Assembly (NCBI GenBank): GCA_002238865.1
Contig: MPNE01000001.1
Span: forward strand, 248,001-312,000
Reading direction: 5' to 3'
Length of the DNA: 64,000 nucleotides
Source of the DNA: Gemmatimonadetes bacterium bin94
Lineage (GTDB): Bacteria > Gemmatimonadota > Gemmatimonadetes > Longimicrobiales > Gaopeijiaceae
Shown: one piece after another, positions 1-64,000 of the stretch
Layout of the letters: each line of letters starts with the position of its first letter
How positions within the stretch are numbered: position 1 is the stretch's first letter
The notes under the pieces: generated by a model
Seen by the model: the letters and a program-made list of their open reading frames with translations, nothing else
The model's database searches: none
Told to the model about the DNA's origin: nothing
Program-made: the position numbers and the translations under genes

Positions 1-76
1 GAAGCCGCAAGACGTTGTTGGGCGGGGTGTTCCGCCGCGGCTTTCCCGCGCATCGCCGGACGGTCGAACTGCGCAT
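1..76 (-). CDS. Possible 5' end of a gene running off the window edge
   Basis: An ATG on the minus strand at 76 opens a frame that stays open to the window edge (25 codons, rich in Arg, Pro and Asn). It lies 52 bases downstream of the winged-helix gene on the same strand and has a G-rich stretch just upstream that could act as a ribosome binding site. Too little is present to recognise a family. From its position it would be the next gene of the accessory operon. It could also be chance. Confidence 0.25.
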   Translation of the reverse strand, partial: MRSSTVRRCAGKPRRNTPPNNVLRL

Positions 77-128
77 CGGACCCCCACGTCGATTGCGCAG
101 TCGTGTACGGTCGTGGGACGCCGTCCGC

Positions 129-1061
129 TCACAGATACCGTACTCCTTGGAGGCGAACGGTCCGCCAAGCGTCGGAGCGGTGGATGGTGGCGCGCCGTGG
201 CTGCCGAAGGGCCTCCTTCTCCAGCGCCACGCTGCGCTGCAACGCGGCTTGCAGCCCTCCGTACTCGTCGAGGATCTCGACCGCGCCCTCGATGATCGCG
301 CGCTCGATCCGGGCAAGCTCCCGGGCCACCATGGGGTCGGGATCGGCGGTGCCGGAGGCTTCGGTCCAGTAGCGCATCACCTTCCTGGCCCGCGCGACCT
401 GCCGAGACGTGCGGGCGACCACGACCGCCTCGACCGACCGGCCCAGAGTTCCGAGCGCCAGCCAGAGTTCCCGGTGCGCCCTGCCCCACGACCGGAGCGC
501 GGTCGCGGTGTCGTGGCCCGGATCGACGTAGACGAACACGGCGCGCTCGGAGTCCAGCGCGACGGGCAGCTTGACGTGGAAGTACCGGCGCGTCGTTCCG
601 GCGGCGCCCCGGTACACCCGGACGGGCAGGAGCCCGCGCCCGATCCCGAGCGCGTCGAACGCGGCAACCTTCTCGGCCTCGGTCGGGAGCCACGGCAGGT
701 CCGGATGCTCGATCACATGTTCGAGCGACAGCAGGCGGCGCAGGAGGACGACCGAGGAAGCGGTCCTGCGGTGGCGGATGTGCTCCGCGCCGAGCGCGCG
801 GTAGAGTCTCCGCGCGTAGATCCGGCACACACGCCCGATCCCCCGAACGCGCGGTACGGTCTCCTCGGCCGCCAGCCCCTGCGCGATCAGCGCATGAACC
901 ATGCGCCGCGCCCGTTCGTGGTGCGTGTTCAGGAACGCCGTCGCCTGCGTGCGGGTGAACACCCCGCTGTGAAGGCATACCAAGGCGATCCACTCGGCCT
1001 TGCGGCCCTTCCAGCCGAACCGCTCCAGGGCCTCCGCTCGTTCTTCGAGACGGGCGGTCAT
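129..1061 (-). CDS. Winged-helix protein of accessory/mobile-element type
   Basis: A 310-residue protein whose first ~90 residues look like a winged helix-turn-helix (a stretch beginning WIALVCLHSGVFTRTQA, then a helix with RRMVHALIAQGL). The rest is Arg-rich with no membrane segment or signal peptide. The arrangement resembles replication-relaxation (Replic_Relax-like) proteins found on plasmids and integrative elements, but no diagnostic motif can be named. Its ATG overlaps the stop of the upstream HTH/AlpA-like gene (ATGA), so the two are one translation-coupled operon. The role is presumably DNA binding in element replication, transfer or regulation; this is inference. Confidence 0.55.
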   Translation of the reverse strand: MTARLEERAEALERFGWKGRKAEWIALVCLHSGVFTRTQATAFLNTHHERARRMVHALIAQGLAAEETVPRVRGIGRVCRIYARRLYRALGAEHIRHRRTASSVVLLRRLLSLEHVIEHPDLPWLPTEAEKVAAFDALGIGRGLLPVRVYRGAAGTTRRYFHVKLPVALDSERAVFVYVDPGHDTATALRSWGRAHRELWLALGTLGRSVEAVVVARTSRQVARARKVMRYWTEASGTADPDPMVARELARIERAIIEGAVEILDEYGGLQAALQRSVALEKEALRQPRRATIHRSDAWRTVRLQGVRYL

Positions 1062-1603
1062 CGCTTCGCCCGCGTCGCCAGCCCTCGGCCGGTCCCGGTC
1101 CCTTCAACGTGTCGGCGTTTCGCGATCCGGTCGCGGAGCCAATCATCCAGTTCCGACTCGATCCAGCCCACGGCACGCGCGCCCAGCGGGACCGGCTTGG
1201 GGAACCGCCCCGCAGCCACCATCACATAGATCGTGCTCCGTGACAGGCCCGTGCGGGCCATCACCTCCGGCAGCCGCACGAAGCGGACCGAACGGGACGT
1301 TCCGGGCTCCGTCTGTTGTTTGCTCATCGCTCTGTTCCTCTTCGCCTTCTTCGTTCTCGATGCAGGTTTCCTGTACCGGGGTCGGTGGGGCTTATGGCGC
1401 GCACCGCCCGACTCCCGGTCGAAGCCGGAAATGAACGCCAGAACACGGTCCGCCGTCCGCAACGTCGGCGAGCGACCGCCTTCGATCCGGCGCATGAGGT
1501 TCGGGTCGCCCAGCGCCATCCTGCCGAACCTCGTCCGGCTCAGGCCCGTGTCGTCGAGAAACCCGCTAACCCGTGTGCTGAAGTACTCTTGCAGCGTCTC
1601 CAT
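1058..1603 (-). CDS. Two-domain regulator: XRE-like HTH joined to AlpA-like HTH
   Basis: One frame carries two DNA-binding modules. Residues ~1-60 resemble a small lambda/XRE-type HTH (GLSRTRFGRMALGDPNLMRR, then a recognition-like segment). After a basic Lys/Arg linker, residues ~105-165 are a typical AlpA/excisionase-like winged HTH (VRFVRLPEVMARTGLSRSTI, then YVMVAAGRFPKPV). An in-frame ATG at 1327, preceded by AGAGGA at suitable spacing, could make the AlpA module alone. The ATG at 1603 was chosen over an in-frame TTG at 1639 because the HTH homology begins there. AlpA-family proteins regulate prophage or element integrase genes, so this marks the region as accessory. It is coupled to the winged-helix gene downstream. 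Confidence 0.65.
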   Translation of the reverse strand: METLQEYFSTRVSGFLDDTGLSRTRFGRMALGDPNLMRRIEGGRSPTLRTADRVLAFISGFDRESGGARHKPHRPRYRKPASRTKKAKRNRAMSKQQTEPGTSRSVRFVRLPEVMARTGLSRSTIYVMVAAGRFPKPVPLGARAVGWIESELDDWLRDRIAKRRHVEGTGTGRGLATRAKR

Positions 1604-1639
1604 GCCTGAACGCTGAAAGCCCTTGCGCGGGGCCGTCAA

Positions 1640-1940
1640 CCTGTAGGAAATTGTCCACAGTCCCGGGACGTTTCAGGACGTTCCGCAACGCCTCCGGCCC
1701 GTGAGACGCCGCCGCCAGCGGCGCGCGAAACTCCCCCCTCGCCGCTAATGGGGACACCTGCACCACGAGGGTGGATTTCGACCGGCAAGACCGGCCTGAG
1801 GGTGATCCTGCGAAACCATCGCCAACCGGCACGCCGGGACCTCGCCCAAGCGGATTTGCGCTTCAGAGAACGATCCGCTACCTTTCCGCTGTAGTTCTAC
1901 TTTTTACATTCACCCAGCAGCTACGAAGGAGAACAGTGAG
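1640..1940. other. Intergenic region between divergent accessory operons
   Basis: About 300 bases separate the minus-strand HTH operon from the plus-strand cassette. No convincing ORF is visible. It contains the heptamer GGACGTT twice at 10-bp spacing (1666 and 1676), a candidate operator. The last ~60 bases are clearly more AT-rich (T-runs around 1890-1912), as expected for a promoter of the cassette, but no clean -35/-10 pair could be fixed. AAGGAG at 1926-1931 is the Shine-Dalgarno of the next gene. Confidence 0.5.
1666..1682. repeat. Tandem heptamer, candidate operator
   Basis: GGACGTT occurs at 1666-1672 and again at 1676-1682, exactly one helical turn apart, in the space upstream of the HTH/AlpA-like gene. 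Direct repeats one turn apart in front of a regulator gene are a common autoregulatory operator layout. The assignment is inference. Confidence 0.3.
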
Positions 1941-2258
1941 ATGCGACCCACCATGATTCTGCGTACTGTCCGCCATGTCTTCGGATCCGATAGGATGCGC
2001 GCGACGAGGCACATGCTCTCCGCAGTCGTCGTGCTCGGCTTCCTCGTCGTGGGTCTTCTTCAGTTTCGCACCTCGACAGCGACCGCCCAGGCGCCGCTGT
2101 CCTGCGGGCACTTTTCCGGCGATCTTTGCAATATCGAATGCGAGAAGTCGCCGTGGTGGTGCGTGTGGTGTGGAGAGTACCGTTGCGATCTGGACTGGTG
2201 GATGACTCCGGATGACATTCCGGGGCCGCCAGCATGTGACGCCACCTGTGTCGGCTGA
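1941..2258 (+). CDS. Small exported Cys-rich peptide precursor
   Basis: A 105-residue protein not recognised as a known family. Residues ~26-41 form one hydrophobic segment followed by a signal-peptidase-like AQA at 49-51, so residues 52-105 are probably exported. That mature part holds eight Cys (55, 63, 67, 74, 77, 82, 99, 103), enough for four disulfides, including a CxxC (CVWC, 74-77), and is rich in Trp. The start at 1941 has AAGGAG nine bases upstream; M19 would give a more normal signal-peptide length. It is followed closely by a membrane-anchored thioredoxin-fold-like protein and a beta-propeller lipoprotein, with which it probably forms an operon. A secreted signal or structural peptide is possible; the function is unknown. 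Confidence 0.6.
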   Translation: MRPTMILRTVRHVFGSDRMRATRHMLSAVVVLGFLVVGLLQFRTSTATAQAPLSCGHFSGDLCNIECEKSPWWCVWCGEYRCDLDWWMTPDDIPGPPACDATCVG

Positions 2259-2784
2259 GAGGACATTAGGTCTCTCACGTTGGCGGTTCCTGCTCGGGCG
2301 CCGATTGCGATTCCTGCGACACTGGAAGATCGCCACCTGTTTCGCCGCTTGCTCGCTCTTCACGGCGGCGGCACTCCTGCAATTCGCAGCTGGACGTGAA
2401 CTGGACGGACACATTCGCGAAATGGCCACCTTGGGCGGTGGCGTACTCTTGGTGATGTCTGAAGCGGACTGCGCTGAAGTAGCTCCCGTGTCCGAGGCTG
2501 TCGCGGAAATCCTTGCTACTGCTGGGGTGCGGATCACGGGTCTGGTGCTTCCCTATGGTTTGGGTCGAATGGACGAGTTGCTCGCGGCAGGCAACGATCA
2601 CTTTCCGCACTTTGCCGTTTCCAGTCGCGTGGGACCGCTGCTGGGCCGCATAGGGACTCCGGTCGCAATGGCCATCGGCCCCTCGGGCCGCGTCGGGGCG
2701 GCTGAGCGATACGGGCTGGAGGGACTCTCCGGCGCCGAGGGGCTCGCGAGGCGCTTGATGGCCAGCGTGGGAGCGGACCGTTGA
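2212..2784 (+). CDS. Membrane-anchored thioredoxin-fold-like protein without CxxC
   Basis: A 190-residue protein with one N-terminal membrane helix (~40-60, containing CFAAC) and a soluble C-terminal part. That part reads like a thioredoxin fold: a beta strand GGGVLLVMSEADC, a helix, a second strand ITGLVLPYG, then TPVAMAIGPSGRV (149-161), where Thr-Pro matches the cis-Pro loop of redoxins. The active-site CxxC is reduced to a single Cys87. The ATG at 2212 overlaps the peptide gene by 47 bases; GTG 2248 is an alternative start. The stop overlaps the TTG of the next gene. A partner for redox handling of the Cys-rich peptide is suggested by context only. The fold call is pattern-based, not proven. 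Confidence 0.5.
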   Translation: MTFRGRQHVTPPVSAERTLGLSRWRFLLGRRLRFLRHWKIATCFAACSLFTAAALLQFAAGRELDGHIREMATLGGGVLLVMSEADCAEVAPVSEAVAEILATAGVRITGLVLPYGLGRMDELLAAGNDHFPHFAVSSRVGPLLGRIGTPVAMAIGPSGRVGAAERYGLEGLSGAEGLARRLMASVGADR

Positions 2785-3863
2785 GTACCCGCGCCGCCCT
2801 CGGTATGGTGCTGTTGGCTGTCGCTGGATGCAGCGTGGAGGAAGCAGTTCCCTCGACTCCGGTCAATCTCTTCGACCAAGCGGCGGCACCGGTGGTCACG
2901 AGGCGAGTGGCCTTTGATACGTTGTGGGTATACGGCGGGGCAACCGATACAATCATGCTGAACGCCGACCGCGTGGCGGCGTTTCCGAGCGGCGACGCTG
3001 CGGTCCTTGATTTGGCGGGTCGCCGGGTTCATAGAGTGGGAGCCAATGGAGTCGTGTGGTCGTGGGGAACAAGGGGTGAGGGGCCTGGAGAAATCGACCA
3101 TGTAAGGGACCTGGACGTGAACGCCCAAGGAGAAGTGGTGCTCGCTGATACCGGCAACGGTAGGCTGCTCTGGGTGTCAGGAGGGGATGGAACGTGGCTC
3201 CGAGAGGTGGGGCTGCCGGAGGGCACAATCAACGTCGACGCTGTGGCGTCCTTGGAGGGCGATCACTACATTTTGTCGTCGCTGATGTATGCCACAGCCC
3301 TCGCGACCCCTGATTCGAATTCACGGGGACCGATCACGGCCTATCGGTGGGTGCGGTTGTCCGCAACGGGGGAAATGGAAGGGCTGGTTCCCTTCCCGTG
3401 GGACGGCTTCCACTCTATGTCCTTTCTTCAAACGGTCGGAAGTATCGCGGGTGCCCGATCGTCCTCAGGGGGTGGCCAACGGTGGGTATTCGGGTTTGGT
3501 TTGGGTAACGGTTTCTTTGTTTTCAACGACAGTGTGGCAGAACCGTACCCGTATGTGCGCCATGCGGACTTCCCAGAAGTCGAGACAGGAGGCTTGACGG
3601 GCGGTAGGGACGGGTTCCGAGTCGGCTTTCCTGAAGGTCCTCCTGAACGAGTGGCACGTGATATGGCGATTCGAGGCGACACCGTTTTTGTGCTCGCTGG
3701 CAACTACTGGGAAATAGATCGCTATGAGTCGGCTACCGGCCAGTACTTGGACTCGATGCTGCTGCCCGTACCGTTGTCCCAGTTTGCTGTGGGACGCGAT
3801 GCGCTCATCGGTATCGTTGCCGGCGGAATGTACCCGCAAGTAATTGCGCTGAGAGCGAAGTAG
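2781..3863 (+). CDS. 6-bladed beta-propeller lipoprotein
   Basis: A 360-residue protein starting at a TTG that overlaps the previous stop. The N-terminus has a lipoprotein signal with lipobox AVAGC (Cys17), so it is membrane-anchored outside the cytoplasm. The body shows repeated blade-like units with motifs such as GEGPGEIDHVRDLDV and GEVVLADTGNGRLLWV, typical of NHL/DUF5128 6-bladed propeller proteins. Base composition is visibly less GC-rich than in the core genes downstream. In Bacteroidota similar propellers lie next to small exported peptides (NVEALA type). Binding or sensing of the upstream peptide is a reasonable inference but unproven. It ends the cassette. Confidence 0.75.
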   Translation: MSTRAALGMVLLAVAGCSVEEAVPSTPVNLFDQAAAPVVTRRVAFDTLWVYGGATDTIMLNADRVAAFPSGDAAVLDLAGRRVHRVGANGVVWSWGTRGEGPGEIDHVRDLDVNAQGEVVLADTGNGRLLWVSGGDGTWLREVGLPEGTINVDAVASLEGDHYILSSLMYATALATPDSNSRGPITAYRWVRLSATGEMEGLVPFPWDGFHSMSFLQTVGSIAGARSSSGGGQRWVFGFGLGNGFFVFNDSVAEPYPYVRHADFPEVETGGLTGGRDGFRVGFPEGPPERVARDMAIRGDTVFVLAGNYWEIDRYESATGQYLDSMLLPVPLSQFAVGRDALIGIVAGGMYPQVIALRAK

Positions 3864-3913
3864 AGGGCCGAGTCCATGGCGGGCAGAAAACGCAGATAGA
3901 GCGCCTGCCAACT

Positions 3914-4066
3914 ATGGCCCACGACACGGGACTTCACCGCTGCCGGGTTCCCGCCAATGGCATCCGGTTATCCAGCTACGGTGACCTGATCGAGTGGGAG
4001 TGCATCCAAGGGCAAGAAGGGCAGATCGTGCAGTCCTGTATCAACTTACGTGACTTCTTGCCGTGA
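3914..4066 (+). CDS. Small hypothetical ORF (50 aa)
   Basis: An ATG-started 50-codon frame ending at TGA 4064-4066. The peptide has a plausible globular composition (contains [13 protein letters not shown] and two Cys) but no recognisable domain, no clear Shine-Dalgarno and no signal peptide. It may be a remnant of a decayed gene or a chance frame; the frame is also open upstream to within the propeller gene. Confidence 0.2.
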
Positions 4067-4164
4067 CTTGCGATTCCTCTGTTCTGCCAGCCCGGCGCCT
4101 CACCGCTCTCGGTGCTCGCGCGGATTCATCCACGGGCTGCTGGCAGCTTCGCCGGGAATCCCCG

Positions 4165-4193
4165 TTGACACCAATCGCGCTCATGGATATCAT
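4165..4193 (+). promoter_or_regulatory. Near-consensus sigma-70 promoter for rplM-rpsI operon
   Basis: TTGACA (4165-4170), a 17-base spacer and TATCAT (4188-4193) give a perfect -35 and a 5/6 match -10. Transcription would begin near 4200, leaving a ~75-base leader before the rplM start, with the small inverted repeat GTGA/TCAC around the sequence CGAAGCCGTT. Strong promoters with leaders are expected for ribosomal protein operons. This is the best promoter match seen in the window. Confidence 0.75.
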
Positions 4194-4275
4194 TCCATGC
4201 TGTGGTTTTTTCGGCCTTGACCCTGTGACGAAGCCGTTTCACGGGGACGGGGTTCGCTTCGCGGAACGAGGAATC

Positions 4276-4707
4276 GTGACCAGAACAATCACTCCAAAAC
4301 TGGAAGACATCCATCGCGTCTGGTGGATCGTCGACGCCGAAGGTAAGCCTCTGGGGAGGTTGGCCACGGAGGTGGCCCGGATCCTGCGCGGCAAACACAA
4401 GCCGATTTACACCCCCCACCTCGACACGGGTGACCATGTGATCGTCATCAACGCGTCGCGCGTGGTACTGACCGGCCGGAAGGCCGAACAGAAGACCTAC
4501 TTCCGCCACTCGGGGTTCATGGGAGGGGACAAGCACATCCCCTTCAGCCAGATGCTGGAACGGTTTCCCGACCGGGTCATCGAACTGGCGGTGCGTGGCA
4601 TGCTTCCCAAGAACAAGCTGGGCCGGGCCATGCGCCGCAAGCTCCGGGTGTATCCGGGTGCTGCTCATCCACATCAGGGCCAGGCCCCCAAGGCCCTCCA
4701 GATCTGA
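4276..4707 (+). CDS. rplM: 50S ribosomal protein L13
   Basis: A 143-residue L13, the usual length (~142). It shows the family landmarks [29 protein letters not shown] and [13 protein letters not shown]13 is an early-assembly protein of the large subunit. The GTG at 4276 was chosen: GAGGA lies just upstream and homology starts at once, whereas longer in-frame starts would add an unrelated leader. It is the first gene of rplM-rpsI-rpsB-tsf, driven by the promoter at 4165. In other bacteria L13 can regulate its own operon; the ~75-base leader leaves room for that here. Confidence 0.97.
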
Positions 4708-4724
4708 ACCGCACAGGAACAAGC

Positions 4725-5120
4725 ATGGACTCAAACCAGCCGATCCAGGCCGTCGGACGCAGGAAGACCAGCGTCGCGCGGGTCTTTCTTCGCCCCGGGG
4801 GTGGACGCTGGTCCATCAACGGACGCTCCGTCGAGGACTACTTCCCACGGCCCGCGCATCGGGCCAGGATCGAGGGTCCCCTGCAAGTGGCCGACTCGGA
4901 GGGCGAGGTCGACGTAGTGGTGCGTGTGAACGGAGGGGGACTGACCGGTCAGGCGGACGCGATTCGCATGGGCATTGCCCGGGCGCTGGTCGTTCAGGAT
5001 GAGGACGTCAGGCCGGCTCTGCGCGAGAGCGGAATGCTGACGAGGGACGCCCGCAAGGTCGAACGCAAGAAGCCGGGCCGGCCCAAGGCACGCAAACGCT
5101 TCCAGTTCAGCAAGCGATAG
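4725..5120 (+). CDS. rpsI: 30S ribosomal protein S9
   Basis: A 131-residue S9. N-terminal [19 protein letters not shown] is the family signature, and the protein ends in the conserved basic tail ..KRFQFSKR, which contacts P-site tRNA in known ribosomes. It lies 17 bases after rplM, the conserved L13-S9 pair, and is clearly co-transcribed. Nothing unusual is seen. Confidence 0.97.
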
Positions 5121-5131
5121 GCCACGCATCC

Positions 5132-6064
5132 ATGAATCATGTCGAAAACCAGGTCGGCCTGACCGAGCTTCTCGATGCCGGGGTCCACTTCGGGCACCAG
5201 ACCCGGCGATGGAACCCCAAGATGAGACCGTTCATCTTCGGGGAGCGCAACGGCATCCACATCATCGATCTCCGCAAGACCCTGGATCGCCTCAACGAAG
5301 CGCGCGATGCTGTGCGCCGCACGGTCCTGAAAGGGGACAACGTCCTCTTCCTTTCCACCAAGCGGCAGCTCAGGCAGATCGTCGAGGAAGAGGCTACGCG
5401 TTGCGGGGCCATGTACGTGACCGAGCGCTGGCTGGGGGGCATGCTTACGAACTTCCAGACCATCCGCCGCCAGATCCGTCGCATGAAGGAGCTTGAACGC
5501 GGCCAGGAGGAAAACGCATTCGAGTTCTACACCAAAAAGGAGCGGCTGCTGCTCGAGCGGGAGCGAGTCAAGCTCGAGAAGTACTTCGTCGGTGTTCGTG
5601 ACATGGTGCGCCTGCCCGGTGCCCTTTTTGTGGTGGACGCGAAGCGCGAGATCATCGGTGTTCGCGAGGCGCACAGGCTGGGCATCCCCGTCATCGCAAT
5701 CGCCGACACCAATGTCGATCCCGAGCTCATCGACTACCCGATTCCCGGCAACGACGATGCCATTCGGTCGGTGAGCCTCATTGCGGGCGAGATCGCCGAC
5801 GCGATCAGGATCGCCCGCCAGGAAGTGCCCGACGAACAACTCCGGCGACAGGCCGAGTTGGAGGCGACGACCTACTCGACTGAGACCGGCGAGAAGTCGG
5901 CGGACAGCCGGGAGTTGCGGCGGCGGCCCAGAAAGCGGCGCCCACGGCCGGAGGCGATCGCCCAGGTCAGGAAAGTCGGAGAGAGTGAAGATGCTTCCCA
6001 GGGCTCTCGGAGCACGGGGCGCAAGCCGGCAGCGTCCGGCGGCGACGCCTCTCCGGAAGGCTGA
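5132..6064 (+). CDS. rpsB: 30S ribosomal protein S2 with long C-terminal tail
   Basis: A 310-residue S2; the family core is ~230-250. The core is standard ([65 protein letters not shown]). After ~residue 240 there is a ~70-residue basic, low-complexity extension. S2 binds last to the small subunit and recruits S1. The gene follows rpsI by 11 bases and precedes tsf. The intervening 144 bases before tsf are coding-free in this frame. Confidence 0.95.
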
Positions 6065-6208
6065 GGCTCCGGTCGCCGAAGTTGCCGATGCCCCGCGGGA
6101 TCGGCCCCGTGAGCAATTGGTGGTTCCCCCGGGCCGTCTTCGGGGCCGATCTGCCGTCCGCTCGATAACTGTCGTCAACCACCGCGCCAGGCGCGCCACC
6201 TTAGGAAA

Positions 6209-6811
6209 ATGCCAGCAATGAAGATCGGGGCGAAAGCCGTCAAGGAACTCCGTGACCGCACGGGCGCGGGGATGATGGATTGCAAGCGAGCACTGCAGGA
6301 GACCGGCGCCGACATCGAGGCGGCCATCGACCTGCTCCGCAGCAAGGGTGAGGCGAAAGCGGCCAAGCGGGCCGACCGTACCGTCAATGAGGGGGTCGTG
6401 GCGAGCTACATACACCACGGCGGTCGCATCGGCGTCCTGGTCGAGCTCAATTGCGAGACGGACTTTGTGGCCAACACCGATGACTTCCACACCCTGGCCA
6501 GGGACGTCGCCATGCATGTGGCCGCCTCCGACCCCATCGCGGTGGACGTCGGCGACGTCGACGCGGCGGTTGTGGAGCGTGAGCGCAAGGTCTTCACGGA
6601 TCAGGTCGCCATGGAGGGGAAGCCGGAACACATCCGGGACCGGATTGTAGAAGGCAAGCTGGGCAAGTTCTTCAGGCAGCGTGTCTTGCTGGAGCAGGCG
6701 TTCGTCAAGGACCCGGACCGGAGTGTCGGAGAGCTCATCACCGAGACTGCGGCCCGGACTGGCGAGAAGATCAGGGTTGCACGGTTTTCGCGCTTCCAGG
6801 TCGGGGGGTGA
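6209..6811 (+). CDS. tsf: Elongation factor Ts (short form)
   Basis: A 200-residue EF-Ts, the nucleotide exchange factor of EF-Tu. The N-terminal UBA-like domain and the contact motif GAGMMDCKRALQETG..D are present, then the core motif VLVELNCETDFVANTD. At ~200 residues it is the short Thermus-like type with one core subdomain, not the ~280-residue Escherichia coli type. An ATG three codons downstream (6218) is an alternative start. It pairs with rpsB as in most bacteria. Confidence 0.95.
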   Translation: MPAMKIGAKAVKELRDRTGAGMMDCKRALQETGADIEAAIDLLRSKGEAKAAKRADRTVNEGVVASYIHHGGRIGVLVELNCETDFVANTDDFHTLARDVAMHVAASDPIAVDVGDVDAAVVERERKVFTDQVAMEGKPEHIRDRIVEGKLGKFFRQRVLLEQAFVKDPDRSVGELITETAARTGEKIRVARFSRFQVGG

Positions 6812-6874
6812 GGGTTCGTGCCGGCCGCCCGTTTACGGCGATGACTTCCGCCACGCTCCACCGGGTTCACCCCT

Positions 6875-7597
6875 GTGAGTGACCACAGGAGCTCCGCCTA
6901 CGGGCGTATAGTCCTGAAGTTGTCGGGGGAAGCGCTGGCGGGACAGCAGGGCTTTGGAATCGATCCCCAGGTCGTGGACCGGATCACCGAGGAAATCAAG
7001 GCGATTCACGAGTTGGGGGTCTCTCTCGGCGTGGTCATTGGGGGCGGGAACATCGTACGGGGTGCGATTGCCAGCCAGCATGGCATGGAGAGGGTATCCG
7101 CCGACTACATGGGAATGCTGGCGACAATCATGAATGCGCTGGCCGTCCAGGACCTGCTGGAAAAGAAGGGGGTCGAGACACGGGTCATGACGGCGATTCG
7201 CATGCCCCAGCTCGCGGAGCCGTATATCAGGCGCCGCGCGGTACGACACCTGGAGAAGGGAAGAGTCGTGATCTTCGCCGGGGGTACGGGGAATCCCTAT
7301 TTTTCCACCGACACCGCCGCCGCATTGCGCGCGATGGAAATGAATGCGGACGTGGTCATCAAGGCGACCAAGGTGGAGGGCGTGTTCACCGCCGACCCGG
7401 CGACAGACCCCGAGGCCCGCTTCATACCGGACATCTCCTTCCACGAGGTGGTTGCCCGGGATCTGCGGGTGATGGACGCGTCGGCGGTGTCCCTTTGCAG
7501 AGACAATGGCCTGCCCATCATCGTCCTCAACTTCGACGATCCGGGTTCGGTACGGAGAGCGATTCACGGAAAGAGAGTGGGAACGCTGGTATCATAG
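6875..7597 (+). CDS. pyrH: Uridylate kinase (UMP kinase)
   Basis: A 240-residue amino-acid-kinase-fold enzyme phosphorylating UMP to UDP with ATP. Motifs: [13 protein letters not shown] near the start, [22 protein letters not shown], and the nucleotide-binding [20 protein letters not shown]. It starts at GTG 6875. It sits between tsf and frr, the conserved tsf-pyrH-frr-uppS-cdsA order. Confidence 0.96.
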
Positions 7598-7637
7598 ACC
7601 CGGTGGTCATGTTCGCACGGCAAGGAAGGAGCCGACT

Positions 7638-8189
7638 GTGGCAGTAGTCGACGAAGCGAGAAGCAGAATGGATGACGCGGTGGCCGCGATCCGCCGGGAG
7701 TTTGCGACCGTGCGGACAGGCAAGGCGGTCCCGTCGATACTCGACACCGTTCGGGTTGAGGCGTATGGGGCTCGCATGCCTCTGCAGCAGGTGGCCACGA
7801 TCAGCGCTCCCGACCCATCGCTCCTGGTGATCCAGCCCTTCGATTCGTCGCTGATAGCGCCGATCGAAAGGGCGGTCCTGACGTCGGACCTGGGGCTGAA
7901 TCCGTCCAACGACGGCTCGGTTGTGCGGGTGCCGATTCCCCCTCTCAGCGAGGAGCGTCGCAGACAATACGTGCGGCTCCTCAACAAGATGGCGGAGGAA
8001 GCCCGCATCTCCGTACGGCGCGCGCGCCAGGCTGCCAACGATGACATCAAGGGCCAACTGAAGGCCCATGAAGTGGGCGAGGACGAAGCTCATCGCATCA
8101 TGGCAAATGTCCAGAAGCTCACCAACCAGTACGTGGGGACGATCGACGAGATCCTTGCCGGCAAGGAGAAGGAGGTGATGGCGATCTGA
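7638..8189 (+). CDS. frr: Ribosome recycling factor
   Basis: A 183-residue RRF (family ~185). It splits post-termination ribosomes together with EF-G. Landmarks are RTGKAVPSILDTVRVEAYG, PLQQVATISAPDP and the C-terminal helix region NDDIKGQLKAHEVGEDEA. The GTG at 7638 is preceded by GGAAGGAG, a strong Shine-Dalgarno, and gives the normal length; upstream in-frame starts are rejected. Confidence 0.96.
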   Translation: MAVVDEARSRMDDAVAAIRREFATVRTGKAVPSILDTVRVEAYGARMPLQQVATISAPDPSLLVIQPFDSSLIAPIERAVLTSDLGLNPSNDGSVVRVPIPPLSEERRRQYVRLLNKMAEEARISVRRARQAANDDIKGQLKAHEVGEDEAHRIMANVQKLTNQYVGTIDEILAGKEKEVMAI

Positions 8190-8222
8190 GGAGCTTCACG
8201 CGCGCGCCGCCACGGCTGTTCC

Positions 8223-8966
8223 ATGTCGTCTGATCGACTGGACCTGATAGGGGTGAACAGCCACGTGCCTCGTCATGTGGCGGTCATCATGGACGGGAAC
8301 GGCCGATGGGCCCGCGATAGGGGCTTGCCTCGGCACGCTGGACACCGGGAGGGGATGAAGGCTGTCCGCGAGGCTGTGGAGGGCGCGTGTGCCTCGGGCG
8401 TGCAGATCCTCACCCTGTTTGCCTTTTCCACCGAGAACTGGAAGCGTCCGCGCTCCGAGATCGATGCGCTGATGGGCGTGCTCCAGACGTACGCGGAGAA
8501 GGAGCGGCTCAAACTTGCCGGAGAGGGCGTGGAGGTCAGAATCCTGGGCGAGGTCGAACGACTCGACGCCCCTTCGCTGGAAGCCGTACGGCGAATCGAG
8601 GAAACGACACGGGGTGGAACCGCGCTGCGGCTCAACCTCATGGTCTCCTACGGGGGGCGAGAGGAACTCGTTGCCGCGGCTCGAAAGCTGGCGGCGCAGG
8701 CCCAGGCGGGCCAGCTCGATTCGAGGTCCATCGACTCGAAGTCCCTTGAGCGCTTCCTCTACACAAGCGGGCAGCGCGATCCGGACCTTCTCATCCGTAC
8801 CTCGGGAGAGTTCAGAATCAGCAACTTCATGCTCTGGCAACTCGCGTACACCGAGCTGTACATCACGTCCGTGCTGTGGCCCGACTTCACCCGGGAGGAT
8901 CTCTTTGCGGCCATCCTCGACTACCAACGTCGGGAACGGCGCTTCGGCCGGGTCACGACGGGCTGA
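8223..8966 (+). CDS. uppS: Undecaprenyl diphosphate synthase
   Basis: A 247-residue cis-prenyltransferase making the C55 lipid carrier for cell-wall precursors by adding isopentenyl units to farnesyl diphosphate. The signature HVAVIMDGNGRWA has the catalytic Asp at 24. FAFSTENWKRP, RTSGEFRISNFMLWQLAYTE and the downstream WPDF are also present. It lies 33 bases after frr and directly before cdsA. Confidence 0.97.
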   Translation: MSSDRLDLIGVNSHVPRHVAVIMDGNGRWARDRGLPRHAGHREGMKAVREAVEGACASGVQILTLFAFSTENWKRPRSEIDALMGVLQTYAEKERLKLAGEGVEVRILGEVERLDAPSLEAVRRIEETTRGGTALRLNLMVSYGGREELVAAARKLAAQAQAGQLDSRSIDSKSLERFLYTSGQRDPDLLIRTSGEFRISNFMLWQLAYTELYITSVLWPDFTREDLFAAILDYQRRERRFGRVTTG

Positions 8967-8987
8967 CGCACACGTGCCGATCCGGCC

Positions 8988-9860
8988 ATGATCTCGGCGG
9001 AGCTGCGGGCCAGACTGCTCGTTGCGGCGGTTGGAATCCCGGTCGCGCTTCTCGCCGTGTACCAGGGTGGCTGGTTTCTGGGTGGCTTGCTGGCCCTGGT
9101 CGCGGCAATCTCCACCCGCGAGTTCTACCTGATCACATCGGCCGGGGGAGGCCTCCCGCTCGGCTGGCTCGGAGTCCCGGCGGCGGCGCTCCTCGTCCTT
9201 CTCGCGGCCCACGAACCCATCTTCGAGGTGTGGGGCGACCGCGCCCTGGCGATTCTGTTGATCCTGGGACTCCTTGCCTCACTCGTCGTGATCTTTTACC
9301 GCCGAATCGAGGAATCGCCCCTGCTTTCAGTGGTCGCGACCGTCTTCGGACCCCTCTACACGGGCGGAACCCTCTCCTTCGCAGTCCTTCTGCGTCACCT
9401 TCCGGAGACACAGGGGACGCCGTCTCCCCCGGCGCTGGAAGGCACGCTGCTCGTTCTTCTGCCGCTGCTGGTCACGTGGGCCGGCGACAGTGCGGCCTAC
9501 TTCATCGGACGGAAGTTGGGCCGGACCCGGCTTGCCCCGCGTGTGAGTCCGGGGAAGACCGTGGAAGGGGGGGTCGCCGGGCTCGTTGCCGCGACGGCAA
9601 TGGGTATCCTGGCGGGGTTGGTGCTGGAGGATTCTGCGACCTTGCCGGTGTCGCCGGTCGCCGGGGGTGTCATCGGACTGATCCTTGGCGTGGCCGGGCA
9701 ACTGGGCGACCTGACCGAGTCCCTGTTCAAACGCGAGGCGGGGGTGAAGGACTCGGGCACTCTTCTCCCCGGGCACGGTGGAGCACTTGACCGGTTCGAC
9801 GCGCTGTTCTTCACGATCCCGTTGGCGTACGTACTCATTCTCCTGACCGGGCGTTTGTAG
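8988..9860 (+). CDS. cdsA: Phosphatidate cytidylyltransferase
   Basis: A 290-residue polytopic membrane enzyme forming CDP-diacylglycerol from CTP and phosphatidate. It has multiple hydrophobic helices and ends with the family signature around KDSGTLLPGHGGALDRFDAL. The internal DSAAYFIGRKLGRTRLAPRV and SPGKTVEG motifs are typical. The stop is directly followed by the GTG of dxr. Confidence 0.95.
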   Translation: MISAELRARLLVAAVGIPVALLAVYQGGWFLGGLLALVAAISTREFYLITSAGGGLPLGWLGVPAAALLVLLAAHEPIFEVWGDRALAILLILGLLASLVVIFYRRIEESPLLSVVATVFGPLYTGGTLSFAVLLRHLPETQGTPSPPALEGTLLVLLPLLVTWAGDSAAYFIGRKLGRTRLAPRVSPGKTVEGGVAGLVAATAMGILAGLVLEDSATLPVSPVAGGVIGLILGVAGQLGDLTESLFKREAGVKDSGTLLPGHGGALDRFDALFFTIPLAYVLILLTGRL

Positions 9861-11015
9861 GTGAAGCGGCTGGCTGTCCTGGGAGCGACGGGCTCTGTCG
9901 GCGCCTCGACGCTCGCCGTTGTTCGGCGCCACCCCGAGCGGTTCGAGGTCGTGGCCCTCTCGGCGAAGCGTTCGGTCGGAGCCCTCGAGGCGCTCGCCAC
10001 GGAGTTCGGGGTGCGGGACATCGCCGTGGCCGAAGCATCGGCGCTGAAGGATCGGCCGGATCTCCTGGACGGGGGGTGGCGCGCCGGCCCCGACAGCGTG
10101 GCCCGTCTTGCGGGTCTGCCGGGCGTGGACGTCGTGGTCAATGCGGTCGTGGGCGCGGCCGGACTGGGGCCCACGGTCCGGGCCCTGGAAGCGGGGAAGC
10201 GTTGTGCGCTGGCCAACAAGGAATCGCTGGTCGCGGCGGGCGACGTGGTTCTCGACGCGGCGCGCCGCGGCGGAGGAGAGCTGGTCCCCGTAGACAGCGA
10301 GCACTCGGCGATCCTGCAGTGCATCGGGTCCGCGCGTCGTGACGAGGTACACCGCCTGATCCTCACCGCCAGCGGCGGCCCCTTCCGGGAAACGAGCGCC
10401 GACACCCTTGAGCGCGCCGATGCCGGAATGGCCCTGAAGCATCCGACGTGGGACATGGGGGCCAAGATCTCGATCGACTCGGCGACCCTGGCCAACAAGG
10501 CGCTCGAGGTGATCGAAGCCCATTTCCTGTACGGGCTTTCCTACGACCACATCGAGGTCGTTGTGCACCCCACGTCGATCGTTCACTCCTTCGTCGAGTT
10601 CGTCGACGGCTCCGTCCTGGCGCAGCTGGGCGAGCCGACGATGGAGTTGCCGATCCTCCACGCGCTGACGTGGCCTCGCCGCCCCCCCGATCCCGTTTTG
10701 CGCAACTTCGATCCTGTCGCGTCGTCGCCCCTGGCCTTTGAGCCGGTGGACGAGCAGCGCTTCCCCCTTTTTCGCCTGGGGGTGGACGCAGGCAGGTCGG
10801 GTGGGGTCGCGCCCGCGGTGTTCAATGCCGCGAATGAGGTTGCCGTTGAATCGTTCCTGAACGGAAAGGTTACCTTCCCGGGTATGTCGGAAGTCGTCGG
10901 GTGGGCATTGGAGGTGCTGGGCAGCGGTAAGGCAACGACCCTCGACGAGGTTTTGCGGGTGGATCGGGCCGCCAGGAGATGCGCGGCCGAGAAGGTGAAA
11001 GGGATGAGCACATGA
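9861..11015 (+). CDS. dxr: 1-deoxy-D-xylulose 5-phosphate reductoisomerase
   Basis: A 384-residue NADPH-dependent enzyme of the MEP isoprenoid pathway (DXP to MEP). The NADPH-binding LGATGSVGAST is at the N-terminus. NKESLVAAGDVV, VPVDSEHSAILQC and LTASGGPFRE form the metal and substrate site. It starts at GTG 9861 directly after the cdsA stop. The stop overlaps the rseP ATG (ATGA). It feeds isopentenyl units to UppS encoded upstream. Confidence 0.97.
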   Translation: MKRLAVLGATGSVGASTLAVVRRHPERFEVVALSAKRSVGALEALATEFGVRDIAVAEASALKDRPDLLDGGWRAGPDSVARLAGLPGVDVVVNAVVGAAGLGPTVRALEAGKRCALANKESLVAAGDVVLDAARRGGGELVPVDSEHSAILQCIGSARRDEVHRLILTASGGPFRETSADTLERADAGMALKHPTWDMGAKISIDSATLANKALEVIEAHFLYGLSYDHIEVVVHPTSIVHSFVEFVDGSVLAQLGEPTMELPILHALTWPRRPPDPVLRNFDPVASSPLAFEPVDEQRFPLFRLGVDAGRSGGVAPAVFNAANEVAVESFLNGKVTFPGMSEVVGWALEVLGSGKATTLDEVLRVDRAARRCAAEKVKGMST

Positions 11016-12355
11016 CGATATTGGCCACGATTGTTCTTCTCGGCGTGCTGATTTTCGTGCACGAATTGGGACACTTCTGGGCCGCCAAGTCCGTCGGAGT
11101 CGGTGTTGAGCGATTCTCCATCGGCCTCGGACCGACAATCTGGGGATTCAGGCGCGGGGGAACGGAATACGTTCTTGGAGCCATCCCTCTCGGGGGCTAC
11201 GTGAAGATGCAGGGGATGGAGGACGAGGTGATGGAGCACCTCGAAGGCGGCGCGTCGGATTCTCCGCGCGAGCCGCGTCCGGGTGACTTTGACGCGCAGC
11301 CCCTGGCAGCCCGGGCTTTCGTGATCTCGGCGGGCGTCGTCATGAACATGCTGTTCGCTTTCCTTCTGTACACGGTCGTCGCCGCGGCCTGGGGTGTGCA
11401 GGAGTTGGCCGTGACACGGGTCATGACAGTCGAGGAAAGCACGCTACCTGCCGGGACGCACTCGCTGGCCGACATCACCCCGGGGGCAGAGATCGTAAGG
11501 GTAGGCGAGGTCGTGCCCGATTCCTGGAACGATATCGTGCGCTCGCTGACGGAGGGCCGCGCCGGACCGCTGCAGGTCGAGACGACCTCGCCCCGGGCCG
11601 TGTTCGACATCGTGGTTCCTCCGTCCGATGAAGAGCGAAGCGCCCTGGCCGCCTCGCTCGGGTACTGGATCGACCCCGTCGTCGGCGACGTCGAGTCGGG
11701 GAGCCCGGCCGCGGGCGCGTCGATCGAACCCGAGGACCGGATCACCCGGGTCGCGGGCGTCCCCGTCGAGAGCTGGTCGGACATGCTCAGAGAGATCGGG
11801 GCACGCCCCGGAGAGCGCGTGGAGCTCCGCCTGCTCAGAGATGGCACGGCTCTTACCCGCATCGTCGAACTGGACGACATCGAGTCGCCCACGGGAGAAC
11901 GGCGAGGTCGGCTCGGAGTGTGGAATACCGAGCCGGCGGCGTTGACCGTACCCGTTGGGTTCGTTGAAGCCGTTGCGCTCGGCTGGGGGGAGACGGTGCG
12001 GATCACTCGTCTGATCCTGGGCTTTCTGCGCGATCTGGTGACCTTGAATGTGTCACCGCGCTCAGTGGGCTCGATCGGGACGATTGCCGTCGCCTCGGGC
12101 GAGGCGGCCGCGGCCGGGATGGACAATTTCCTGCGCTTCATGGCCCTGTTCAGCATCAATCTGGCGGTTCTGAACATGCTTCCCATCCCTGTCCTGGACG
12201 GGGGCCACATGATTTTTCTCGGTATCGAGCTGGTGCGTGGTCAGAAGTTGACGATAAAGCAGCGTGTTCGCTGGAGCCAGGTGGGCCTCGTGGTGGTCGT
12301 CGGCATCATGGTCTGGGCCCTCGGGAACGACTTGCTGCGCTTCCTCGGACTCTAG
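11012..12355 (+). CDS. rseP: RIP metalloprotease RseP (site-2 protease)
   Basis: A 447-residue intramembrane zinc protease. HELGH at residues 17-21 lies in the first membrane helix, and the second catalytic motif NMLPIPVLDGGH is in a C-terminal helix. A PDZ region in the middle includes GSPAAGASIEPEDRITRV. RseP homologues cut membrane anti-sigma factors and remnant signal peptides. The ATG at 11012 overlaps the dxr stop; a longer in-frame start is not needed. It is the last gene of the operon, convergent with the MBL gene. Confidence 0.95.
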   Translation: MTILATIVLLGVLIFVHELGHFWAAKSVGVGVERFSIGLGPTIWGFRRGGTEYVLGAIPLGGYVKMQGMEDEVMEHLEGGASDSPREPRPGDFDAQPLAARAFVISAGVVMNMLFAFLLYTVVAAAWGVQELAVTRVMTVEESTLPAGTHSLADITPGAEIVRVGEVVPDSWNDIVRSLTEGRAGPLQVETTSPRAVFDIVVPPSDEERSALAASLGYWIDPVVGDVESGSPAAGASIEPEDRITRVAGVPVESWSDMLREIGARPGERVELRLLRDGTALTRIVELDDIESPTGERRGRLGVWNTEPAALTVPVGFVEAVALGWGETVRITRLILGFLRDLVTLNVSPRSVGSIGTIAVASGEAAAAGMDNFLRFMALFSINLAVLNMLPIPVLDGGHMIFLGIELVRGQKLTIKQRVRWSQVGLVVVVGIMVWALGNDLLRFLGL

Positions 12356-12382
12356 CGGCCGTTCCGGTCTCGCCGCGGGCTC

Positions 12383-13204
12383 CTAGAACAGCGAGAGCTG
12401 ACGCGGGCCCGTTCTGTCTCCAAGCCGTGCCAGGTCCAGGAGGGGCGTGGGATGGTCCGGCCCCGCCACTTCCACCAGACCCCTGAAGCCCTTCTTCCGG
12501 AGCCCTTTCTCCATGACGGTTCTGGCCAGATGAGGTCGATTCGACTCTTCGGACAGATGCGCGAGGACCACGACGGCGAGACGCGGGTGGCACAGCTCGC
12601 GGGCGAAGGCCACGGCTGCCTGATTGGAGAGGTGGCCGTGACTCGACGCGATTCTGGCCTTGACGGCTGCAGGATACTCCGCGGACCACAGCAGCACTTC
12701 GTCGTGGTTCGACTCGATGATCAACGCGTCGCACCCGCGTAGCGCGTGCCTTATCTGGACGGTGGGCCTTCCCAGATCGGTGGCGATTCCCAGGCGCAGC
12801 CCCGTGGCCGGTTCGCTTACGGCGATGGCCACGGGATCCGCGGCGTCGTGAACCGTGATGAAGGGGTCGACGCGGAGATCCCCCAACGGCACAGGGTATC
12901 CCGGCCGGTAGCTGTGGACGACTTCGCGGCCGCGCAGCAGCTTCCGGCACGCGCGGTGCGTGCCCTCGGTCATGAAAAGGGGAGTGCCGTGTGCACGGGC
13001 GAACACACCGGCGCCCCTGGTGTGGTCGCCGTGCTCATGGGTCACGAAGATTGCCGAGATGTCGCCGGGTTCCACTCCGACGATGCCCAGCCTCTTCGTG
13101 AGTTCGCGGCCGCTGAATCCGGCATCGACGAGAATGCGCGTCGTGTCACCGGCGATCAGGGTCGCGTTCCCGCGGCTGCTGCTGCCCAGTACCGAGAAGT
13201 GCAC
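12383..13204 (-). CDS. MBL-fold metallohydrolase, YycJ/VicX-like
   Basis: A 273-residue metallo-beta-lactamase-fold protein. It begins VHFSVLGSSSRGNATLI and carries the metal motif THEHGDHTRG; an SSHGHLSNQAA segment is typical of the YycJ/VicX subfamily. Such proteins are thought to be nucleases or cell-envelope-linked hydrolases; the substrate here is unknown. The start is GTG 13204, five bases after the stop of the GlmU-like gene, so it is the third gene of the manC operon. Confidence 0.85.
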   Translation of the reverse strand: MHFSVLGSSSRGNATLIAGDTTRILVDAGFSGRELTKRLGIVGVEPGDISAIFVTHEHGDHTRGAGVFARAHGTPLFMTEGTHRACRKLLRGREVVHSYRPGYPVPLGDLRVDPFITVHDAADPVAIAVSEPATGLRLGIATDLGRPTVQIRHALRGCDALIIESNHDEVLLWSAEYPAAVKARIASSHGHLSNQAAVAFARELCHPRLAVVVLAHLSEESNRPHLARTVMEKGLRKKGFRGLVEVAGPDHPTPLLDLARLGDRTGPRQLSLF

Positions 13205-13209
13205 GGGGG

Positions 13210-14418
13210 TCAGGGACGCCTGCAGGCGGACCGGTGGGGGGAAGTCTCCGAGAAGGCCGCGCGATACAGCCGGCGCATCCCCTCGGTGAGCTCGACCTCT
13301 CGCCGGGCCATGACCCGCGTGGCCGTCTCGACAAAACGTTCGATGTCGTACTCGGCCGGCGCGCCGCCGCCCGTCCAGCAGAAGGGGGGGACATGTCCGG
13401 GAGTCATGCCGCCGCCGAAGATCGCGGACCCCGCGCCGATCACGGTGCCGGTGTCGAGGAGCGTCCCGATTCCGGTGCGCACGTGGTCGCCCAGGAAGCA
13501 CCCGACCTTTGTCAGGCCCGTGTCGACCCTTTCCCCGCCAACTTCGACCCGGACGCTGCCGTACGTGTGCTTGAGGTCGGAGTTGCTGGTCATCGCGCCG
13601 AGATTCACCCACCGGCCCACCACCGAATGGCCCAGGAAGCCGTCGTGGGCCTTGTTTGCGTACCCGAGGATGATGGTGGACTCGACCTCGCCCCGAACCT
13701 TGCAGGCCGGGCCGATGCTGGAACTCGTGATCGCGCCGCCGAGCACTGTGGACCCGGGTCCCACGTAGACCGGGCCGGTCACCCGGCAGGGAGCCCGGAG
13801 CCTTGCTCCGTTCGCGAGGATCACGGGGCCGTGGGTGGTGTCGAGAACCGCACCCGGATCGATTCGGGCGCCCGGGCCCAGGGCGACCCGGCCGCTGCCC
13901 AGCCGATGGACGTGTGCGGGGAGCGGGTGGTCGGGGAACCGATCGCCATCTCCGCGGATGCGATCCGGATTCGCAGCCATCAGTTCCCAGACCGATCCCA
14001 GCACCGTGCCGTCCAGCGGAGCCCGGGGCCACCGAGGCCAGGCCCCCGCGAAGAGGGCGCGAGGCGTCCTGGTTCCCGCGGGAACCCAGGCGGCAACCGG
14101 TTCGGATCCTGCGACCAGAACGGTCGGGCTCCCGAGTGGGGGCACAGCCACGGCAGGAACGAGGCGGCTGGAGAGAAAGAGCCTGTCTCCTGCGTCTCCG
14201 ATCATGTCGGGGGTCAGGCAAGGCGGCGCACCGGGTTCCTCAAAACCTGCAAGGAGGTTGCCAGCCAAGTGCCCCTCGCACTTCAGCCGCAGCACCCGCT
14301 CCGCACGTGCCCGAAGCGATTCGGTGCCGAACAGGATCTCGCCGGCCGGCCGGGTCAGCGTGAAGGGTTGCCAACGGCGGGCGACATCGTCGTCGAAGAG
14401 AAAAAGGCGCGCGGTCAT
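13210..14418 (-). CDS. GlmU-like sugar nucleotidyltransferase
   Basis: A 402-residue protein with an N-terminal half containing FDDDVARRWQPFTLTRPAGE and a left-handed beta-helix (hexapeptide repeats) in the C-terminal half (e.g. GPVYVGPGSTVLGGAI, IGPACKVRGEV). This is the layout of the putative GlmU-family proteins found in Bacteroidota and related groups, proposed to act on sugar-1-phosphates. The exact substrate is not deducible. Its ATG immediately follows the manC stop (TGAATG), implying tight coupling. Confidence 0.8.
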   Translation of the reverse strand: MTARLFLFDDDVARRWQPFTLTRPAGEILFGTESLRARAERVLRLKCEGHLAGNLLAGFEEPGAPPCLTPDMIGDAGDRLFLSSRLVPAVAVPPLGSPTVLVAGSEPVAAWVPAGTRTPRALFAGAWPRWPRAPLDGTVLGSVWELMAANPDRIRGDGDRFPDHPLPAHVHRLGSGRVALGPGARIDPGAVLDTTHGPVILANGARLRAPCRVTGPVYVGPGSTVLGGAITSSSIGPACKVRGEVESTIILGYANKAHDGFLGHSVVGRWVNLGAMTSNSDLKHTYGSVRVEVGGERVDTGLTKVGCFLGDHVRTGIGTLLDTGTVIGAGSAIFGGGMTPGHVPPFCWTGGGAPAEYDIERFVETATRVMARREVELTEGMRRLYRAAFSETSPHRSACRRP

Positions 14419-15501
14419 TCAACCGGGATCGGGGTCGGCCCCTCGATCGGGTGGAAATATAAAATCGGATGGGATTGTCGTCAAGTATTGCTTCAATCTG
14501 GGCAGCTCGGCGCGAGGCATCACCAGCGTCGTCCGGTCCGTCTGCACCACCAGGAGGCCGTCAACCCCCAGCAGAACGACCTGGCCCGACGTCGCCACCG
14601 CGATGTTGTCCTCGGCGTCTGCAAGGTAGGACCGACCCTGGCAGACGTTGCCCTCGGCGTCCGCCGGGCGGGTGCGGGCCAGGGCCTCCCAGCCTCCGAT
14701 GTCGTCCCAGTGGAAGGTCGCGTCAATGGATGCAACCCTTCTGCTGCGCTCGAGCACAGCCTCGTCGACGCTGATCGTTTCCGCGTCTTCGTAGAAGGCG
14801 GTGTCGTCCCCGCGCTCGAGGTGGGGCAGGGCGCGTGCAATCTCCGGAGCGAGGGCCACGACCTCGTCCAGGAAGGTGGCCGCGGGCCACACGAAGATGC
14901 CCGAATTCCAGCGGTAGCCTTCCGCCACGTACCGGGTCGCCGTCTCCTCGTCGGGCTTCTCGACAAACCCGTCGACGCGGTAGGCGCGATGCCGTTCCGG
15001 CGCGCCAAGGGGACTGCCGGGCTTGATATATCCGTAGCCCGTCTCGGGCCTGTCGGGGGGTACCGCCACCGTGAGCAGCAGTCGATCGCGCCGGGCGATC
15101 TCGACGGCGGCGCGCAGCACGTCGCGGAAGTTTTGTGCCGGACGCACCAGATGATCGGAGTGAAGCGACACCAATACCGCGCCGGGATCGGTCTGTTCGA
15201 TCTCCCAGGCAGCCCGGGCGAGGACGGGTCCCGTGCCACGGGGCCGCGCCTCCACCATGAAGGCGGCGCGGGGTAGGCCCGTGGCGTCGCGGAGCTGGGG
15301 GACGAGCTCGGGTCCGGCGAGAATCCGTACCTTTTCGGGTGGGACAAAGCCACGCACCCTTGCCAGAGTGTCGGCGATGAGTGGGTTGGGACCCGCGAGG
15401 GGCAGTAACTGCTTCGGCTGCCGGGGTGTACTGAGGGGCCAGAAGCGGGTCCCGGCACCGCCCGCAAGGACGGTCACCCAGACTGAAGGGGTGGAAGTCA
15501 C
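14419..15501 (-). CDS. manC: Mannose-1-phosphate guanylyltransferase
   Basis: A 360-residue nucleotidyltransferase. The signature VTVLAGGAGTRFWPLSTPRQPKQ opens the protein, followed by GYGYI and FVEKPD, typical of GDP-mannose pyrophosphorylases. It makes GDP-mannose for glycans or lipopolysaccharide. There is no C-terminal isomerase domain. GTG 15501 is chosen because homology starts at once. Upstream is a promoter (15536-15564) and a tiny frame ending over this GTG (see findings). Confidence 0.9.
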   Translation of the reverse strand: MTSTPSVWVTVLAGGAGTRFWPLSTPRQPKQLLPLAGPNPLIADTLARVRGFVPPEKVRILAGPELVPQLRDATGLPRAAFMVEARPRGTGPVLARAAWEIEQTDPGAVLVSLHSDHLVRPAQNFRDVLRAAVEIARRDRLLLTVAVPPDRPETGYGYIKPGSPLGAPERHRAYRVDGFVEKPDEETATRYVAEGYRWNSGIFVWPAATFLDEVVALAPEIARALPHLERGDDTAFYEDAETISVDEAVLERSRRVASIDATFHWDDIGGWEALARTRPADAEGNVCQGRSYLADAEDNIAVATSGQVVLLGVDGLLVVQTDRTTLVMPRAELPRLKQYLTTIPSDFIFPPDRGADPDPG

Positions 15502-15503
15502 CG

Positions 15504-15527
15504 CGTGTCGGTCATGGATTCGCGCAT
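15504..15527 (-). other. Near-leaderless nine-codon frame before manC
   Basis: An ATG at 15527 (minus) lies nine bases after the manC -10 element, near the expected transcript start. It opens a frame of MRESMTDTR whose TGA overlaps the manC GTG (GTGA). It could serve translation coupling, as manC itself has no visible Shine-Dalgarno. It is short enough to be chance. The coordinates give the coding part up to the overlapping stop. Confidence 0.3.
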
Positions 15528-15535
15528 GGAGTCGT

Positions 15536-15564
15536 AACCTAGCCGGGTGGCGGAGTAAAGTCAA
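15536..15564 (-). promoter_or_regulatory. Promoter for manC operon
   Basis: Read on the minus strand: TTGACT (15564-15559), a 17-base spacer, TAGGTT (15541-15536). The -35 matches 5/6; the -10 keeps the key TA...T. It is back to back with the plus-strand promoter at 15599. Confidence 0.55.
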
Positions 15565-15598
15565 GGAACGAGACCCTGCGGGTGCTCCCCTGCCCATG

Positions 15599-15628
15599 TT
15601 GACTCCGGGGAACCGTGCCGGGTACAAT
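15599..15628 (+). promoter_or_regulatory. Promoter with -10 directly before the start codon
   Basis: TTGACT (15599-15604), an 18-base spacer, TACAAT (15623-15628). The ATG of the lipoprotein gene begins at 15634, six bases after the -10 ends, so transcription would start on or within a base of the ATG. No Shine-Dalgarno is present, so a leaderless mRNA is predicted. Confidence 0.7.
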
Positions 15629-15633
15629 TACCT

Positions 15634-16191
15634 ATGAGGATTCGAAACTTCTGGCTGGTCGTCATCGCGGCCGCGGCTGTGCTGAACGCGTGTGACGACA
15701 ACCCCTTCCTGATCCGGTGGGAGCTGAATCCGGACACGGTGCGTCTGTACGCCCTTTCCCGGCCCGAACCCAATCTCGTGTCGGGGTTCGACTTCCACCC
15801 GCGCAGACCGGTACGGATCGAGGCGCCCGACACCGGGGAGGAGTGGGATCTCGCGGTGGACATCCGGGAAGGCCAGATGGTGTGGCTGCCGGCGGCCGCG
15901 TTGGGGATCCCCTCCGAGGCCGCGCTGGCCATCCTGGAGGGAGAGACATTCGAGTCGGCGATCGAGGCGCCCGAGGACACCACCCGCTACGTTTCCGACG
16001 CGCCGGTGGCGATCGTCCAGGGCCGCATCTACGCGATTCGCACACGGCGCCACCAGGGGACCTTCGGCACGATCTGCAACTACTACGGCAAGATCGAGCC
16101 GCTGGCCGTGGACGCCAACGTCGGCACGGTGCGCTTCCAGTTCGATATCAGCCGAGTCTGCAACAGTCGCGACCTGATCCCTCCGGACTAG
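15634..16191 (+). CDS. Hypothetical lipoprotein
   Basis: A 185-residue protein, family not recognised. The signal peptide ends in a lipobox-like VLNAC (Cys20). The mature part is likely beta-rich with two further Cys (in GTICNYYG and SRVCNS) that may pair. It has no known domain by eye. It stands directly before serS (10-base gap), with which it may be co-transcribed from the promoter at 15599. A cell-envelope location is likely; the role is unknown. Confidence 0.75.
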   Translation: MRIRNFWLVVIAAAAVLNACDDNPFLIRWELNPDTVRLYALSRPEPNLVSGFDFHPRRPVRIEAPDTGEEWDLAVDIREGQMVWLPAAALGIPSEAALAILEGETFESAIEAPEDTTRYVSDAPVAIVQGRIYAIRTRRHQGTFGTICNYYGKIEPLAVDANVGTVRFQFDISRVCNSRDLIPPD

Positions 16192-16201
16192 CAACCCCGC
16201 G

Positions 16202-17524
16202 ATGCTGGACATCAAACAGGTGCGCCGTGACCCCGACGGGGTGGCCGCGGCACTCGAGCGGCGAGGGCAACAGGGGCTGGCCGCGTCGGTCAGGGCAGTT
16301 GCGGACCGGGATCGGGAACGGCGCGGCGCGCTTGGCCGGGTCAACGAGCTCAAGGCACTGCGAAACCGGGTATCGAAGGAGATCGGGGCGGCGCGCCGTG
16401 CGGGTGGAGACGCGACCGCAGAGATCGCACGGATGCGGGAGGTCGGCGCGAGCATCGGCGAACTTGATGCGGTGGTGGCCAGCGCCGACGCGTGGATCGC
16501 CGAGACCCTCGCGGTCATACCGAATATTCCGGATCCACGCGTCCCGGAAGGGGGCGTCGAGGCAAACCGGGTCGTGCGGAGGTGGGGCACGCCCGCCGAA
16601 TTCGATTTTGTGCCGCGGCCCCACTGGGAACTCGGCGAATCGCTGGGAATCCTCGACCTCCCGGGGGGGGTGAGGGGTGCAGGGTCGGGTTTCTTCGTAT
16701 TGCAGGGGCGGGGTGCGGCCCTTCAAAGAGGGCTGATCAACTGGATGATCGGGTTGCACGCCACCGAACACGGTTACTCGGAGCTTCGGGTTCCGTATCT
16801 GGTCAGGGAAGAGAGCATGACCGGGACGGGCCAGTTGCCGAAGTTTGCCGAGGAATCCTACGTCACGCAGCGTGACGGTCTGTGGCTGATCCCGACCGCG
16901 GAGGTGCCCGTCACAAACCTGCACCGCGGCGAGATTCTGACGGGGGATTCGCTTCCCCGGAAGTATGTGGCGTATTCCCCGTGCTTCCGAAGAGAGGCTG
17001 GTGCCGCCGGGAAGGATACCCGGGGCATGCTCCGCGTCCACCAGTTCGACAAGGTCGAGCTCGTCCGCTTCGAGCGTCCGCGGTCCGCGGCCTCGGCGCT
17101 CGAGGAGCTGACGGGTGAAGCCGGCAGGATCCTGGAACTGCTTGGGCTGCCGTACCGGGTCGTACTGCTGGCGGCGGGGGACCTGGGGTTTTCCGCCACT
17201 CTCACCTATGATCTCGAAGTGTGGGCTCCGGGTGTGCGGCAGTGGCTGGAAGTATCGAGCTGCTCGACGTTCGGCGACTACCAGGCCCGTCGGGCCGGGA
17301 TCAGATTCCGCCGGAGCCAGAGTGCCGGCACGGAGTTTGTCCACACGCTGAACGGGTCGGCTCTGGCGCTGCCGAGGCTGATGGTGGCGCTGCTGGAGAC
17401 GTGTCAGCGGCCCGATGGATCGATTTGCCTGCCGGAGGTGCTGGGTCGCACGCTGGGGTTCACCGGGATTGCGCCGGGAGACACCGCTCTCGGTCGCTCC
17501 TCGGGCGGTTCCGCTGAGCCGTGA
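16202..17524 (+). CDS. serS: Seryl-tRNA synthetase
   Basis: A 440-residue class II aminoacyl-tRNA synthetase. The N-terminal ~110 residues are the tRNA-binding coiled coil (MLDIKQVRRDPDGVAAALER). Class II motifs include TAEVPVTNLH, SPCFRREAGAAGKDTRGMLR and the motif 3 region HTLNGSALALPRLMVALLE. The length is normal. No Shine-Dalgarno is obvious, so it may depend on coupling to the upstream lipoprotein gene. Confidence 0.96.
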   Translation: MLDIKQVRRDPDGVAAALERRGQQGLAASVRAVADRDRERRGALGRVNELKALRNRVSKEIGAARRAGGDATAEIARMREVGASIGELDAVVASADAWIAETLAVIPNIPDPRVPEGGVEANRVVRRWGTPAEFDFVPRPHWELGESLGILDLPGGVRGAGSGFFVLQGRGAALQRGLINWMIGLHATEHGYSELRVPYLVREESMTGTGQLPKFAEESYVTQRDGLWLIPTAEVPVTNLHRGEILTGDSLPRKYVAYSPCFRREAGAAGKDTRGMLRVHQFDKVELVRFERPRSAASALEELTGEAGRILELLGLPYRVVLLAAGDLGFSATLTYDLEVWAPGVRQWLEVSSCSTFGDYQARRAGIRFRRSQSAGTEFVHTLNGSALALPRLMVALLETCQRPDGSICLPEVLGRTLGFTGIAPGDTALGRSSGGSAEP

Positions 17525-17531
17525 CGGAGCG

Positions 17532-18800
17532 ATGACGGGGAGAAGGACAGCGGGGAACACCCGCAGGGCAACCGGGGTGGCATCACGTACTTGGCCACTT
17601 GCGCTGGCCGTGCTTTTCGGCGCCCTGCTGGTGTGGTACATGGTCTACACGGCCCAAATCGTGCGTTCCCGCCAGGCCGACGCCGAGACCTTCACGCGAA
17701 TCTACGCGCAGGTGCAGAGCGGGTTGACGAGCCTCGACCCCGGGGCGGAGCTGGCGGCACTTACGAATCTGCAGCGCGAGCTGGTGGAACTCGGTGTACC
17801 GTTCGTCGTCACCTCGGAGCCCGGCCACAGGTACAACACCTCGGCCAACCTCCCCTTTGCGGTTTCAAACCCGCCGACGGAGGAAGAGACGGACCGAATC
17901 CTCCGCTACGCACGGGAACTCGATGAACGCAACGAGCCGGTGGGCGATCCGGGGATCGAACTGGTGCACTACGGGATCACCCCTGAAGCGGCCCGGTTGC
18001 AGTGGATCCCGTTTCTTTGGGCCTCGGGACTTCTCCTGACCGTGCTGCTCGCGGTCACGATGTTCCGCTACCAGCGCAGAACGGCGGCCGAACAGGCGTG
18101 GACCGCGATGGCGCGGGAGCTGGCCCATCAGCTGGGAACGCCGATCAGCTCGCTTCAAGGTTGGGTGGAAGTCCTGGGCCTGTCGCGCGGGGAACGTCCC
18201 GGCGAAATGGGCCAGCAAGAGGTCGCGGTGGCCATCGGCGAGGATCTGGTTCGGCTGGAACGGGTGAGCAGACGCTTTGAGTTGATCGGCAGGGATCCGG
18301 AACTGAGGCCGGTTTCCCTGAAGGACATCGTCGCCGAGCTGCGGAACTATATGGAGGCACGGCTGCCGAGGCTGGGTCCTGGCGTAGCTCTCCACGTCGA
18401 CGTTCCCGACGATCTGCCGGACGTGTTGGGCCACGAGGTATTGCTGGCCTGGGCGCTCGAAAACGTCGTCAAGAATGCGCTTGACGCGATGGCCGGTACG
18501 GGAGGCTCGATCACCATCTCGGCTCGGCCGGCGGAAAAGCGCCGGGTTGTTCTTCGGATCCGCGACACCGGGCCGGGGGTACCGTTCGAGATTCGCGACC
18601 GCCTGTTCGATCCCGGGGTCACGACCAAATCCGGAGGCTGGGGGGTGGGCCTTACCCTGACGCGGCGGATCGTCCAGGGGGTGCACAGGGGGCGGATCGA
18701 GCTGCTCGACCGCGGGGACCGTGGCGTGACCTTTCAGGCGTGGCTCCCGCTCGCAACCGATGACGGCGGGGCTGCCGTGAAGCCGGCGGCGCGCGGATGA
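17532..18800 (+). CDS. Sensor histidine kinase (orphan)
   Basis: A 422-residue membrane kinase. It has membrane helices at ~21-42 and ~158-178 flanking a ~115-residue extracytoplasmic sensor. The cytoplasmic part has the H-box RELAHQLGTPISSLQGW with phospho-accepting His199, an N-box ENVVKNALDAMAG, and G-boxes RDTGPGVP and GWGVGLTLTRRI. No HAMP domain is evident and no response regulator lies in the window, so the partner is unknown. GGAG precedes the ATG at 17532. Its stop overlaps the helicase ATG. Confidence 0.9.
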   Translation: MTGRRTAGNTRRATGVASRTWPLALAVLFGALLVWYMVYTAQIVRSRQADAETFTRIYAQVQSGLTSLDPGAELAALTNLQRELVELGVPFVVTSEPGHRYNTSANLPFAVSNPPTEEETDRILRYARELDERNEPVGDPGIELVHYGITPEAARLQWIPFLWASGLLLTVLLAVTMFRYQRRTAAEQAWTAMARELAHQLGTPISSLQGWVEVLGLSRGERPGEMGQQEVAVAIGEDLVRLERVSRRFELIGRDPELRPVSLKDIVAELRNYMEARLPRLGPGVALHVDVPDDLPDVLGHEVLLAWALENVVKNALDAMAGTGGSITISARPAEKRRVVLRIRDTGPGVPFEIRDRLFDPGVTTKSGGWGVGLTLTRRIVQGVHRGRIELLDRGDRGVTFQAWLPLATDDGGAAVKPAARG

Positions 18801-21052
18801 GCACGGCCCTCGCCGGGACGCTCAACCCGCAGCAGCGCGAGGCGGTCGAGCACTTCGAGGGTGCGTGCCTGGTGCTCGCCGGAGCCGGCTCCGGAAAGAC
18901 CCGTGTGCTGACTACCAGGGTGTGCAACCTGATCATGGAACACGGCGTGCCCGCGGACCGCATCATGGCGGTCACCTTCACGAACAAGGCCGCCGGGGAG
19001 ATGCGAGAGCGCGTCGTCGCGATGCTTGGCGAACAACCGCGAGGCATCTGGATGGGCACATTTCACGCCCTCGGCGCGCGCTTCCTGAGACGGCACGCTC
19101 CGGAGCTGGGGTGGACTCGCGGCTTTACCATCCGCGACGCGGAGCAGTCTCTGCGCGAGGTCAAGAAGGCACAGAAGAGCGTGGACGTGAATCCGGTGCA
19201 GTGGTCCCCGAGGGCCATGCGCGACCGGATTTCCGAGGCGAAGAACAGCCTGATCGGCGTGGAGGCGTTTACGAAGACTCACGGCGACGGCGCGGATTTG
19301 TTCATGGCCCGGGCCGCCCGTGTGTATCCGGCATACCAGGACGCGCTCCGCAGACAGGACGCGATGGATTTCGACGACCTGTTGTTGCAGCCCGTGCGCA
19401 TGTTCGAGGGAAACGCGGATCTCCTCCGGCGCTACCAGGGCCGCTTCGCCTTCATTCTGGTGGACGAATACCAGGACACGAACCGCGCTCAGTTCAAGCT
19501 GCTCCAGTTGTTGGCCTCGGAACACGGGAACCTCATGGTAGTCGGCGACGACGATCAGAGCATCTACGGTTGGCGGGGCGCGGACATCCGCAACATCCTC
19601 GACTTCGAAGAGAGCTTCCCCGGTGCCAGGGTGGTCCGTCTGGAGCAGAACTATCGGTCCACGCCGGTGATCCTGGATGCTGCCAACCGGGTGATTCGGC
19701 AAAACTGCGACCGCAAGGAAAAGACGCTCCGCACCGACCGCACCGGGGGCTCGCCCGTCACATGCCTGGAGGCTGGCGACGAGGGCGACGAGGCTCGCTG
19801 GATCGTGGAGGAGATCGAGCGGCGCATGCTCTCGCACGCGGAGTACGACCACCGGGACTTCGCGGTGCTCTATCGCACGAATTCCCAGTCCCGTGCTCTC
19901 GAGGACCGTTTCAGACGGCGTGGACTTCCGTACCAGATCGTGGGCGGAGTACGCTTCTACGAACGCCGCGAGATCCAGGATGTCCTCGCCTACCTCCGTC
20001 TGATCGCGAACCCTCGTGACGCGGACGCGTTCGAACGCGTGGTGAACTATCCCCGCCGCGGCGTGGGGCGCACCTCCCTGACGCGGTTCCTGGGGTTCAC
20101 CGCGGAGTCGGGGATCGAACTGCTGCAGGCCGCGGCGCAGGCCGGTGAAATCCCGGGTCTGTCGGTCTCCGCACGCCGAGGCCTCGGGAACCTCGTCCAG
20201 CTCGTCCGGAGATACTCGGAGATGACGGTCGACCATACGGCGGGCGAAGTCCTGGAGGAGCTGATCCAGGAGCTCAACCTCGTGATGCTGCTCCGGGCCG
20301 ATGGAGCGGACGGTGACGACCGGGCCGAGAACGTGCGGGAACTGATCGCTGCCGCGCGAGACTTCGAGGCGGAACAGATCCTGGAGATGGACGACGACGA
20401 CCGGGAAGTCTTCACCGATCTTGGCCTCTTCCTTCAGCACGTGGCCCTGGTGACCGACATCGACCGCCACGATCCCGGCGCCGACGCCGTGACCCTCATG
20501 ACCTTGCACAGCGCGAAGGGGCTGGAGTTCCCGGTCGTGTTCATCAGCGGGATGGAGGAGGGACTCTTCCCGCTCTCTCGCGCGTACGACGAAACGCGCC
20601 TCCTGGAGGAGGAGCGGCGCCTCTTCTACGTGGGAGTGACGCGGGCCCGGGAGAAGCTGTACCTGACGCATGCCCGCCGCCGCCGCAGGGCCGGGGAAGT
20701 CTCCTTCGGGCAGCTCTCGTCCTTCGTGGACGCTCTGGAAGACACCGTGGAAAGGCAGGGGACCAACCGGGTTCGTCCCGGCTGGGCATCATACGGGCGC
20801 CGGCAGTCCGACCCCGACCTGCCGACTCGGCCAGCACCGCGCAGCGGCTCCGGTGACCCCGACCTCGGCTTCAATCAGGACCGCCCGCGCTACGTGAAGG
20901 GCGAGCGGGTGGTGCATCAGACATTCGGTTCGGGCACGATCGTGGAGCTGGCGGGGTTCGGGCGCGACCTCAAGGTCACGGTTGATTTCGGTGAGGCGGG
21001 CCGGAAGAGGCTGCTGGTTCGCTACGCCGCTCTTGAAAGGGACTTCTTCTAG
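18797..21052 (+). CDS. UvrD/PcrA-type ATP-dependent DNA helicase
   Basis: A 751-residue superfamily 1A 3'-5' helicase. Walker A GAGSGKT is at 29-35, motif II ILVDEYQDTN, motif III GDDDQSIYGWRGAD, motif IV LEQNYRST, and motif VI region YVGVTRAREKLYL. The C-terminal Tudor-like end (GERVVHQTFGSGTIVEL) is typical of PcrA/UvrD, acting in repair and in removing proteins or RNA polymerase from DNA. It overlaps the histidine kinase by ATGA, which ties a DNA-repair helicase to a sensor kinase transcriptionally. Confidence 0.93.
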   Translation: MSTALAGTLNPQQREAVEHFEGACLVLAGAGSGKTRVLTTRVCNLIMEHGVPADRIMAVTFTNKAAGEMRERVVAMLGEQPRGIWMGTFHALGARFLRRHAPELGWTRGFTIRDAEQSLREVKKAQKSVDVNPVQWSPRAMRDRISEAKNSLIGVEAFTKTHGDGADLFMARAARVYPAYQDALRRQDAMDFDDLLLQPVRMFEGNADLLRRYQGRFAFILVDEYQDTNRAQFKLLQLLASEHGNLMVVGDDDQSIYGWRGADIRNILDFEESFPGARVVRLEQNYRSTPVILDAANRVIRQNCDRKEKTLRTDRTGGSPVTCLEAGDEGDEARWIVEEIERRMLSHAEYDHRDFAVLYRTNSQSRALEDRFRRRGLPYQIVGGVRFYERREIQDVLAYLRLIANPRDADAFERVVNYPRRGVGRTSLTRFLGFTAESGIELLQAAAQAGEIPGLSVSARRGLGNLVQLVRRYSEMTVDHTAGEVLEELIQELNLVMLLRADGADGDDRAENVRELIAAARDFEAEQILEMDDDDREVFTDLGLFLQHVALVTDIDRHDPGADAVTLMTLHSAKGLEFPVVFISGMEEGLFPLSRAYDETRLLEEERRLFYVGVTRAREKLYLTHARRRRRAGEVSFGQLSSFVDALEDTVERQGTNRVRPGWASYGRRQSDPDLPTRPAPRSGSGDPDLGFNQDRPRYVKGERVVHQTFGSGTIVELAGFGRDLKVTVDFGEAGRKRLLVRYAALERDFF

Positions 21053-21150
21053 CAAGCCGTCGGCCGCCTGGATGCCGCCCAGGCCTGCGCCCGAGTGGTG
21101 ACGCGGGATTGAATCAGCTCGAATGCCGGGAGGATTGCTTCCGCCGGGTG

Positions 21151-21774
21151 CTAGTCCGCCGCTCCGGTCTCATCGCCTTCGAGGCCGGTCCCTTCGTCGT
21201 CCAGGCCGGTCCCTTCGTCGACGCCGCCGGGCCCTTCGCCGCTCGCCGGCGCACCGCCGGGCCCATCGCCGGTATCCCCATCCGCGCCGCCCTGCCTGAT
21301 CCCCGCCCACCGCAGCAATCCGGCGCCGGTGCGCAGCATCCGAACCTTGGCTGCAGCGTCCAGCACCGCGTCCTCGGCCTCGGACTGGGCCAGATCAAGG
21401 AGCGCCGAGAGGTCGGCCACACGACCCCGGACGCTTTCGGACGCGTCACCGATGTCGTCTGCGAAGCCCCCCAGCGCCGTGCTCACGCGGTCGACCTCGG
21501 ACCGCGCGACCCGCGTGATGTGGTCGAGGTTCCTGGCCGCGTTGTTCGCATGTTCCACGAGCGGCTGCGACCGGTCGGTCGTCGCGGCCAGGAAGCCCGT
21601 CCACGCTCGCGAAAGGTGGCGCAGTTCGGCGAGGACGAAGAGCAGCACGACGAGTATCGCGACGAATGCCGCCCCCATTCCAACCGTCATCCACGCGGAA
21701 GCGAGCCCGAGACTGTCCCGGGCAACCGCGACGACGGTCGTGTCCTGGATCAATGGTGCAAGAAGGATTGGCAT
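21151..21774 (-). CDS. DUF948-like membrane protein
   Basis: A 207-residue protein with one N-terminal membrane helix (MTVGMGAAFVAILVVLLFVL), a helical region with heptad-like character, and a Gly/Glu/Asp-rich tail. DUF948-like proteins have this anchor-plus-helix layout; they are of unknown function, sometimes linked to general stress. The start at 21774 is preceded by GAGG; a longer in-frame ATG at 21846 would run into the murA promoter. It is divergent from murA and convergent with the helicase. Confidence 0.55.
   Translation of the reverse strand: MPILLAPLIQDTTVVAVARDSLGLASAWMTVGMGAAFVAILVVLLFVLAELRHLSRAWTGFLAATTDRSQPLVEHANNAARNLDHITRVARSEVDRVSTALGGFADDIGDASESVRGRVADLSALLDLAQSEAEDAVLDAAAKVRMLRTGAGLLRWAGIRQGGADGDTGDGPGGAPASGEGPGGVDEGTGLDDEGTGLEGDETGAAD
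21177..21245. repeat. Short imperfect ~21-bp coding repeats
   Basis: Two close copies of GGCCGGTCCCTTCGTCG and a third degenerate copy lie in tandem at the 3' end of the DUF948-like gene, encoding a Glu-Gly-Thr-Gly-Leu-like tail repeat (minus strand). Such repeats can expand or contract. Confidence 0.6.
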
Positions 21775-21814
21775 GAATGGCGCCTCAATGTGATCGGTGA
21801 TCGGAATATGGGGC

Positions 21815-21843
21815 TTCAGCGAGGCGCTATCCAGCGGTATCTT
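21815..21843 (+). promoter_or_regulatory. Candidate murA promoter, leaderless type
   Basis: TTCAGC (21815-21820, weak -35), a 17-base spacer, TATCTT (21838-21843). The ATG of murA begins at 21850, exactly where transcription is expected to start. No Shine-Dalgarno exists before that ATG. Confidence 0.45.
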
Positions 21844-21849
21844 CAATAC

Positions 21850-23127
21850 ATGCCATCATTCGTCGTGTCCGGTGGGAGCGAATTGGGCGGGACCATCCGG
21901 CCCGCCGGAAACAAGAATGCCGCCCTGCCGGTGCTTGCGGCGACGCTCATGTCCACCGAGCCGGTCACCATCCGCAACGTCCCCCGTATCCGGGACGTTC
22001 GCACACTGGTGGACATCATGCGAGCCCTGGGCGCCGAGGTGACCTGGACCGGTCCCAATGTCGTCTGCGTGGATGGCCGGAACGTCTCGCAGGGTGCACT
22101 TGATCCGGCGCTGTCGGCGCGAATACGGGCGTCCATCCTCCTCGCGGGCCCGCTTCTCGCACGGTTCGGTTCCCTGTCGCTCCCACCCCCGGGGGGCGAT
22201 GTCATCGGGCGCCGCCGGCTCGACACCCACGTGCTCGCGTTCCGGGCACTGGGCGCGGACGTGGAGACCTCGCACGGCCTCGACCTTCACGCACCGCAAC
22301 TCGTGGGCGCGAACATGTTCCTCGACGAGCCTTCGGTAACGGCTACCGAGAACGCCATCATGGCGGCTTCGCTGGCCCGTGGCGAGACCGTGATCCGGAA
22401 TGCGGCCGCTGAACCGCACGTTCAGGATCTCTGCCGCTTCCTGAACGCCATGGGTGCCCGAATCGGCGGGATCGGGACCGGCAATCTGGTCATCGAGGGC
22501 GTGTCGTCGCTTGGCGGGGCCGACTTCACGATCGGCCCCGATCATGTCGAGACCGGATCTTTCATCGGGCTCGCGGCAGTCACGCGCAGCAGGCTGGTGA
22601 TCGAGGACGCTCCGATGGAACACCTCGACTCCATTCTGATCGGGTTTCGCCGCATGGGGATCGATTGTCGTCCGGACGGCCGGAATCTGATCGTGGACGG
22701 ACGGGTGGAGCCGGTGATCCAGATGGACGCATTCGGGCATTTGCCCAAGGTGGACGATGGTCCGTGGCCGGCGTTTCCGGCCGATCTGACATCGATCGCG
22801 GTAGTCGCGGCCACCTGTGCCAGAGGGACGGTCCTGATCCACGAGAAGATGTTCGAGTCGCGAATGTACTTCACCGACAAGCTCGTCGCGATGGGAGCGA
22901 GGATCGTCCTTTGCGACCCGCACCGGGCCGTCGTGGTCGGCCCCTCGCCGCTGCGGGGCGGGCGTGTGGAGAGCCCTGACATACGTGCCGGGATGGCCAT
23001 TCTCATCGCTGCGCTCGGCGCCCGCGGCGAGAGCGTGATACGCAATGCCGGCCAGATCGAACGCGGCTACGAACGGATCGACGAGCGCCTCACCGCACTC
23101 GGTGCGCGGATCGAGCGACGTGATTGA
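21850..23127 (+). CDS. murA: UDP-N-acetylglucosamine 1-carboxyvinyltransferase (Asp-type)
   Basis: A 425-residue MurA, the first committed enzyme of peptidoglycan synthesis (transfers enolpyruvate from PEP to UDP-GlcNAc). NKNAALP with Lys22 is at 21-27. The loop that normally reads PGGC has Asp117 instead (PGGD, codon GAT at 22198). The Cys-to-Asp form is known in mycobacteria, chlamydiae and Borrelia and is insensitive to fosfomycin. The rest (e.g. AAAEPHVQDLCRFLNAMGA, DIRAGMAILIAAL) is standard. The start at 21850 matches homology; longer frames are rejected. Confidence 0.95.
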   Translation: MPSFVVSGGSELGGTIRPAGNKNAALPVLAATLMSTEPVTIRNVPRIRDVRTLVDIMRALGAEVTWTGPNVVCVDGRNVSQGALDPALSARIRASILLAGPLLARFGSLSLPPPGGDVIGRRRLDTHVLAFRALGADVETSHGLDLHAPQLVGANMFLDEPSVTATENAIMAASLARGETVIRNAAAEPHVQDLCRFLNAMGARIGGIGTGNLVIEGVSSLGGADFTIGPDHVETGSFIGLAAVTRSRLVIEDAPMEHLDSILIGFRRMGIDCRPDGRNLIVDGRVEPVIQMDAFGHLPKVDDGPWPAFPADLTSIAVVAATCARGTVLIHEKMFESRMYFTDKLVAMGARIVLCDPHRAVVVGPSPLRGGRVESPDIRAGMAILIAALGARGESVIRNAGQIERGYERIDERLTALGARIERRD

Positions 23128-23153
23128 CCGCCGGACCGCGTTTCAGCTATAAT
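23124..23153 (+). promoter_or_regulatory. Promoter of rimP-nusA-infB operon
   Basis: TTGACC (23124-23129, overlapping the murA stop), an 18-base spacer and a perfect TATAAT (23148-23153). Transcription would start near 23160, giving a ~90-base leader that contains a terminator-like hairpin. Confidence 0.75.
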
Positions 23154-23193
23154 TGAATCGGTGGCGGGCCGCCTCCGGGGTGGGCCCTTTCCA

Positions 23194-23224
23194 AGTGGGG
23201 GAGATGGCGTCCCCCGCTTTTTTT
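23194..23224 (+). terminator. Intrinsic terminator/attenuator in rimP leader
   Basis: A 9-bp stem (AGTGGGGGA with TCCCCCGCT, one T-G pair) with a 7-base loop, followed by seven Ts (23218-23224). It lies downstream of the rimP promoter and 25 bases before the rimP start, so it would end transcripts before the operon unless bypassed. An upstream stem GGGCC/GGCCC (23166-23187) exists, and CCTCC at 23172-23176 could pair with the terminator's G-run as an alternative structure. Rfam describes a rimP leader attenuator in proteobacteria; homology to that is not shown. Confidence 0.7.
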
Positions 23225-23249
23225 ATCCACTAGCGACAGGGTTGGCGAC

Positions 23250-23747
23250 GTGAAAACAAACCAGGCCGAGTTCCGCAGGGACTTCGAGGAACGGTTGTCC
23301 CGCCTGGGATATGATCTCGTACAGATCGAGTGGGCCGGCAACGCTCATCGCCCCGTCATCAGACTGCGGGTGGAGCGAGAAGCTCTCGACCGCCCCGTCT
23401 CCCTGGATGACTGCGCGACGGTGAGCCGGGGGGTCGAGGGGTGGCTCGACGAGGACGCGCGGATACCGGACCGGTACGTCCTCGAGGTCTCGTCGCCCGG
23501 GCTGGAGCGCCCCTTGACTCGGGACAGGGACTTCCGGCGCTTTTGCGGACAGCGGATCGCGGTGAACGGAAAAGGCGCGCTCCGCGAGGGGGCTTCCCGC
23601 CTTGAAGGACGCTTGCTGGGTCTTGTGGAAGCCGGCGATGGCGACGCGTCAATCCTGCTGCAGCTGAGTAGCGGCGATGAGGTCGAGGTTCCCCGGTCGC
23701 GGGTCGCGGGTGCTCGCCTGGTTCACGAATGGAAAAGGCCATCATGA
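23250..23747 (+). CDS. rimP: Ribosome maturation factor RimP
   Basis: A 165-residue 30S assembly factor. Motifs RLSRLGYDLVQIEW and the central DDCATVSRGVEGWLDE..YVLEVSSPGLERPLTR are diagnostic. It starts with GTG at 23250. Its stop overlaps the nusA ATG, as in the widely conserved rimP-nusA-infB arrangement. Confidence 0.95.
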   Translation: MKTNQAEFRRDFEERLSRLGYDLVQIEWAGNAHRPVIRLRVEREALDRPVSLDDCATVSRGVEGWLDEDARIPDRYVLEVSSPGLERPLTRDRDFRRFCGQRIAVNGKGALREGASRLEGRLLGLVEAGDGDASILLQLSSGDEVEVPRSRVAGARLVHEWKRPS

Positions 23748-25087
23748 ACACCGGCCTGGTAATCGCGGCATTCAGGGATATCGCGGCGGCCAAGAACCTC
23801 GATCCCGATCAGGTGAACGAGCTTATCCGCGATGGGATTCACGCCGGGCTTGCGCGGATTTACGGCGCCACCGTGGACACCGAAATCATCATCGACGATG
23901 TAGCCGGCGACATCGAGATGCTGGTGTTGAAACGGGTGGTCCCGATGGTCGAAGATCCGTCCGCGGAAGTGACGCTGGAGGAAGCCCGATGGGACGATCC
24001 CACATACGAAGTCGGCGACGTGATGGAGATTCCGGTCGACTTCTCGCAGTTCGGGCGGAACGCCGTGATGGCGGCCAAGCAGCGTATCGTGCAACTGGTC
24101 CGCGAAGGTGAACGGCAGCGCATCCGGGACGAATACGCGGATCGGGTGGGCCAACTGCTCTCCGGAGAGGTGCAGCAGATCGAGCGTGGCAAGCTGGTGC
24201 TGCTCCTGAATCGTTCCCGCGAAGCTGAGGCGATCATCCCGTGGAAGGAGCAGAATCCGCGGGAGCGTTTCCGGCAGGGAGAATCCATCCGCGCCGTACT
24301 CAAGAAGGTGGATGAAACCCCCAAGGGTCCCCGCCTGATCTTCTCCCGGGCCGACCCCCTCTTCGTGGCCGCCCTCTTCATGCTCGAAGTCCCGGAGATC
24401 CAGCAGGGAATCGTCGAGATCAAGGAGCTGACGCGGGAAGTGGGCGGGCGCACCAAGATCGCCGTGCACAGCCGGGACGAGTCCATCGACCCCGTGGGCG
24501 CGTGCGTGGGACTCAAGGGGTCCCGTGTGCAAGCCGTCGTGTCCGAGTTGGGCGGCGAGCGGATCGACATCGTCCCCTGGCACCCGGATCCCGAGATCTT
24601 TGCGCGTCGCGCCCTGGCACCTGCCCGCGTGGCCAAGGTGGTTTCGGACTCGGCGCGGCAGGTTATCACCGCGATCGTAGACGAGGACCAGCTGTCGCTC
24701 GCAATCGGGAGGAACGGCCAGAATGTCCGGCTGGCGTCCCAGTTGATCGGTTGGCAGATCGACCTCTATGGTTCCCGGGAGTGGCTGGACAGGGGTGCCG
24801 ACATCTCTCTCCTGGTGGAAGACGAAGTAGACTCGTACGAGACGGCCGACTTCCCCCTGAGCGAGCTGTCGCTGACTCCCGAAACGTTGGAAGCACTCGC
24901 GGCCGCGGGGTACCAGAGCTTCCTGGACATCATCGATCTGGACCGGGCGGACTTCCTGTCCGTCGATGGCGTTACCGAGGAAGCCGCCGCGCAGCTGCTC
25001 GCACTGATCGAAGACCTGACCGTGGTCGATTCGGAGTCGGCCAGGGTCGGCGGGAATCCGGATGGCGCGAAAGGCGAGCCTGCCTGA
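23744..25087 (+). CDS. nusA: Transcription termination/antitermination protein NusA
   Basis: A 447-residue NusA: an N-terminal RNA-polymerase-binding domain, S1 domain (~130-200), two KH domains (GACVGLKGSRVQAVV and LAIGRNGQNVRLAS), then a helix-hairpin-helix-like C-terminal repeat (GYQSFLDIIDLDRADFLSV). It modulates pausing, termination and antitermination. Its own operon leader contains a terminator, so feedback control by NusA is an attractive inference. The ATG at 23744 overlaps the rimP stop. Its stop overlaps the infB start (TGATG). Confidence 0.96.
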   Translation: MNTGLVIAAFRDIAAAKNLDPDQVNELIRDGIHAGLARIYGATVDTEIIIDDVAGDIEMLVLKRVVPMVEDPSAEVTLEEARWDDPTYEVGDVMEIPVDFSQFGRNAVMAAKQRIVQLVREGERQRIRDEYADRVGQLLSGEVQQIERGKLVLLLNRSREAEAIIPWKEQNPRERFRQGESIRAVLKKVDETPKGPRLIFSRADPLFVAALFMLEVPEIQQGIVEIKELTREVGGRTKIAVHSRDESIDPVGACVGLKGSRVQAVVSELGGERIDIVPWHPDPEIFARRALAPARVAKVVSDSARQVITAIVDEDQLSLAIGRNGQNVRLASQLIGWQIDLYGSREWLDRGADISLLVEDEVDSYETADFPLSELSLTPETLEALAAAGYQSFLDIIDLDRADFLSVDGVTEEAAAQLLALIEDLTVVDSESARVGGNPDGAKGEPA

Positions 25088-27951
25088 TGCGGGTGAGTGA
25101 ACTGGCAGTCGATCTGAGGGTCAGCACCGATGTGCTCCTCGAGTTCCTCCGGGAATCGGGTGTGCGCGTCGGTCATCCCGAAGCTCCCATACGGGACGCG
25201 GACGTGGCCCGTATCCGCACACGCCTGGAGCGGGAGCGCAGGGCGGGTCACGGGACGGCCGCCGATGTGATGCTGGCTGCCGTCGAGTCGCGCAAGCCGG
25301 TCAGCCGCCGCCGCCGCGTGCGTCGCCGGACCGTTCGGCGCACGGCTCCCGGCGTCGAGGCGGCGGTGGTTGACGGTGAAGCCGGCGTGGCGGTCGATGG
25401 AAGCCCACAGGAGGCGGAGGCTGCGGCCGGATCGGCGGCGGATGGTTCTGCCGTCTCCACTGTGGCGGCCGAGGACGGCGCGCCGGTCGAGGGGGCGGCT
25501 CCCGGGCAGGTTGCGGCAGGTGTGGAAGTGGACGGGGCGTCCCGTACCGGACTCGCAACGGACGCCGAACCGGAGGCTGACACCGGTGATCCCGTCGAGA
25601 TGCGCGGAGCGGAAGATTCGGAGGCCGCCGGGAAGCCGCAGGACGCCGACGCGGACTCCGTCTCTGCGCCGGAGGTCGAAGCGGCGGAAGCAGCGAGCGA
25701 TTCGGGAGACATGACGGTTCTGCAGGACGCCGTTCAACCGGCGGTGCCCCGGGAATCGGACACGCCCGGGATCGCCGGGGAAGCTGCGACTCCCGAACTG
25801 GCTCCGGATGCAGCCAGGGGTCGGCCGCTCAAGTCGGCCCGTGAGGGAACGAAGCCGCCTCCGGTCACGGATGGAGCTCCTCGGGGCGCCGCTGGGGGCA
25901 GAGCCAAGCCGGAACCGGCGGCGAGCGCCGGCCCGGGCGGCCGGGTGCGTATCCAGGCCGAGGGCTACACGTCCGACGGGCGCAGGAAACGGGCCAGAAA
26001 GAAGGGGGGCCGCCGCCGCGGTGCGGACCACGACAAGGCGAAGCAGAACATCCAGCGTGTGATGGCCGAGATCAAGGGCGGCCGCAAGAAGCGCCGGAAG
26101 GGCAAGGGCATGGTCAGCGCCGCCAAGGAGGAGCGGGTGGCGGCCGAGGAACGGGCTGCCGAGGCGAGTGCGGCCGAGGCCCGGACGGTTCGGGTCAACG
26201 AGTACCTCACCGTCGCCGAACTGGCCGAGCTCATCGACGTCTCCGCGACCGAGATCATCGGTTCGGCTTTCCGGAACATGGGCCTGATGGTGACCATCAA
26301 CCAGCGCCTCGATTTCGACCAGATCGAGCTGCTGATCGAGGGATTCGGCTTCACCGCGGTCCGGGAGACCGACTACCTTCCGCCCGACGAGGACGTCGTT
26401 GAAGACGATCCCGCAGACCTGCGCCCGCGGCCGCCCGTCGTGACCGTCATGGGACATGTCGACCACGGCAAGACGAGGCTCCTCGACTGGGTCAGACGCA
26501 CCAATGTCGTGGCTGGCGAGGCCGGGGGCATCACCCAGCACATCGGCGCGTATCATGTCGTGCTGGACGACGGCCGTTCGATTTCGTTCCTGGACACACC
26601 CGGGCACGCCGCGTTCACGGCAATGCGCGCGCGCGGCGCGGACGTGACGGACCTGGTCGTGCTGGTCGTGGCGGCGGACGATGCCGTCATGCCGCAGACC
26701 ATCGAGGCGATCAGCCACGCGAAGACTGCCGGGGTTCCGATGATTGTTGCCGTCAACAAGATCGACCTGCCCGCTGCCGATGCGGACAAGGTCAAACGGG
26801 ATCTCCTGCAGCACGGCGTGACCGTGGAGGATTTCGGCGGTGAGACCCTGGTGGCGGAGGTTTCCGCGAAGACCGGGGCGGGCATGGACGACTTGCTGGA
26901 CAAGGTCCTCCTGCAGGCCGAGATCCTCGAACTTCAGGCGAACCCCTCGCGCGAGGCCGTGGGTGCGGTGGTGGAGGCGGAGCTGGACATCGGAAAGGGG
27001 CCGGTTGCCACCATCCTCGTGCAGCACGGGACACTCAGGGTTGGGGACAACTTCGTGGTTGGCCTGCACGATGGTCGTGTCCGCGCGCTTTTCGATGAGC
27101 GGGGGCAGCGCGTGGACGCAATAGGGCCGGGAATCCCCGTCCAGATCGTTGGTGTGGCGGGCGTTCCGCAGGCAGGCGATGTCTTCCAGGTGATGGACGC
27201 GGTAAAGGCGGCTTCCACCGCTTCCAACCGCCAGCGCCTTGATCGGGAGAAGCAGCTCCGGATCAAGGAGCGAGGGATCAAGCTCGGAGACTTTACGCAG
27301 TTGCTGGCCGCGGGAGATGTGGGCACGCTGCGCCTGTTGGTCAAGGGCGATGTGGACGGCTCCGTGCAAGCCCTCTGTGACTCCCTCGAGCAGCTCTCGA
27401 CCGCGGAAGCGCAGGTGGAGATCATTCACCGCGGTGTGGGCGCTGTCAACGAGTCCGACGTGATGCTTGCCCTGACCGCGGGAGCGGTGGTGATCGGCTT
27501 CCGGGTCCGTCCGGACGCGGGAGCACGCCAGGCCTCGGCTCGCGAGGCCGTCGACATCCAGGTCTACGATGTCATCTATGAGGCTGTGGACGATGTGAGA
27601 GCGGCGCTGGAGGGGTTGCTCGCTCCGGAGCGCCGGGAGAGTGTGCTGGGCTCCGCCGAGGCGCGCGTGATCTTCAAGATCCGCGGCGTCGGGACCATTG
27701 CCGGAAGCTACGTGATGGACGGCACGATCCAGCGGGGGGCCAAGGCGCGTGTGATTCGCGACGGCGTCGTAACCTACGATAGCGAGATCGGATCGCTCAG
27801 GCGCTTCAAGGAAGACGCCAGGGAAGTCAAGGAAGGGTTCGAATGCGGGATCGGCATTGCCAACTTCAACGACCTCAAGGTGGGCGATGTCGTCGAGACC
27901 TATCGGGTCCAGGAGTTCGCGCGCACCCTGGCCGGTGGCGAGCGGGGCTGA
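25087..27951 (+). CDS. infB: Translation initiation factor IF-2
   Basis: A 954-residue GTPase that delivers initiator tRNA to the small subunit. It has an N-terminal IF2_N-like motif ([20 protein letters not shown]), then a ~280-residue Ala/Glu/Asp/Val-rich linker of low complexity and a basic segment. A second IF2_N-like module begins [16 protein letters not shown]. The G domain follows ([32 protein letters not shown]), then domains II-IV. The start at 25087 is coupled to the nusA stop; the same frame is open further upstream without homology. Confidence 0.96.
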
Positions 27952-27988
27952 GGCCATCCACGGCGGACTTGGCGCTGCTGACCCCGCC

Positions 27989-28267
27989 ATGGTCGTTACC
28001 GTCTCGACGTGGGAGTTGGCGATTCCCGGTTCGGGTTCTCTCAAGGAGAAGCGGGCCGTGCTTCGGTCGCTGAAGGACCGTCTTGCCAGGATGAACGTCT
28101 CGGTGGTGGAATCCGGACTCCAGGATGTGCGCAACCGGGCTCGGGTATCGGTGGCGTTTCTGGCCGCTCACCCGGCCCAGGCCGACTCGATCCTGGAATC
28201 GGTGGATCGCCGGATCGAAGGGGCGCGCGGAGCTGTCGTGGTCGCGAACTCGATGGAGCGGTACTGA
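27989..28267 (+). CDS. DUF503 family protein (YlxP-like)
   Basis: A 92-residue DUF503 protein (VVTVSTWELAIPGSGSLKEK, then KRAVLRSLKDRLARMNVSVVE). YlxP-like proteins sit between infB and rbfA in many bacteria and are suspected to help small-subunit assembly; the role is unsettled. The ATG at 27989 gives the normal size (~92-95). Its stop overlaps the rbfA ATG. Confidence 0.9.
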   Translation: MVVTVSTWELAIPGSGSLKEKRAVLRSLKDRLARMNVSVVESGLQDVRNRARVSVAFLAAHPAQADSILESVDRRIEGARGAVVVANSMERY

Positions 28268-28695
28268 TGCCGGGGCGACGACTTTCCCGTCTGGGCGAAC
28301 AGTTTCGCCGTGAGCTCTCGCTCAAGATCCGCTACTCGGTACGCGACCCGGATGTGGGGCCGGTGACGATCACGGGCGTGGACGTGACCGAGGATCTGTG
28401 GCTTGCCAGGGTCTTCGTGCAGCTGCAGGGATCTTCGGATGAGCAGGAGAAGACCCTGTCGGCGCTGGGCCGCGCCGCTCCCTACCTGCGGTCGGTGCTG
28501 GGCCGCGAACTGAGGATACGCCGCATGCCGGAACTGCGCTTCCAGCGCGACGATTCCATTGAGGCCGGTCAGCGCATCGAGGCCATTTTGCAGGATGTCC
28601 TGCCCCCTCCGCAGGGGGTGGGGGAGGACGCGCCGGACGACGCCACGGCACGCCCCGGCGCTGCCGATCCGGAACCGGGAACGGACGAACCTTGA
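28267..28695 (+). CDS. rbfA: Ribosome-binding factor A
   Basis: A 142-residue cold-adaptation and 16S maturation factor. The KH-like core includes ELSLKIRYSVRDPDVG, VTITGVDVTEDLWLARVFV and RMPELRFQRDDSIEAGQRIEAIL. A ~25-residue acidic tail follows. The start overlaps the ylxP-like stop. Its stop overlaps the truB TTG. Confidence 0.93.
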   Translation: MPGRRLSRLGEQFRRELSLKIRYSVRDPDVGPVTITGVDVTEDLWLARVFVQLQGSSDEQEKTLSALGRAAPYLRSVLGRELRIRRMPELRFQRDDSIEAGQRIEAILQDVLPPPQGVGEDAPDDATARPGAADPEPGTDEP

Positions 28696-29579
28696 GCGAG
28701 CATGTTCCCGCAATGGGGGTTCTTCTGGTGGACAAGCCGCCCGGACGCACGTCTCACGATGTGGTCGCGGTGGCGCGGCGCGCCCTCGGAGTGAAGAAGG
28801 CGGGTCACGCCGGAACGCTCGATCCTTTCGCCACGGGCCTGCTCGTCCTGGCAACGGGAAGGGCGACGCGTCTGCTCGAATACCTGGCAGGCCTGGACAA
28901 GGAGTACGAGGCGACCGCCCGCCTGGGGGTTGCCACGGACTCACACGATCCGGAGGGGGCTCGTACCGCCGAGGACGACCACTGGACCGGTATTGCCGCG
29001 GCCCGGATCCGGGAGGTGGCCGCCGGCATGGTCGGGTCCCTGCAGCAGACGCCCCCCGTGTTCTCCGCCGTCAAGGTCGGAGGTGTCCCGGCTCACCGCC
29101 GTGCACGACGCGGAGAGAGGGTCACGCTCGCACCCCGCGAGGTGACCGTCCTGGCCCTGAGCATTCTGGACGTCGATCTTCCCGACGTGCGCTTTGCGGT
29201 CACGTGCTCGAGTGGCACGTACATTCGCAGCCTCGCCGTGGAACTCGGCGAGCGGTTGGGCACCGCCTGCCATCTGACGGCCCTGCGACGCACGCGGGTC
29301 GGCGCCTTTCATGTCCGGGACGCTGCGCCGCTCAAGTCGATCGAGGCGGCCCGGCCGCCCTCCGGCGCCTGGCTCGGGCCGGTGTCCGCTCTGTCGCACC
29401 TGCCGCACGTCGTGGTCGGTGCGCGCGAGGCCGGACTGTTGGCCTCGGGGCGAAGGGTGCACGCCGATGTCCCTGACGCCGATCCGGCCGTGTTTGCCCT
29501 GCCGGGGGATCGGCTGGTGGCCATCGGCGCTGTGCGCAACGGAATGCTGGCGCCGCGGAAAGTGTTCCGACGGGCATGA
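28692..29579 (+). CDS. truB: tRNA pseudouridine(55) synthase
   Basis: A 295-residue enzyme making pseudouridine 55 in the T-loop of tRNAs. The motif GHAGTLDPFATGLLVLATG carries the catalytic Asp44. LLVDKPPGRTSHDVV is near the N-terminus and a C-terminal PUA-like region follows. The TTG at 28692 overlaps the rbfA stop; ATG 28713 is an alternative start seven codons later. Confidence 0.95.
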   Translation: MSEHVPAMGVLLVDKPPGRTSHDVVAVARRALGVKKAGHAGTLDPFATGLLVLATGRATRLLEYLAGLDKEYEATARLGVATDSHDPEGARTAEDDHWTGIAAARIREVAAGMVGSLQQTPPVFSAVKVGGVPAHRRARRGERVTLAPREVTVLALSILDVDLPDVRFAVTCSSGTYIRSLAVELGERLGTACHLTALRRTRVGAFHVRDAAPLKSIEAARPPSGAWLGPVSALSHLPHVVVGAREAGLLASGRRVHADVPDADPAVFALPGDRLVAIGAVRNGMLAPRKVFRRA

Positions 29580-29589
29580 GGGCACGGAC

Positions 29590-30594
29590 ATGACCCTCTT
29601 CCGGCACGGAGTGGCCGGTCTTCCGCGCGACGAACGTCCGGTCGTCGTTACGGTGGGTACCTTCGACGGCGTCCACAGGGGACACTGGAGCGTTCTCGAG
29701 GAGATCGGTGCCCGCGCCGCGGCCCGTGGCGGCAAGAGTGTGCTCGTCACCTTTGACCCCCACCCCTTGCGAATCGTCCGTCCGGACGCGGCTCCGAAGC
29801 TGCTTACGACTCTGGACGAACGGAAGGAGGTTCTCTCGGGGAGCCGCCTCGACTACGTGGTCTTCCTGCCCTTCACGCAAGAGTTGCGCGAGTACTCTCC
29901 ACAACGCTTCGTCACGGAGATCCTCATTGGTGGCTTGGGGATGAGCGAGCTGGTCATCGGCTACGACCATGGCTTTGGAAAAGGTCGTTCGGGCGACGTA
30001 AACACACTTCGGGCGATAGCGGCCGAGCACGGTTTTGCCGTGGATGTGGTGGGCGCGGTGCATGCCGGAGCTGCCGCGATCTCGTCATCGTCGATCCGCA
30101 GGGCGCTGTTGGAGGGACGGTTGGCGGATGCGAACCGTGGGCTGGGGCGGCCGTACTCGCTGTCGGGAGAGGTCGTCCGCGGAGACGGCCGGGGACGGGG
30201 AATCGGATTCCCCACCGCCAACGTCCGGGTTTCCGGGGAAGACAAGCTCATCCCCGCGGCGGGCATCTATGCATGTCACGTACAGGTGCCGGCAGGCCGG
30301 TTCATGGGGGCACTGCACATCGGTCCTCGGCCCACCTTCCCCGGAGCCGGCGACACGGTGGAGGTCTTCCTGCTCGACTTTGAGGGTGAACTGTACGGTG
30401 GTGACATCCGCCTGCAACTCGTCGAAAGGCTGCGGCCCGTCGTCGCCTTCGACTCGGCTGCCGCACTTGTGGAACGGATGCGTGCGGACGTCGCGGAAAC
30501 CCGGGCACTGCTCGGCGGCCCGCCGGATTCATCCCCGGGCCGCGCAAGCAGTCCGGTTGACATCGCACTTGATTCCCGAGACACTCCCGGGTAG
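29590..30594 (+). CDS. ribF: Bifunctional riboflavin kinase/FAD synthetase
   Basis: A 334-residue protein converting riboflavin to FMN and FAD. The N-terminal adenylyltransferase domain begins VTVGTFDGVHRGHWSVL with VTFDPHPLRI. The C-terminal kinase domain has GRGIGFPTANV and the downstream GPRPTF. The start is at ATG 29590. It lies between truB and rpsO as in many bacteria. Confidence 0.95.
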   Translation: MTLFRHGVAGLPRDERPVVVTVGTFDGVHRGHWSVLEEIGARAAARGGKSVLVTFDPHPLRIVRPDAAPKLLTTLDERKEVLSGSRLDYVVFLPFTQELREYSPQRFVTEILIGGLGMSELVIGYDHGFGKGRSGDVNTLRAIAAEHGFAVDVVGAVHAGAAAISSSSIRRALLEGRLADANRGLGRPYSLSGEVVRGDGRGRGIGFPTANVRVSGEDKLIPAAGIYACHVQVPAGRFMGALHIGPRPTFPGAGDTVEVFLLDFEGELYGGDIRLQLVERLRPVVAFDSAAALVERMRADVAETRALLGGPPDSSPGRASSPVDIALDSRDTPG

Positions 30595-30626
30595 CTTTAA
30601 AGGCTATCCGCCTGACGGTTGCGCCG

Positions 30627-30632
30627 TACAAT
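30627..30632 (+). promoter_or_regulatory. Possible -10 element before rpsO
   Basis: TACAAT lies 34 bases upstream of the rpsO start, after ribF. No matching -35 was found at 15-19 bases upstream, so activity as an internal promoter is uncertain. Confidence 0.25.
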
Positions 30633-30666
30633 GACCCAACCACGTTTGGGGGAACACGGAAACAGA

Positions 30667-30927
30667 ATGGGTATCGACAAACAAGAAATCATCAACAAAC
30701 ACCAGCCCCACGAGAACGGCGCCGGCGCCACGCAGGTGCAGGTTGCCCTGCTCACCGCGAGAATCGACCACCTGCGGAGCCACTTCGACGTCCATAGGCA
30801 CGATCATCACAGTCGCCGCGGTCTTCTCAAGATGGTGGGTCGGCGGCGGAGGCTTCTGGAGTATCTGAAACGTACGGACGTGGACGGATACCGGGCACTG
30901 ATCAAAGACCTCGGGCTGCGCCATTGA
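30667..30927 (+). CDS. rpsO: 30S ribosomal protein S15
   Basis: An 86-residue S15 (family 88-89). It shows [21 protein letters not shown] and [23 protein letters not shown], the 16S rRNA binding surface. The start at 30667 fits family length. It forms the conserved rpsO-pnp pair. GGGGGA upstream is a somewhat distant Shine-Dalgarno. Confidence 0.95.
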
Positions 30928-30930
30928 CGG

Positions 30931-30980
30931 CGACAGCGAATATCGGTTCAGCCGCTTCGAGGCTGAACCACGGGCTGTCG
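30931..30980 (+). promoter_or_regulatory. Two-tier stem-loop between rpsO and pnp
   Basis: The outer stem CGACAGC (30931-30937) pairs with GCTGTCG (30974-30980). Nested inside, GGTTCAGCC (30945-30953) pairs perfectly with GGCTGAACC (30961-30969) around a 7-base loop. No T-run follows, so it is not an intrinsic terminator. In E. coli the pnp leader has a double-stranded RNase III site used for PNPase autoregulation; the same position and form here suggest a similar processing site. Confidence 0.7.
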
Positions 30981-31050
30981 GCGGCCGCACTTTCGCGTCG
31001 TCACCGCCCACCCCCGCCGCGGGATTCCAGCGGCAACCCCGGATGAGAAA

Positions 31051-33180
31051 ATGATAGACAGAATCGAACGTCAGTTTGCCGGCAGGCGGCTGGTGCTCGA
31101 GGTGGGCCGGATGGCCCGCCTCGCACACGGCTCCTGCCTCGTGCAATTCGGCGAAACCGTAGTACTTGTGACCGCGACGGTCCAGAACAGGCCAACCCAT
31201 CTCCCCTTCTTTCCGCTGACCGTGGAATACCGGGAGAAGGCCTATGCAGCCGGTAAGATCCCGGGCGGTTTCTTCAAGCGTGAAGGCGCGCCCCAGGAGA
31301 AGGAGGTCCTGTCGTCCAGATTGACCGACCGGACCCTCCGGCCACTCTTTCCCGATGGGTTCTACAACGAAACCCAGATCCACGCACAGGTCCTGAGCGC
31401 CGATCAGGAAAACGATGCCGACGTGCTCACCCTGATCGGAGCTTCGGTCGCTCTCAACACGTCGGTCATCCCCTTCCACACCTCGGTGGCGTCCGTGCGC
31501 ATCGGACGGATTCAGGGGAATTGGGTGGTGAACCCGACCTTCCGGCAGCTTGAGTACGCCGACGTGGATGTCGTCGTGGCGGGGTCGGCCGACGCCATCG
31601 TGATGGTGGAAGGCGGCGCGATTCAGGTGCCCGAGAGCGAAGTCCTGGAGGGGCTCAAGGTGGCTCACGAGGCAATCAGGGAGCTGATCGAGATCCAGGA
31701 AGTGCTGATTGCCCCGCGCCGCGTGCCCGAGATGTCCTGGGAGGCGAAGCAGGTCGCGCCCGAGATTCGCAGCCGCGTGGAAGCTGCGGTGGGGGGGCGG
31801 GTGGACGAGGCCGTGCGGATCGCGGCCAAGCAGGACCGAACTTCGGCGCTTGCCGATATCGCCAGTGACGTCGTTGCCGAGCTCGCCGCGGAGGATTCCG
31901 GGGACGAGGCTGGCGAGAACGATGTCCGGGATGTCGTCCGGTCGCTGGAAAAAAAGAGCGTGCGGGCCAGGATCCTCAACGAAGGAGTGAGGGCCGACGG
32001 GCGCGGCTACGACGATGTCCGTGCGATCGACTGCGAGGCCGGCGTGCTACCCCGGACGCATGGCTCCGCCCTCTTCACCCGGGGCGAGACCCAGTCCCTC
32101 GGCGTGGTGACCCTGGGCACGTCCCGGGACGAGCAGCGCATCGACTCGATCGACAGCGCGGAGCAGATTACCAGGTCGTTCATGTTGCACTACAACTTCC
32201 CGCCCTTTTCGGTGGGCGAGGCGCGACCCATCCGTTCCACCTCACGGCGCGAGAAGGGCCACGGTGCCCTTGCGGCGCGGGCCATTCAGCCCCTGTTGCC
32301 CGACTACGACGAGTTTCCGTACACGATCCGGATCGTCTCGGACATCCTGGAGTCGAACGGATCGTCATCGATGGCATCCGTGTGTTCGGCGTCCCTCTCG
32401 CTGATGGACGCCGGCGTCCCCGTTCAGGCCGCGTGTGCCGGAGTGGCGATGGGTCTGGTGGTGGAGGGTGACCAGGTTGCGATCCTGACCGACATCCTGG
32501 GGATGGAGGATGCCCTCGGGGACATGGACTTCAAGGTCGCGGGCACGCGCAAGGGCGTCACATCGATCCAGATGGACATCAAGATCGACGGGCTCACCTT
32601 CGAGTTGCTGGAGGAAGCGCTGGAGCGGGCCCGGAAGGGCCGGATGCACATCCTCGACCGGATGGACGCGGTAATGCCCGCGCCGCGCTCGGACCTTTCC
32701 GAGTGGGCTCCGCGCATCGAGTCGATCAGGATCAACCCGGAGAAGATCGGCGAGATCATCGGGCCCAAGGGCAAGACGATCCGGGCCATCCAGGACGAGT
32801 CGGGCGCGACCATCGAGGTCGACGACGACGGTATCGTCAAGATCGCGGCCGTCTCCGGCGAAGCCTCGGCGAGGGCGCGCGAGATGATCGAAGCGATCGT
32901 CCAGGAGCCCGAGGTCGGGAAGATCTACGAGGGACCGGTGAAGAACACCACGACATTCGGGGCGTTCGTCGAAATCATGCCGGGAGTCGAGGGGCTCTGT
33001 CACATCTCCGAACTCGCCGACTTCCGCGTGGGCAAGACCGAAGACGTGGTCAATCGCGGAGACGTCATCCGGGTGAAGCTCCTGTCCATCGACGAACGGG
33101 GCCGTATGCGGCTGTCCAAAAAGGCGGCCGATGCGGAGGACGCTCCGGCTGCTGCCGAGAAGGCCGGCGCAGCGAGGTAG
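31051..33180 (+). CDS. pnp: Polyribonucleotide nucleotidyltransferase (PNPase)
   Basis: A 709-residue phosphorolytic 3'-5' exoribonuclease. It has two RNase PH-like halves (N-terminal LVLEVGRMARLAHGSCLVQF; second half TRGETQSLGVVTLGT and SRREKGHGALAARAI). A KH domain (IIGPKGKTIRAIQDESGA) and a C-terminal S1 domain (FGAFVEIMPGVEGLCHISEL) follow. The length is normal. The preceding stem-loop may mediate self-control. The start at 31051 follows GGATGAG. Confidence 0.97.
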   Translation: MIDRIERQFAGRRLVLEVGRMARLAHGSCLVQFGETVVLVTATVQNRPTHLPFFPLTVEYREKAYAAGKIPGGFFKREGAPQEKEVLSSRLTDRTLRPLFPDGFYNETQIHAQVLSADQENDADVLTLIGASVALNTSVIPFHTSVASVRIGRIQGNWVVNPTFRQLEYADVDVVVAGSADAIVMVEGGAIQVPESEVLEGLKVAHEAIRELIEIQEVLIAPRRVPEMSWEAKQVAPEIRSRVEAAVGGRVDEAVRIAAKQDRTSALADIASDVVAELAAEDSGDEAGENDVRDVVRSLEKKSVRARILNEGVRADGRGYDDVRAIDCEAGVLPRTHGSALFTRGETQSLGVVTLGTSRDEQRIDSIDSAEQITRSFMLHYNFPPFSVGEARPIRSTSRREKGHGALAARAIQPLLPDYDEFPYTIRIVSDILESNGSSSMASVCSASLSLMDAGVPVQAACAGVAMGLVVEGDQVAILTDILGMEDALGDMDFKVAGTRKGVTSIQMDIKIDGLTFELLEEALERARKGRMHILDRMDAVMPAPRSDLSEWAPRIESIRINPEKIGEIIGPKGKTIRAIQDESGATIEVDDDGIVKIAAVSGEASARAREMIEAIVQEPEVGKIYEGPVKNTTTFGAFVEIMPGVEGLCHISELADFRVGKTEDVVNRGDVIRVKLLSIDERGRMRLSKKAADAEDAPAAAEKAGAAR

Positions 33181-33205
33181 TGGCCTGCCGGACGTTCCCG
33201 CGGGG

Positions 33206-34447
33206 TTGAACTGTCGGGCCACCCGGCTCGGAAACGGCGTCCATGTCCTGAGCGAAACCGTTGCCGGTGCCCGTTCCGTCGCGGTAGGGGCGTGGGTCCG
33301 GCAGGGGGGCGCGCTGGAGCCGCCTGAATTCCTGGGTGCCAGCCATCTGCTGGAGCACATGGTCTTCCGCGGCACCGAGCGCCGCACCCGGCAGGAGATC
33401 GCGCTGTCGCTGGAGAGCCTGGGTGGATCGCTGAACGCGTACACATCGCGCGAGCACACCGGGTATGAGGCTCACGTGATGGCGCCCCACCTTCCCGTCG
33501 CTGTGGACGTGATCGCGGATCTGGTGCGAAGTCCCCTGCTGACCGAAGAGGATCTGGAGCGCGAGAAGGAGGTGGTGAGCGAGGAGATCGCGGCCGTCGA
33601 GGATACCCCCGACGACCTCGTCTTCGAGCTTCACGGCGAAGGGATGTGGCGGGGGCACCCCTACGGGAACTCGATTCTGGGAACGCGTGAGTCGGTTGCG
33701 TCCATTGCGCCCGAAGACCTGGCCGCGCTCCATCGGTGCAGCTACGTGGGCAGCAACCTCGTCGTGGCGGCGGCGGGCCTTGTGGACCACGACGCCTTCT
33801 GCAAACTCGCGGAGGAGTGTTTCGGGGGGATCGAACCGGGTGCGAGGGCGCCCGCCGTGCCCGCTCCGCCGGAGCCGCAGACCGGAACCGTGCGGGTCTC
33901 GCGAGACACGGCCCAGGTGCACATCGTCCTCGGCAGTGTCACGCCGGGCCACTCTCACGCTGACCGCTATGCCCTCGTCCTGCTGTCCACGGCCCTGGGC
34001 GGCGGCATGAGTTCGAGGCTGTTTCAGCGGGTGCGCGAGGAGTTGGCGCTGGCATACGCGGTCTACTCGTACCAGTCCTTCTACACCCGTGCCGGAGTGA
34101 GCGGCGTGTATGCCGGGACCCGTCCGGGCTGGGGTCGGGCGGCACTCGACGCGATTTCCGAGGTCTATCGCCGTGTCGCGGACGAGGGTCTGGCTGCCGA
34201 GGAACTCGAAAGGACCAGGGAACAGGTGAAGGGACAGATCATGCTCTCCCTCGAGTCGCCGGGAGCCCGGCTTCACCGGCTTGCCGGCTTCGCGCTCCAC
34301 GAAGAGCCATTCATACCCCTGGACGAGTTGCCGGCGCTGATCGACGGTGTGTCGATGTTTGATATTGTGAGGGTGGCCGGCGGAATCTTCGACCCGGATC
34401 ACCAGTACGCGCTTTGTCTGGGCCCGGCGGAAACCGGGAACCACTGA
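33206..34447 (+). CDS. M16 family zinc metallopeptidase
   Basis: A ~413-residue pitrilysin-type peptidase. The inverted zinc motif HLLEH is at ~47-51, with the distal acidic site in EKEVVSEEIAAVED. The C-terminal half has GGGMSSRLFQRVREELALAY. It follows pnp as in many bacteria (the PepR/YmxG position). TTG 33206 is chosen because LNCRATRLGNGVHV aligns with the usual family start. No ATG or GTG lies near, and the start is uncertain by ~25 codons. Confidence 0.85.
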   Translation: MNCRATRLGNGVHVLSETVAGARSVAVGAWVRQGGALEPPEFLGASHLLEHMVFRGTERRTRQEIALSLESLGGSLNAYTSREHTGYEAHVMAPHLPVAVDVIADLVRSPLLTEEDLEREKEVVSEEIAAVEDTPDDLVFELHGEGMWRGHPYGNSILGTRESVASIAPEDLAALHRCSYVGSNLVVAAAGLVDHDAFCKLAEECFGGIEPGARAPAVPAPPEPQTGTVRVSRDTAQVHIVLGSVTPGHSHADRYALVLLSTALGGGMSSRLFQRVREELALAYAVYSYQSFYTRAGVSGVYAGTRPGWGRAALDAISEVYRRVADEGLAAEELERTREQVKGQIMLSLESPGARLHRLAGFALHEEPFIPLDELPALIDGVSMFDIVRVAGGIFDPDHQYALCLGPAETGNH

Positions 34448-34460
34448 ACGGATTCGTCAA

Positions 34461-36032
34461 ATGCTCGTGGGCATCCCTTCGGAGATCAAGAAGAACGAAT
34501 ACAGGATCGCACTGACCCCTGCCGGCGCGGAAGCTCTGACCGGGGCGGGAAACGAGGTGCTGGTCCAGGCTGGCAGCGGCGAAGACAGCGGTTTTACCGA
34601 CGACTTCTACGAGGAGGCCGGAGCCGAGATCGTCGCGAGCGCGGAAGAGGTGTGGAAGCGCGCGGAGATGATCATGAAGGTGAAGGAGCCGCTCACCTCC
34701 GAGCTGTCCATGATCCGCAAGGGACAGCTCCTTTTCTGCTACTTCCACTTCGCCGCTTCCGAGCACCTGACGCAGGCGATCGTGGACAGTGGGGCGGTTG
34801 CCATCGCATACGAGACAGTCGGCCCGGAGGACGGGGACCTTCCGCTTCTGACGCCGATGAGTGAAGTGGCGGGCCGGATGGCGGTCCAGGAGGGGGCCAA
34901 GTACCTGGGGCGGCCGTCGGGGGGATCGGGGATTCTGCTGGGTGGTGTCCCGGGTGTGCTGCCGGCCAAGGTGCTCGTCCTGGGCGGGGGCGTGGTCGGA
35001 ACCCAGGCGGCACTGATGGCGGCTGGCCTGGGGGCGCGTGTCGCCATCCTGGACGTGTCCCTTCCGCGGCTCCGCCACCTCAGCGAAGTCATGCCCGCCA
35101 ACGTCAACCTTCTCTACTCCACCCGGTACGCCGTGCGCAAGCAGCTGCGCGATTCCGACCTGGTGATCGGTGCCGTCCTCGTGCCCGGGAAAAAGGCGCC
35201 GGGGCTCGTGACGCGTGCGGATCTTGCGTCGATGCGGCGGGGATCGGTCATCGTTGACGTGGCCGTGGACCAGGGGGGCTGCGTGGAGACGATCCGCCCC
35301 ACGACGCACGAGGATCCGGTGTACGAGCTCGACGGGGTGATCCACTACGGCGTGACGAATATTCCGGGTGCGGTGCCGCGCACCTCGACGCTGGCGCTCA
35401 CCAACGCGACCCTGCCGTACGCGTTGCAACTCGCCCGCCTTGGCTGGCAGCGTGCTTGCGAGATCGATCCGGATCTTGCCAGAGGGATCAACGTGGCCGG
35501 CGGCAGGGTGATCCACCCGGGAGTTGCCGAGGCGTTCGGGATGACGGCCGGGCCACTTGGCGCCGCGCAACCACCCGGTGGACCGGGTGCCCGGGAAACC
35601 GTGCGTTTCAAGCGTTTGCCCACCAACCCCGACCTCCCATTGCCCTCCCGGGAGACGGAGGAAGCCGCCGGGTTCGACGTTCGCAGCTGCGAGACCTTCC
35701 GGCTGAAGCCCGGCGCCATACACGCGGCGCCCACCGGGCTCGTGATGGAACTCCCCCCGGGGATGGAGTGTCAGGTCAGGCCCAGGTCCGGTCTGGCGGC
35801 CCGTCACGGGGTGACTCTCCCGAACAGCCCGGGCACGATCGACTCCGACTACAGGGGTGAACTCCGGGTCCTGATCCAGAACCTGGGCCCGAAGACGGTC
35901 GAGATCCGCCGCGGCGACCGGATCGCCCAGCTCGTTTTCGGCTATTGCCTGGCACCGCGAGTCGAAGAAGTCTCCACGCTCTCGGACACGGTGCGCGGTT
36001 CGGGCGGTTTCGGGAGTACGGGCGTGAAATGA
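34461..36032 (+). CDS. Alanine dehydrogenase-dUTPase fusion protein
   Basis: A 523-residue single frame with two complete enzymes. Residues 1-~365 are alanine dehydrogenase (Ald): substrate residues Lys75 (MKVKEPL) and His96 (YFHFAAS), Rossmann GGGVVG 175-180, Asp270 (VDVAVDQGG). A ~15-residue Gly/Pro/Ala linker follows. Residues ~381-523 are a trimeric-type dUTPase (Dut) with all five motifs: AAGFDV 402-407, PRSGLA 441-446, GTIDSDYRGEL 458-468, RRGDRIAQLVF 483-493, RGSGGFGSTG 512-521. Ald interconverts alanine and pyruvate/ammonia with NAD; Dut hydrolyses dUTP to dUMP. No stop lies between; an in-frame GTG at 35601 could in principle start Dut alone. The fusion is unusual. Confidence 0.9.
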   Translation: MLVGIPSEIKKNEYRIALTPAGAEALTGAGNEVLVQAGSGEDSGFTDDFYEEAGAEIVASAEEVWKRAEMIMKVKEPLTSELSMIRKGQLLFCYFHFAASEHLTQAIVDSGAVAIAYETVGPEDGDLPLLTPMSEVAGRMAVQEGAKYLGRPSGGSGILLGGVPGVLPAKVLVLGGGVVGTQAALMAAGLGARVAILDVSLPRLRHLSEVMPANVNLLYSTRYAVRKQLRDSDLVIGAVLVPGKKAPGLVTRADLASMRRGSVIVDVAVDQGGCVETIRPTTHEDPVYELDGVIHYGVTNIPGAVPRTSTLALTNATLPYALQLARLGWQRACEIDPDLARGINVAGGRVIHPGVAEAFGMTAGPLGAAQPPGGPGARETVRFKRLPTNPDLPLPSRETEEAAGFDVRSCETFRLKPGAIHAAPTGLVMELPPGMECQVRPRSGLAARHGVTLPNSPGTIDSDYRGELRVLIQNLGPKTVEIRRGDRIAQLVFGYCLAPRVEEVSTLSDTVRGSGGFGSTGVK

Positions 36033-36121
36033 TTCGGTGAATGCGGTAGGTTACAACGTGGCCGAGGTGTTCATCCGCGAAGAGTTCCTTGAACCCGAGC
36101 CCGTGCGGCTCACCGTGACAC

Positions 36122-37165
36122 TTGCCCCCAATTCACAGTTGGTTCAGTTCGAAGCGGCTGGTTCCCACAAGCGATATCGGCGTGGATCTCGGGACCGCCA
36201 ACACACTGGTATGCGTGAAGGGCGAAGGAGTGGTGCTCAGCGAACCCTCTGTCGTCGCGGTGGAGCGGGGAACCAAGCGGATCATGAGTGTCGGGCTCGA
36301 GGCCAAGCGCATGCTCGGCCGGACGCCGGAGGGGATCGAAGCCGTGCGTCCGCTCAAGGACGGCGTGATTGCGGATGTCGATGTCACCGAGCTCATGCTG
36401 CGGCACTTCCTCAAGCAGGTGATGGCGAAACGCATCTTTCGAATCAAGCCCCGGGTCGTGGTAGGGGTGCCGTCGGGGATCACTGAACTCGAACGGCGGG
36501 CCGTACGCTCTTCGGCACAGTCCGCCGGAGCAAACGAAGTGTACATGGTCGCCGAGCCCATGGCCGCCGCCATCGGTGTGGGGCTGCCGATCGAGACGCC
36601 GAGGGGCAACATGGTCATTGACATCGGCGGCGGCACGACCGAGATCGCGGTGATCGCGCTTTCCGGGATCGTCGCCGACACCTCCATCCGGATCGGCGGG
36701 GATGAGCTGGACCAGTCCATCGTCACCTTCCTCCGCAAGAACTACAATCTGCTGATCGGGGAACCCACCGCCGAGGCCATCAAGATGCAGATCGGCTCGG
36801 CGATCGAAACGGACAATGAGCGGGAGATGGAGGTGAAGGGCAGGGACCTCGTGTCCGGGATTCCCAAGATGGTGCTCATCCACTCACAAGAGATCCGTGA
36901 GTGTCTGCAGGAACCCCTCCGGTCGATCGTCGAGGCGGTGCGATCGGCACTGGAGATCACGCCGCCGGAGTTGGCATCCGATATCGTCGACTATGGAATC
37001 GTGATGACGGGTGGGGGGGCGCTGATCCGCGGTCTCGACAGGCTGATCGCACTCGAGACCAATTTGCCGATTCATGTGGACGACGAGCCGATGACGTGTG
37101 TGGTGCGGGGGGCGGGACACATCCTGGAGGACTTCCCGAAATACCGCCCGGTGCTCAGGGCATAG
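36122..37165 (+). CDS. mreB: Rod shape-determining protein MreB
   Basis: A 347-residue actin homologue forming cytoplasmic filaments that guide side-wall synthesis. The ATP-binding phosphate-1 loop GVDLGTANTLVCVKGEGVVL and phosphate-2 MVIDIGGGTTEIAVIALSG are present, as is the adenosine motif VMTGGGALIRGLD. TTG 36122 is the likely start: it gives a normal-length amphipathic N-terminus with WFSSKRL. It heads the shape cluster mreB-mreC-mreD-mrdA-rodA. Confidence 0.95.
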   Translation: MPPIHSWFSSKRLVPTSDIGVDLGTANTLVCVKGEGVVLSEPSVVAVERGTKRIMSVGLEAKRMLGRTPEGIEAVRPLKDGVIADVDVTELMLRHFLKQVMAKRIFRIKPRVVVGVPSGITELERRAVRSSAQSAGANEVYMVAEPMAAAIGVGLPIETPRGNMVIDIGGGTTEIAVIALSGIVADTSIRIGGDELDQSIVTFLRKNYNLLIGEPTAEAIKMQIGSAIETDNEREMEVKGRDLVSGIPKMVLIHSQEIRECLQEPLRSIVEAVRSALEITPPELASDIVDYGIVMTGGGALIRGLDRLIALETNLPIHVDDEPMTCVVRGAGHILEDFPKYRPVLRA

Positions 37166-37230
37166 CCCGGGGCCCAGGCGGGCATGCGACAAGAGTACCT
37201 TCCAACCGCGGGAATGAAGGAGCGAGAAGG

Positions 37231-38100
37231 ATGGGGGGGCACATCAAGCGGGGCAGGCGGGCCGGACGAACGGATCTGCTTGCCGTCTCCGGGTTCATCG
37301 TGGCATCCCTTATCGTCATCAATCTGCCCGCCGGCCCACAGCGCGACGTCGGACACTTCATTCGGCAAACCGTTCTGAGGCCGTTTATCGGCGTTAATGC
37401 ACTGCTGACCCGGACGCAGGCGCGGGCCAGGGACTTCGATACCCTGCGCGCCCAGATGGATACGACGATGGCGTTGGTTGCGGCGCAGAGGACGCTCGCC
37501 GAAGAGAACCGGCAGTTGCGCGGAGTTCTGTCCCTCAAGGACCGCGCGCCAAGCCGATTCGTTTCGGCCACGGTGATCCGCTCCGGGAGTTCCGGATCGG
37601 CGAGCGTGTTCCATCTGGACGCCGGTTCGATCGACGGCGTTCGCCCCTTCAACGCGGTAATCACGGAGAGGGGACTGCTGGGGCAGGTCCAGGAAGTGTT
37701 CCCCGAATACTCCCTGGCCTATGACTGGTCGCACCCCGATTTCAGGGTGTCGGCGATGACGCCCGATGGCCGCGGTCATGGGCTGGTCGAAGCGGCGCGG
37801 GGTGCTTTCCGGGAGCAGGACCGCCTTGTGCTCGGTGGAACGGCCTACCTTTCGGATCTGGAGCCAGGGACCGAGCTCCTGACCTCGGGGCGTGGCGGAG
37901 CCTTCCCGAGAGGCATTCGGATTGGCAGTATCGTCGGGGTGGCCGAAACGTCGGCCGGCTGGAGCAAGAGCTACTATGTCGACCCGGTGGTATACCCGGG
38001 AGCAGTGACCCACGCCGTGGCCGACATCGGAGTTGCCGGCGGCATGCTCGCCGCCCTGGCGGACAGCGCCGCGGCCCCGTCGCGGGAAGGTTCCCGGTGA
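37231..38100 (+). CDS. mreC: Rod shape-determining protein MreC
   Basis: A 289-residue bitopic membrane protein. A basic start is followed by a membrane helix (LLAVSGFIVASLIVINL), then a coiled coil (~60-95, including AAQRTLAEENRQLRGVLSL). A beta-rich extracytoplasmic domain has VITERGLLGQVQEV and FPRGIRIGSIVGV. MreC links MreB filaments to PBP2. The ATG at 37231 follows GAAGGAG at some distance. The stop overlaps the GTG of mreD. Confidence 0.92.
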   Translation: MGGHIKRGRRAGRTDLLAVSGFIVASLIVINLPAGPQRDVGHFIRQTVLRPFIGVNALLTRTQARARDFDTLRAQMDTTMALVAAQRTLAEENRQLRGVLSLKDRAPSRFVSATVIRSGSSGSASVFHLDAGSIDGVRPFNAVITERGLLGQVQEVFPEYSLAYDWSHPDFRVSAMTPDGRGHGLVEAARGAFREQDRLVLGGTAYLSDLEPGTELLTSGRGGAFPRGIRIGSIVGVAETSAGWSKSYYVDPVVYPGAVTHAVADIGVAGGMLAALADSAAAPSREGSR

Positions 38101-38566
38101 GGATTCGGGAAGTCCTGCTGGTTTCCTGTCTCATCCTCACCCACCTGTTTCTTCGCACTGCCCTGGGATTCGGAAAGGCCGCGCCGGATCTGTTCATCGT
38201 GGCCCTTCTCGTCGGAAGCCGCACCCTTGGTGTCGGCGCAGGCGCCGGGCTGGGGTTCGTTCTGGGCCTGGTGGAGGACGCATTCTCGATGAGGGCCTTC
38301 GGGTCCAGCGCGTTCGCCATGACGCTGGTCGGAGCCTTCGGCGCGAAGTCTCGCGACTACTTCGTCGGTGATTCCATGGGCTTCCTGGTCACCTTCTTTT
38401 TGCTCGGGACCTGGGGCCGGGACCTTCTCGCCTGGGTGGTCACCGAAGCGTCCGTCCGTCCGGCCTTCCAGGATCACCTGTTGATTGAAGCTCCCCTCCT
38501 GGCCCTCTACGCGACGATCGTCGGCCTCGCCGCGCGGTCGCTCTTCCTCCCACGCCGGAAGAGAGG

Positions 38567-38570
<4 letters not shown>
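38097..38570 (+). CDS. mreD: Rod shape-determining protein MreD
   Basis: A 157-residue integral membrane protein with about five hydrophobic helices (e.g. LFIVALLVGSRTLGVGAGAG). MreD sequences vary, but position and topology are clear. The GTG start overlaps the mreC stop, and the stop overlaps the mrdA ATG. Confidence 0.85.
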
Positions 38571-40410
<1,840 letters not shown>

Positions 40411-40411
<1 letters not shown>

Positions 40412-41646
40412 TGAAGGCGAGACCCACGTGGCTCGACGAGGGGGGGTTCACGGCCACCGTACTGGTGCTGTCTCTGGTCGGCGTGGCGATGATCTACTCG
40501 GCGGGGGTTCTGGAGGTGCCCAGCCGGATCACCGAGGGTCTGTGGTTGCGCCAGGGCTTCTTTCTCGGGGCGGGAATCGTCGGCTTGCTGCTGGTTTCCC
40601 GATTCCCGTCGCGAATGTTCGAGTGGGCGGCGATGCCCGCCTATGTCCTCGCGGTCGGTGTGCTTGCGGTCACCCTGGTCGTGGGAAGCGGGGCCGGAAC
40701 GGCCGAGGGAGTGAAGAGCTTCCTGTCGATCGGCGGCTTCCGCTTTCAGCCGGCCGAGGCGGCGAAGATCGCGACCGTGCTCGCCCTGGCCGTTCTTCTC
40801 GCTCGCCGTGACGATCCGCCCCGGTACCTGAGGGACCTGCTCACGCCCGCAGCCCTTGTGGCTGTCCCGTTGGTCCTCGTTCTGCTCCAGCCCGACCTGG
40901 GGACGGCGCTGGCTTTCGTCGGGATCTTTTTCGCAATGATCTTCTGGGCGAGGACCCCGTGGCCGCTCATCATCTTCGCCGCGTCACCGGGCGTGGCCCT
41001 CATTCTGGCATACAGCGCCCGGGTGTGGTCGGTGTATATCGTGCTCCTTGCCATCGGGCTGTACCTCTACCGCTACCGGCTCTATCTGGTCGAGTCCGTG
41101 AGCGTCATCCTCGCGAACGTCGCCGCGGGAGCTGTCGCACAGCCTCTGTGGAACTCGCTGGCCGATTATCAACGCAACCGCCTGCTCGTGTTTCTCGATC
41201 CGGGACTGGACCCGCGGGACGCCGGCTGGCAGCTGATTCAGTCGAAGGTGGCGGTCGGGAGCGGCGGCTTGCTGGGGAAGGGGTTCACCGCCGGCACCCA
41301 GAAACGGCTGGCGTTCATTCCCGAACAGCACACCGACTTCATCTTCAGCGTACTTGGGGAGGAGTTCGGGTTCATCGGCACCTTGCTGCTTCTGGCGCTC
41401 TTCGGATTCCTTTTCCTGAGGATGATCCGCATGGCGGAAGCCGCCAGGACTCCGTTTGCCGGAATGTTCATCTTCGGTATTTTAGGAATCTGGTTCACTC
41501 ACGTCTTCATTAACGTGGGCATGACCGTGGGCGTGGTCCCGATCACGGGGATTCCTCTCCCGTTCATCAGCTACGGCGGGTCCTTCCTGTTGATGTCGTG
41601 GCTGGCCGCCGCTACGGTGGTGGCGGTGGCCAACGCGGACCCTTGA
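40411..41646 (+). CDS. rodA: RodA (SEDS peptidoglycan glycosyltransferase)
   Basis: A 411-residue polytopic SEDS protein (about ten helices) that polymerises glycan strands from lipid II. Landmarks include FQPAEAAKIATVLALAV, LLQPDLGTALAF, GLLGKGFTAGTQ, PEQHTDFIFSVLGEEFGFIG and the end GIPLPFISYGGS. The start is ATG 40411 (TGATG overlap with mrdA); a GTG one codon earlier also fits. It ends the shape operon, with accD following closely. Confidence 0.94.
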
Positions 41647-41684
41647 CCACCGGATTACCGGATCCACAAGGCGAAGGCGGAAGA

Positions 41685-42542
41685 TTGACCTGGTTCCGAA
41701 AGCAGAAGAAGCCCCTCACGTCCGAGGACCGTCGGGATCTCCCGCAGGATGTCTTCGAGAAGTGTGACGGTTGCGGAGAGATCCTCTACGGCGAGCGGCT
41801 GGCGCGGAACCTGGGCGTGTGCCCGGAGTGCGGCAATCACTTTCGGATTTCCGCTGTACGTTACGTCGAACTGCTGGCCGATCCGGATTCCTTCGAAGAG
41901 GAGGACGTCGACATGACGAGCGGCGACCCCCTCGGCTTCACCGACCTCAAGGCCTACAGCGACAGGCTCAGAGCGGCCCGGCGCCGGACGGGGCGAAACG
42001 AAGCCGTCATCACCGGACGGGGCCGCATCGAGGGCATCCCGGTCGCTCTGGCCGTGATGGACTTCAGCTTTATCGGAGGGTCGATGGGGTCTGTCGTGGG
42101 CGAGAAGATCGCTCGTGCCGGACGGGACGCGCTGGATCGCGAGATTCCCCTCGTTGTGGTGACCGCATCGGGGGGTGCGCGCATGATGGAGGGGATCTTC
42201 TCCCTCATGCAGATGGCCAAGACGTCCTCGGTGCTGGCCCGGCTCCACGAGCGCGGCCTCCCCTACATTTCGGTCCTCACCGATCCCACGACCGGAGGGG
42301 TCACGGCTTCCTACGCGATGCTCGGGGACGTCAACCTGGCCGAGCCCGGCGCGCTGATCGGCTTTGCCGGCCCCCGGGTGATCGGCGAGACCATCAAGCA
42401 GGAGTTGCCGGCCGGCTTCCAGAGCGCCGAATTCCTGGAGGAGCACGGCATGGTGGACCGCGTCATCGACCGTCGCGAGCTGAAGGGCGCGATCGCACAG
42501 CTGCTCCGCCACTCTCGCGAAGGCTGGAGGCCTTGGGGCTGA
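41685..42542 (+). CDS. accD: Acetyl-CoA carboxylase carboxyltransferase subunit beta
   Basis: A 285-residue beta subunit making malonyl-CoA for fatty acid synthesis. The N-terminal zinc ribbon has Cys27, Cys30, Cys46, Cys49 (CDGCG..CPECG). Crotonase-fold motifs are GSMGSVVGEKIARA, TASGGARMMEG and TDPTTGGVTASYAMLGD. TTG 41685 was chosen (GGCGGAAGA upstream, homology start WFRKQKK); an in-frame TTG right after rodA (41643) is possible. The alpha subunit accA is not in the window. Confidence 0.94.
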   Translation: MTWFRKQKKPLTSEDRRDLPQDVFEKCDGCGEILYGERLARNLGVCPECGNHFRISAVRYVELLADPDSFEEEDVDMTSGDPLGFTDLKAYSDRLRAARRRTGRNEAVITGRGRIEGIPVALAVMDFSFIGGSMGSVVGEKIARAGRDALDREIPLVVVTASGGARMMEGIFSLMQMAKTSSVLARLHERGLPYISVLTDPTTGGVTASYAMLGDVNLAEPGALIGFAGPRVIGETIKQELPAGFQSAEFLEEHGMVDRVIDRRELKGAIAQLLRHSREGWRPWG

Positions 42543-42571
42543 CGACACCCCGCACGGTAGCGGACCCCCTC

Positions 42572-43852
42572 ATGGAGACCCTCTTTCCGGGGGCTCCAAG
42601 CGCAGTCGAATGGGGCCTGGACCGCATGCAGGCGGCGCTGGCCGAACTTGACAACCCCCACCTGCGCTACAGGACCCTGCACGTCGGCGGAACCAACGGA
42701 AAGGGATCGGTTGCGTCAACGTGGGCGTCGGTGCTGCAGCGGCACGGTGATCGCGCGGGGCTGTACACGTCGCCTCACCTCTGTTCCTTCCGGGAGCGCA
42801 TCATGATCGACGGCACGCCCGTCTCCGCCGACCGCGTGACGGCCACCGCCCGGCGCCTCCGGCCACTGGCGCGGCGCCAGCGGATGTCGCTCTTCGAGGC
42901 GTGCACCCTTCTGGCGCTGGAGATCTTCGCGGAGGAAGACGTGGATAGCGCGTGCATCGAGGTCGGTCTGGGGGGACGCCTCGACGCGACCAACGTGATC
43001 AGGCCCGAGGTCACCGCCATCACCAATGTGGCGCTGGACCACCAGGAGTATCTGGGAGACTCCCTCGCGCAGATCGCCGCCGAGAAGGCGGGGATCATCA
43101 AGCCCGGCATCCCCGTGGTCACCGCGGAAGACCGACCCGCCGCGCTGGCCGTGCTGAAGGCCCGGGCGAGGGACGTTGGTGCGCCGTTTCACCGGATCGA
43201 GCGCTGGCGCGACATCTCCGGACTGGGCCTCGGACGGCGCGGAACCCGATTCAGGCTCGGTACCGGCGGGCATGCGGGCCTGGAGCTGGAGACACCTCTT
43301 CCCGGGTCCCACCAGGCGATCAACGCGGCGTTGGCGGTGCGTGCTCTGGAGTGCCTGGCGAAGCCCCCGTCGCGGGAAGCGGTACGCGAGGGTGTCGCAA
43401 GGGTGAGGTGGCCCGGCCGGGGGCAGATCCACCGGCTCGCCGGTCGCCACTTCATTTTCGACGTGGCTCACAACCGGGCCGCAGTGTCCGCGCTGGCGCG
43501 GGTGCTGGCCGATATGGCGCCGCCCCGGCCCCTGGTCGTTCTTGCCGGGATTCTCGGGGACAAGGACTGGTCAAGAATGCTGCCCCCGCTGGTGGATCTG
43601 GCCGACCGCGTCGTTTTCACCATACCGTCCTCGGCGCCGGCGGAACGGCATTGGAACCCGCGCGTGGCGGCGGAGGAGGTGGGTGGCGGCGTCCCCATCG
43701 ACATCGAGGGCGAAATGGGCGCCGCGGTCGAGCGGGCGAGCGCGCTGGCGGGCGGCGGCACGGTGGTTGTGACGGGGTCGTGCCACACGGTGGGAGATGC
43801 GCTCCTTGTTCTGGGGCATGACCCATTCGGTGGCGGGGAGCCGGGCCGATGA
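42572..43852 (+). CDS. folC: Folylpolyglutamate/dihydrofolate synthase
   Basis: A 426-residue Mur-ligase-like enzyme adding glutamate to folates. The P-loop is GGTNGKGSVAS 38-48. LYTSPHLCSFRERI, LDATNVIRPEV, ITNVALDHQEYLG and EKAGIIKPGIPVV are classic. The ATG at 42572 fits homology but has no Shine-Dalgarno; GGAGG at 42526-42530 would suit a non-ATG start near 42539 that overlaps accD. The accD-folC pairing is common. Confidence 0.93.
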   Translation: METLFPGAPSAVEWGLDRMQAALAELDNPHLRYRTLHVGGTNGKGSVASTWASVLQRHGDRAGLYTSPHLCSFRERIMIDGTPVSADRVTATARRLRPLARRQRMSLFEACTLLALEIFAEEDVDSACIEVGLGGRLDATNVIRPEVTAITNVALDHQEYLGDSLAQIAAEKAGIIKPGIPVVTAEDRPAALAVLKARARDVGAPFHRIERWRDISGLGLGRRGTRFRLGTGGHAGLELETPLPGSHQAINAALAVRALECLAKPPSREAVREGVARVRWPGRGQIHRLAGRHFIFDVAHNRAAVSALARVLADMAPPRPLVVLAGILGDKDWSRMLPPLVDLADRVVFTIPSSAPAERHWNPRVAAEEVGGGVPIDIEGEMGAAVERASALAGGGTVVVTGSCHTVGDALLVLGHDPFGGGEPGR

Positions 43853-43883
43853 GCCGCGCGGCACCCGTTTCGACGGCGGGACA

Positions 43884-43911
43884 TTGAATTTCCACCCTCG
43901 CCGGTTAGATT
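43884..43911 (+). promoter_or_regulatory. Candidate hisS promoter, leaderless type
   Basis: TTGAAT (43884-43889), a 16-base spacer, TAGATT (43906-43911). The hisS ATG at 43920 would lie about two bases after the transcript start, and no Shine-Dalgarno is present. Confidence 0.5.
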
Positions 43912-43919
43912 CGCAGCCC

Positions 43920-45278
43920 ATGCCCCCCGCAAGATCCTTCTCCAGACTTCCCGGTTTTCGCGACTTTGTCCCCGGCGACCTCGCGCTCCGCAATCACATC
44001 TTCGATACCTGGCGCCGTGTTTCGCGGGGGTACGGCTTCAGGGAGTACGACGGGCCGCCTCTGGAGCCCCTGGACCTCTACATCGAGAAGAGCGGCCCCG
44101 AGATCGTCGAACAGCTCTACAGCTTCGACGACAAGGGCGGTCGTCAGATTACGCTCCGCCCCGAGATGACCCCGACGCTGGCGAGGATACTGGCGGGCCG
44201 CAGCCGCGGAATGCCGAAGCCGATCCGATGGTTCTCGATGCCGCAGCTCTTCCGCTACGAGCGCAGCCAACGGGGCCGGCTGCGTGAGCACTTCCAGCTG
44301 AACGTCGACATCGTGGGCGACGCCGGGGTCGCTGCCGACGCCGAAGTCCTCGCCGTGGCCATCGACGCCGTGCGCGGCCTCGGGCTTGGCGACGACGACT
44401 TCGTGGCCAGGGTGAACGACCGCCGGCTGGTTGCCGAGGTTCTTGCCGCCGCGGGCGTCGATGCTGACGGGCATGCGGCTTGCCTTGGCGTGATCGACAA
44501 GGCGGGCAGGGCCGGTGTGGCGAAGACGCGCATCGGCCTGGAAGCTCTCGGACTGGACGAGTCGGCGGTCGCGACGCTGACCGAGCTTGTGGCCGACGGT
44601 TCCTGGGAACAGTTGGGGCGCCGGTTCCGTGACGTGACGCCGGTCCGGGAAGCCATGGAGCCCCTCGAGGAGCACGCGGCAATCCTGGGCGCGATGGGGC
44701 TGGGCGACTATCTGCACTTCGATTTCACCGTCGTGAGGGGCCTTGCCTACTACACCGGCATCGTGTTCGAACTCTTCGACCGCGCGGGGGAGATGCGTGC
44801 GATCTGCGGCGGTGGCCGCTACGACCGGCTCCTCGAACTGGTTGGGGGCGAGCCGCTCCCCGCCGTCGGTTTCGGCATGGGCGATGTCGTGCTTGGCGAG
44901 CTTCTGCGGGACATGGGGCTCGTGCCGGACGCGACGCCCTCCTGCGACTACCATGTGATCTGGGTGGGGCCGGAGCAGCGTGCGCTGGGACTTCGGGCCA
45001 GCCATCGGCTGCGGGCGGCGGGTTATTCGGTGATGTACTCGCTGAGGACCCAGGGCGTGGGCAGGCAGTTGAAGGAGGCGAGCCGGAACGGGGCGGCGCG
45101 TGCGGTCATCATCGGCCCGAGCGAAGCGGCCGCAGGGTCTGCCACAGTCCGGGATCTGACGACTGGACGGCAGGAAGTCGTGCCGCTGGACGCGCTGACC
45201 GCGTCGGTACAAGCGTCGTCGGGGGGCTCGCAGGCCGAACCCCCCGGTCCGCCATCGCCCGGAGGGGACAGGACATGA
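43920..45278 (+). CDS. hisS: Histidyl-tRNA synthetase
   Basis: A 452-residue class II synthetase. Motif 1 region FREYDGPPLEPLDLY, TLRPEMTPTLARI and motif 2 WFSMPQLFRYERSQRGR..FQLN are present. HisA-type motifs read RGLAYYTGIVFELFDR and GGGRYDRLLELVGG. The C-terminal anticodon-binding domain follows, with a ~25-residue Ser/Pro/Gly tail. The start at 43920 sits at the end of a leaderless-type promoter. Confidence 0.95.
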   Translation: MPPARSFSRLPGFRDFVPGDLALRNHIFDTWRRVSRGYGFREYDGPPLEPLDLYIEKSGPEIVEQLYSFDDKGGRQITLRPEMTPTLARILAGRSRGMPKPIRWFSMPQLFRYERSQRGRLREHFQLNVDIVGDAGVAADAEVLAVAIDAVRGLGLGDDDFVARVNDRRLVAEVLAAAGVDADGHAACLGVIDKAGRAGVAKTRIGLEALGLDESAVATLTELVADGSWEQLGRRFRDVTPVREAMEPLEEHAAILGAMGLGDYLHFDFTVVRGLAYYTGIVFELFDRAGEMRAICGGGRYDRLLELVGGEPLPAVGFGMGDVVLGELLRDMGLVPDATPSCDYHVIWVGPEQRALGLRASHRLRAAGYSVMYSLRTQGVGRQLKEASRNGAARAVIIGPSEAAAGSATVRDLTTGRQEVVPLDALTASVQASSGGSQAEPPGPPSPGGDRT

Positions 45279-45610
45279 CCGCGACGGAACCCCGGCGCGA
45301 CCCCGGCGAGGAAGAGACCCGCATCGCCCGGGCAGCGATGAGCCGCGCAATCCGGCGGCTCAACCTCCTGGAAGCGATCCTTCTCGGCGCGTCGGTGGTC
45401 GCTGCGGTCGCGGGGGGCTGGCTGGCGGCCCTGCTGGCACGAAGCGCATTCGGCTTCCCCCTCGGGACCACGTGGCTGTTCGCGTCGCTGCTGCTGTTTG
45501 CGATACCGGCGGCGCTGGCCTGGACGATGGAGAGGCGCGGACGGTACGCGCAGCCGAAGATGGACATCAAGGGAACCTCTGACGATTCGCCCGGGAGGGG
45601 CGGTGGCTGA
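45275..45610 (+). CDS. Small two-helix membrane protein
   Basis: A 111-residue protein of unrecognised family. An acidic/basic N-terminus of ~32 residues is followed by two membrane helices (NLLEAILLGASVVAAVAGGW and WLFASLLLFAIPAALAW), then a polar tail. It overlaps the hisS stop (ATGA), and its stop overlaps the proS ATG, so it is embedded between two tRNA synthetase genes. The hairpin layout recalls AtpI/AtpZ-size proteins, but no motif supports that. Confidence 0.65.
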   Translation: MTATEPRRDPGEEETRIARAAMSRAIRRLNLLEAILLGASVVAAVAGGWLAALLARSAFGFPLGTTWLFASLLLFAIPAALAWTMERRGRYAQPKMDIKGTSDDSPGRGGG

Positions 45611-47079
45611 TGGCGAAGAAGACGAAAAAGAAGGGTCTGACACCCCGCTGCGAGGATTTCAGCGCCTGGTACAACGAAGTGGTTCTGCAGGCGGAACTGG
45701 CCGACTATCCGCCGGTTCGGGGGAGCATGGTGATCAGGCCGTGGGGATACGGGATCTGGGAAAACATGCAGCGCGCCCTGGACGACATGTTCAAGGCGTC
45801 GGGCCACCAGAACGCGTACTTCCCGCTGCTCATCCCCATGAGCTTCATCGAGCGCGAAAAGGAGCACGTGAAGGGGTTCAAGCCGGAGCTGGCGGTCGTC
45901 ACCCACGCGGGGGGCAAGGAGTTGGAGGAGCCCTACGTCATCCGCCCGACTTCGGAGACGATCATTTACTCGATGTACTCGAAATGGGTGCAGAGTTACC
46001 GGGACCTCCCGATCCTGCTCAACCAGTGGGCCAACGTGATGCGGTGGGAACTCCGCACCCGCCTGTTCCTCAGAACTTCCGAGTTCCTCTGGCAGGAAGG
46101 CCACACCGCGCACGCGAGCCAGGATGAGGCCGAGGAGGAGGCGCGCACGATCCTGGGGATCTACCGGACCTTCATGGAGGACTGGATGGCCATGCCTCCG
46201 GTCACGGGGCTCAAGACGGAGGCCGAAAAATTCGCGGGAGCGGTGCGCAGCTATGCGTGCGAAGCGCTTATGCAGGACGGCAAGGCCCTGCAGGCCGGCA
46301 CCTCGCACATGCTGGGCCAGAACTTCGCACGTCAGTTCGGCCTCACCTTCCAGAGCAAAGAGGGTCGCGAGGAGTTCGCCTGGAACACCTCGTGGGGCGT
46401 CTCGACCCGGCTGGTCGGGGGATTGATCATGACGCACGGCGACGACATGGGCGTGGTGGTTCCTCCGAAGCTGGCACCCATCCAGGTGATCGTGGTGCCG
46501 ATTGCCAGAAGTGACGACGAGTGGGCGACCGTGGCCGAGAAGGCCCGTCAGATTGTGAACACGTTGCGCGATGCCGGTGTCCGGGCCGACGCGGACCACC
46601 GCCGGCACCTGTCCCCGGGAGCCAAGTTCTTCGAATGGGAGCGCAAGGGGGTGCCGTTGCGACTGGAAGTGGGTCCGCGCGACGTGGCCAGGGGCGAGGT
46701 CGTGGTCGTCCGCCGGGTGACGGCCGAGGGTGAGGCCCGCAAGGAGGCGGTGCCCGAGGCGCGTGCGCTCGGCGAGACCGCGGGCTGGTTGAAGGCGCTG
46801 CAGACACTGCTGCTGCAAGGTGCCCGCGCGCGCCGCGAGGCGGGTACCCATCGCGGCGAGGTCTCGTCGGTCGAAGAACTCGGCGCTCTCCTGGACGAAG
46901 GCGCCGGCTTCGTGTATTCGGGGTGGAGCGGGGACCCCGACGTGGAGGAGAGGGCCAAGGATGTCAGGGCCACGATCCGCCTGATCCCGGACGAGGAGTT
47001 TCGCTCCGCCACGGCGCCGACCCGGTGTGCGGGGGGCGGCGAAGCCAGGACTGAAGTGGTGTGGGCGCGGGCGTATTGA
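45610..47079 (+). CDS. proS: Prolyl-tRNA synthetase (archaeal/eukaryote-like type)
   Basis: A 489-residue class II synthetase of the short ProS-type 3, lacking the bacterial editing insertion. Typical motifs are GSMVIRPWGYGIWENMQ, YVIRPTSETIIYSMYSKWV and WRELRT-like MRWELRTRLFLRTSEFLWQEG. QAGTSHMLGQNFARQF and LIMTHGDDMGVVVPPKLAP follow. The protein ends in the conserved Tyr (VVWARAY) of this type, whose terminal carboxylate is functional in relatives. The bacterial-type ProS is not seen in the window. Confidence 0.95.
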   Translation: MAKKTKKKGLTPRCEDFSAWYNEVVLQAELADYPPVRGSMVIRPWGYGIWENMQRALDDMFKASGHQNAYFPLLIPMSFIEREKEHVKGFKPELAVVTHAGGKELEEPYVIRPTSETIIYSMYSKWVQSYRDLPILLNQWANVMRWELRTRLFLRTSEFLWQEGHTAHASQDEAEEEARTILGIYRTFMEDWMAMPPVTGLKTEAEKFAGAVRSYACEALMQDGKALQAGTSHMLGQNFARQFGLTFQSKEGREEFAWNTSWGVSTRLVGGLIMTHGDDMGVVVPPKLAPIQVIVVPIARSDDEWATVAEKARQIVNTLRDAGVRADADHRRHLSPGAKFFEWERKGVPLRLEVGPRDVARGEVVVVRRVTAEGEARKEAVPEARALGETAGWLKALQTLLLQGARARREAGTHRGEVSSVEELGALLDEGAGFVYSGWSGDPDVEERAKDVRATIRLIPDEEFRSATAPTRCAGGGEARTEVVWARAY

Positions 47080-48371
47080 GGACCCGTCCCCCGCCCGGCG
47101 GCGATCCCTTCGCCCGGCTTGGCGGTGTCCTGACGTGCGGCTCCCATTCGCTGGAGGATCTTGCCAATGAGCATGCAACTCCACTATATGTGTACGATGG
47201 CGACCGAATCCTGGAACGGCTTGCTACTCTGCGCGACGCCTTCGCCGCGGACGGCGCGGACCCCGGCTCCCCCGGCCTGGTCGTCGCGTACTCGGTCAAG
47301 GCCAACCCCGGCCTGGCCATACTGAAACTCCTCGCCCGGGCCGGCGCCGGCGCCGACATCGTGAGCGGGGGCGAGCTTCACCGTTCGCTGCGCGCCGGTG
47401 TCCCGGCCGGGCTGATCGTCTTCGCCGGCGTGGGCAAGACCCGGGACGAGATGCGCTACGGGCTCCGATCCGGCATCCGCGCCTTCCACGTGGAGAGTGC
47501 CCAGGAGCTGGACGTGCTGGGCTCCGTCGCCGGGGATCTCGGACAGGTGGCCCCGATCGCGGTGCGCGTCAACCCGGACGTCGACAGCCCCACCCACGCG
47601 TTCACGCGCACGGGACATGCGAGAGCGAAGTTCGGGGTCTCGCCGGGAAGAGCGCTCGAGATGTACCGCTTCACGGCCGAACACCCGTTCCTCCGCGCGG
47701 TCGGGGTCGACGTTCACATCGGTTCACAGATTCGCGACCCCGTTCCCTTCGTGAACGCGCTCGACGTGGTGCTGGAGGTGGCCGGCAAGGTTCGCGGCGA
47801 CCTGGGCATCGACCTGGAATACGTCGATCTCGGGGGTGGTTTCGGGATCTCCGACGGCGAAGCGGACGAACTGGATGTCCGCGCTCTGGCCCGTGCGATA
47901 ACACGGCGGCTGCACGGCACGTCGCTCACCCTGGTCATCGAGCCGGGCCGTTTTCTCGTCGGCGACGCGGGCGTGCTTGTCACCCGGGTCCTCTACGTGA
48001 AGCGCAGCGGCGGCAAGACCTTCGTGGTTACCGATGCCGGCATGACCGACCTGATCCGTCCCAGCCACTACGGCGGTATTCACGCCGTCTCGCTGGTGCG
48101 GGAGCAGGACGGGGGGCCGGTGGAGGCCGTGGACGTCGTGGGGCCGGTGTGCGAGCAGGGCGACTTCCTCGCGCGGGACCGGCACCTTGCTCTGCCGCAT
48201 CCCGGCGCCCTGCTGTGCGTCCACCAGGCGGGGGCCTACGGATTCACCATGTCATCCAACTACAACTCGCGGCTCCGTCCCGCCGAACTTCTCGTGCGTG
48301 GCGGCCGCGTCAAGCGGGTCCGCCGCCGCGAGAGCTACAGTGACCTCATCCGGAACGAAGCCGATGAATGA
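47076..48371 (+). CDS. lysA: Diaminopimelate decarboxylase
   Basis: A 431-residue PLP enzyme making L-lysine from meso-diaminopimelate. The PLP lysine is in AYSVKANPG (Lys75). [25 protein letters not shown] and VCEQGDFLA are the expected sites. TTG 47076 overlaps the proS stop and gives the right length. Its stop overlaps the guaA start region (GATGAATGA). Confidence 0.95.
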
Positions 48372-49992
48372 CACCCATCCGGACGCGCCGGCCACCTCCG
48401 GCACGAACGCGGCCACCGCCGCGGCCGGCGCGGGGCACGACCGCGTCCTCCTCATCGACTACGGCTCCCAGTTCACCCAGCTCATCGCCCGCCGGGTGCG
48501 CGAGGCAGGCGTATACTGCGAGATCCACCCCCCCACGCGGTCCCTGGACTGGGTCAGGACATGGGCGCCGAAGGGTATCGTCCTCTCGGGCGGGCCGTCC
48601 TCGGTGTACGGCGACGACGGCCCGGACCTCGACCCCGGTCTCCTCGCACTCGGCGTCCCGGTCCTGGGCATCTGCTACGGCATGCAGCTCATCGCGCGGC
48701 ACGAGGGCGGCGCCGTGCTCCCCGGCAAGCGCGAGTACGGCCGCGCCAGCCTGCGTGTCACCGAGCCGGGTGCGGACGAAGGCGGCAGCGGCCTCTTCCA
48801 GGGCTTCGGCCCCGACGAAGACGTCACGGTGTGGTGTTCGCACGGCGACCATGTGGATGAGCCGCCCCCCGGATTCGTGACCATCGCCGCGACCGCCGAC
48901 CTTCCCGTGGCGGCATTCCGGGCCCGCTCGCGACCGCTCTACGGCGTGCAGTTCCACCCCGAGGTCGCTCACACGCCGCGCGGCCAGGAAATCGTCGACA
49001 ACTTCCTCTTCCGCATCTGCGACTGCAGCGCCGACTGGACGTCCGGTGCGTTCGTGGCCGAGTCGGTCGAGCGGATACGGGCGACGGTTGGAGACGCACA
49101 TGTCGTATGCGGCCTTTCGGGCGGCGTGGACTCGTCGGTGGCCGCGGCGCTGGTGCATCGCGCGATCGGCGACAGGCTCACCTGCATCTTCGTCGACACC
49201 GGCATGATGCGCATGAACGAGCGCGAGCGCGTCGAGCGCACCTTCCGGGAGCACATGGGGATCCGCCTGGTCGTGGTGGAAGCCGCGGCCGAGTTCCTGG
49301 GTCCGCTGGAGGGTGTCACGGATCCCGAGCGCAAGCGCCGGATCATCGGTGAGACCTTCATCCGCGTCTTCGAGCACACCACCCGGGAACTCGGCGACGA
49401 CGCCCGCTACCTGGTGCAGGGAACCCTCTACCCGGACGTGATCGAGTCCCTCGCGGTGCGCGGTCCGTCTGCGACCATCAAGACCCACCACAATGTGGGT
49501 GGCCTCCCTGAAGACATATCCTTCGAACTGATCGAGCCGCTCCGCGAACTCTTCAAGGACGAAGTGCGCGCCGTGGGCCGCGCGCTGGAACTCGACGAGG
49601 CGTTCATCCGCCGCCATCCCTTCCCGGGCCCGGGGCTCGGGATCCGCATTCTCGGCCCGGTGACGGAGGATCGGCTCCGTGTCTTGCGCAGGACCGACGC
49701 GATCTACCTCGACGAGATCGAAGCCGCCGGCCTCTACGACGAGATCTGGCAAGCCTTTGCGGTCCTTCTCCCCGTGCGTTCGGTGGGCGTCATGGGGGAC
49801 AGCCGCACCTACGAGAACGTCGTCGCCCTCCGTGCCGTGACCTCTCGCGACGGCATGACCGCCGACTGGTACCCGTTCGAGCCCGCGTTCCTGGCTCGGG
49901 TGTCGACCCGGATCATCAACGAGGTCGAGGGTGTCAACCGGGTCACCTACGACATCAGCTCGAAGCCGCCGGCGACGATCGAGTGGGAGTGA
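48364..49992 (+). CDS. guaA: GMP synthase (glutamine-hydrolysing)
   Basis: A 542-residue two-domain enzyme converting XMP to GMP. The N-terminal class I amidotransferase has the nucleophile Cys104 in [11 protein letters not shown], with His/Glu in YGVQFHPEV. The ATP-pyrophosphatase loop is [15 protein letters not shown], and the C-terminal dimerisation domain ends in the conserved PPATIEWE. It is the last gene of the hisS-proS-lysA-guaA run. Confidence 0.97.
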
Positions 49993-50031
49993 GGGTGAGG
50001 AGGCGCCCGCAGTCGCCGCCGGCCCCGCCCT

Positions 50032-50388
50032 TCACCCCACCGTGTCAGGTTGGCTGCGCAGCTGATCCAGCTTCGATTCCACCTCTGCCCACACCGCCTC
50101 CATGAACCCGACGTCGCCTCCGTGCGTCTCCGCGAAGGCGACGAGGTCCTCCTCGATGAGTTCCAGCTCCGCGAGCACCGCTTCACGTTCATCGTCCGGG
50201 ATCACGCCGCCGGGCGAGCGGAGTTCCGCCACTCGGAGCGCCACGTAGCCCTCCACGAACTGCTCGCGGCTGATCGTATCCCCGCCCGCATCTTCGCACC
50301 CCGCCGCCGCAACCGCCGCCGCCATGAACAACGCGGCGCCGGCAGCCCGGAGAAGAAACGGGCTGCCGGGCGCGCGACCGCGCCTCAC
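50032..50388 (-). CDS. Small hypothetical lipoprotein
   Basis: A 118-residue protein starting at GTG 50388, which overlaps the OPT gene stop (GTGA). A signal peptide ends in AAGC (lipobox-like, Cys29). The mature part is Glu/Asp-rich and helical (EREAVLAELELIEEDLVAFA). No known family was recognised. It is probably co-expressed with the upstream OPT transporter. Confidence 0.65.
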   Translation of the reverse strand: MRRGRAPGSPFLLRAAGAALFMAAAVAAAGCEDAGGDTISREQFVEGYVALRVAELRSPGGVIPDDEREAVLAELELIEEDLVAFAETHGGDVGFMEAVWAEVESKLDQLRSQPDTVG

Positions 50389-52391
50389 GTGGCGTCCCCC
50401 CGCGTGGCGGCCCGCCAGAGGAGGGCGCAGAGCCCGGCGAAGACCAGCGTGCCGAACGCCACGCCGCTTCCCGGGAACAGCTCCGACCACCCGTGTCCCA
50501 CGTGCCAGATCGATGCCGGGTCCTCGTGGCCGGTCCGGTTGGCAACCGCGTAGATCACGCCGCCGATGAGCACGCCCACCAGAGCCGCGCCCGCGATCAG
50601 CCCGGACGCGAACAGAACGCCCCGTTCGCGCCGCTCGGCCAGGATGCTGACACCGTCTTCGGTCTCCCCTTTGTCTTCGTACTTCTTCGTCAGCGCCCTG
50701 CGCATCAGGCCGCCAACCAGGATCGGCGTCATCAGCGAAACCGGGAGGTATACGCCCACCGCCAGGGCCAGCGAGGGCAGCTTGAAGACGAATTCGGCGA
50801 TCGCCGCGATTGCGACTCCCAGCAACACGAAGCCCCAGGGCAGGGAAGCGTTCAGCACCCCGTCGATCACGAGGCTCATCAGCGTGGCCTGGGGTGCGGC
50901 GAGGCCGTCCACGGTGCCGATGCCGTACGATTCGTTCAACACCACCAGGACCCCGCCCATGACTGCCGCGCTGGCGAGCACGCCCATCATTTCGCCGACC
51001 TGCATGCGCTTGGGCGTGGCGCCCACGAGGAAGCCGGTCTTCAGGTCCTGCGAGGTGTCGCCCGCGACCGCCGCCGAGATGCACACCACGGCGCCGACAG
51101 CGAGCACCGCCACCTTGGCCGTGGCGCTGCCGTCGTTCAGCCCCAGCGCGACCCAGATCAGCGACGTCAGGATCAGAGCCGCTATGGTCATCCCCGACAC
51201 GGGGTTCGACGACGATCCGATGAGTCCCACGATCCGGCTCGACACCGTCACGAAAAAGAAGCTGAAGATCACGATCAGCACCGCCCCCAGCAGACCGACG
51301 GGCACGCCGGGCCAGAGCCACAGGGCGATCGCCATTAGCGCCGCGAGCCCCATCACCAGCTTCAGGGGAAGGTCCTGTTGTGTCCGCGGGAGTTCACCGC
51401 CACCGCTCGCGCCGACCTGGCCGATCCCCAGCCTGAACGACTCGATGATGGTCGGAAGCGACTTGAGCAGCGTCACGATCCCGGCGAAGCCCACGGCTCC
51501 GGCTCCGACGTAGCGAATGTAGCTGTTCCAGATCTCCCCCGAGCCCAGCGCCGACATGGCGATGGAGGCCGGGTAGACCGTGTCGTCGCCGCCCCACATG
51601 TTGATCGCGGGGATGAGGATGAGCCAGGCCAGAGCGCTGCCCCCGAACATGATGGCTGCGATGCGCGGTCCGATGATGAAACCGACGCCCAGCAGTTCGG
51701 GAGTGAAGTCGCCCCCGATCTCGGCCTTCTTGGGTAGCGGCAGGCTCGGGGACTCGTTCCAGAGGGCGAGTCCGCTCCGGTTCGCGAGCACCTGGTAGAG
51801 CGCACCGAGTCCCAGCCCCGAGAAGAGCAGGCGAGCCTTTCCCCCGCCCACCTCCCCCGCGACCTGCACTTCGGCGCAGGCGGTGCCTTCGGGGTAGGGG
51901 AGTTTCCCGTGTTCGCGGGAGATCAGGTAGCGTCTGAGCGGGATCATGAAGAGGACACCCAGCAGCCCGCCGAAGGCCGCGATCACGGACACCTGCAGAA
52001 GGTCGACCACGATCGTCGGGTCGGAGCGCTGCCAGATGAAGAGCGCCGGGAGGGTGAAGATGACCCCGGCTGCAACCGACTCGCCCGCCGAGCCGATAGT
52101 CTGCACCATGTTGGTCTCGAGGATCGAGCCCCGGCGGATCACGCGGAAGATCGCCACGGCCATCACGGCCGCCGGGATCGAGGCGCTGACGGTCAGGCCC
52201 ACGCGCAAGCCCAGATAGGCGTTGGCCGCCCCGAAGACGACCGCGAGCAGCAGTCCGATGAGGACCGCCTTCACGGTGAGCTCGGCGATCGAGCTCTCGG
52301 GGGGCACGTAGGGGCGGTAGCTCTCGCCGGGGACGACTTCGTACGCCTCGGGAGGAAGGCCCTTGCGGGCCGGCGGGTCGGCCGATGCCAT
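50385..52391 (-). CDS. OPT family oligopeptide transporter
   Basis: A 668-residue polytopic protein with ~14-16 hydrophobic helices. OPT-family features include KAVLIGLLLAVVFGAANAYL, LPYPEGTACAEVQVAGE, SNPVSGMTIAALILTSL and AGDTSQDLKTGFLVGATP. The prokaryotic OPT members are thought to move oligopeptides or metal-chelate compounds; the substrate is not deducible. The ATG at 52391 is preceded by AAGGAAG. A -10-like TATCAT (minus, 52455-52450) lies ~60 bases upstream. Confidence 0.9.
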   Translation of the reverse strand: MASADPPARKGLPPEAYEVVPGESYRPYVPPESSIAELTVKAVLIGLLLAVVFGAANAYLGLRVGLTVSASIPAAVMAVAIFRVIRRGSILETNMVQTIGSAGESVAAGVIFTLPALFIWQRSDPTIVVDLLQVSVIAAFGGLLGVLFMIPLRRYLISREHGKLPYPEGTACAEVQVAGEVGGGKARLLFSGLGLGALYQVLANRSGLALWNESPSLPLPKKAEIGGDFTPELLGVGFIIGPRIAAIMFGGSALAWLILIPAINMWGGDDTVYPASIAMSALGSGEIWNSYIRYVGAGAVGFAGIVTLLKSLPTIIESFRLGIGQVGASGGGELPRTQQDLPLKLVMGLAALMAIALWLWPGVPVGLLGAVLIVIFSFFFVTVSSRIVGLIGSSSNPVSGMTIAALILTSLIWVALGLNDGSATAKVAVLAVGAVVCISAAVAGDTSQDLKTGFLVGATPKRMQVGEMMGVLASAAVMGGVLVVLNESYGIGTVDGLAAPQATLMSLVIDGVLNASLPWGFVLLGVAIAAIAEFVFKLPSLALAVGVYLPVSLMTPILVGGLMRRALTKKYEDKGETEDGVSILAERRERGVLFASGLIAGAALVGVLIGGVIYAVANRTGHEDPASIWHVGHGWSELFPGSGVAFGTLVFAGLCALLWRAATRGDAT

Positions 52392-52484
52392 GTGAGGCTT
52401 CCTTGCGGGTTGGTGGGGTAGGCGGGCGCTGGCCCGAATCTTTCCGGGTATGATAGGGGGCGATGTCCGGTACGGGCTGAAAAG

Positions 52485-52499
52485 CTGCCATTTTGGCAG
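52485..52499. promoter_or_regulatory. Palindromic operator copy 1
   Basis: CTGCCATTTTGGCAG: 6-bp arms around a 3-base centre, perfect dyad. Its centre (52492) is 21 bases from copy 2. It lies in the divergent OPT/clpB region, nearer the OPT side. Confidence 0.75.
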
Positions 52500-52505
52500 T
52501 CCGGC

Positions 52506-52520
52506 CTGCCATTTTGGCCG
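52506..52520. promoter_or_regulatory. Palindromic operator copy 2
   Basis: CTGCCATTTTGGCCG: one base off the 13-bp core TGCCATTTTGGCA. Its centre is 52513, two helical turns from copy 1 and four turns from copy 3. Confidence 0.7.
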
Positions 52521-52547
52521 ATTCTCCGCTTTGCCGGCCCCTGAACC

Positions 52548-52562
52548 CTGCCAAAATGGCAA
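52548..52562. promoter_or_regulatory. Palindromic operator copy 3
   Basis: CTGCCAAAATGGCAA: the reverse complement of the core of copy 1. Its centre is 52555, 42 bases from copy 2. It ends 31 bases before the clpB ATG, a position that would overlap the promoter or transcript start. Confidence 0.75.
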
Positions 52563-52593
52563 CGTTGTCGTGCGAATTGCAACAGGAGACTCC

Positions 52594-55206
52594 ATGATGT
52601 TGAATGCCGAACGCCTGACCCTGAAAGCCGCCGAGGCCCTGTCGGCCGCCGCCCGGGACGCCCGGAGCCGGGAGCACCCGCAGATGGAGGGCGTCCACCT
52701 GCTCAAGGCGCTTCTGGAACAGGAGGACGGCATCGTCGTGCCCGTATTCCGCAAGATGGAAGTCGCCCCCGAGACCGTCCTGCACGCGGCCGATGTCGAG
52801 CTGAACCGGCGCGCCAGAGTGACCGGCGGAGCTTCGCCGGGGCCCTCGCGCTATCTGCGCGCGGCGCTGGACAAGGCCGAAGAGGCGGCACGAAAGCTCG
52901 GCGACGCCTACGTCTCCACCGAGCACCTGCTCATCGGAATCGCGGCCGAGAAGGGGGATGCGGGCCGCATTCTCAGGGAGCACGGCGTCACCGGAGAGCG
53001 TCTCGAGACGGCTCTGGACTCCATCCGCGGATCCCACCGGGTCACGGACCAGAACCCCGAGGACAAGTTTCAGGCGCTGAAGCGCTTTTCCCACGACCTC
53101 ACCGAACGTGCGCGCCGGGGCAAGCTGGACCCCGTCATCGGACGGGATGACGAGATTCGCCGGGTGATGCGGGTGCTGGCACGCCGGACCAAGAACAACC
53201 CGGTGCTGATCGGGGAGCCGGGCGTCGGCAAGACGGCGATCGCCGAGGGGCTCGCGCAACGGATCGTGGGCGGCGACGTCCCCGCCTCGCTGAACGGCAA
53301 GAAGCTCGTCTCGCTCGATCTCTCCGCCATGCTGGCCGGCGCGAAGTACCGCGGCGACTTCGAGGAGCGCATGAAGGCCGTCCTCAGGGAGGTGACCGAA
53401 GCGGACGGCCGCTACGTCCTCTTCATCGACGAGCTGCACACCATCGTGGGGGCGGGCGCGGCCGAGGGAGCCGTCGACGCGGGAAACATGCTCAAGCCGG
53501 CGCTGGCCCGGGGCGATCTCCGCGTGGTGGGCGCGACCACGCTGTCCGAGTACCGCAAGCACGTGGAAAAGGACGCCGCACTGGAGCGCCGCTTTCAGCC
53601 GGTGTACGTCGCGCCGCCCTCGGTCGAGGACACCATCGCGATCCTGCGCGGCCTGAAGGAGCGGTACGAAGTCCACCACGGAATCCGCATCACTGACGAC
53701 TCGCTGATCGCCGCGGCCAGATTGTCCGACAGGTACGTGGGGGGACGGTTCCTGCCCGACAAGGCCATCGACCTGATGGACGAGGCCGGGAGCCGGCTGC
53801 GCATCGAAATCGACTCCCTCCCCCAGGAGATCGACGACCTGGAGAGGCGCATCATTCAGCTGGAGATCGAGAAGCAGGCGCTGGCGCGCGAGGACAACCG
53901 CGGCGCCCGGGAGCGTCTGGACGGGATCGAGGCCGAGCTCTCGGAGTTGCGCGAGTCTAGCCAGACCATGAAGGCCGCATGGCAGGCCGAAAAGATCCAG
54001 ATCGCCCGCATTCAGGAGTTCAAGGAGCGGGTGGACGGTCTCCGCACCGAGGCCGAGCGGGCCACGCGGCGCGGCGAGCTGGATCGCGCGGCCGAGGTCC
54101 AGTATTCGCAGATCCCGAAAGCGCTGGCGGACATCGAGAAGGCGGAGAAGCGGCTTGCCGGGTTGCAGGCGGAGGGCAAGTTCCTCAAGGAGGAGGTGAC
54201 GCCCGAGGACATTGCCGATGTCGTGGCGGAGTGGACGGGGATCCCCGTGACGCGGCTGATGGACTCCGAACGGAAGCGGCTGGCCCGGTTGGAAGAGCTG
54301 CTCGGAAGGCGGGTGGTGGGCCAGGACCGGGCGCTGGGCGCGGTGTCTCGAGCGGTGCGCCGGGCCCGGGCGGGGATCCAGGACCCGAACCGTCCCATCG
54401 GCTCGTTCCTCTTCCTCGGGCCCACCGGAGTGGGGAAGACAGAGACCGCTCGGGCCCTGGCCGAGTTCCTCTTCGACGACGAGCGCGCAATGGTGCGCAT
54501 CGACATGTCCGAGTACATGGAGGCGCACTCGGTGTCCAGGCTGGTGGGGGCGCCGCCCGGGTACGTGGGCTACGACGAGGGCGGCCAGCTCACCGAGGCC
54601 GTGCGGAGGAGGCCGCACGCGGTGGTGCTCTTCGACGAGGTCGAGAAGGCACACTCCAAGGTCTTCAACGTATTCCTGCAGATCCTCGACGACGGTCGCC
54701 TGACCGATGGCCAGGGACGGACGGTCGACTTCCGCAACACGGTAATCATCATGACGTCGAACATCGCCGGGCCCGAGATTCTGGCGCGGGCGCGGAGTGG
54801 AGAGGCCGGCGAGTGGAGCGCGGTCGAGGAGATGGTGAAGGGGCGCCTGCGGGAGTACTTTCGACCCGAGTTCCTTAATCGAGTAGATGATGTGATTGTA
54901 TTCAAGCCATTGTCTCCCAAGGAATTGGAGGATATCGCCGAGATCCAGCTGGGACGGGTGGTCGAGCTGGCGGCAGAGCAGGGCGTGGCGCTGGCCGTGT
55001 CGGACGAGGCGAAGGCGGTGATCGCGCGGGAAGGGTACGATCCCGCCTTCGGGGCACGGCCCCTGAAGAGGGCCGTGCAGCGTCTGGTGCAGGATCCGTT
55101 GGCGATGGGGATTCTGGACGGCGAGATCGCCCCGGGGAGCGCGGTGCGCATGGAGAAGGGCGAAGAGGGGTTGGTGTTCGTCGGGATTGGCGACGGTCCG
55201 GGGTGA
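52594..55206 (+). CDS. clpB: ATP-dependent disaggregase ClpB
   Basis: An 870-residue AAA+ chaperone. Clp N-domain repeats (~1-145), NBD1 with [13 protein letters not shown] and [10 protein letters not shown], the long coiled-coil M-domain (~400-525) that separates ClpB from ClpA/C, and NBD2 with [20 protein letters not shown] and [11 protein letters not shown]. It rescues aggregated proteins with DnaK. AACAGGAG precedes ATG 52594. Three phased palindromes sit just upstream, suggesting repressor control. A short patch at ~54875-54950 has unusually AT-rich codons. Confidence 0.95.
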
Positions 55207-55757
55207 GGCAGGGCAGGCGGGCGAAGGCGCTTCGGTGCGCCGTTCTGTTCGGGGTGGGGCCGGTGACCGTGACGGCGGCGGTGGCCGGGTGCGCAGCGGC
55301 CGTGGCCGTGGGTGGCGCGACGTCGGGCCGGTCTCCGGGGGCGTCCGCGGAGCCCGCCCGCGTGATCGGGGAGTTTCTGGACGCGGCGAACCAGAGGGAC
55401 TACATGACCATGGCGCGGCTATTCGGGACCGAAGACGGATCGATCGGTGACCGGGGCGGTACCCTCGGTTGCGCGTTCAGGAAGCTCGGTTCATGGATCG
55501 GCCTGGGCGAGCGGTGTCTTGACGAACACGAGGTCGAGCAGCGCCTCGACCTGTTGGCCGCAGTCCTGAAGCACGAGTCCTACCGGGTGCGGACCGAGGA
55601 GGTGGTGGCGGGTCGGAGGAGGTCCGCTGCCGGCGTCCGGGTCGCGCTGGATCTGGGTGCCCGCGGGGTGGTGGAGGTCCCTTTCGTGGTAGTCCTGGCG
55701 ACCGATGGGCAATGGCTGGTCGAGCAGGTGGAGCTGGGGAAGCTGGTGGGTAGGTGA
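55203..55757 (+). CDS. Hypothetical lipoprotein
   Basis: A 184-residue protein starting at GTG 55203, overlapping the clpB stop. The N-terminal signal ends near AGCAAAV, a possible lipobox. The mature part begins with a helix (PARVIGEFLDAANQRDYMTM) like those of NTF2-like or SnoaL-like lipoproteins, followed by a beta-rich half. Two Cys (LGCAF, ERCLDEHE) may pair. The function is unknown. It may be co-expressed with clpB. Confidence 0.6.
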   Translation: MRQGRRAKALRCAVLFGVGPVTVTAAVAGCAAAVAVGGATSGRSPGASAEPARVIGEFLDAANQRDYMTMARLFGTEDGSIGDRGGTLGCAFRKLGSWIGLGERCLDEHEVEQRLDLLAAVLKHESYRVRTEEVVAGRRRSAAGVRVALDLGARGVVEVPFVVVLATDGQWLVEQVELGKLVGR

Positions 55758-55821
55758 GGGCTCGGCTCCCGGTCGTGACGTGGAACGTCGGTGGTTGCCG
55801 GAACTTCGGCCCGGGCTCCCG

Positions 55822-56250
55822 TCAATCCGGATCCTGGCGGGCCCGTTCCACCAGCTCCACCAGCACCCCCCCGGTCGAACGGGGGTGCAGGAATGCGATC
55901 CGGTGTCCGCCCGCCCCCTCCATCGGCCCCGGCGAGGTGAATTCCCATCCGCCGGCCGTCAGTTCGGCCATCTTCTCCCCGAGGTCCGCGACCCGGTACG
56001 CGATGTGGTGGAGCCCCGGCCCTCTCCGCTCGACGAACCGTGACACCCCGCTCTCCGGCACGAGGGGCCTGATCAGCTCGACATCGCCGACGAAACACAC
56101 CTCCACGCCCTGCGACTCGACCTGCTCCGGGTCGGTCGCCCGGACTCCGGAAAGCCGCTCCAGCAGCGGCAGCAAATCGGTGAAGGAGCGGGCCGCGATG
56201 GCCACGTGGTCGAGCGCAAGCCCCGCAACGGCCCGGCGGGGTCCATCCAT
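55822..56250 (-). CDS. VOC-fold protein, probable methylmalonyl-CoA epimerase
   Basis: A 142-residue vicinal-oxygen-chelate protein: begins LDHVAIAARSFTDLLPLLERL, has GLHHIAYRVADLGEKMAEL and ends GHRIAFLHPRSTGGVLVELVE. These match metal-binding motifs of methylmalonyl-CoA epimerase (His, His, Glu), interconverting the R and S forms. No mutase is in the window, so the substrate is inferred from family. ATG 56250 is the likely start. It is divergent from trxA. Confidence 0.75.
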   Translation of the reverse strand: MDGPRRAVAGLALDHVAIAARSFTDLLPLLERLSGVRATDPEQVESQGVEVCFVGDVELIRPLVPESGVSRFVERRGPGLHHIAYRVADLGEKMAELTAGGWEFTSPGPMEGAGGHRIAFLHPRSTGGVLVELVERARQDPD

Positions 56251-56321
56251 CGGCGCGGGGCGCGTACCATGCTCCGCTCTACTCGTGTCCGGCGTATTCG
56301 AATCCAGGATCGGCCCCTCTT

Positions 56322-56330
56322 TGTTAGAAT
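56322..56330 (+). promoter_or_regulatory. Extended -10 promoter for trxA
   Basis: TGTTAGAAT combines the extended -10 TGn with TAGAAT. No good -35 is present, as is common for extended -10 promoters. It lies ~90 bases before the trxA ATG. Confidence 0.4.
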
Positions 56331-56419
56331 AGTTGGGTGGAATCATCGCGGCGGGCTCGGGCGACCACTCCGGCGCCGGGCCCGAACAACGAAACCAGTC
56401 TTCGCGGGAGACTTTGATA

Positions 56420-56752
56420 ATGGCAGACAACGGCAACCTCGTCACGATAACCGATGACAACTTCGAGGACGAGATCGAGCAGTACGACGGTCTCGCCATG
56501 GTCGATTTCTGGGCCGAGTGGTGCGGCCCCTGCCGGATGATCGCTCCGTTGGTCAGCGAATTGGCCGACGACTTCGCCGGAAAGGTGCGCGTCGGAAAGC
56601 TGGACGTGGATGTGAACATGTCCACCTCGATGCGCTTCGGAGTGCGGTCGATCCCCAGCATCCTTTTCTTCAAGGACGGGCAGCACGTTGACACGGTCAT
56701 CGGCGCGGTGCCGAAGACCCAGCTGCAGCAGAAGATCGAGCAGCACCTCTAG
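56420..56752 (+). CDS. trxA: Thioredoxin
   Basis: A 110-residue cytoplasmic thioredoxin with the active site WCGPC (Cys35, Cys38), FWAEWCGPCRMIAP around it and the cis-Pro loop SIPSILFF. Single-domain and standard length. GGGAGA precedes ATG 56420. rsmI follows 47 bases later. Confidence 0.96.
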   Translation: MADNGNLVTITDDNFEDEIEQYDGLAMVDFWAEWCGPCRMIAPLVSELADDFAGKVRVGKLDVDVNMSTSMRFGVRSIPSILFFKDGQHVDTVIGAVPKTQLQQKIEQHL

Positions 56753-56799
56753 CAGTCCGTGGACAAGATCCACGGGCTGCCAACCTGGAGCGGGAGCGC

Positions 56800-57699
56800 G
56801 TGTGTGCGGGAACCCTCTACATCGTCGCCACACCCATCGGGAATCTGGCCGATCTGACGACGCGGGCGAGGGATACCCTCGCGTCCGCCGACCATATACT
56901 GGCCGAAGACACGCGACGCGCCCGCGTACTCCTTTCCCACATCGGCGTCGAGGCCCGGCCGGTGTCGCTCCACGCCCACAACGAGGCTGGTCGCGTCGAG
57001 CGGGTGCGGCGCTGGCTGTCACGCGGCGCCGACGTGGCTCTGGTGTCGGACGCGGGCACGCCGCTGCTCTCGGACCCGGGCGCCCGCGTGCTTCGCGCCG
57101 CGGTCGACGGCGGTCACCCCGTCGTGCCGCTCCCGGGGGCTTCCGCCATACTCGCGGGACTGGTGGCGTCGGGACTACCTTGTGTCCCGTTCACCTTCGT
57201 TGGATTCCTGCCGCGGAAGGCGGGAGAGCGGGCCCGGGCGCTGGAGCGGATCATCGACGCACGAGAAACGACGGTTCTCTTCGAGGCACCGAGGCGGCTG
57301 GTCCCGCTGCTCGAAGAGCTGGCCGGGCTCGTCGATGGGGCCGGTGGGGAAGGGCGGGGATCCCGGTCCGGAGCGCCCCGCCGCATCGCGGTTTGCCGCG
57401 AGATGACCAAGGTGCACGAGGAGGTGTTCCGCGGCACCCCGGCAGAGGGCGCTCGCCACTACGGCGAGAAGCCGCCACGGGGCGAGGTCACGGTGGTTAT
57501 CGAGGGACGTCCGGCCGCGGCAGGGGTGGCGGACCCGGAAGATGTGGACAGTGAGGCGGCCGCCGCACTCGCCGACGGGCTCGCGCCCACCGTCGCGGCG
57601 AAACGGGTGGCACGGGCAACGGGGGTGTCGAGACGGGACGCGTACGAAGCCGTGATGAGGGCGAAGAGGGGGGAGACGGGGGCGGGGGGGGCTGCATGA
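56800..57699 (+). CDS. rsmI: 16S rRNA (cytidine(1402)-2'-O)-methyltransferase
   Basis: A 299-residue tetrapyrrole-methylase-fold enzyme that methylates the ribose of C1402 in 16S rRNA. The start TLYIVATPIGNLADLTTRA, AEDTRRARVLLSHIG and SDAGTPLLSDPG are diagnostic. GTG 56800 was chosen. Its stop overlaps the next gene's ATG. Confidence 0.94.
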   Translation: MCAGTLYIVATPIGNLADLTTRARDTLASADHILAEDTRRARVLLSHIGVEARPVSLHAHNEAGRVERVRRWLSRGADVALVSDAGTPLLSDPGARVLRAAVDGGHPVVPLPGASAILAGLVASGLPCVPFTFVGFLPRKAGERARALERIIDARETTVLFEAPRRLVPLLEELAGLVDGAGGEGRGSRSGAPRRIAVCREMTKVHEEVFRGTPAEGARHYGEKPPRGEVTVVIEGRPAAAGVADPEDVDSEAAAALADGLAPTVAAKRVARATGVSRRDAYEAVMRAKRGETGAGGAA

Positions 57700-58394
57700 G
57701 GGCTGGGCGTCGAATCGTGCTGGCCATGATCGCCTTGGGCCTGGGCCAGGTCGCTGCGGCGGAGCCGGCCGGCGCCCAGGGGTCCGGCCCCGTCACGATC
57801 GGCCGGCTCCAGTACGAAGGGGGCGGGGATTGGTACGCCAATCCATCCTCCCTGCCCAACCTTCTCGCCGCCGTCCGGGAGCGGACGGGCATCCCCACCG
57901 CCGATCGCGAGATCCCGGTCCGCCCCACCGACCCCCGTCTGCGCGACTTCCCCTTCCTCTACATGACCGGCCACGGCAATGTCCGCTTTTCTCCCGACGA
58001 GCGCCTGGCCCTGCGAAACTACCTGCTCGGCGGCGGGTTTCTCCACGCCGACGACAACTACGGGCTGGACGAGTCCTTTCGCCAGGAGATTGCCAGGATC
58101 TTTCCCGAGAAGGAGCTCGTTGAACTCCCGCCCGGGCACCCGGTCTTCGGGGCTCCCTATCCATTCCCGGAGGGGTTGCCGAAGATTCATGAGCACGACG
58201 GCGCCCCACCGCAAGCGTTCGGGATCTTTCATCAGGAGAGGCTGGTCGTCATCTACACCTACGAATCCGATCTCGGCGACGGCTGGGAGGATGCGGACGT
58301 GCATGAGGACGCCGCCGAGGTCCGGGAAGACGCCCTGCGGATGGGCGTGAACATCTTCGTCTTCGCGCTCACCCAGGGGGTGCGTGCGTCATGA
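57696..58394 (+). CDS. DUF4159 domain protein, exported
   Basis: A 232-residue protein with a signal peptide (cleavage likely after AGA in the AEPAGAQ region) and a DUF4159 domain: IGRLQYEGGGDWYANPSSLP, FPFLYMTGHGNVRFS, LRNYLLGGGFLHADDNYG. These are glutamine-amidotransferase-like folds of unknown function, often beside BatA/MoxR-type genes in Bacteroidota and Planctomycetota. The stop overlaps the next ATG. Confidence 0.85.
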   Translation: MRAGRRIVLAMIALGLGQVAAAEPAGAQGSGPVTIGRLQYEGGGDWYANPSSLPNLLAAVRERTGIPTADREIPVRPTDPRLRDFPFLYMTGHGNVRFSPDERLALRNYLLGGGFLHADDNYGLDESFRQEIARIFPEKELVELPPGHPVFGAPYPFPEGLPKIHEHDGAPPQAFGIFHQERLVVIYTYESDLGDGWEDADVHEDAAEVREDALRMGVNIFVFALTQGVRAS

Positions 58395-61300
58395 TTTCCT
58401 TTGGGGGCCGAATCGGCCGGGCGGTCGAGGGTGTGCGAGACCACCTGTCCCGTTCGCTCGGCCTGATGGTGGCGGCGTGGTGCGGCACGGCCGGGCTCCT
58501 TCTCCTTCTTCTGGCGGCGGCTCTCGCAGGGGGCGACGGCTGGGACGCGGGGAGTCCCGTTCCCCTGCTCATTGCGGTCCTGATCGTGGGGCTGCTGCCC
58601 GGAGGGATCTGGTGGTGGCGCCGTCTCGGCAGGCACTGGTGCGCGGAGCACCGGGTCACGCGCGCCATGGATCGCATCGCGCGGCTCGAAGAGGGTGCGG
58701 TGCTTGGAGGCCTGGAGCTGTCGCGCGAGGCGCCTCCGGGGACGTCCCCGTCGCTGCGCGAGCTGGCTCTGCGGAGGATCGGGCAGCGGCTCTCCGCCGA
58801 TGCAAAGACACTTTCCGGCGCGCTGGGCAAGCGGATCGGCGCACGTGCGCGCCGCGGCATGACCGCGTTGCTGGTGGCAGCGCCCGCTGCGCTCCTGGTG
58901 TTGGCCCTGGCGCCGTCCCGCACCTTCAGCGCCTGGGATGGCCTCCTCAGTCCGCTTGCCGTGCTTGCCGAACCCACCCTCCCCCCCGTGTCCGTTGAAC
59001 CCGGCACGATCGATGTCGCCAGGGGTGCGGTCATCGAGGTCATCGCCGTGGCGCCGCTCCGCGATAGTGTGACCCTGCACTGGGACGTGACGGGCCAGGT
59101 CACCCGGTGGAGCGTGGTCTCGGTGTCCGACGGGGCCGGCCGGATGTCTCTGCCCCCTGTCAACGCCGAGACACGCTACTGGGTCGAAGCACCCGACGGA
59201 GCTCGCAGCGAGCTTCACGTCCTCACCCCGGTCGATCCCCTCTTCGTCAGCACGTTCACCGTCGAGGTGACGTATCCTCCCCACACGGGGATTCCGCCCG
59301 GGGAGTATCAGAACGAAGTGCCCGCGCTGGCCATCCCCGCGGGGACGCACATCCGTGTGCGCGGAGAGGGAAGCCGGGGCATCGGCGCGGGAGCGCTGCT
59401 CGACGACGAGGGGCGCACCGTTGTCGAACTCGCGGTCCGCGAAGCGCGTTTCGAGGGCAACTGGATCCCCGCGCGCACGGGGACCTATGCATGGGCGTTC
59501 AGCGACGCGGCGGGTGGCGAAGCGGCCGTGATTCCGGAGCCGCTGTCGCTGGAGGTGATCCCGGACACACCCCCCGAGGTGGCGATCGTCTACCCCGGCG
59601 TGGACACGATCATGCCGGTCGATCTGCGCCAGCCGCTGGTCATCCATGCCCGCGACGACTACGGCGTTGAGCGTGTCGAGATCGTGGTGCGGCGGGTCAG
59701 CTCCTTCGGCGAGGCGGGAGAGCCGGTGGTGCACGGCGTGGAGCTGGGGGGATCGGCGGGGGCGATCGTGCGGCCCGTGCTGGACATCTCGGGCTGGACT
59801 CTATCTCCGGGCGACACGATCCGCTACCTGGCGCGGGTGATCGACAATCATCCGTCGCGCCAGGTGCGCGAGAGCGTCGAATACGCGCTGTGGATGGGCG
59901 GGACCACCGAGCTGGAACGTGCGGCCCAGGAAGAGCTGGACCGCACGGCCGACGGCGTGGAGGAACTGGCCGAGGAGGCGCGGCGGGCCGAGGAAGACAC
60001 CCGGGAACTCCAGCAGCGCAACGAGCTTGAGGGAAACGCGAACGACGGGGCTCAGCGCAACGGACAGTCCGACTTCCAGGAGAGGGAGGAGGTCGCGCAG
60101 GCTCTGGAGCGCCAGGATCGGATGATGCAGGCCCTGGACTCCCTGCAGCAGGAACTTGCCGAACTGCGGGATGCCCTGACCGACGCGGGACTGGCGGACC
60201 CCGAACTCCGGGATCGGCTGCAGGATCTGGAGAAGCTCCTGGAGAACATGGCGCCCGAGGAGGGACGAGACGAGCTGGCCGAGCTGGGCGACGAACTCGC
60301 CGGGATGGACCCGGAAGAGCTTCAGGCCGCCCTGCAGAAGATGGCGCTCGACCAGGAGCGTCTCAGACAGCGTCTGGAAGATTCTCTGGAGCAGTTCAGG
60401 AGTGCGGCCATCGAACAGGACTTTCGTGCGACCAGCCAAGAGGCCCAGGAGCTGGCGGAAGAGCAGGAGATCCTGGCGGACGCGATGTTGGAGGGCGGCG
60501 AGGAAGCCATGCGGGCCGAGCAGCAAGCCGCGCTGGAGGCTCAGGCGGAGACGCTGCAGGAGCAGCTGGAGGAGTTGCAGCAGCGGCTCGACGAGGCCGG
60601 AGAGCAAAGTGCCGGCGCGGGGGTTCAGGAGGCCCGCCACCAGCTGAGCCAGGCCCGGCAGCAGATGCAGCAGGCGGCCCGGATGGCTCAGCAGGGACAG
60701 CAGCAGAGCGCGGGCGAGCAGGCGCAGCAGGCCGCCGGGGATCTGTCCGAGGTGTCCCAGCAGCTGAACCAGGCCCAGATGCAGATGCAGCAGGAAATGA
60801 TGAACCGGGTCCGTGACGCACTGGGCCGGACGGCCACCGGCGCGCTCGCGCTGGCCCGAAGCCAGTCGGAGTTGCGTGAGCAGATGCAGGGCGCGAGCGC
60901 GGCGGAACTCGCCGCGCTCCGCGGGGACGAGGCGGCCATCGCGCAGGGGATCCGCAACCTCGCCGAGAACTACGCCGAGGACACCGAGATGGCGGCTCCG
61001 GGGGCGCGCGATCTGCTCACTGCGGTCGGCCAGGCGATGGAGCGGCTCGACGGCACGATCGAGGCGATTGAGAATCCGCGCGGACGCGGTCCCTCCCCGA
61101 TGGCCGAGGCGGAGGCGGTGGTGCGCACCCTCAACGAAGTCGCGCGCATGGCCATGACCTCGGGCCAGCAGGGCCAGGCGCAGGGCTCGGCGTCAGCCGG
61201 CGAGCAGATGATGCAGCAGCTGCAGCAACTCGCTCAGCAACAGGGCGAGATCATGCAGGACGCGTCGTCGCTCACGCCGATGAGACTCGGCCAGGAGACG

Positions 61301-61753
61301 ATGGCCGAGCAGGTCGAGGAGATGGCGGGACGGCAGGAAGAGGTAGCTGAGGAACTCGGCGAGATGTCGGAAGAGGGTGCCCCGGAAGGGGACCCCCTGG
61401 GTGATCTGTCCGCCCTCGCCGAGGAAGCCGCGCGGCTGGCGGAGGCGCTCTCCCAGGGGCGGTTGGACCCGGAAGTGTTGCGCCGTCAGGAAAGGTTGTT
61501 TCACCGGTTGCTCGACGCCGGACGCACCCTCGAACGTGACGAGGAGTCGGAGGAGCGGGAATCGGATCAGGCCGGCGCGTTCACGCGGGAAGAGGTCGGA
61601 GCGCTAACCGCGGGCGAATTGGACGCGCTGCGCTTCGAGCTGCCCGGCGCCTCGGTCCTGCGCGCCCTGCCACCGGCGCAGCGTGCACTGGTGCTACTCT
61701 ATTTCGAGCGCCTGAACCGGATCGCTCCGCCGGGCGGGGAAGGGGACCGGTGA
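58391..61753 (+). CDS. Large membrane protein, DUF4175-like, with coiled-coil half
   Basis: A 1120-residue protein. Membrane helices lie at ~26-48, ~55-75 and ~157-177, then beta-rich segments (~195-510, e.g. VEPGTIDVARGAVIEVIAV). A very long Glu/Gln/Ala-rich helical region (~515-1060) has many QQ and EEL heptads, ending with a short globular part (TREEVGALTAGELDALRFEL). The layout matches DUF4175-type proteins of the DUF4159/BatA neighbourhood. It is probably a periplasmic stalk or scaffold anchored in the inner membrane. The function is unknown. Confidence 0.7.
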   Translation: MISFGGRIGRAVEGVRDHLSRSLGLMVAAWCGTAGLLLLLLAAALAGGDGWDAGSPVPLLIAVLIVGLLPGGIWWWRRLGRHWCAEHRVTRAMDRIARLEEGAVLGGLELSREAPPGTSPSLRELALRRIGQRLSADAKTLSGALGKRIGARARRGMTALLVAAPAALLVLALAPSRTFSAWDGLLSPLAVLAEPTLPPVSVEPGTIDVARGAVIEVIAVAPLRDSVTLHWDVTGQVTRWSVVSVSDGAGRMSLPPVNAETRYWVEAPDGARSELHVLTPVDPLFVSTFTVEVTYPPHTGIPPGEYQNEVPALAIPAGTHIRVRGEGSRGIGAGALLDDEGRTVVELAVREARFEGNWIPARTGTYAWAFSDAAGGEAAVIPEPLSLEVIPDTPPEVAIVYPGVDTIMPVDLRQPLVIHARDDYGVERVEIVVRRVSSFGEAGEPVVHGVELGGSAGAIVRPVLDISGWTLSPGDTIRYLARVIDNHPSRQVRESVEYALWMGGTTELERAAQEELDRTADGVEELAEEARRAEEDTRELQQRNELEGNANDGAQRNGQSDFQEREEVAQALERQDRMMQALDSLQQELAELRDALTDAGLADPELRDRLQDLEKLLENMAPEEGRDELAELGDELAGMDPEELQAALQKMALDQERLRQRLEDSLEQFRSAAIEQDFRATSQEAQELAEEQEILADAMLEGGEEAMRAEQQAALEAQAETLQEQLEELQQRLDEAGEQSAGAGVQEARHQLSQARQQMQQAARMAQQGQQQSAGEQAQQAAGDLSEVSQQLNQAQMQMQQEMMNRVRDALGRTATGALALARSQSELREQMQGASAAELAALRGDEAAIAQGIRNLAENYAEDTEMAAPGARDLLTAVGQAMERLDGTIEAIENPRGRGPSPMAEAEAVVRTLNEVARMAMTSGQQGQAQGSASAGEQMMQQLQQLAQQQGEIMQDASSLTPMRLGQETMAEQVEEMAGRQEEVAEELGEMSEEGAPEGDPLGDLSALAEEAARLAEALSQGRLDPEVLRRQERLFHRLLDAGRTLERDEESEERESDQAGAFTREEVGALTAGELDALRFELPGASVLRALPPAQRALVLLYFERLNRIAPPGGEGDR

Positions 61754-63549
61754 TGCGGGCGGCCGTGAAGGGTGCGGCGACGTTGTTTGGTGCCGCGGTG
61801 CTGGGGCTCGGGCCCGTCTACCCCGCTCACGGTCAGTCGCGTTCGGACCCCAGGCTGGAAAACCGCATGCTCAGGGAGGCGACCGCCCAGGAGGCGCGGG
61901 GGAACCTCGACCAGGCCGAGACGACGCTGCGCGAGCTGCTTCGTCTGCATCCGTCGTCGTCCGCGGCCGTCTTCGGGCTGGAGCGCGTGTTCAGGGCCGG
62001 CGGGCGCCTCGCCGATGTCCTGCCCGTGGTCGATGCCTACCTGGCCGTGGATCCCGAGGCGGACCCGATACGGGGACTCGGAGTGAGGGTGCTCGCCGAG
62101 ACGGGCGCGGGCGAGGGGCTGGAGCGAGCGGTCGCGGCGTGGATACTCGCCGCGCCCGGCTCCCCCGATCCGTACCGCGAGGGCGCACTGGCCTACGTGG
62201 AGTTGTTCGGGGCGGGGCGGGCCGCCGAACTGCTCGAAGAAGGGCTGGTTTCACTCAACGATCCACCCGTTCTTCTGATCGAACTCGGGGATGTCCAGGT
62301 GGCGGCGGGGCGGGTCGAGGACGGAGCGGCTGCCTGGGCGCGCGCGCTGGGACGCGACCGCGCGAGGAACGGCGACATCTTCCGCCGCGTCGCGGACATG
62401 GGAGAGGAACGGACCGCTTCAGCCGCCGTGATCGTAGCCGCGCTGGGAGAGGAGCCCACCACCGTTCCGCGGCTTGAAGCGGGTGCCGAACTCGCGTTGC
62501 GCGAGGATCTGGAAGTGCAAGCGCAGACCCTCGCCGGAGCGGTCCGCGAGCGCCTGGACGACCCTGAGGCACGCGGCTTCCTGAAGGGTTTCGCGCGCAA
62601 GGCGGAAGACCTGGACAGGCCGGGCAGCGCTCTGTGGGCCTACCGGAGGCTCGTGGAGCTGGTCGACGATGCTTCGGAAGCCCGCTCCAACGACGATCGA
62701 CTGGCGCGCGCCGCGATGGCTGTGGCCGATACGGCTGCCGCGCTCGCCGCCAGGCGGAGGATCACGCAGTCGCATGGTCATGGGTCGCCCCAGCGGCAGG
62801 CGTCGTGGACGGAGCAGCTGCGCATCCAGGTGGTCGCGGAGGACGCCGAGACGGCGATGGAGGCGCTGGGCGAGTTCAGGAACGAGTTTCCGGACGCCGC
62901 CGAGTTGGACGAACTGTCGGCCGCGCTCGCGTCCCGGCTCCTCGGCAGCGGGATGCGCGAGGCCGCTCTGGAGGTGCTGAACGGCATCGAGGGCCCCGGA
63001 GCCGGGCTGGAACGCGCCTTCCTCCTGTTGGAAGGCGGGGCGATCGGGGAGGGCATCGCCGCCCTGCAGGCATCGCTTCCCGATCTGGAGCCGTCCCACG
63101 CGACCGAAATCCTCGAGCTGTCGCTCGCGCTGGGAGAACTCACGTCGACGGGGGCCCGGTTGGCGGCGCACGTCGCCATCACCGGCCACCGGGGACACCC
63201 CGAGGACGGGATCGACGCTGTCGTGGCGGGGATCGACGCGGTCCCCGCCTCCGACAGGCCGGCGATCCTGGCCATGGCGGCACGAGTGGCCGACGAGGTG
63301 GGGCACGAGGAGGTCGCGACGGGTTTTCGGCGAAGGATCGTCGTCGAACACCCGGATGCGCGAGAGTTTCCAGAAGCGGCCGTGCGGCTCGCAAGGGCAG
63401 TGGCAGCGCACCCGGGAGGCCGGGACGAGGCGGTTCGCATCCTTGAAGCGCTGATCGTCGGCCTGCCGGACAGTCCCGTTGTTCCGGGCGCGCGCCGGGA
63501 GCTGCAACGCATCCTGGCAATCGGTCCCGGGGAAGGAGCAGTCGGATGA
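61750..63549 (+). CDS. Exported helical-repeat (TPR-like) protein
   Basis: A 599-residue protein with an N-terminal signal peptide (cleavage near AHGQ, ~28) and helical pairs throughout resembling TPR (e.g. LDQAETTLRELLRLHPSSSAAVFGLE, quoted in part: AETTLRELLRLHPSSSA). Alanine- and glutamate-rich. It overlaps the stop of the DUF4175-like gene and the start of the next. The role is probably a periplasmic protein-protein scaffold in the same envelope system. Confidence 0.65.
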   Translation: MMRAAVKGAATLFGAAVLGLGPVYPAHGQSRSDPRLENRMLREATAQEARGNLDQAETTLRELLRLHPSSSAAVFGLERVFRAGGRLADVLPVVDAYLAVDPEADPIRGLGVRVLAETGAGEGLERAVAAWILAAPGSPDPYREGALAYVELFGAGRAAELLEEGLVSLNDPPVLLIELGDVQVAAGRVEDGAAAWARALGRDRARNGDIFRRVADMGEERTASAAVIVAALGEEPTTVPRLEAGAELALREDLEVQAQTLAGAVRERLDDPEARGFLKGFARKAEDLDRPGSALWAYRRLVELVDDASEARSNDDRLARAAMAVADTAAALAARRRITQSHGHGSPQRQASWTEQLRIQVVAEDAETAMEALGEFRNEFPDAAELDELSAALASRLLGSGMREAALEVLNGIEGPGAGLERAFLLLEGGAIGEGIAALQASLPDLEPSHATEILELSLALGELTSTGARLAAHVAITGHRGHPEDGIDAVVAGIDAVPASDRPAILAMAARVADEVGHEEVATGFRRRIVVEHPDAREFPEAAVRLARAVAAHPGGRDEAVRILEALIVGLPDSPVVPGARRELQRILAIGPGEGAVG

Positions 63550-64000
63550 GAAGATTGGTCGTGAGCGCGTGGCTGGTGCTGGCCACCGCCTGCACCTCGG
63601 ACGGGAGCGCGCAGATGCTGCTCGTTCCCATGGACCGGAGCCAGGCGAATCATCTCAAGGCGTACGGACTCACGTACGCTGTCCTGGAGCAGGGGGGTCG
63701 CGCCGAGTGGCTCCTCAACTTCCAGGGCGGATCGTTCCTGCTGCCCGACACCGAGGCCACCCGCCGCCACGCCGCGCTCCTGGGCGTCTCCATCCAGCCC
63801 GTGGCCGTGGCCGACGAGGCTCGCATCCGGGGGATCGTTGCGGCTTCCAACATGGAGTCGGTCGTTCTGGAGAAGGCCACGAAGATCGCCATCTACACGC
63901 CGCCCAACAGCGCGCCATGGGACGATGCGGTCACCATGGCCCTGGAATACGCCGAAATCCCGTACGACCAGGTGTGGGACGACGACGTCATGGAGGGCGG
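63546..64000 (+). CDS. Secreted protein, 'asparagine synthetase B'-named family (partial)
   Basis: A 151-residue N-terminal part cut by the window edge. A signal peptide is followed by LLVPMDRSQANHLKAYGLTY, LEQGGRAEWLLNFQGGSF and PWDDAVTMALEYAEIPYDQ. This resembles a Bacteroidota family often labelled asparagine synthetase B although it has a signal peptide and no evident synthetase motif; the name is probably misleading. It is the fourth gene of the DUF4159 operon (ATGA overlap). Confidence 0.65.
   Translation, partial: MRRLVVSAWLVLATACTSDGSAQMLLVPMDRSQANHLKAYGLTYAVLEQGGRAEWLLNFQGGSFLLPDTEATRRHAALLGVSIQPVAVADEARIRGIVAASNMESVVLEKATKIAIYTPPNSAPWDDAVTMALEYAEIPYDQVWDDDVMEG

Follow-up and report, generated by a model that had tools for sequence, protein, structure and literature searches.

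Closest described systems

In Bacteroidota, genes for NVEALA peptides, which are small, exported, and Cys-containing, lie next to genes for exported six-bladed DUF5128 propellers. Anchored thioredoxins of the DsbE/ResA class carry out established thiol-disulfide work outside the cytoplasm, and a lone N-terminal Cys permits mixed disulfides and isomerisation, not net oxidation. NHL-type propellers, in turn, are mostly binding platforms, commonly for proteins. Finally, in pediocin operons a disulfide peptide is encoded together with PedC, a putative thiol-disulfide oxidoreductase (PMC4919988).

The gene trio described here was found in a 64,000-nucleotide stretch of a Gemmatimonadota genome (the window; G000:C22:248001-312000), and its resemblance to NVEALA/DUF5128 pairs and to pediocin operons is one of layout alone. 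With the former it has in common a small exported Cys peptide beside an exported six-bladed propeller; it differs in having a dedicated gene for a monothiol thioredoxin-fold protein (gene 2) and in failing to match the respective profiles. PF14055 (NVEALA) matched neither the window peptide nor nine relatives and gave no match over cut-off in any of 23 genomes of the genus, and NVEALA membership of the peptide was rejected. PF17170 (DUF5128; cut-off 22.9 bits) did not match the window propeller and matched 2 of 12 propellers below cut-off, at 19.2 and 18.0 bits. The loose parallel with these pairs that the original prediction had drawn thus survives as an analogy of layout and fails at the level of profile membership. 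A literature search returned no paper on NVEALA, DUF5128, or the combination.

Pediocin-type class IIa operons (pedA/B/C/D) likewise combine a secreted disulfide peptide with a dedicated thiol-disulfide protein (PMC4919988), the disulfides on the side of the trio being presumed ones. The trio, known here from its genes, differs in its Sec signal, which takes the place of the pediocin-type leader and ABC exporter (no transporter gene lies within the trio at the loci read), and in its propeller lipoprotein (gene 3), where pediocin-type operons encode a small helical immunity protein. Gene 2 shares the fold and N-terminal anchor of the TlpA/ResA/DsbE(CcmG) membrane-anchored thioredoxins and departs from them in its lone Cys, which stands in an [DE]C motif without CxxC. 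Gene 3 shares fold (Z 25) and profile similarity (1e-40) with the NHL propellers of TRIM71, Brat, and the PknD sensor, and unlike these is an exported lipoprotein without further domains. Neither the peptide nor gene 2 is named by any Pfam, NCBIfam, PHROG, or PADLOC model, and the PADLOC anti-phage defence profiles matched none of the three trio proteins. An exported, putatively disulfide-rich peptide family that has a thioredoxin-fold helper and a propeller of its own is therefore apparently undescribed in the libraries and literature searched, in agreement with the earlier claim that this exact trio lacked a prior description. It is the gene system that constitutes the new part, and it could prove to be a variant of the bacteriocin operon.

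The trio and its reading frames

The three genes occupy one strand of the window at 1941-2258, 2236-2784, and 2781-3863, and overlap one another. The features of the locus are as follows.

1856..1884, + strand: candidate operon promoter, TTGCGC-N17-TACCTT, sigma70-like, predicted by reading the sequence
1926..1931, + strand: ribosome-binding-like AAGGAG ahead of the peptide start, kept in G083 and G334
1941..2258, + strand: exported 8-Cys peptide, 105 aa, whose frame and complete set of 8 Cys are retained in G083 and G334
2236..2784, + strand: membrane-anchored monothiol thioredoxin-fold protein (gene 2), 182 aa, assigned by AlphaFold and fold matches
2781..3863, + strand: six-bladed NHL-type beta-propeller lipoprotein (gene 3), 360 aa, assigned by AlphaFold and lipobox

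The putative promoter is kept as TTGC-N17/18-TACCTT in the orthologous loci of genomes G083 and G334, where much other upstream DNA has diverged. Gene 2 begins at a conserved GTG at 2236 (the listed ORF opens at 2212) and overlaps the peptide gene by 23 nt, and the TTG start of the propeller gene at 2781 overlaps the gene 2 stop (TTGA); start overlaps of this kind suggest that translation is coupled. The G083 and G334 orthologues keep all three frames, with dN/dS values of 0.12-0.34 overall (peptide 0.19-0.34, thioredoxin-fold protein 0.16-0.32, propeller 0.12-0.16). The closely packed genes for exported or anchored products, the small 8-Cys exported peptide, and the beta-propeller lipoprotein of the original prediction are hence borne out, and the peptide frame, whose loss would have spoken against the proposal, is maintained under purifying selection.

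Recurrence of the trio in Gemmatimonadota

Gene 2 served as bait for locus searches in genomes that are mostly metagenome assemblies; genes were called with a simple codon-bias script, the best candidates per genome were scored, and genome fractions are to be read as lower bounds. Gene 2 first led to loci in G083, G067, and G075/G081 and, on contig C55, to another locus of the window's own genome, each of which carries a propeller and at least one Cys-rich peptide. A gene 2 profile added loci in G230, G292, G194, G015, G011, and G087, and propeller searches added those in G334, G330, and G077. Trio genes also occur in named metagenome-assembled Gemmatimonadota records, including the closed Longimicrobiales chromosome OX638356. 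In G213 (L040), genes 2 and 3 are present and no intact peptide was found. A match in G010 (L025) was discarded as a false match inside an aconitase-like gene, and a plasmid search with the propeller of family f5 returned no match.

After the addition of two distant members (families f3 and f4, found by profile A6), the widened gene 2 profile matches at least 44 of the 395 Gemmatimonadota genomes sampled; these fall into 16 of 138 genera and into families f1, f2, f3, f4, f5, and f7. This spread across the phylum overturned our early view that gene 2 is nearly restricted to one family. Twenty distant loci were then chosen by gene 2 similarity alone, their neighbours not being known beforehand. 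A Cys-containing exported peptide lies beside gene 2 in all 19 evaluable loci (L245 is cut by a contig end), against a chance expectation of about 0.004 peptide calls per kb and strand. The propeller is adjacent in 18 of the 20, being missing in L250 and about 1.1 kb away in L236, and the gene order is mostly that of the window. Within the genus, the peptide profile A8 matches 9 of the 10 genomes in which gene 2 is present and none of the 13 in which it is absent (E < 0.001; Fisher P = 1.2e-5). In many genomes of family f5, the chromosomal genes on either side of the trio are the same, and these constant flanks point to vertical inheritance there. Recurrence across at least six Gemmatimonadota families establishes the trio as a real module; the co-occurrence elsewhere on which the original prediction had staked itself, with variable peptides, is found in abundance.

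The exported peptides

The window peptide carries a hydrophobic, signal-like helix at about residues 24-50 followed by its 8 Cys, spaced 7,3,6,2,4,16,3, and belongs to no Pfam or NCBIfam family. In the G083 and G334 comparisons, dN/dS is 0.09-0.28 for the mature half, the better conserved of the two, and 0.21-0.40 for the signal part, values by which the mature peptide is judged to be under purifying selection. Peptides were sought on both strands with a filter that required a small exported ORF to start with ATG or GTG, to have an RBS-like site, and to contain 4 or more Cys; it was drawn up after the first peptides were known and before the 20 new loci were examined. It found a peptide at 8 of 11 non-redundant thioredoxin plus propeller loci (10 of 11 by eye) and made a single call in 133 kb of control DNA, both strands included; such small exported Cys-rich ORFs are so rare that the window peptide is not a chance ORF.

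The family set comprises 35 peptides, non-redundant at 80% identity, four of which were picked out by eye after the filter had missed them (L022, L086, one from L015, and L240). After the signal, a C-x(6-8)-C motif opens 33 of the 35, the two C-x4-C exceptions both coming from locus L249; later Cys are separated by variable loops, and an aromatic tail of the Y.Y or YW type is frequent. On these sequence features, the peptides vary between loci and yet form one family. Loci carry one to three different tandem copies, with three different ones in G230, G292, G194, and G077. The mature Cys count ranges from 2, in the reduced L240 peptide, to 8, and is even in 35 of 35 peptides; under random parity the chance of this is 3e-11, a figure to be read with the reservation that related peptides are not fully independent. 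The even counts are the best sequence evidence that the peptide Cys pair, and they fit disulfide maturation. Profile A8 finds the window peptide and its relatives at trio loci only, save two weak matches; G202 has a weaker match at a contig edge, and G083 a second, weak one to a CC-type peptide.

A monothiol thioredoxin fold

The AlphaFold model of gene 2 (mean pLDDT 90) shows a helix at residues 13-65 followed by a thioredoxin fold. Its nearest solved folds are DsbE, ResA, DsbF, and CcmG (best Foldseek E 3e-4 to 4e-4), with VIA Z scores of 10-11 to DsbE/ResA-class folds and 11.1 to DsbE itself; the absence of a relative from the fold-library lists was never used as an argument. Pfam thioredoxin profiles matched none of 11 among 12 gene 2 proteins and gave E 0.32 for the remaining one. 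The protein has the features of the TlpA/ResA/DsbE class, namely the thioredoxin fold, the N-terminal anchor, and a cis-Pro, the last in a TP motif that is invariant in the alignments. By position Cys79 corresponds to the first Cys of a CxxC; it is preceded by Asp or Glu ([DE]C) and is likewise invariant in the alignments, from which the second active-site Cys is absent. With one active-site Cys, gene 2 has a thioredoxin fold and is no CxxC redoxin, so that the predicted redoxin-like anchor holds for fold and anchor and fails for the redox motif. Every examined locus has at least one gene 2 copy with [DE]C. At L255 (1423-3565) the peptide stands before a Cys-less gene 2 copy (HPRDT), which is followed by the propeller and a second gene 2 copy with PEDC.

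The propeller lipoprotein and its solo copies

The gene 3 model (pLDDT 80) is a six-bladed NHL propeller that superimposes on the Brat NHL domain with a VIA Z of 25.4 over 260 residues (rmsd 3.0); its profile matches the TRIM71 NHL domain at 1e-40, and a lipobox, LAVAGC, is read from the sequence. Its structural matches include LRP6 with Dkk1, a Cys-rich ligand. Gene 2 distances between loci correlate with those of gene 3, with a Mantel r of 0.85 for 10 close loci and 0.77 for 34 loci; such joint divergence is expected for parts of one device, and linkage alone could also give it. An idea that the propeller is a peptidyl-amidating lyase (PAL), derived from the C-terminal Gly of the window peptide and a PAL Z of 20, was rejected: the Gly is not conserved in the peptides, and no monooxygenase partner was seen.

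Solo propellers, 81-84% identical to that of the window and under purifying selection, occur in five genomes (L013, L080-L083), at loci that have only this coding sequence in common and carry neither gene 2 nor a trio-type peptide. The propeller must therefore have some use alone. A distant propeller, at L094 76-2285 and L096 2246-4419, has CxxxGC-type peptides on either side and no gene 2; a peptide of this type occurs together with gene 2 in L249.

A model for the module and its alternatives

The class to which gene 2 belongs, the binding role of NHL propellers, and the joint divergence of genes 2 and 3 lead us to favor, tentatively, a reading in which the monothiol gene 2 anchor acts on the peptide, folding or holding it, and the propeller binds it. 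The operon would yield a small Sec-exported peptide whose Cys pair into disulfides outside the cytoplasm. Gene 2, with its N-terminal helix in the membrane and its thioredoxin domain outside, would use its single Cys to isomerise, fold, or temporarily hold the peptide via a mixed disulfide, and the propeller, a lipoprotein of the envelope, would bind the folded peptide as a dedicated partner, be it as receptor, carrier, or complex subunit. If so bound, the peptide would be no enzyme but a ligand acting outside the cell or in the envelope, and its physiological role might be that of a signal, an envelope subunit, or a bacteriocin. Several points count against this explanation: catalytic thiols do not usually follow an acidic residue, as the lone Cys does here, propellers occur without peptide or gene 2, L250 lacks a propeller, L255 has a Cys-less gene 2 copy, and L240 has a 2-Cys peptide. 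More speculatively, the trio may represent a phylum-wide Gemmatimonadota system in which diversified disulfide-rich peptides are served by a monothiol chaperone and cognate propeller readers, a ligand-receptor logic that would be new for bacteria. Gemmatimonadota, a large and poorly understood phylum that, judging by the names of several isolates, probably includes sponge-associated lineages, thereby gain a testable extracellular peptide system, and gene 2 is a naturally occurring example of a thioredoxin fold that has one cysteine and is presumably dedicated to a single kind of substrate.

An unlikely reading, albeit one with several observations in its favor, is that of a bacteriocin-like cassette, in which the disulfide peptide, folded by gene 2 and secreted, would kill or inhibit neighbours, and the producer would be shielded by a propeller that binds the peptide. 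The solo propellers resemble orphan immunity genes, yet we know of no precedent for a 360-aa propeller as an immunity protein. Strong differences between the peptides of different loci, and their tandem arrays, would suit such a cassette; within orthologues, however, the peptides are under strong purifying selection. Similarly, the window copy adjoins integrase, TraG-like, and AlpA genes, whereas the fixed chromosomal site and flanks in f5 are unlike typical bacteriocin loci. Pediocin operons do couple their disulfide peptide with PedC (PMC4919988), but no transporter gene is present at the trio locus.

Appreciably less probable is a redox or metal relay, with the peptide as a thiol carrier or metal ligand exchanging electrons with gene 2 and the propeller as a scaffold. 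The redox fold and invariant Cys of gene 2 and the Cys-rich peptides are compatible with such a device; the second active-site Cys, however, is missing everywhere, Cys counts from 2 to 8 and variable loops are unlike a conserved electron carrier or metal site, and no haem, copper, or DsbD-like gene was noticed beside the trio. That the three genes are unrelated neighbours, travelling together on the mobile element whose genes adjoin the window copy or by chance, is scarcely credible and already contradicted by their recurrence in at least six families with differing flanks and by the fixed chromosomal flanks in f5.

Genomic surroundings of the window copy

To the left of the trio (window 129-1639; L047 8456-11831) lie genes for an integrase, a TraG/TrwB-like coupling protein, and an AlpA-type regulator, and a 310-aa protein without family is also encoded among these mobile-element genes. 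G083 and the window have the AlpA gene plus trio block in common and differ in the right flank, and G334 and the window have only the trio in common. The shared block and the differing flanks indicate that the window copy has probably moved. A further copy of the mobile element, in G083 (L206), adjoins a different CC-type peptide.

A 12-mer, TGCCAGCCCGGC, that occurs on the left side of the integrase and again to the right of the trio was considered as an att site. It belongs to a dispersed intergenic repeat, so the att repeat was withdrawn and the ends of the element are left undefined. The repeat (window 4007-4110) is built from two modules, one of 60 bp that has the inverted arms GGCAAGAAG...CTTCTTGCC and one of 26 bp that contains TGCCAGCCCGGC; the genome holds no fewer than 31 matches to it, and four relatives hold 19-42.

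A second peptide system was also noticed, in which CC-rich peptides (CC....YCC..CC....C....DC) occur with a TlpA-like protein (L132 440-2575, L131 5206-6898, L130 405-1860, and L015 4394-5780). It further includes an ECF sigma factor, an anti-sigma factor, and an LptF/G-like membrane protein (names assigned by eye), as well as one S8 peptidase, and one copy of this system lies directly beside a trio.
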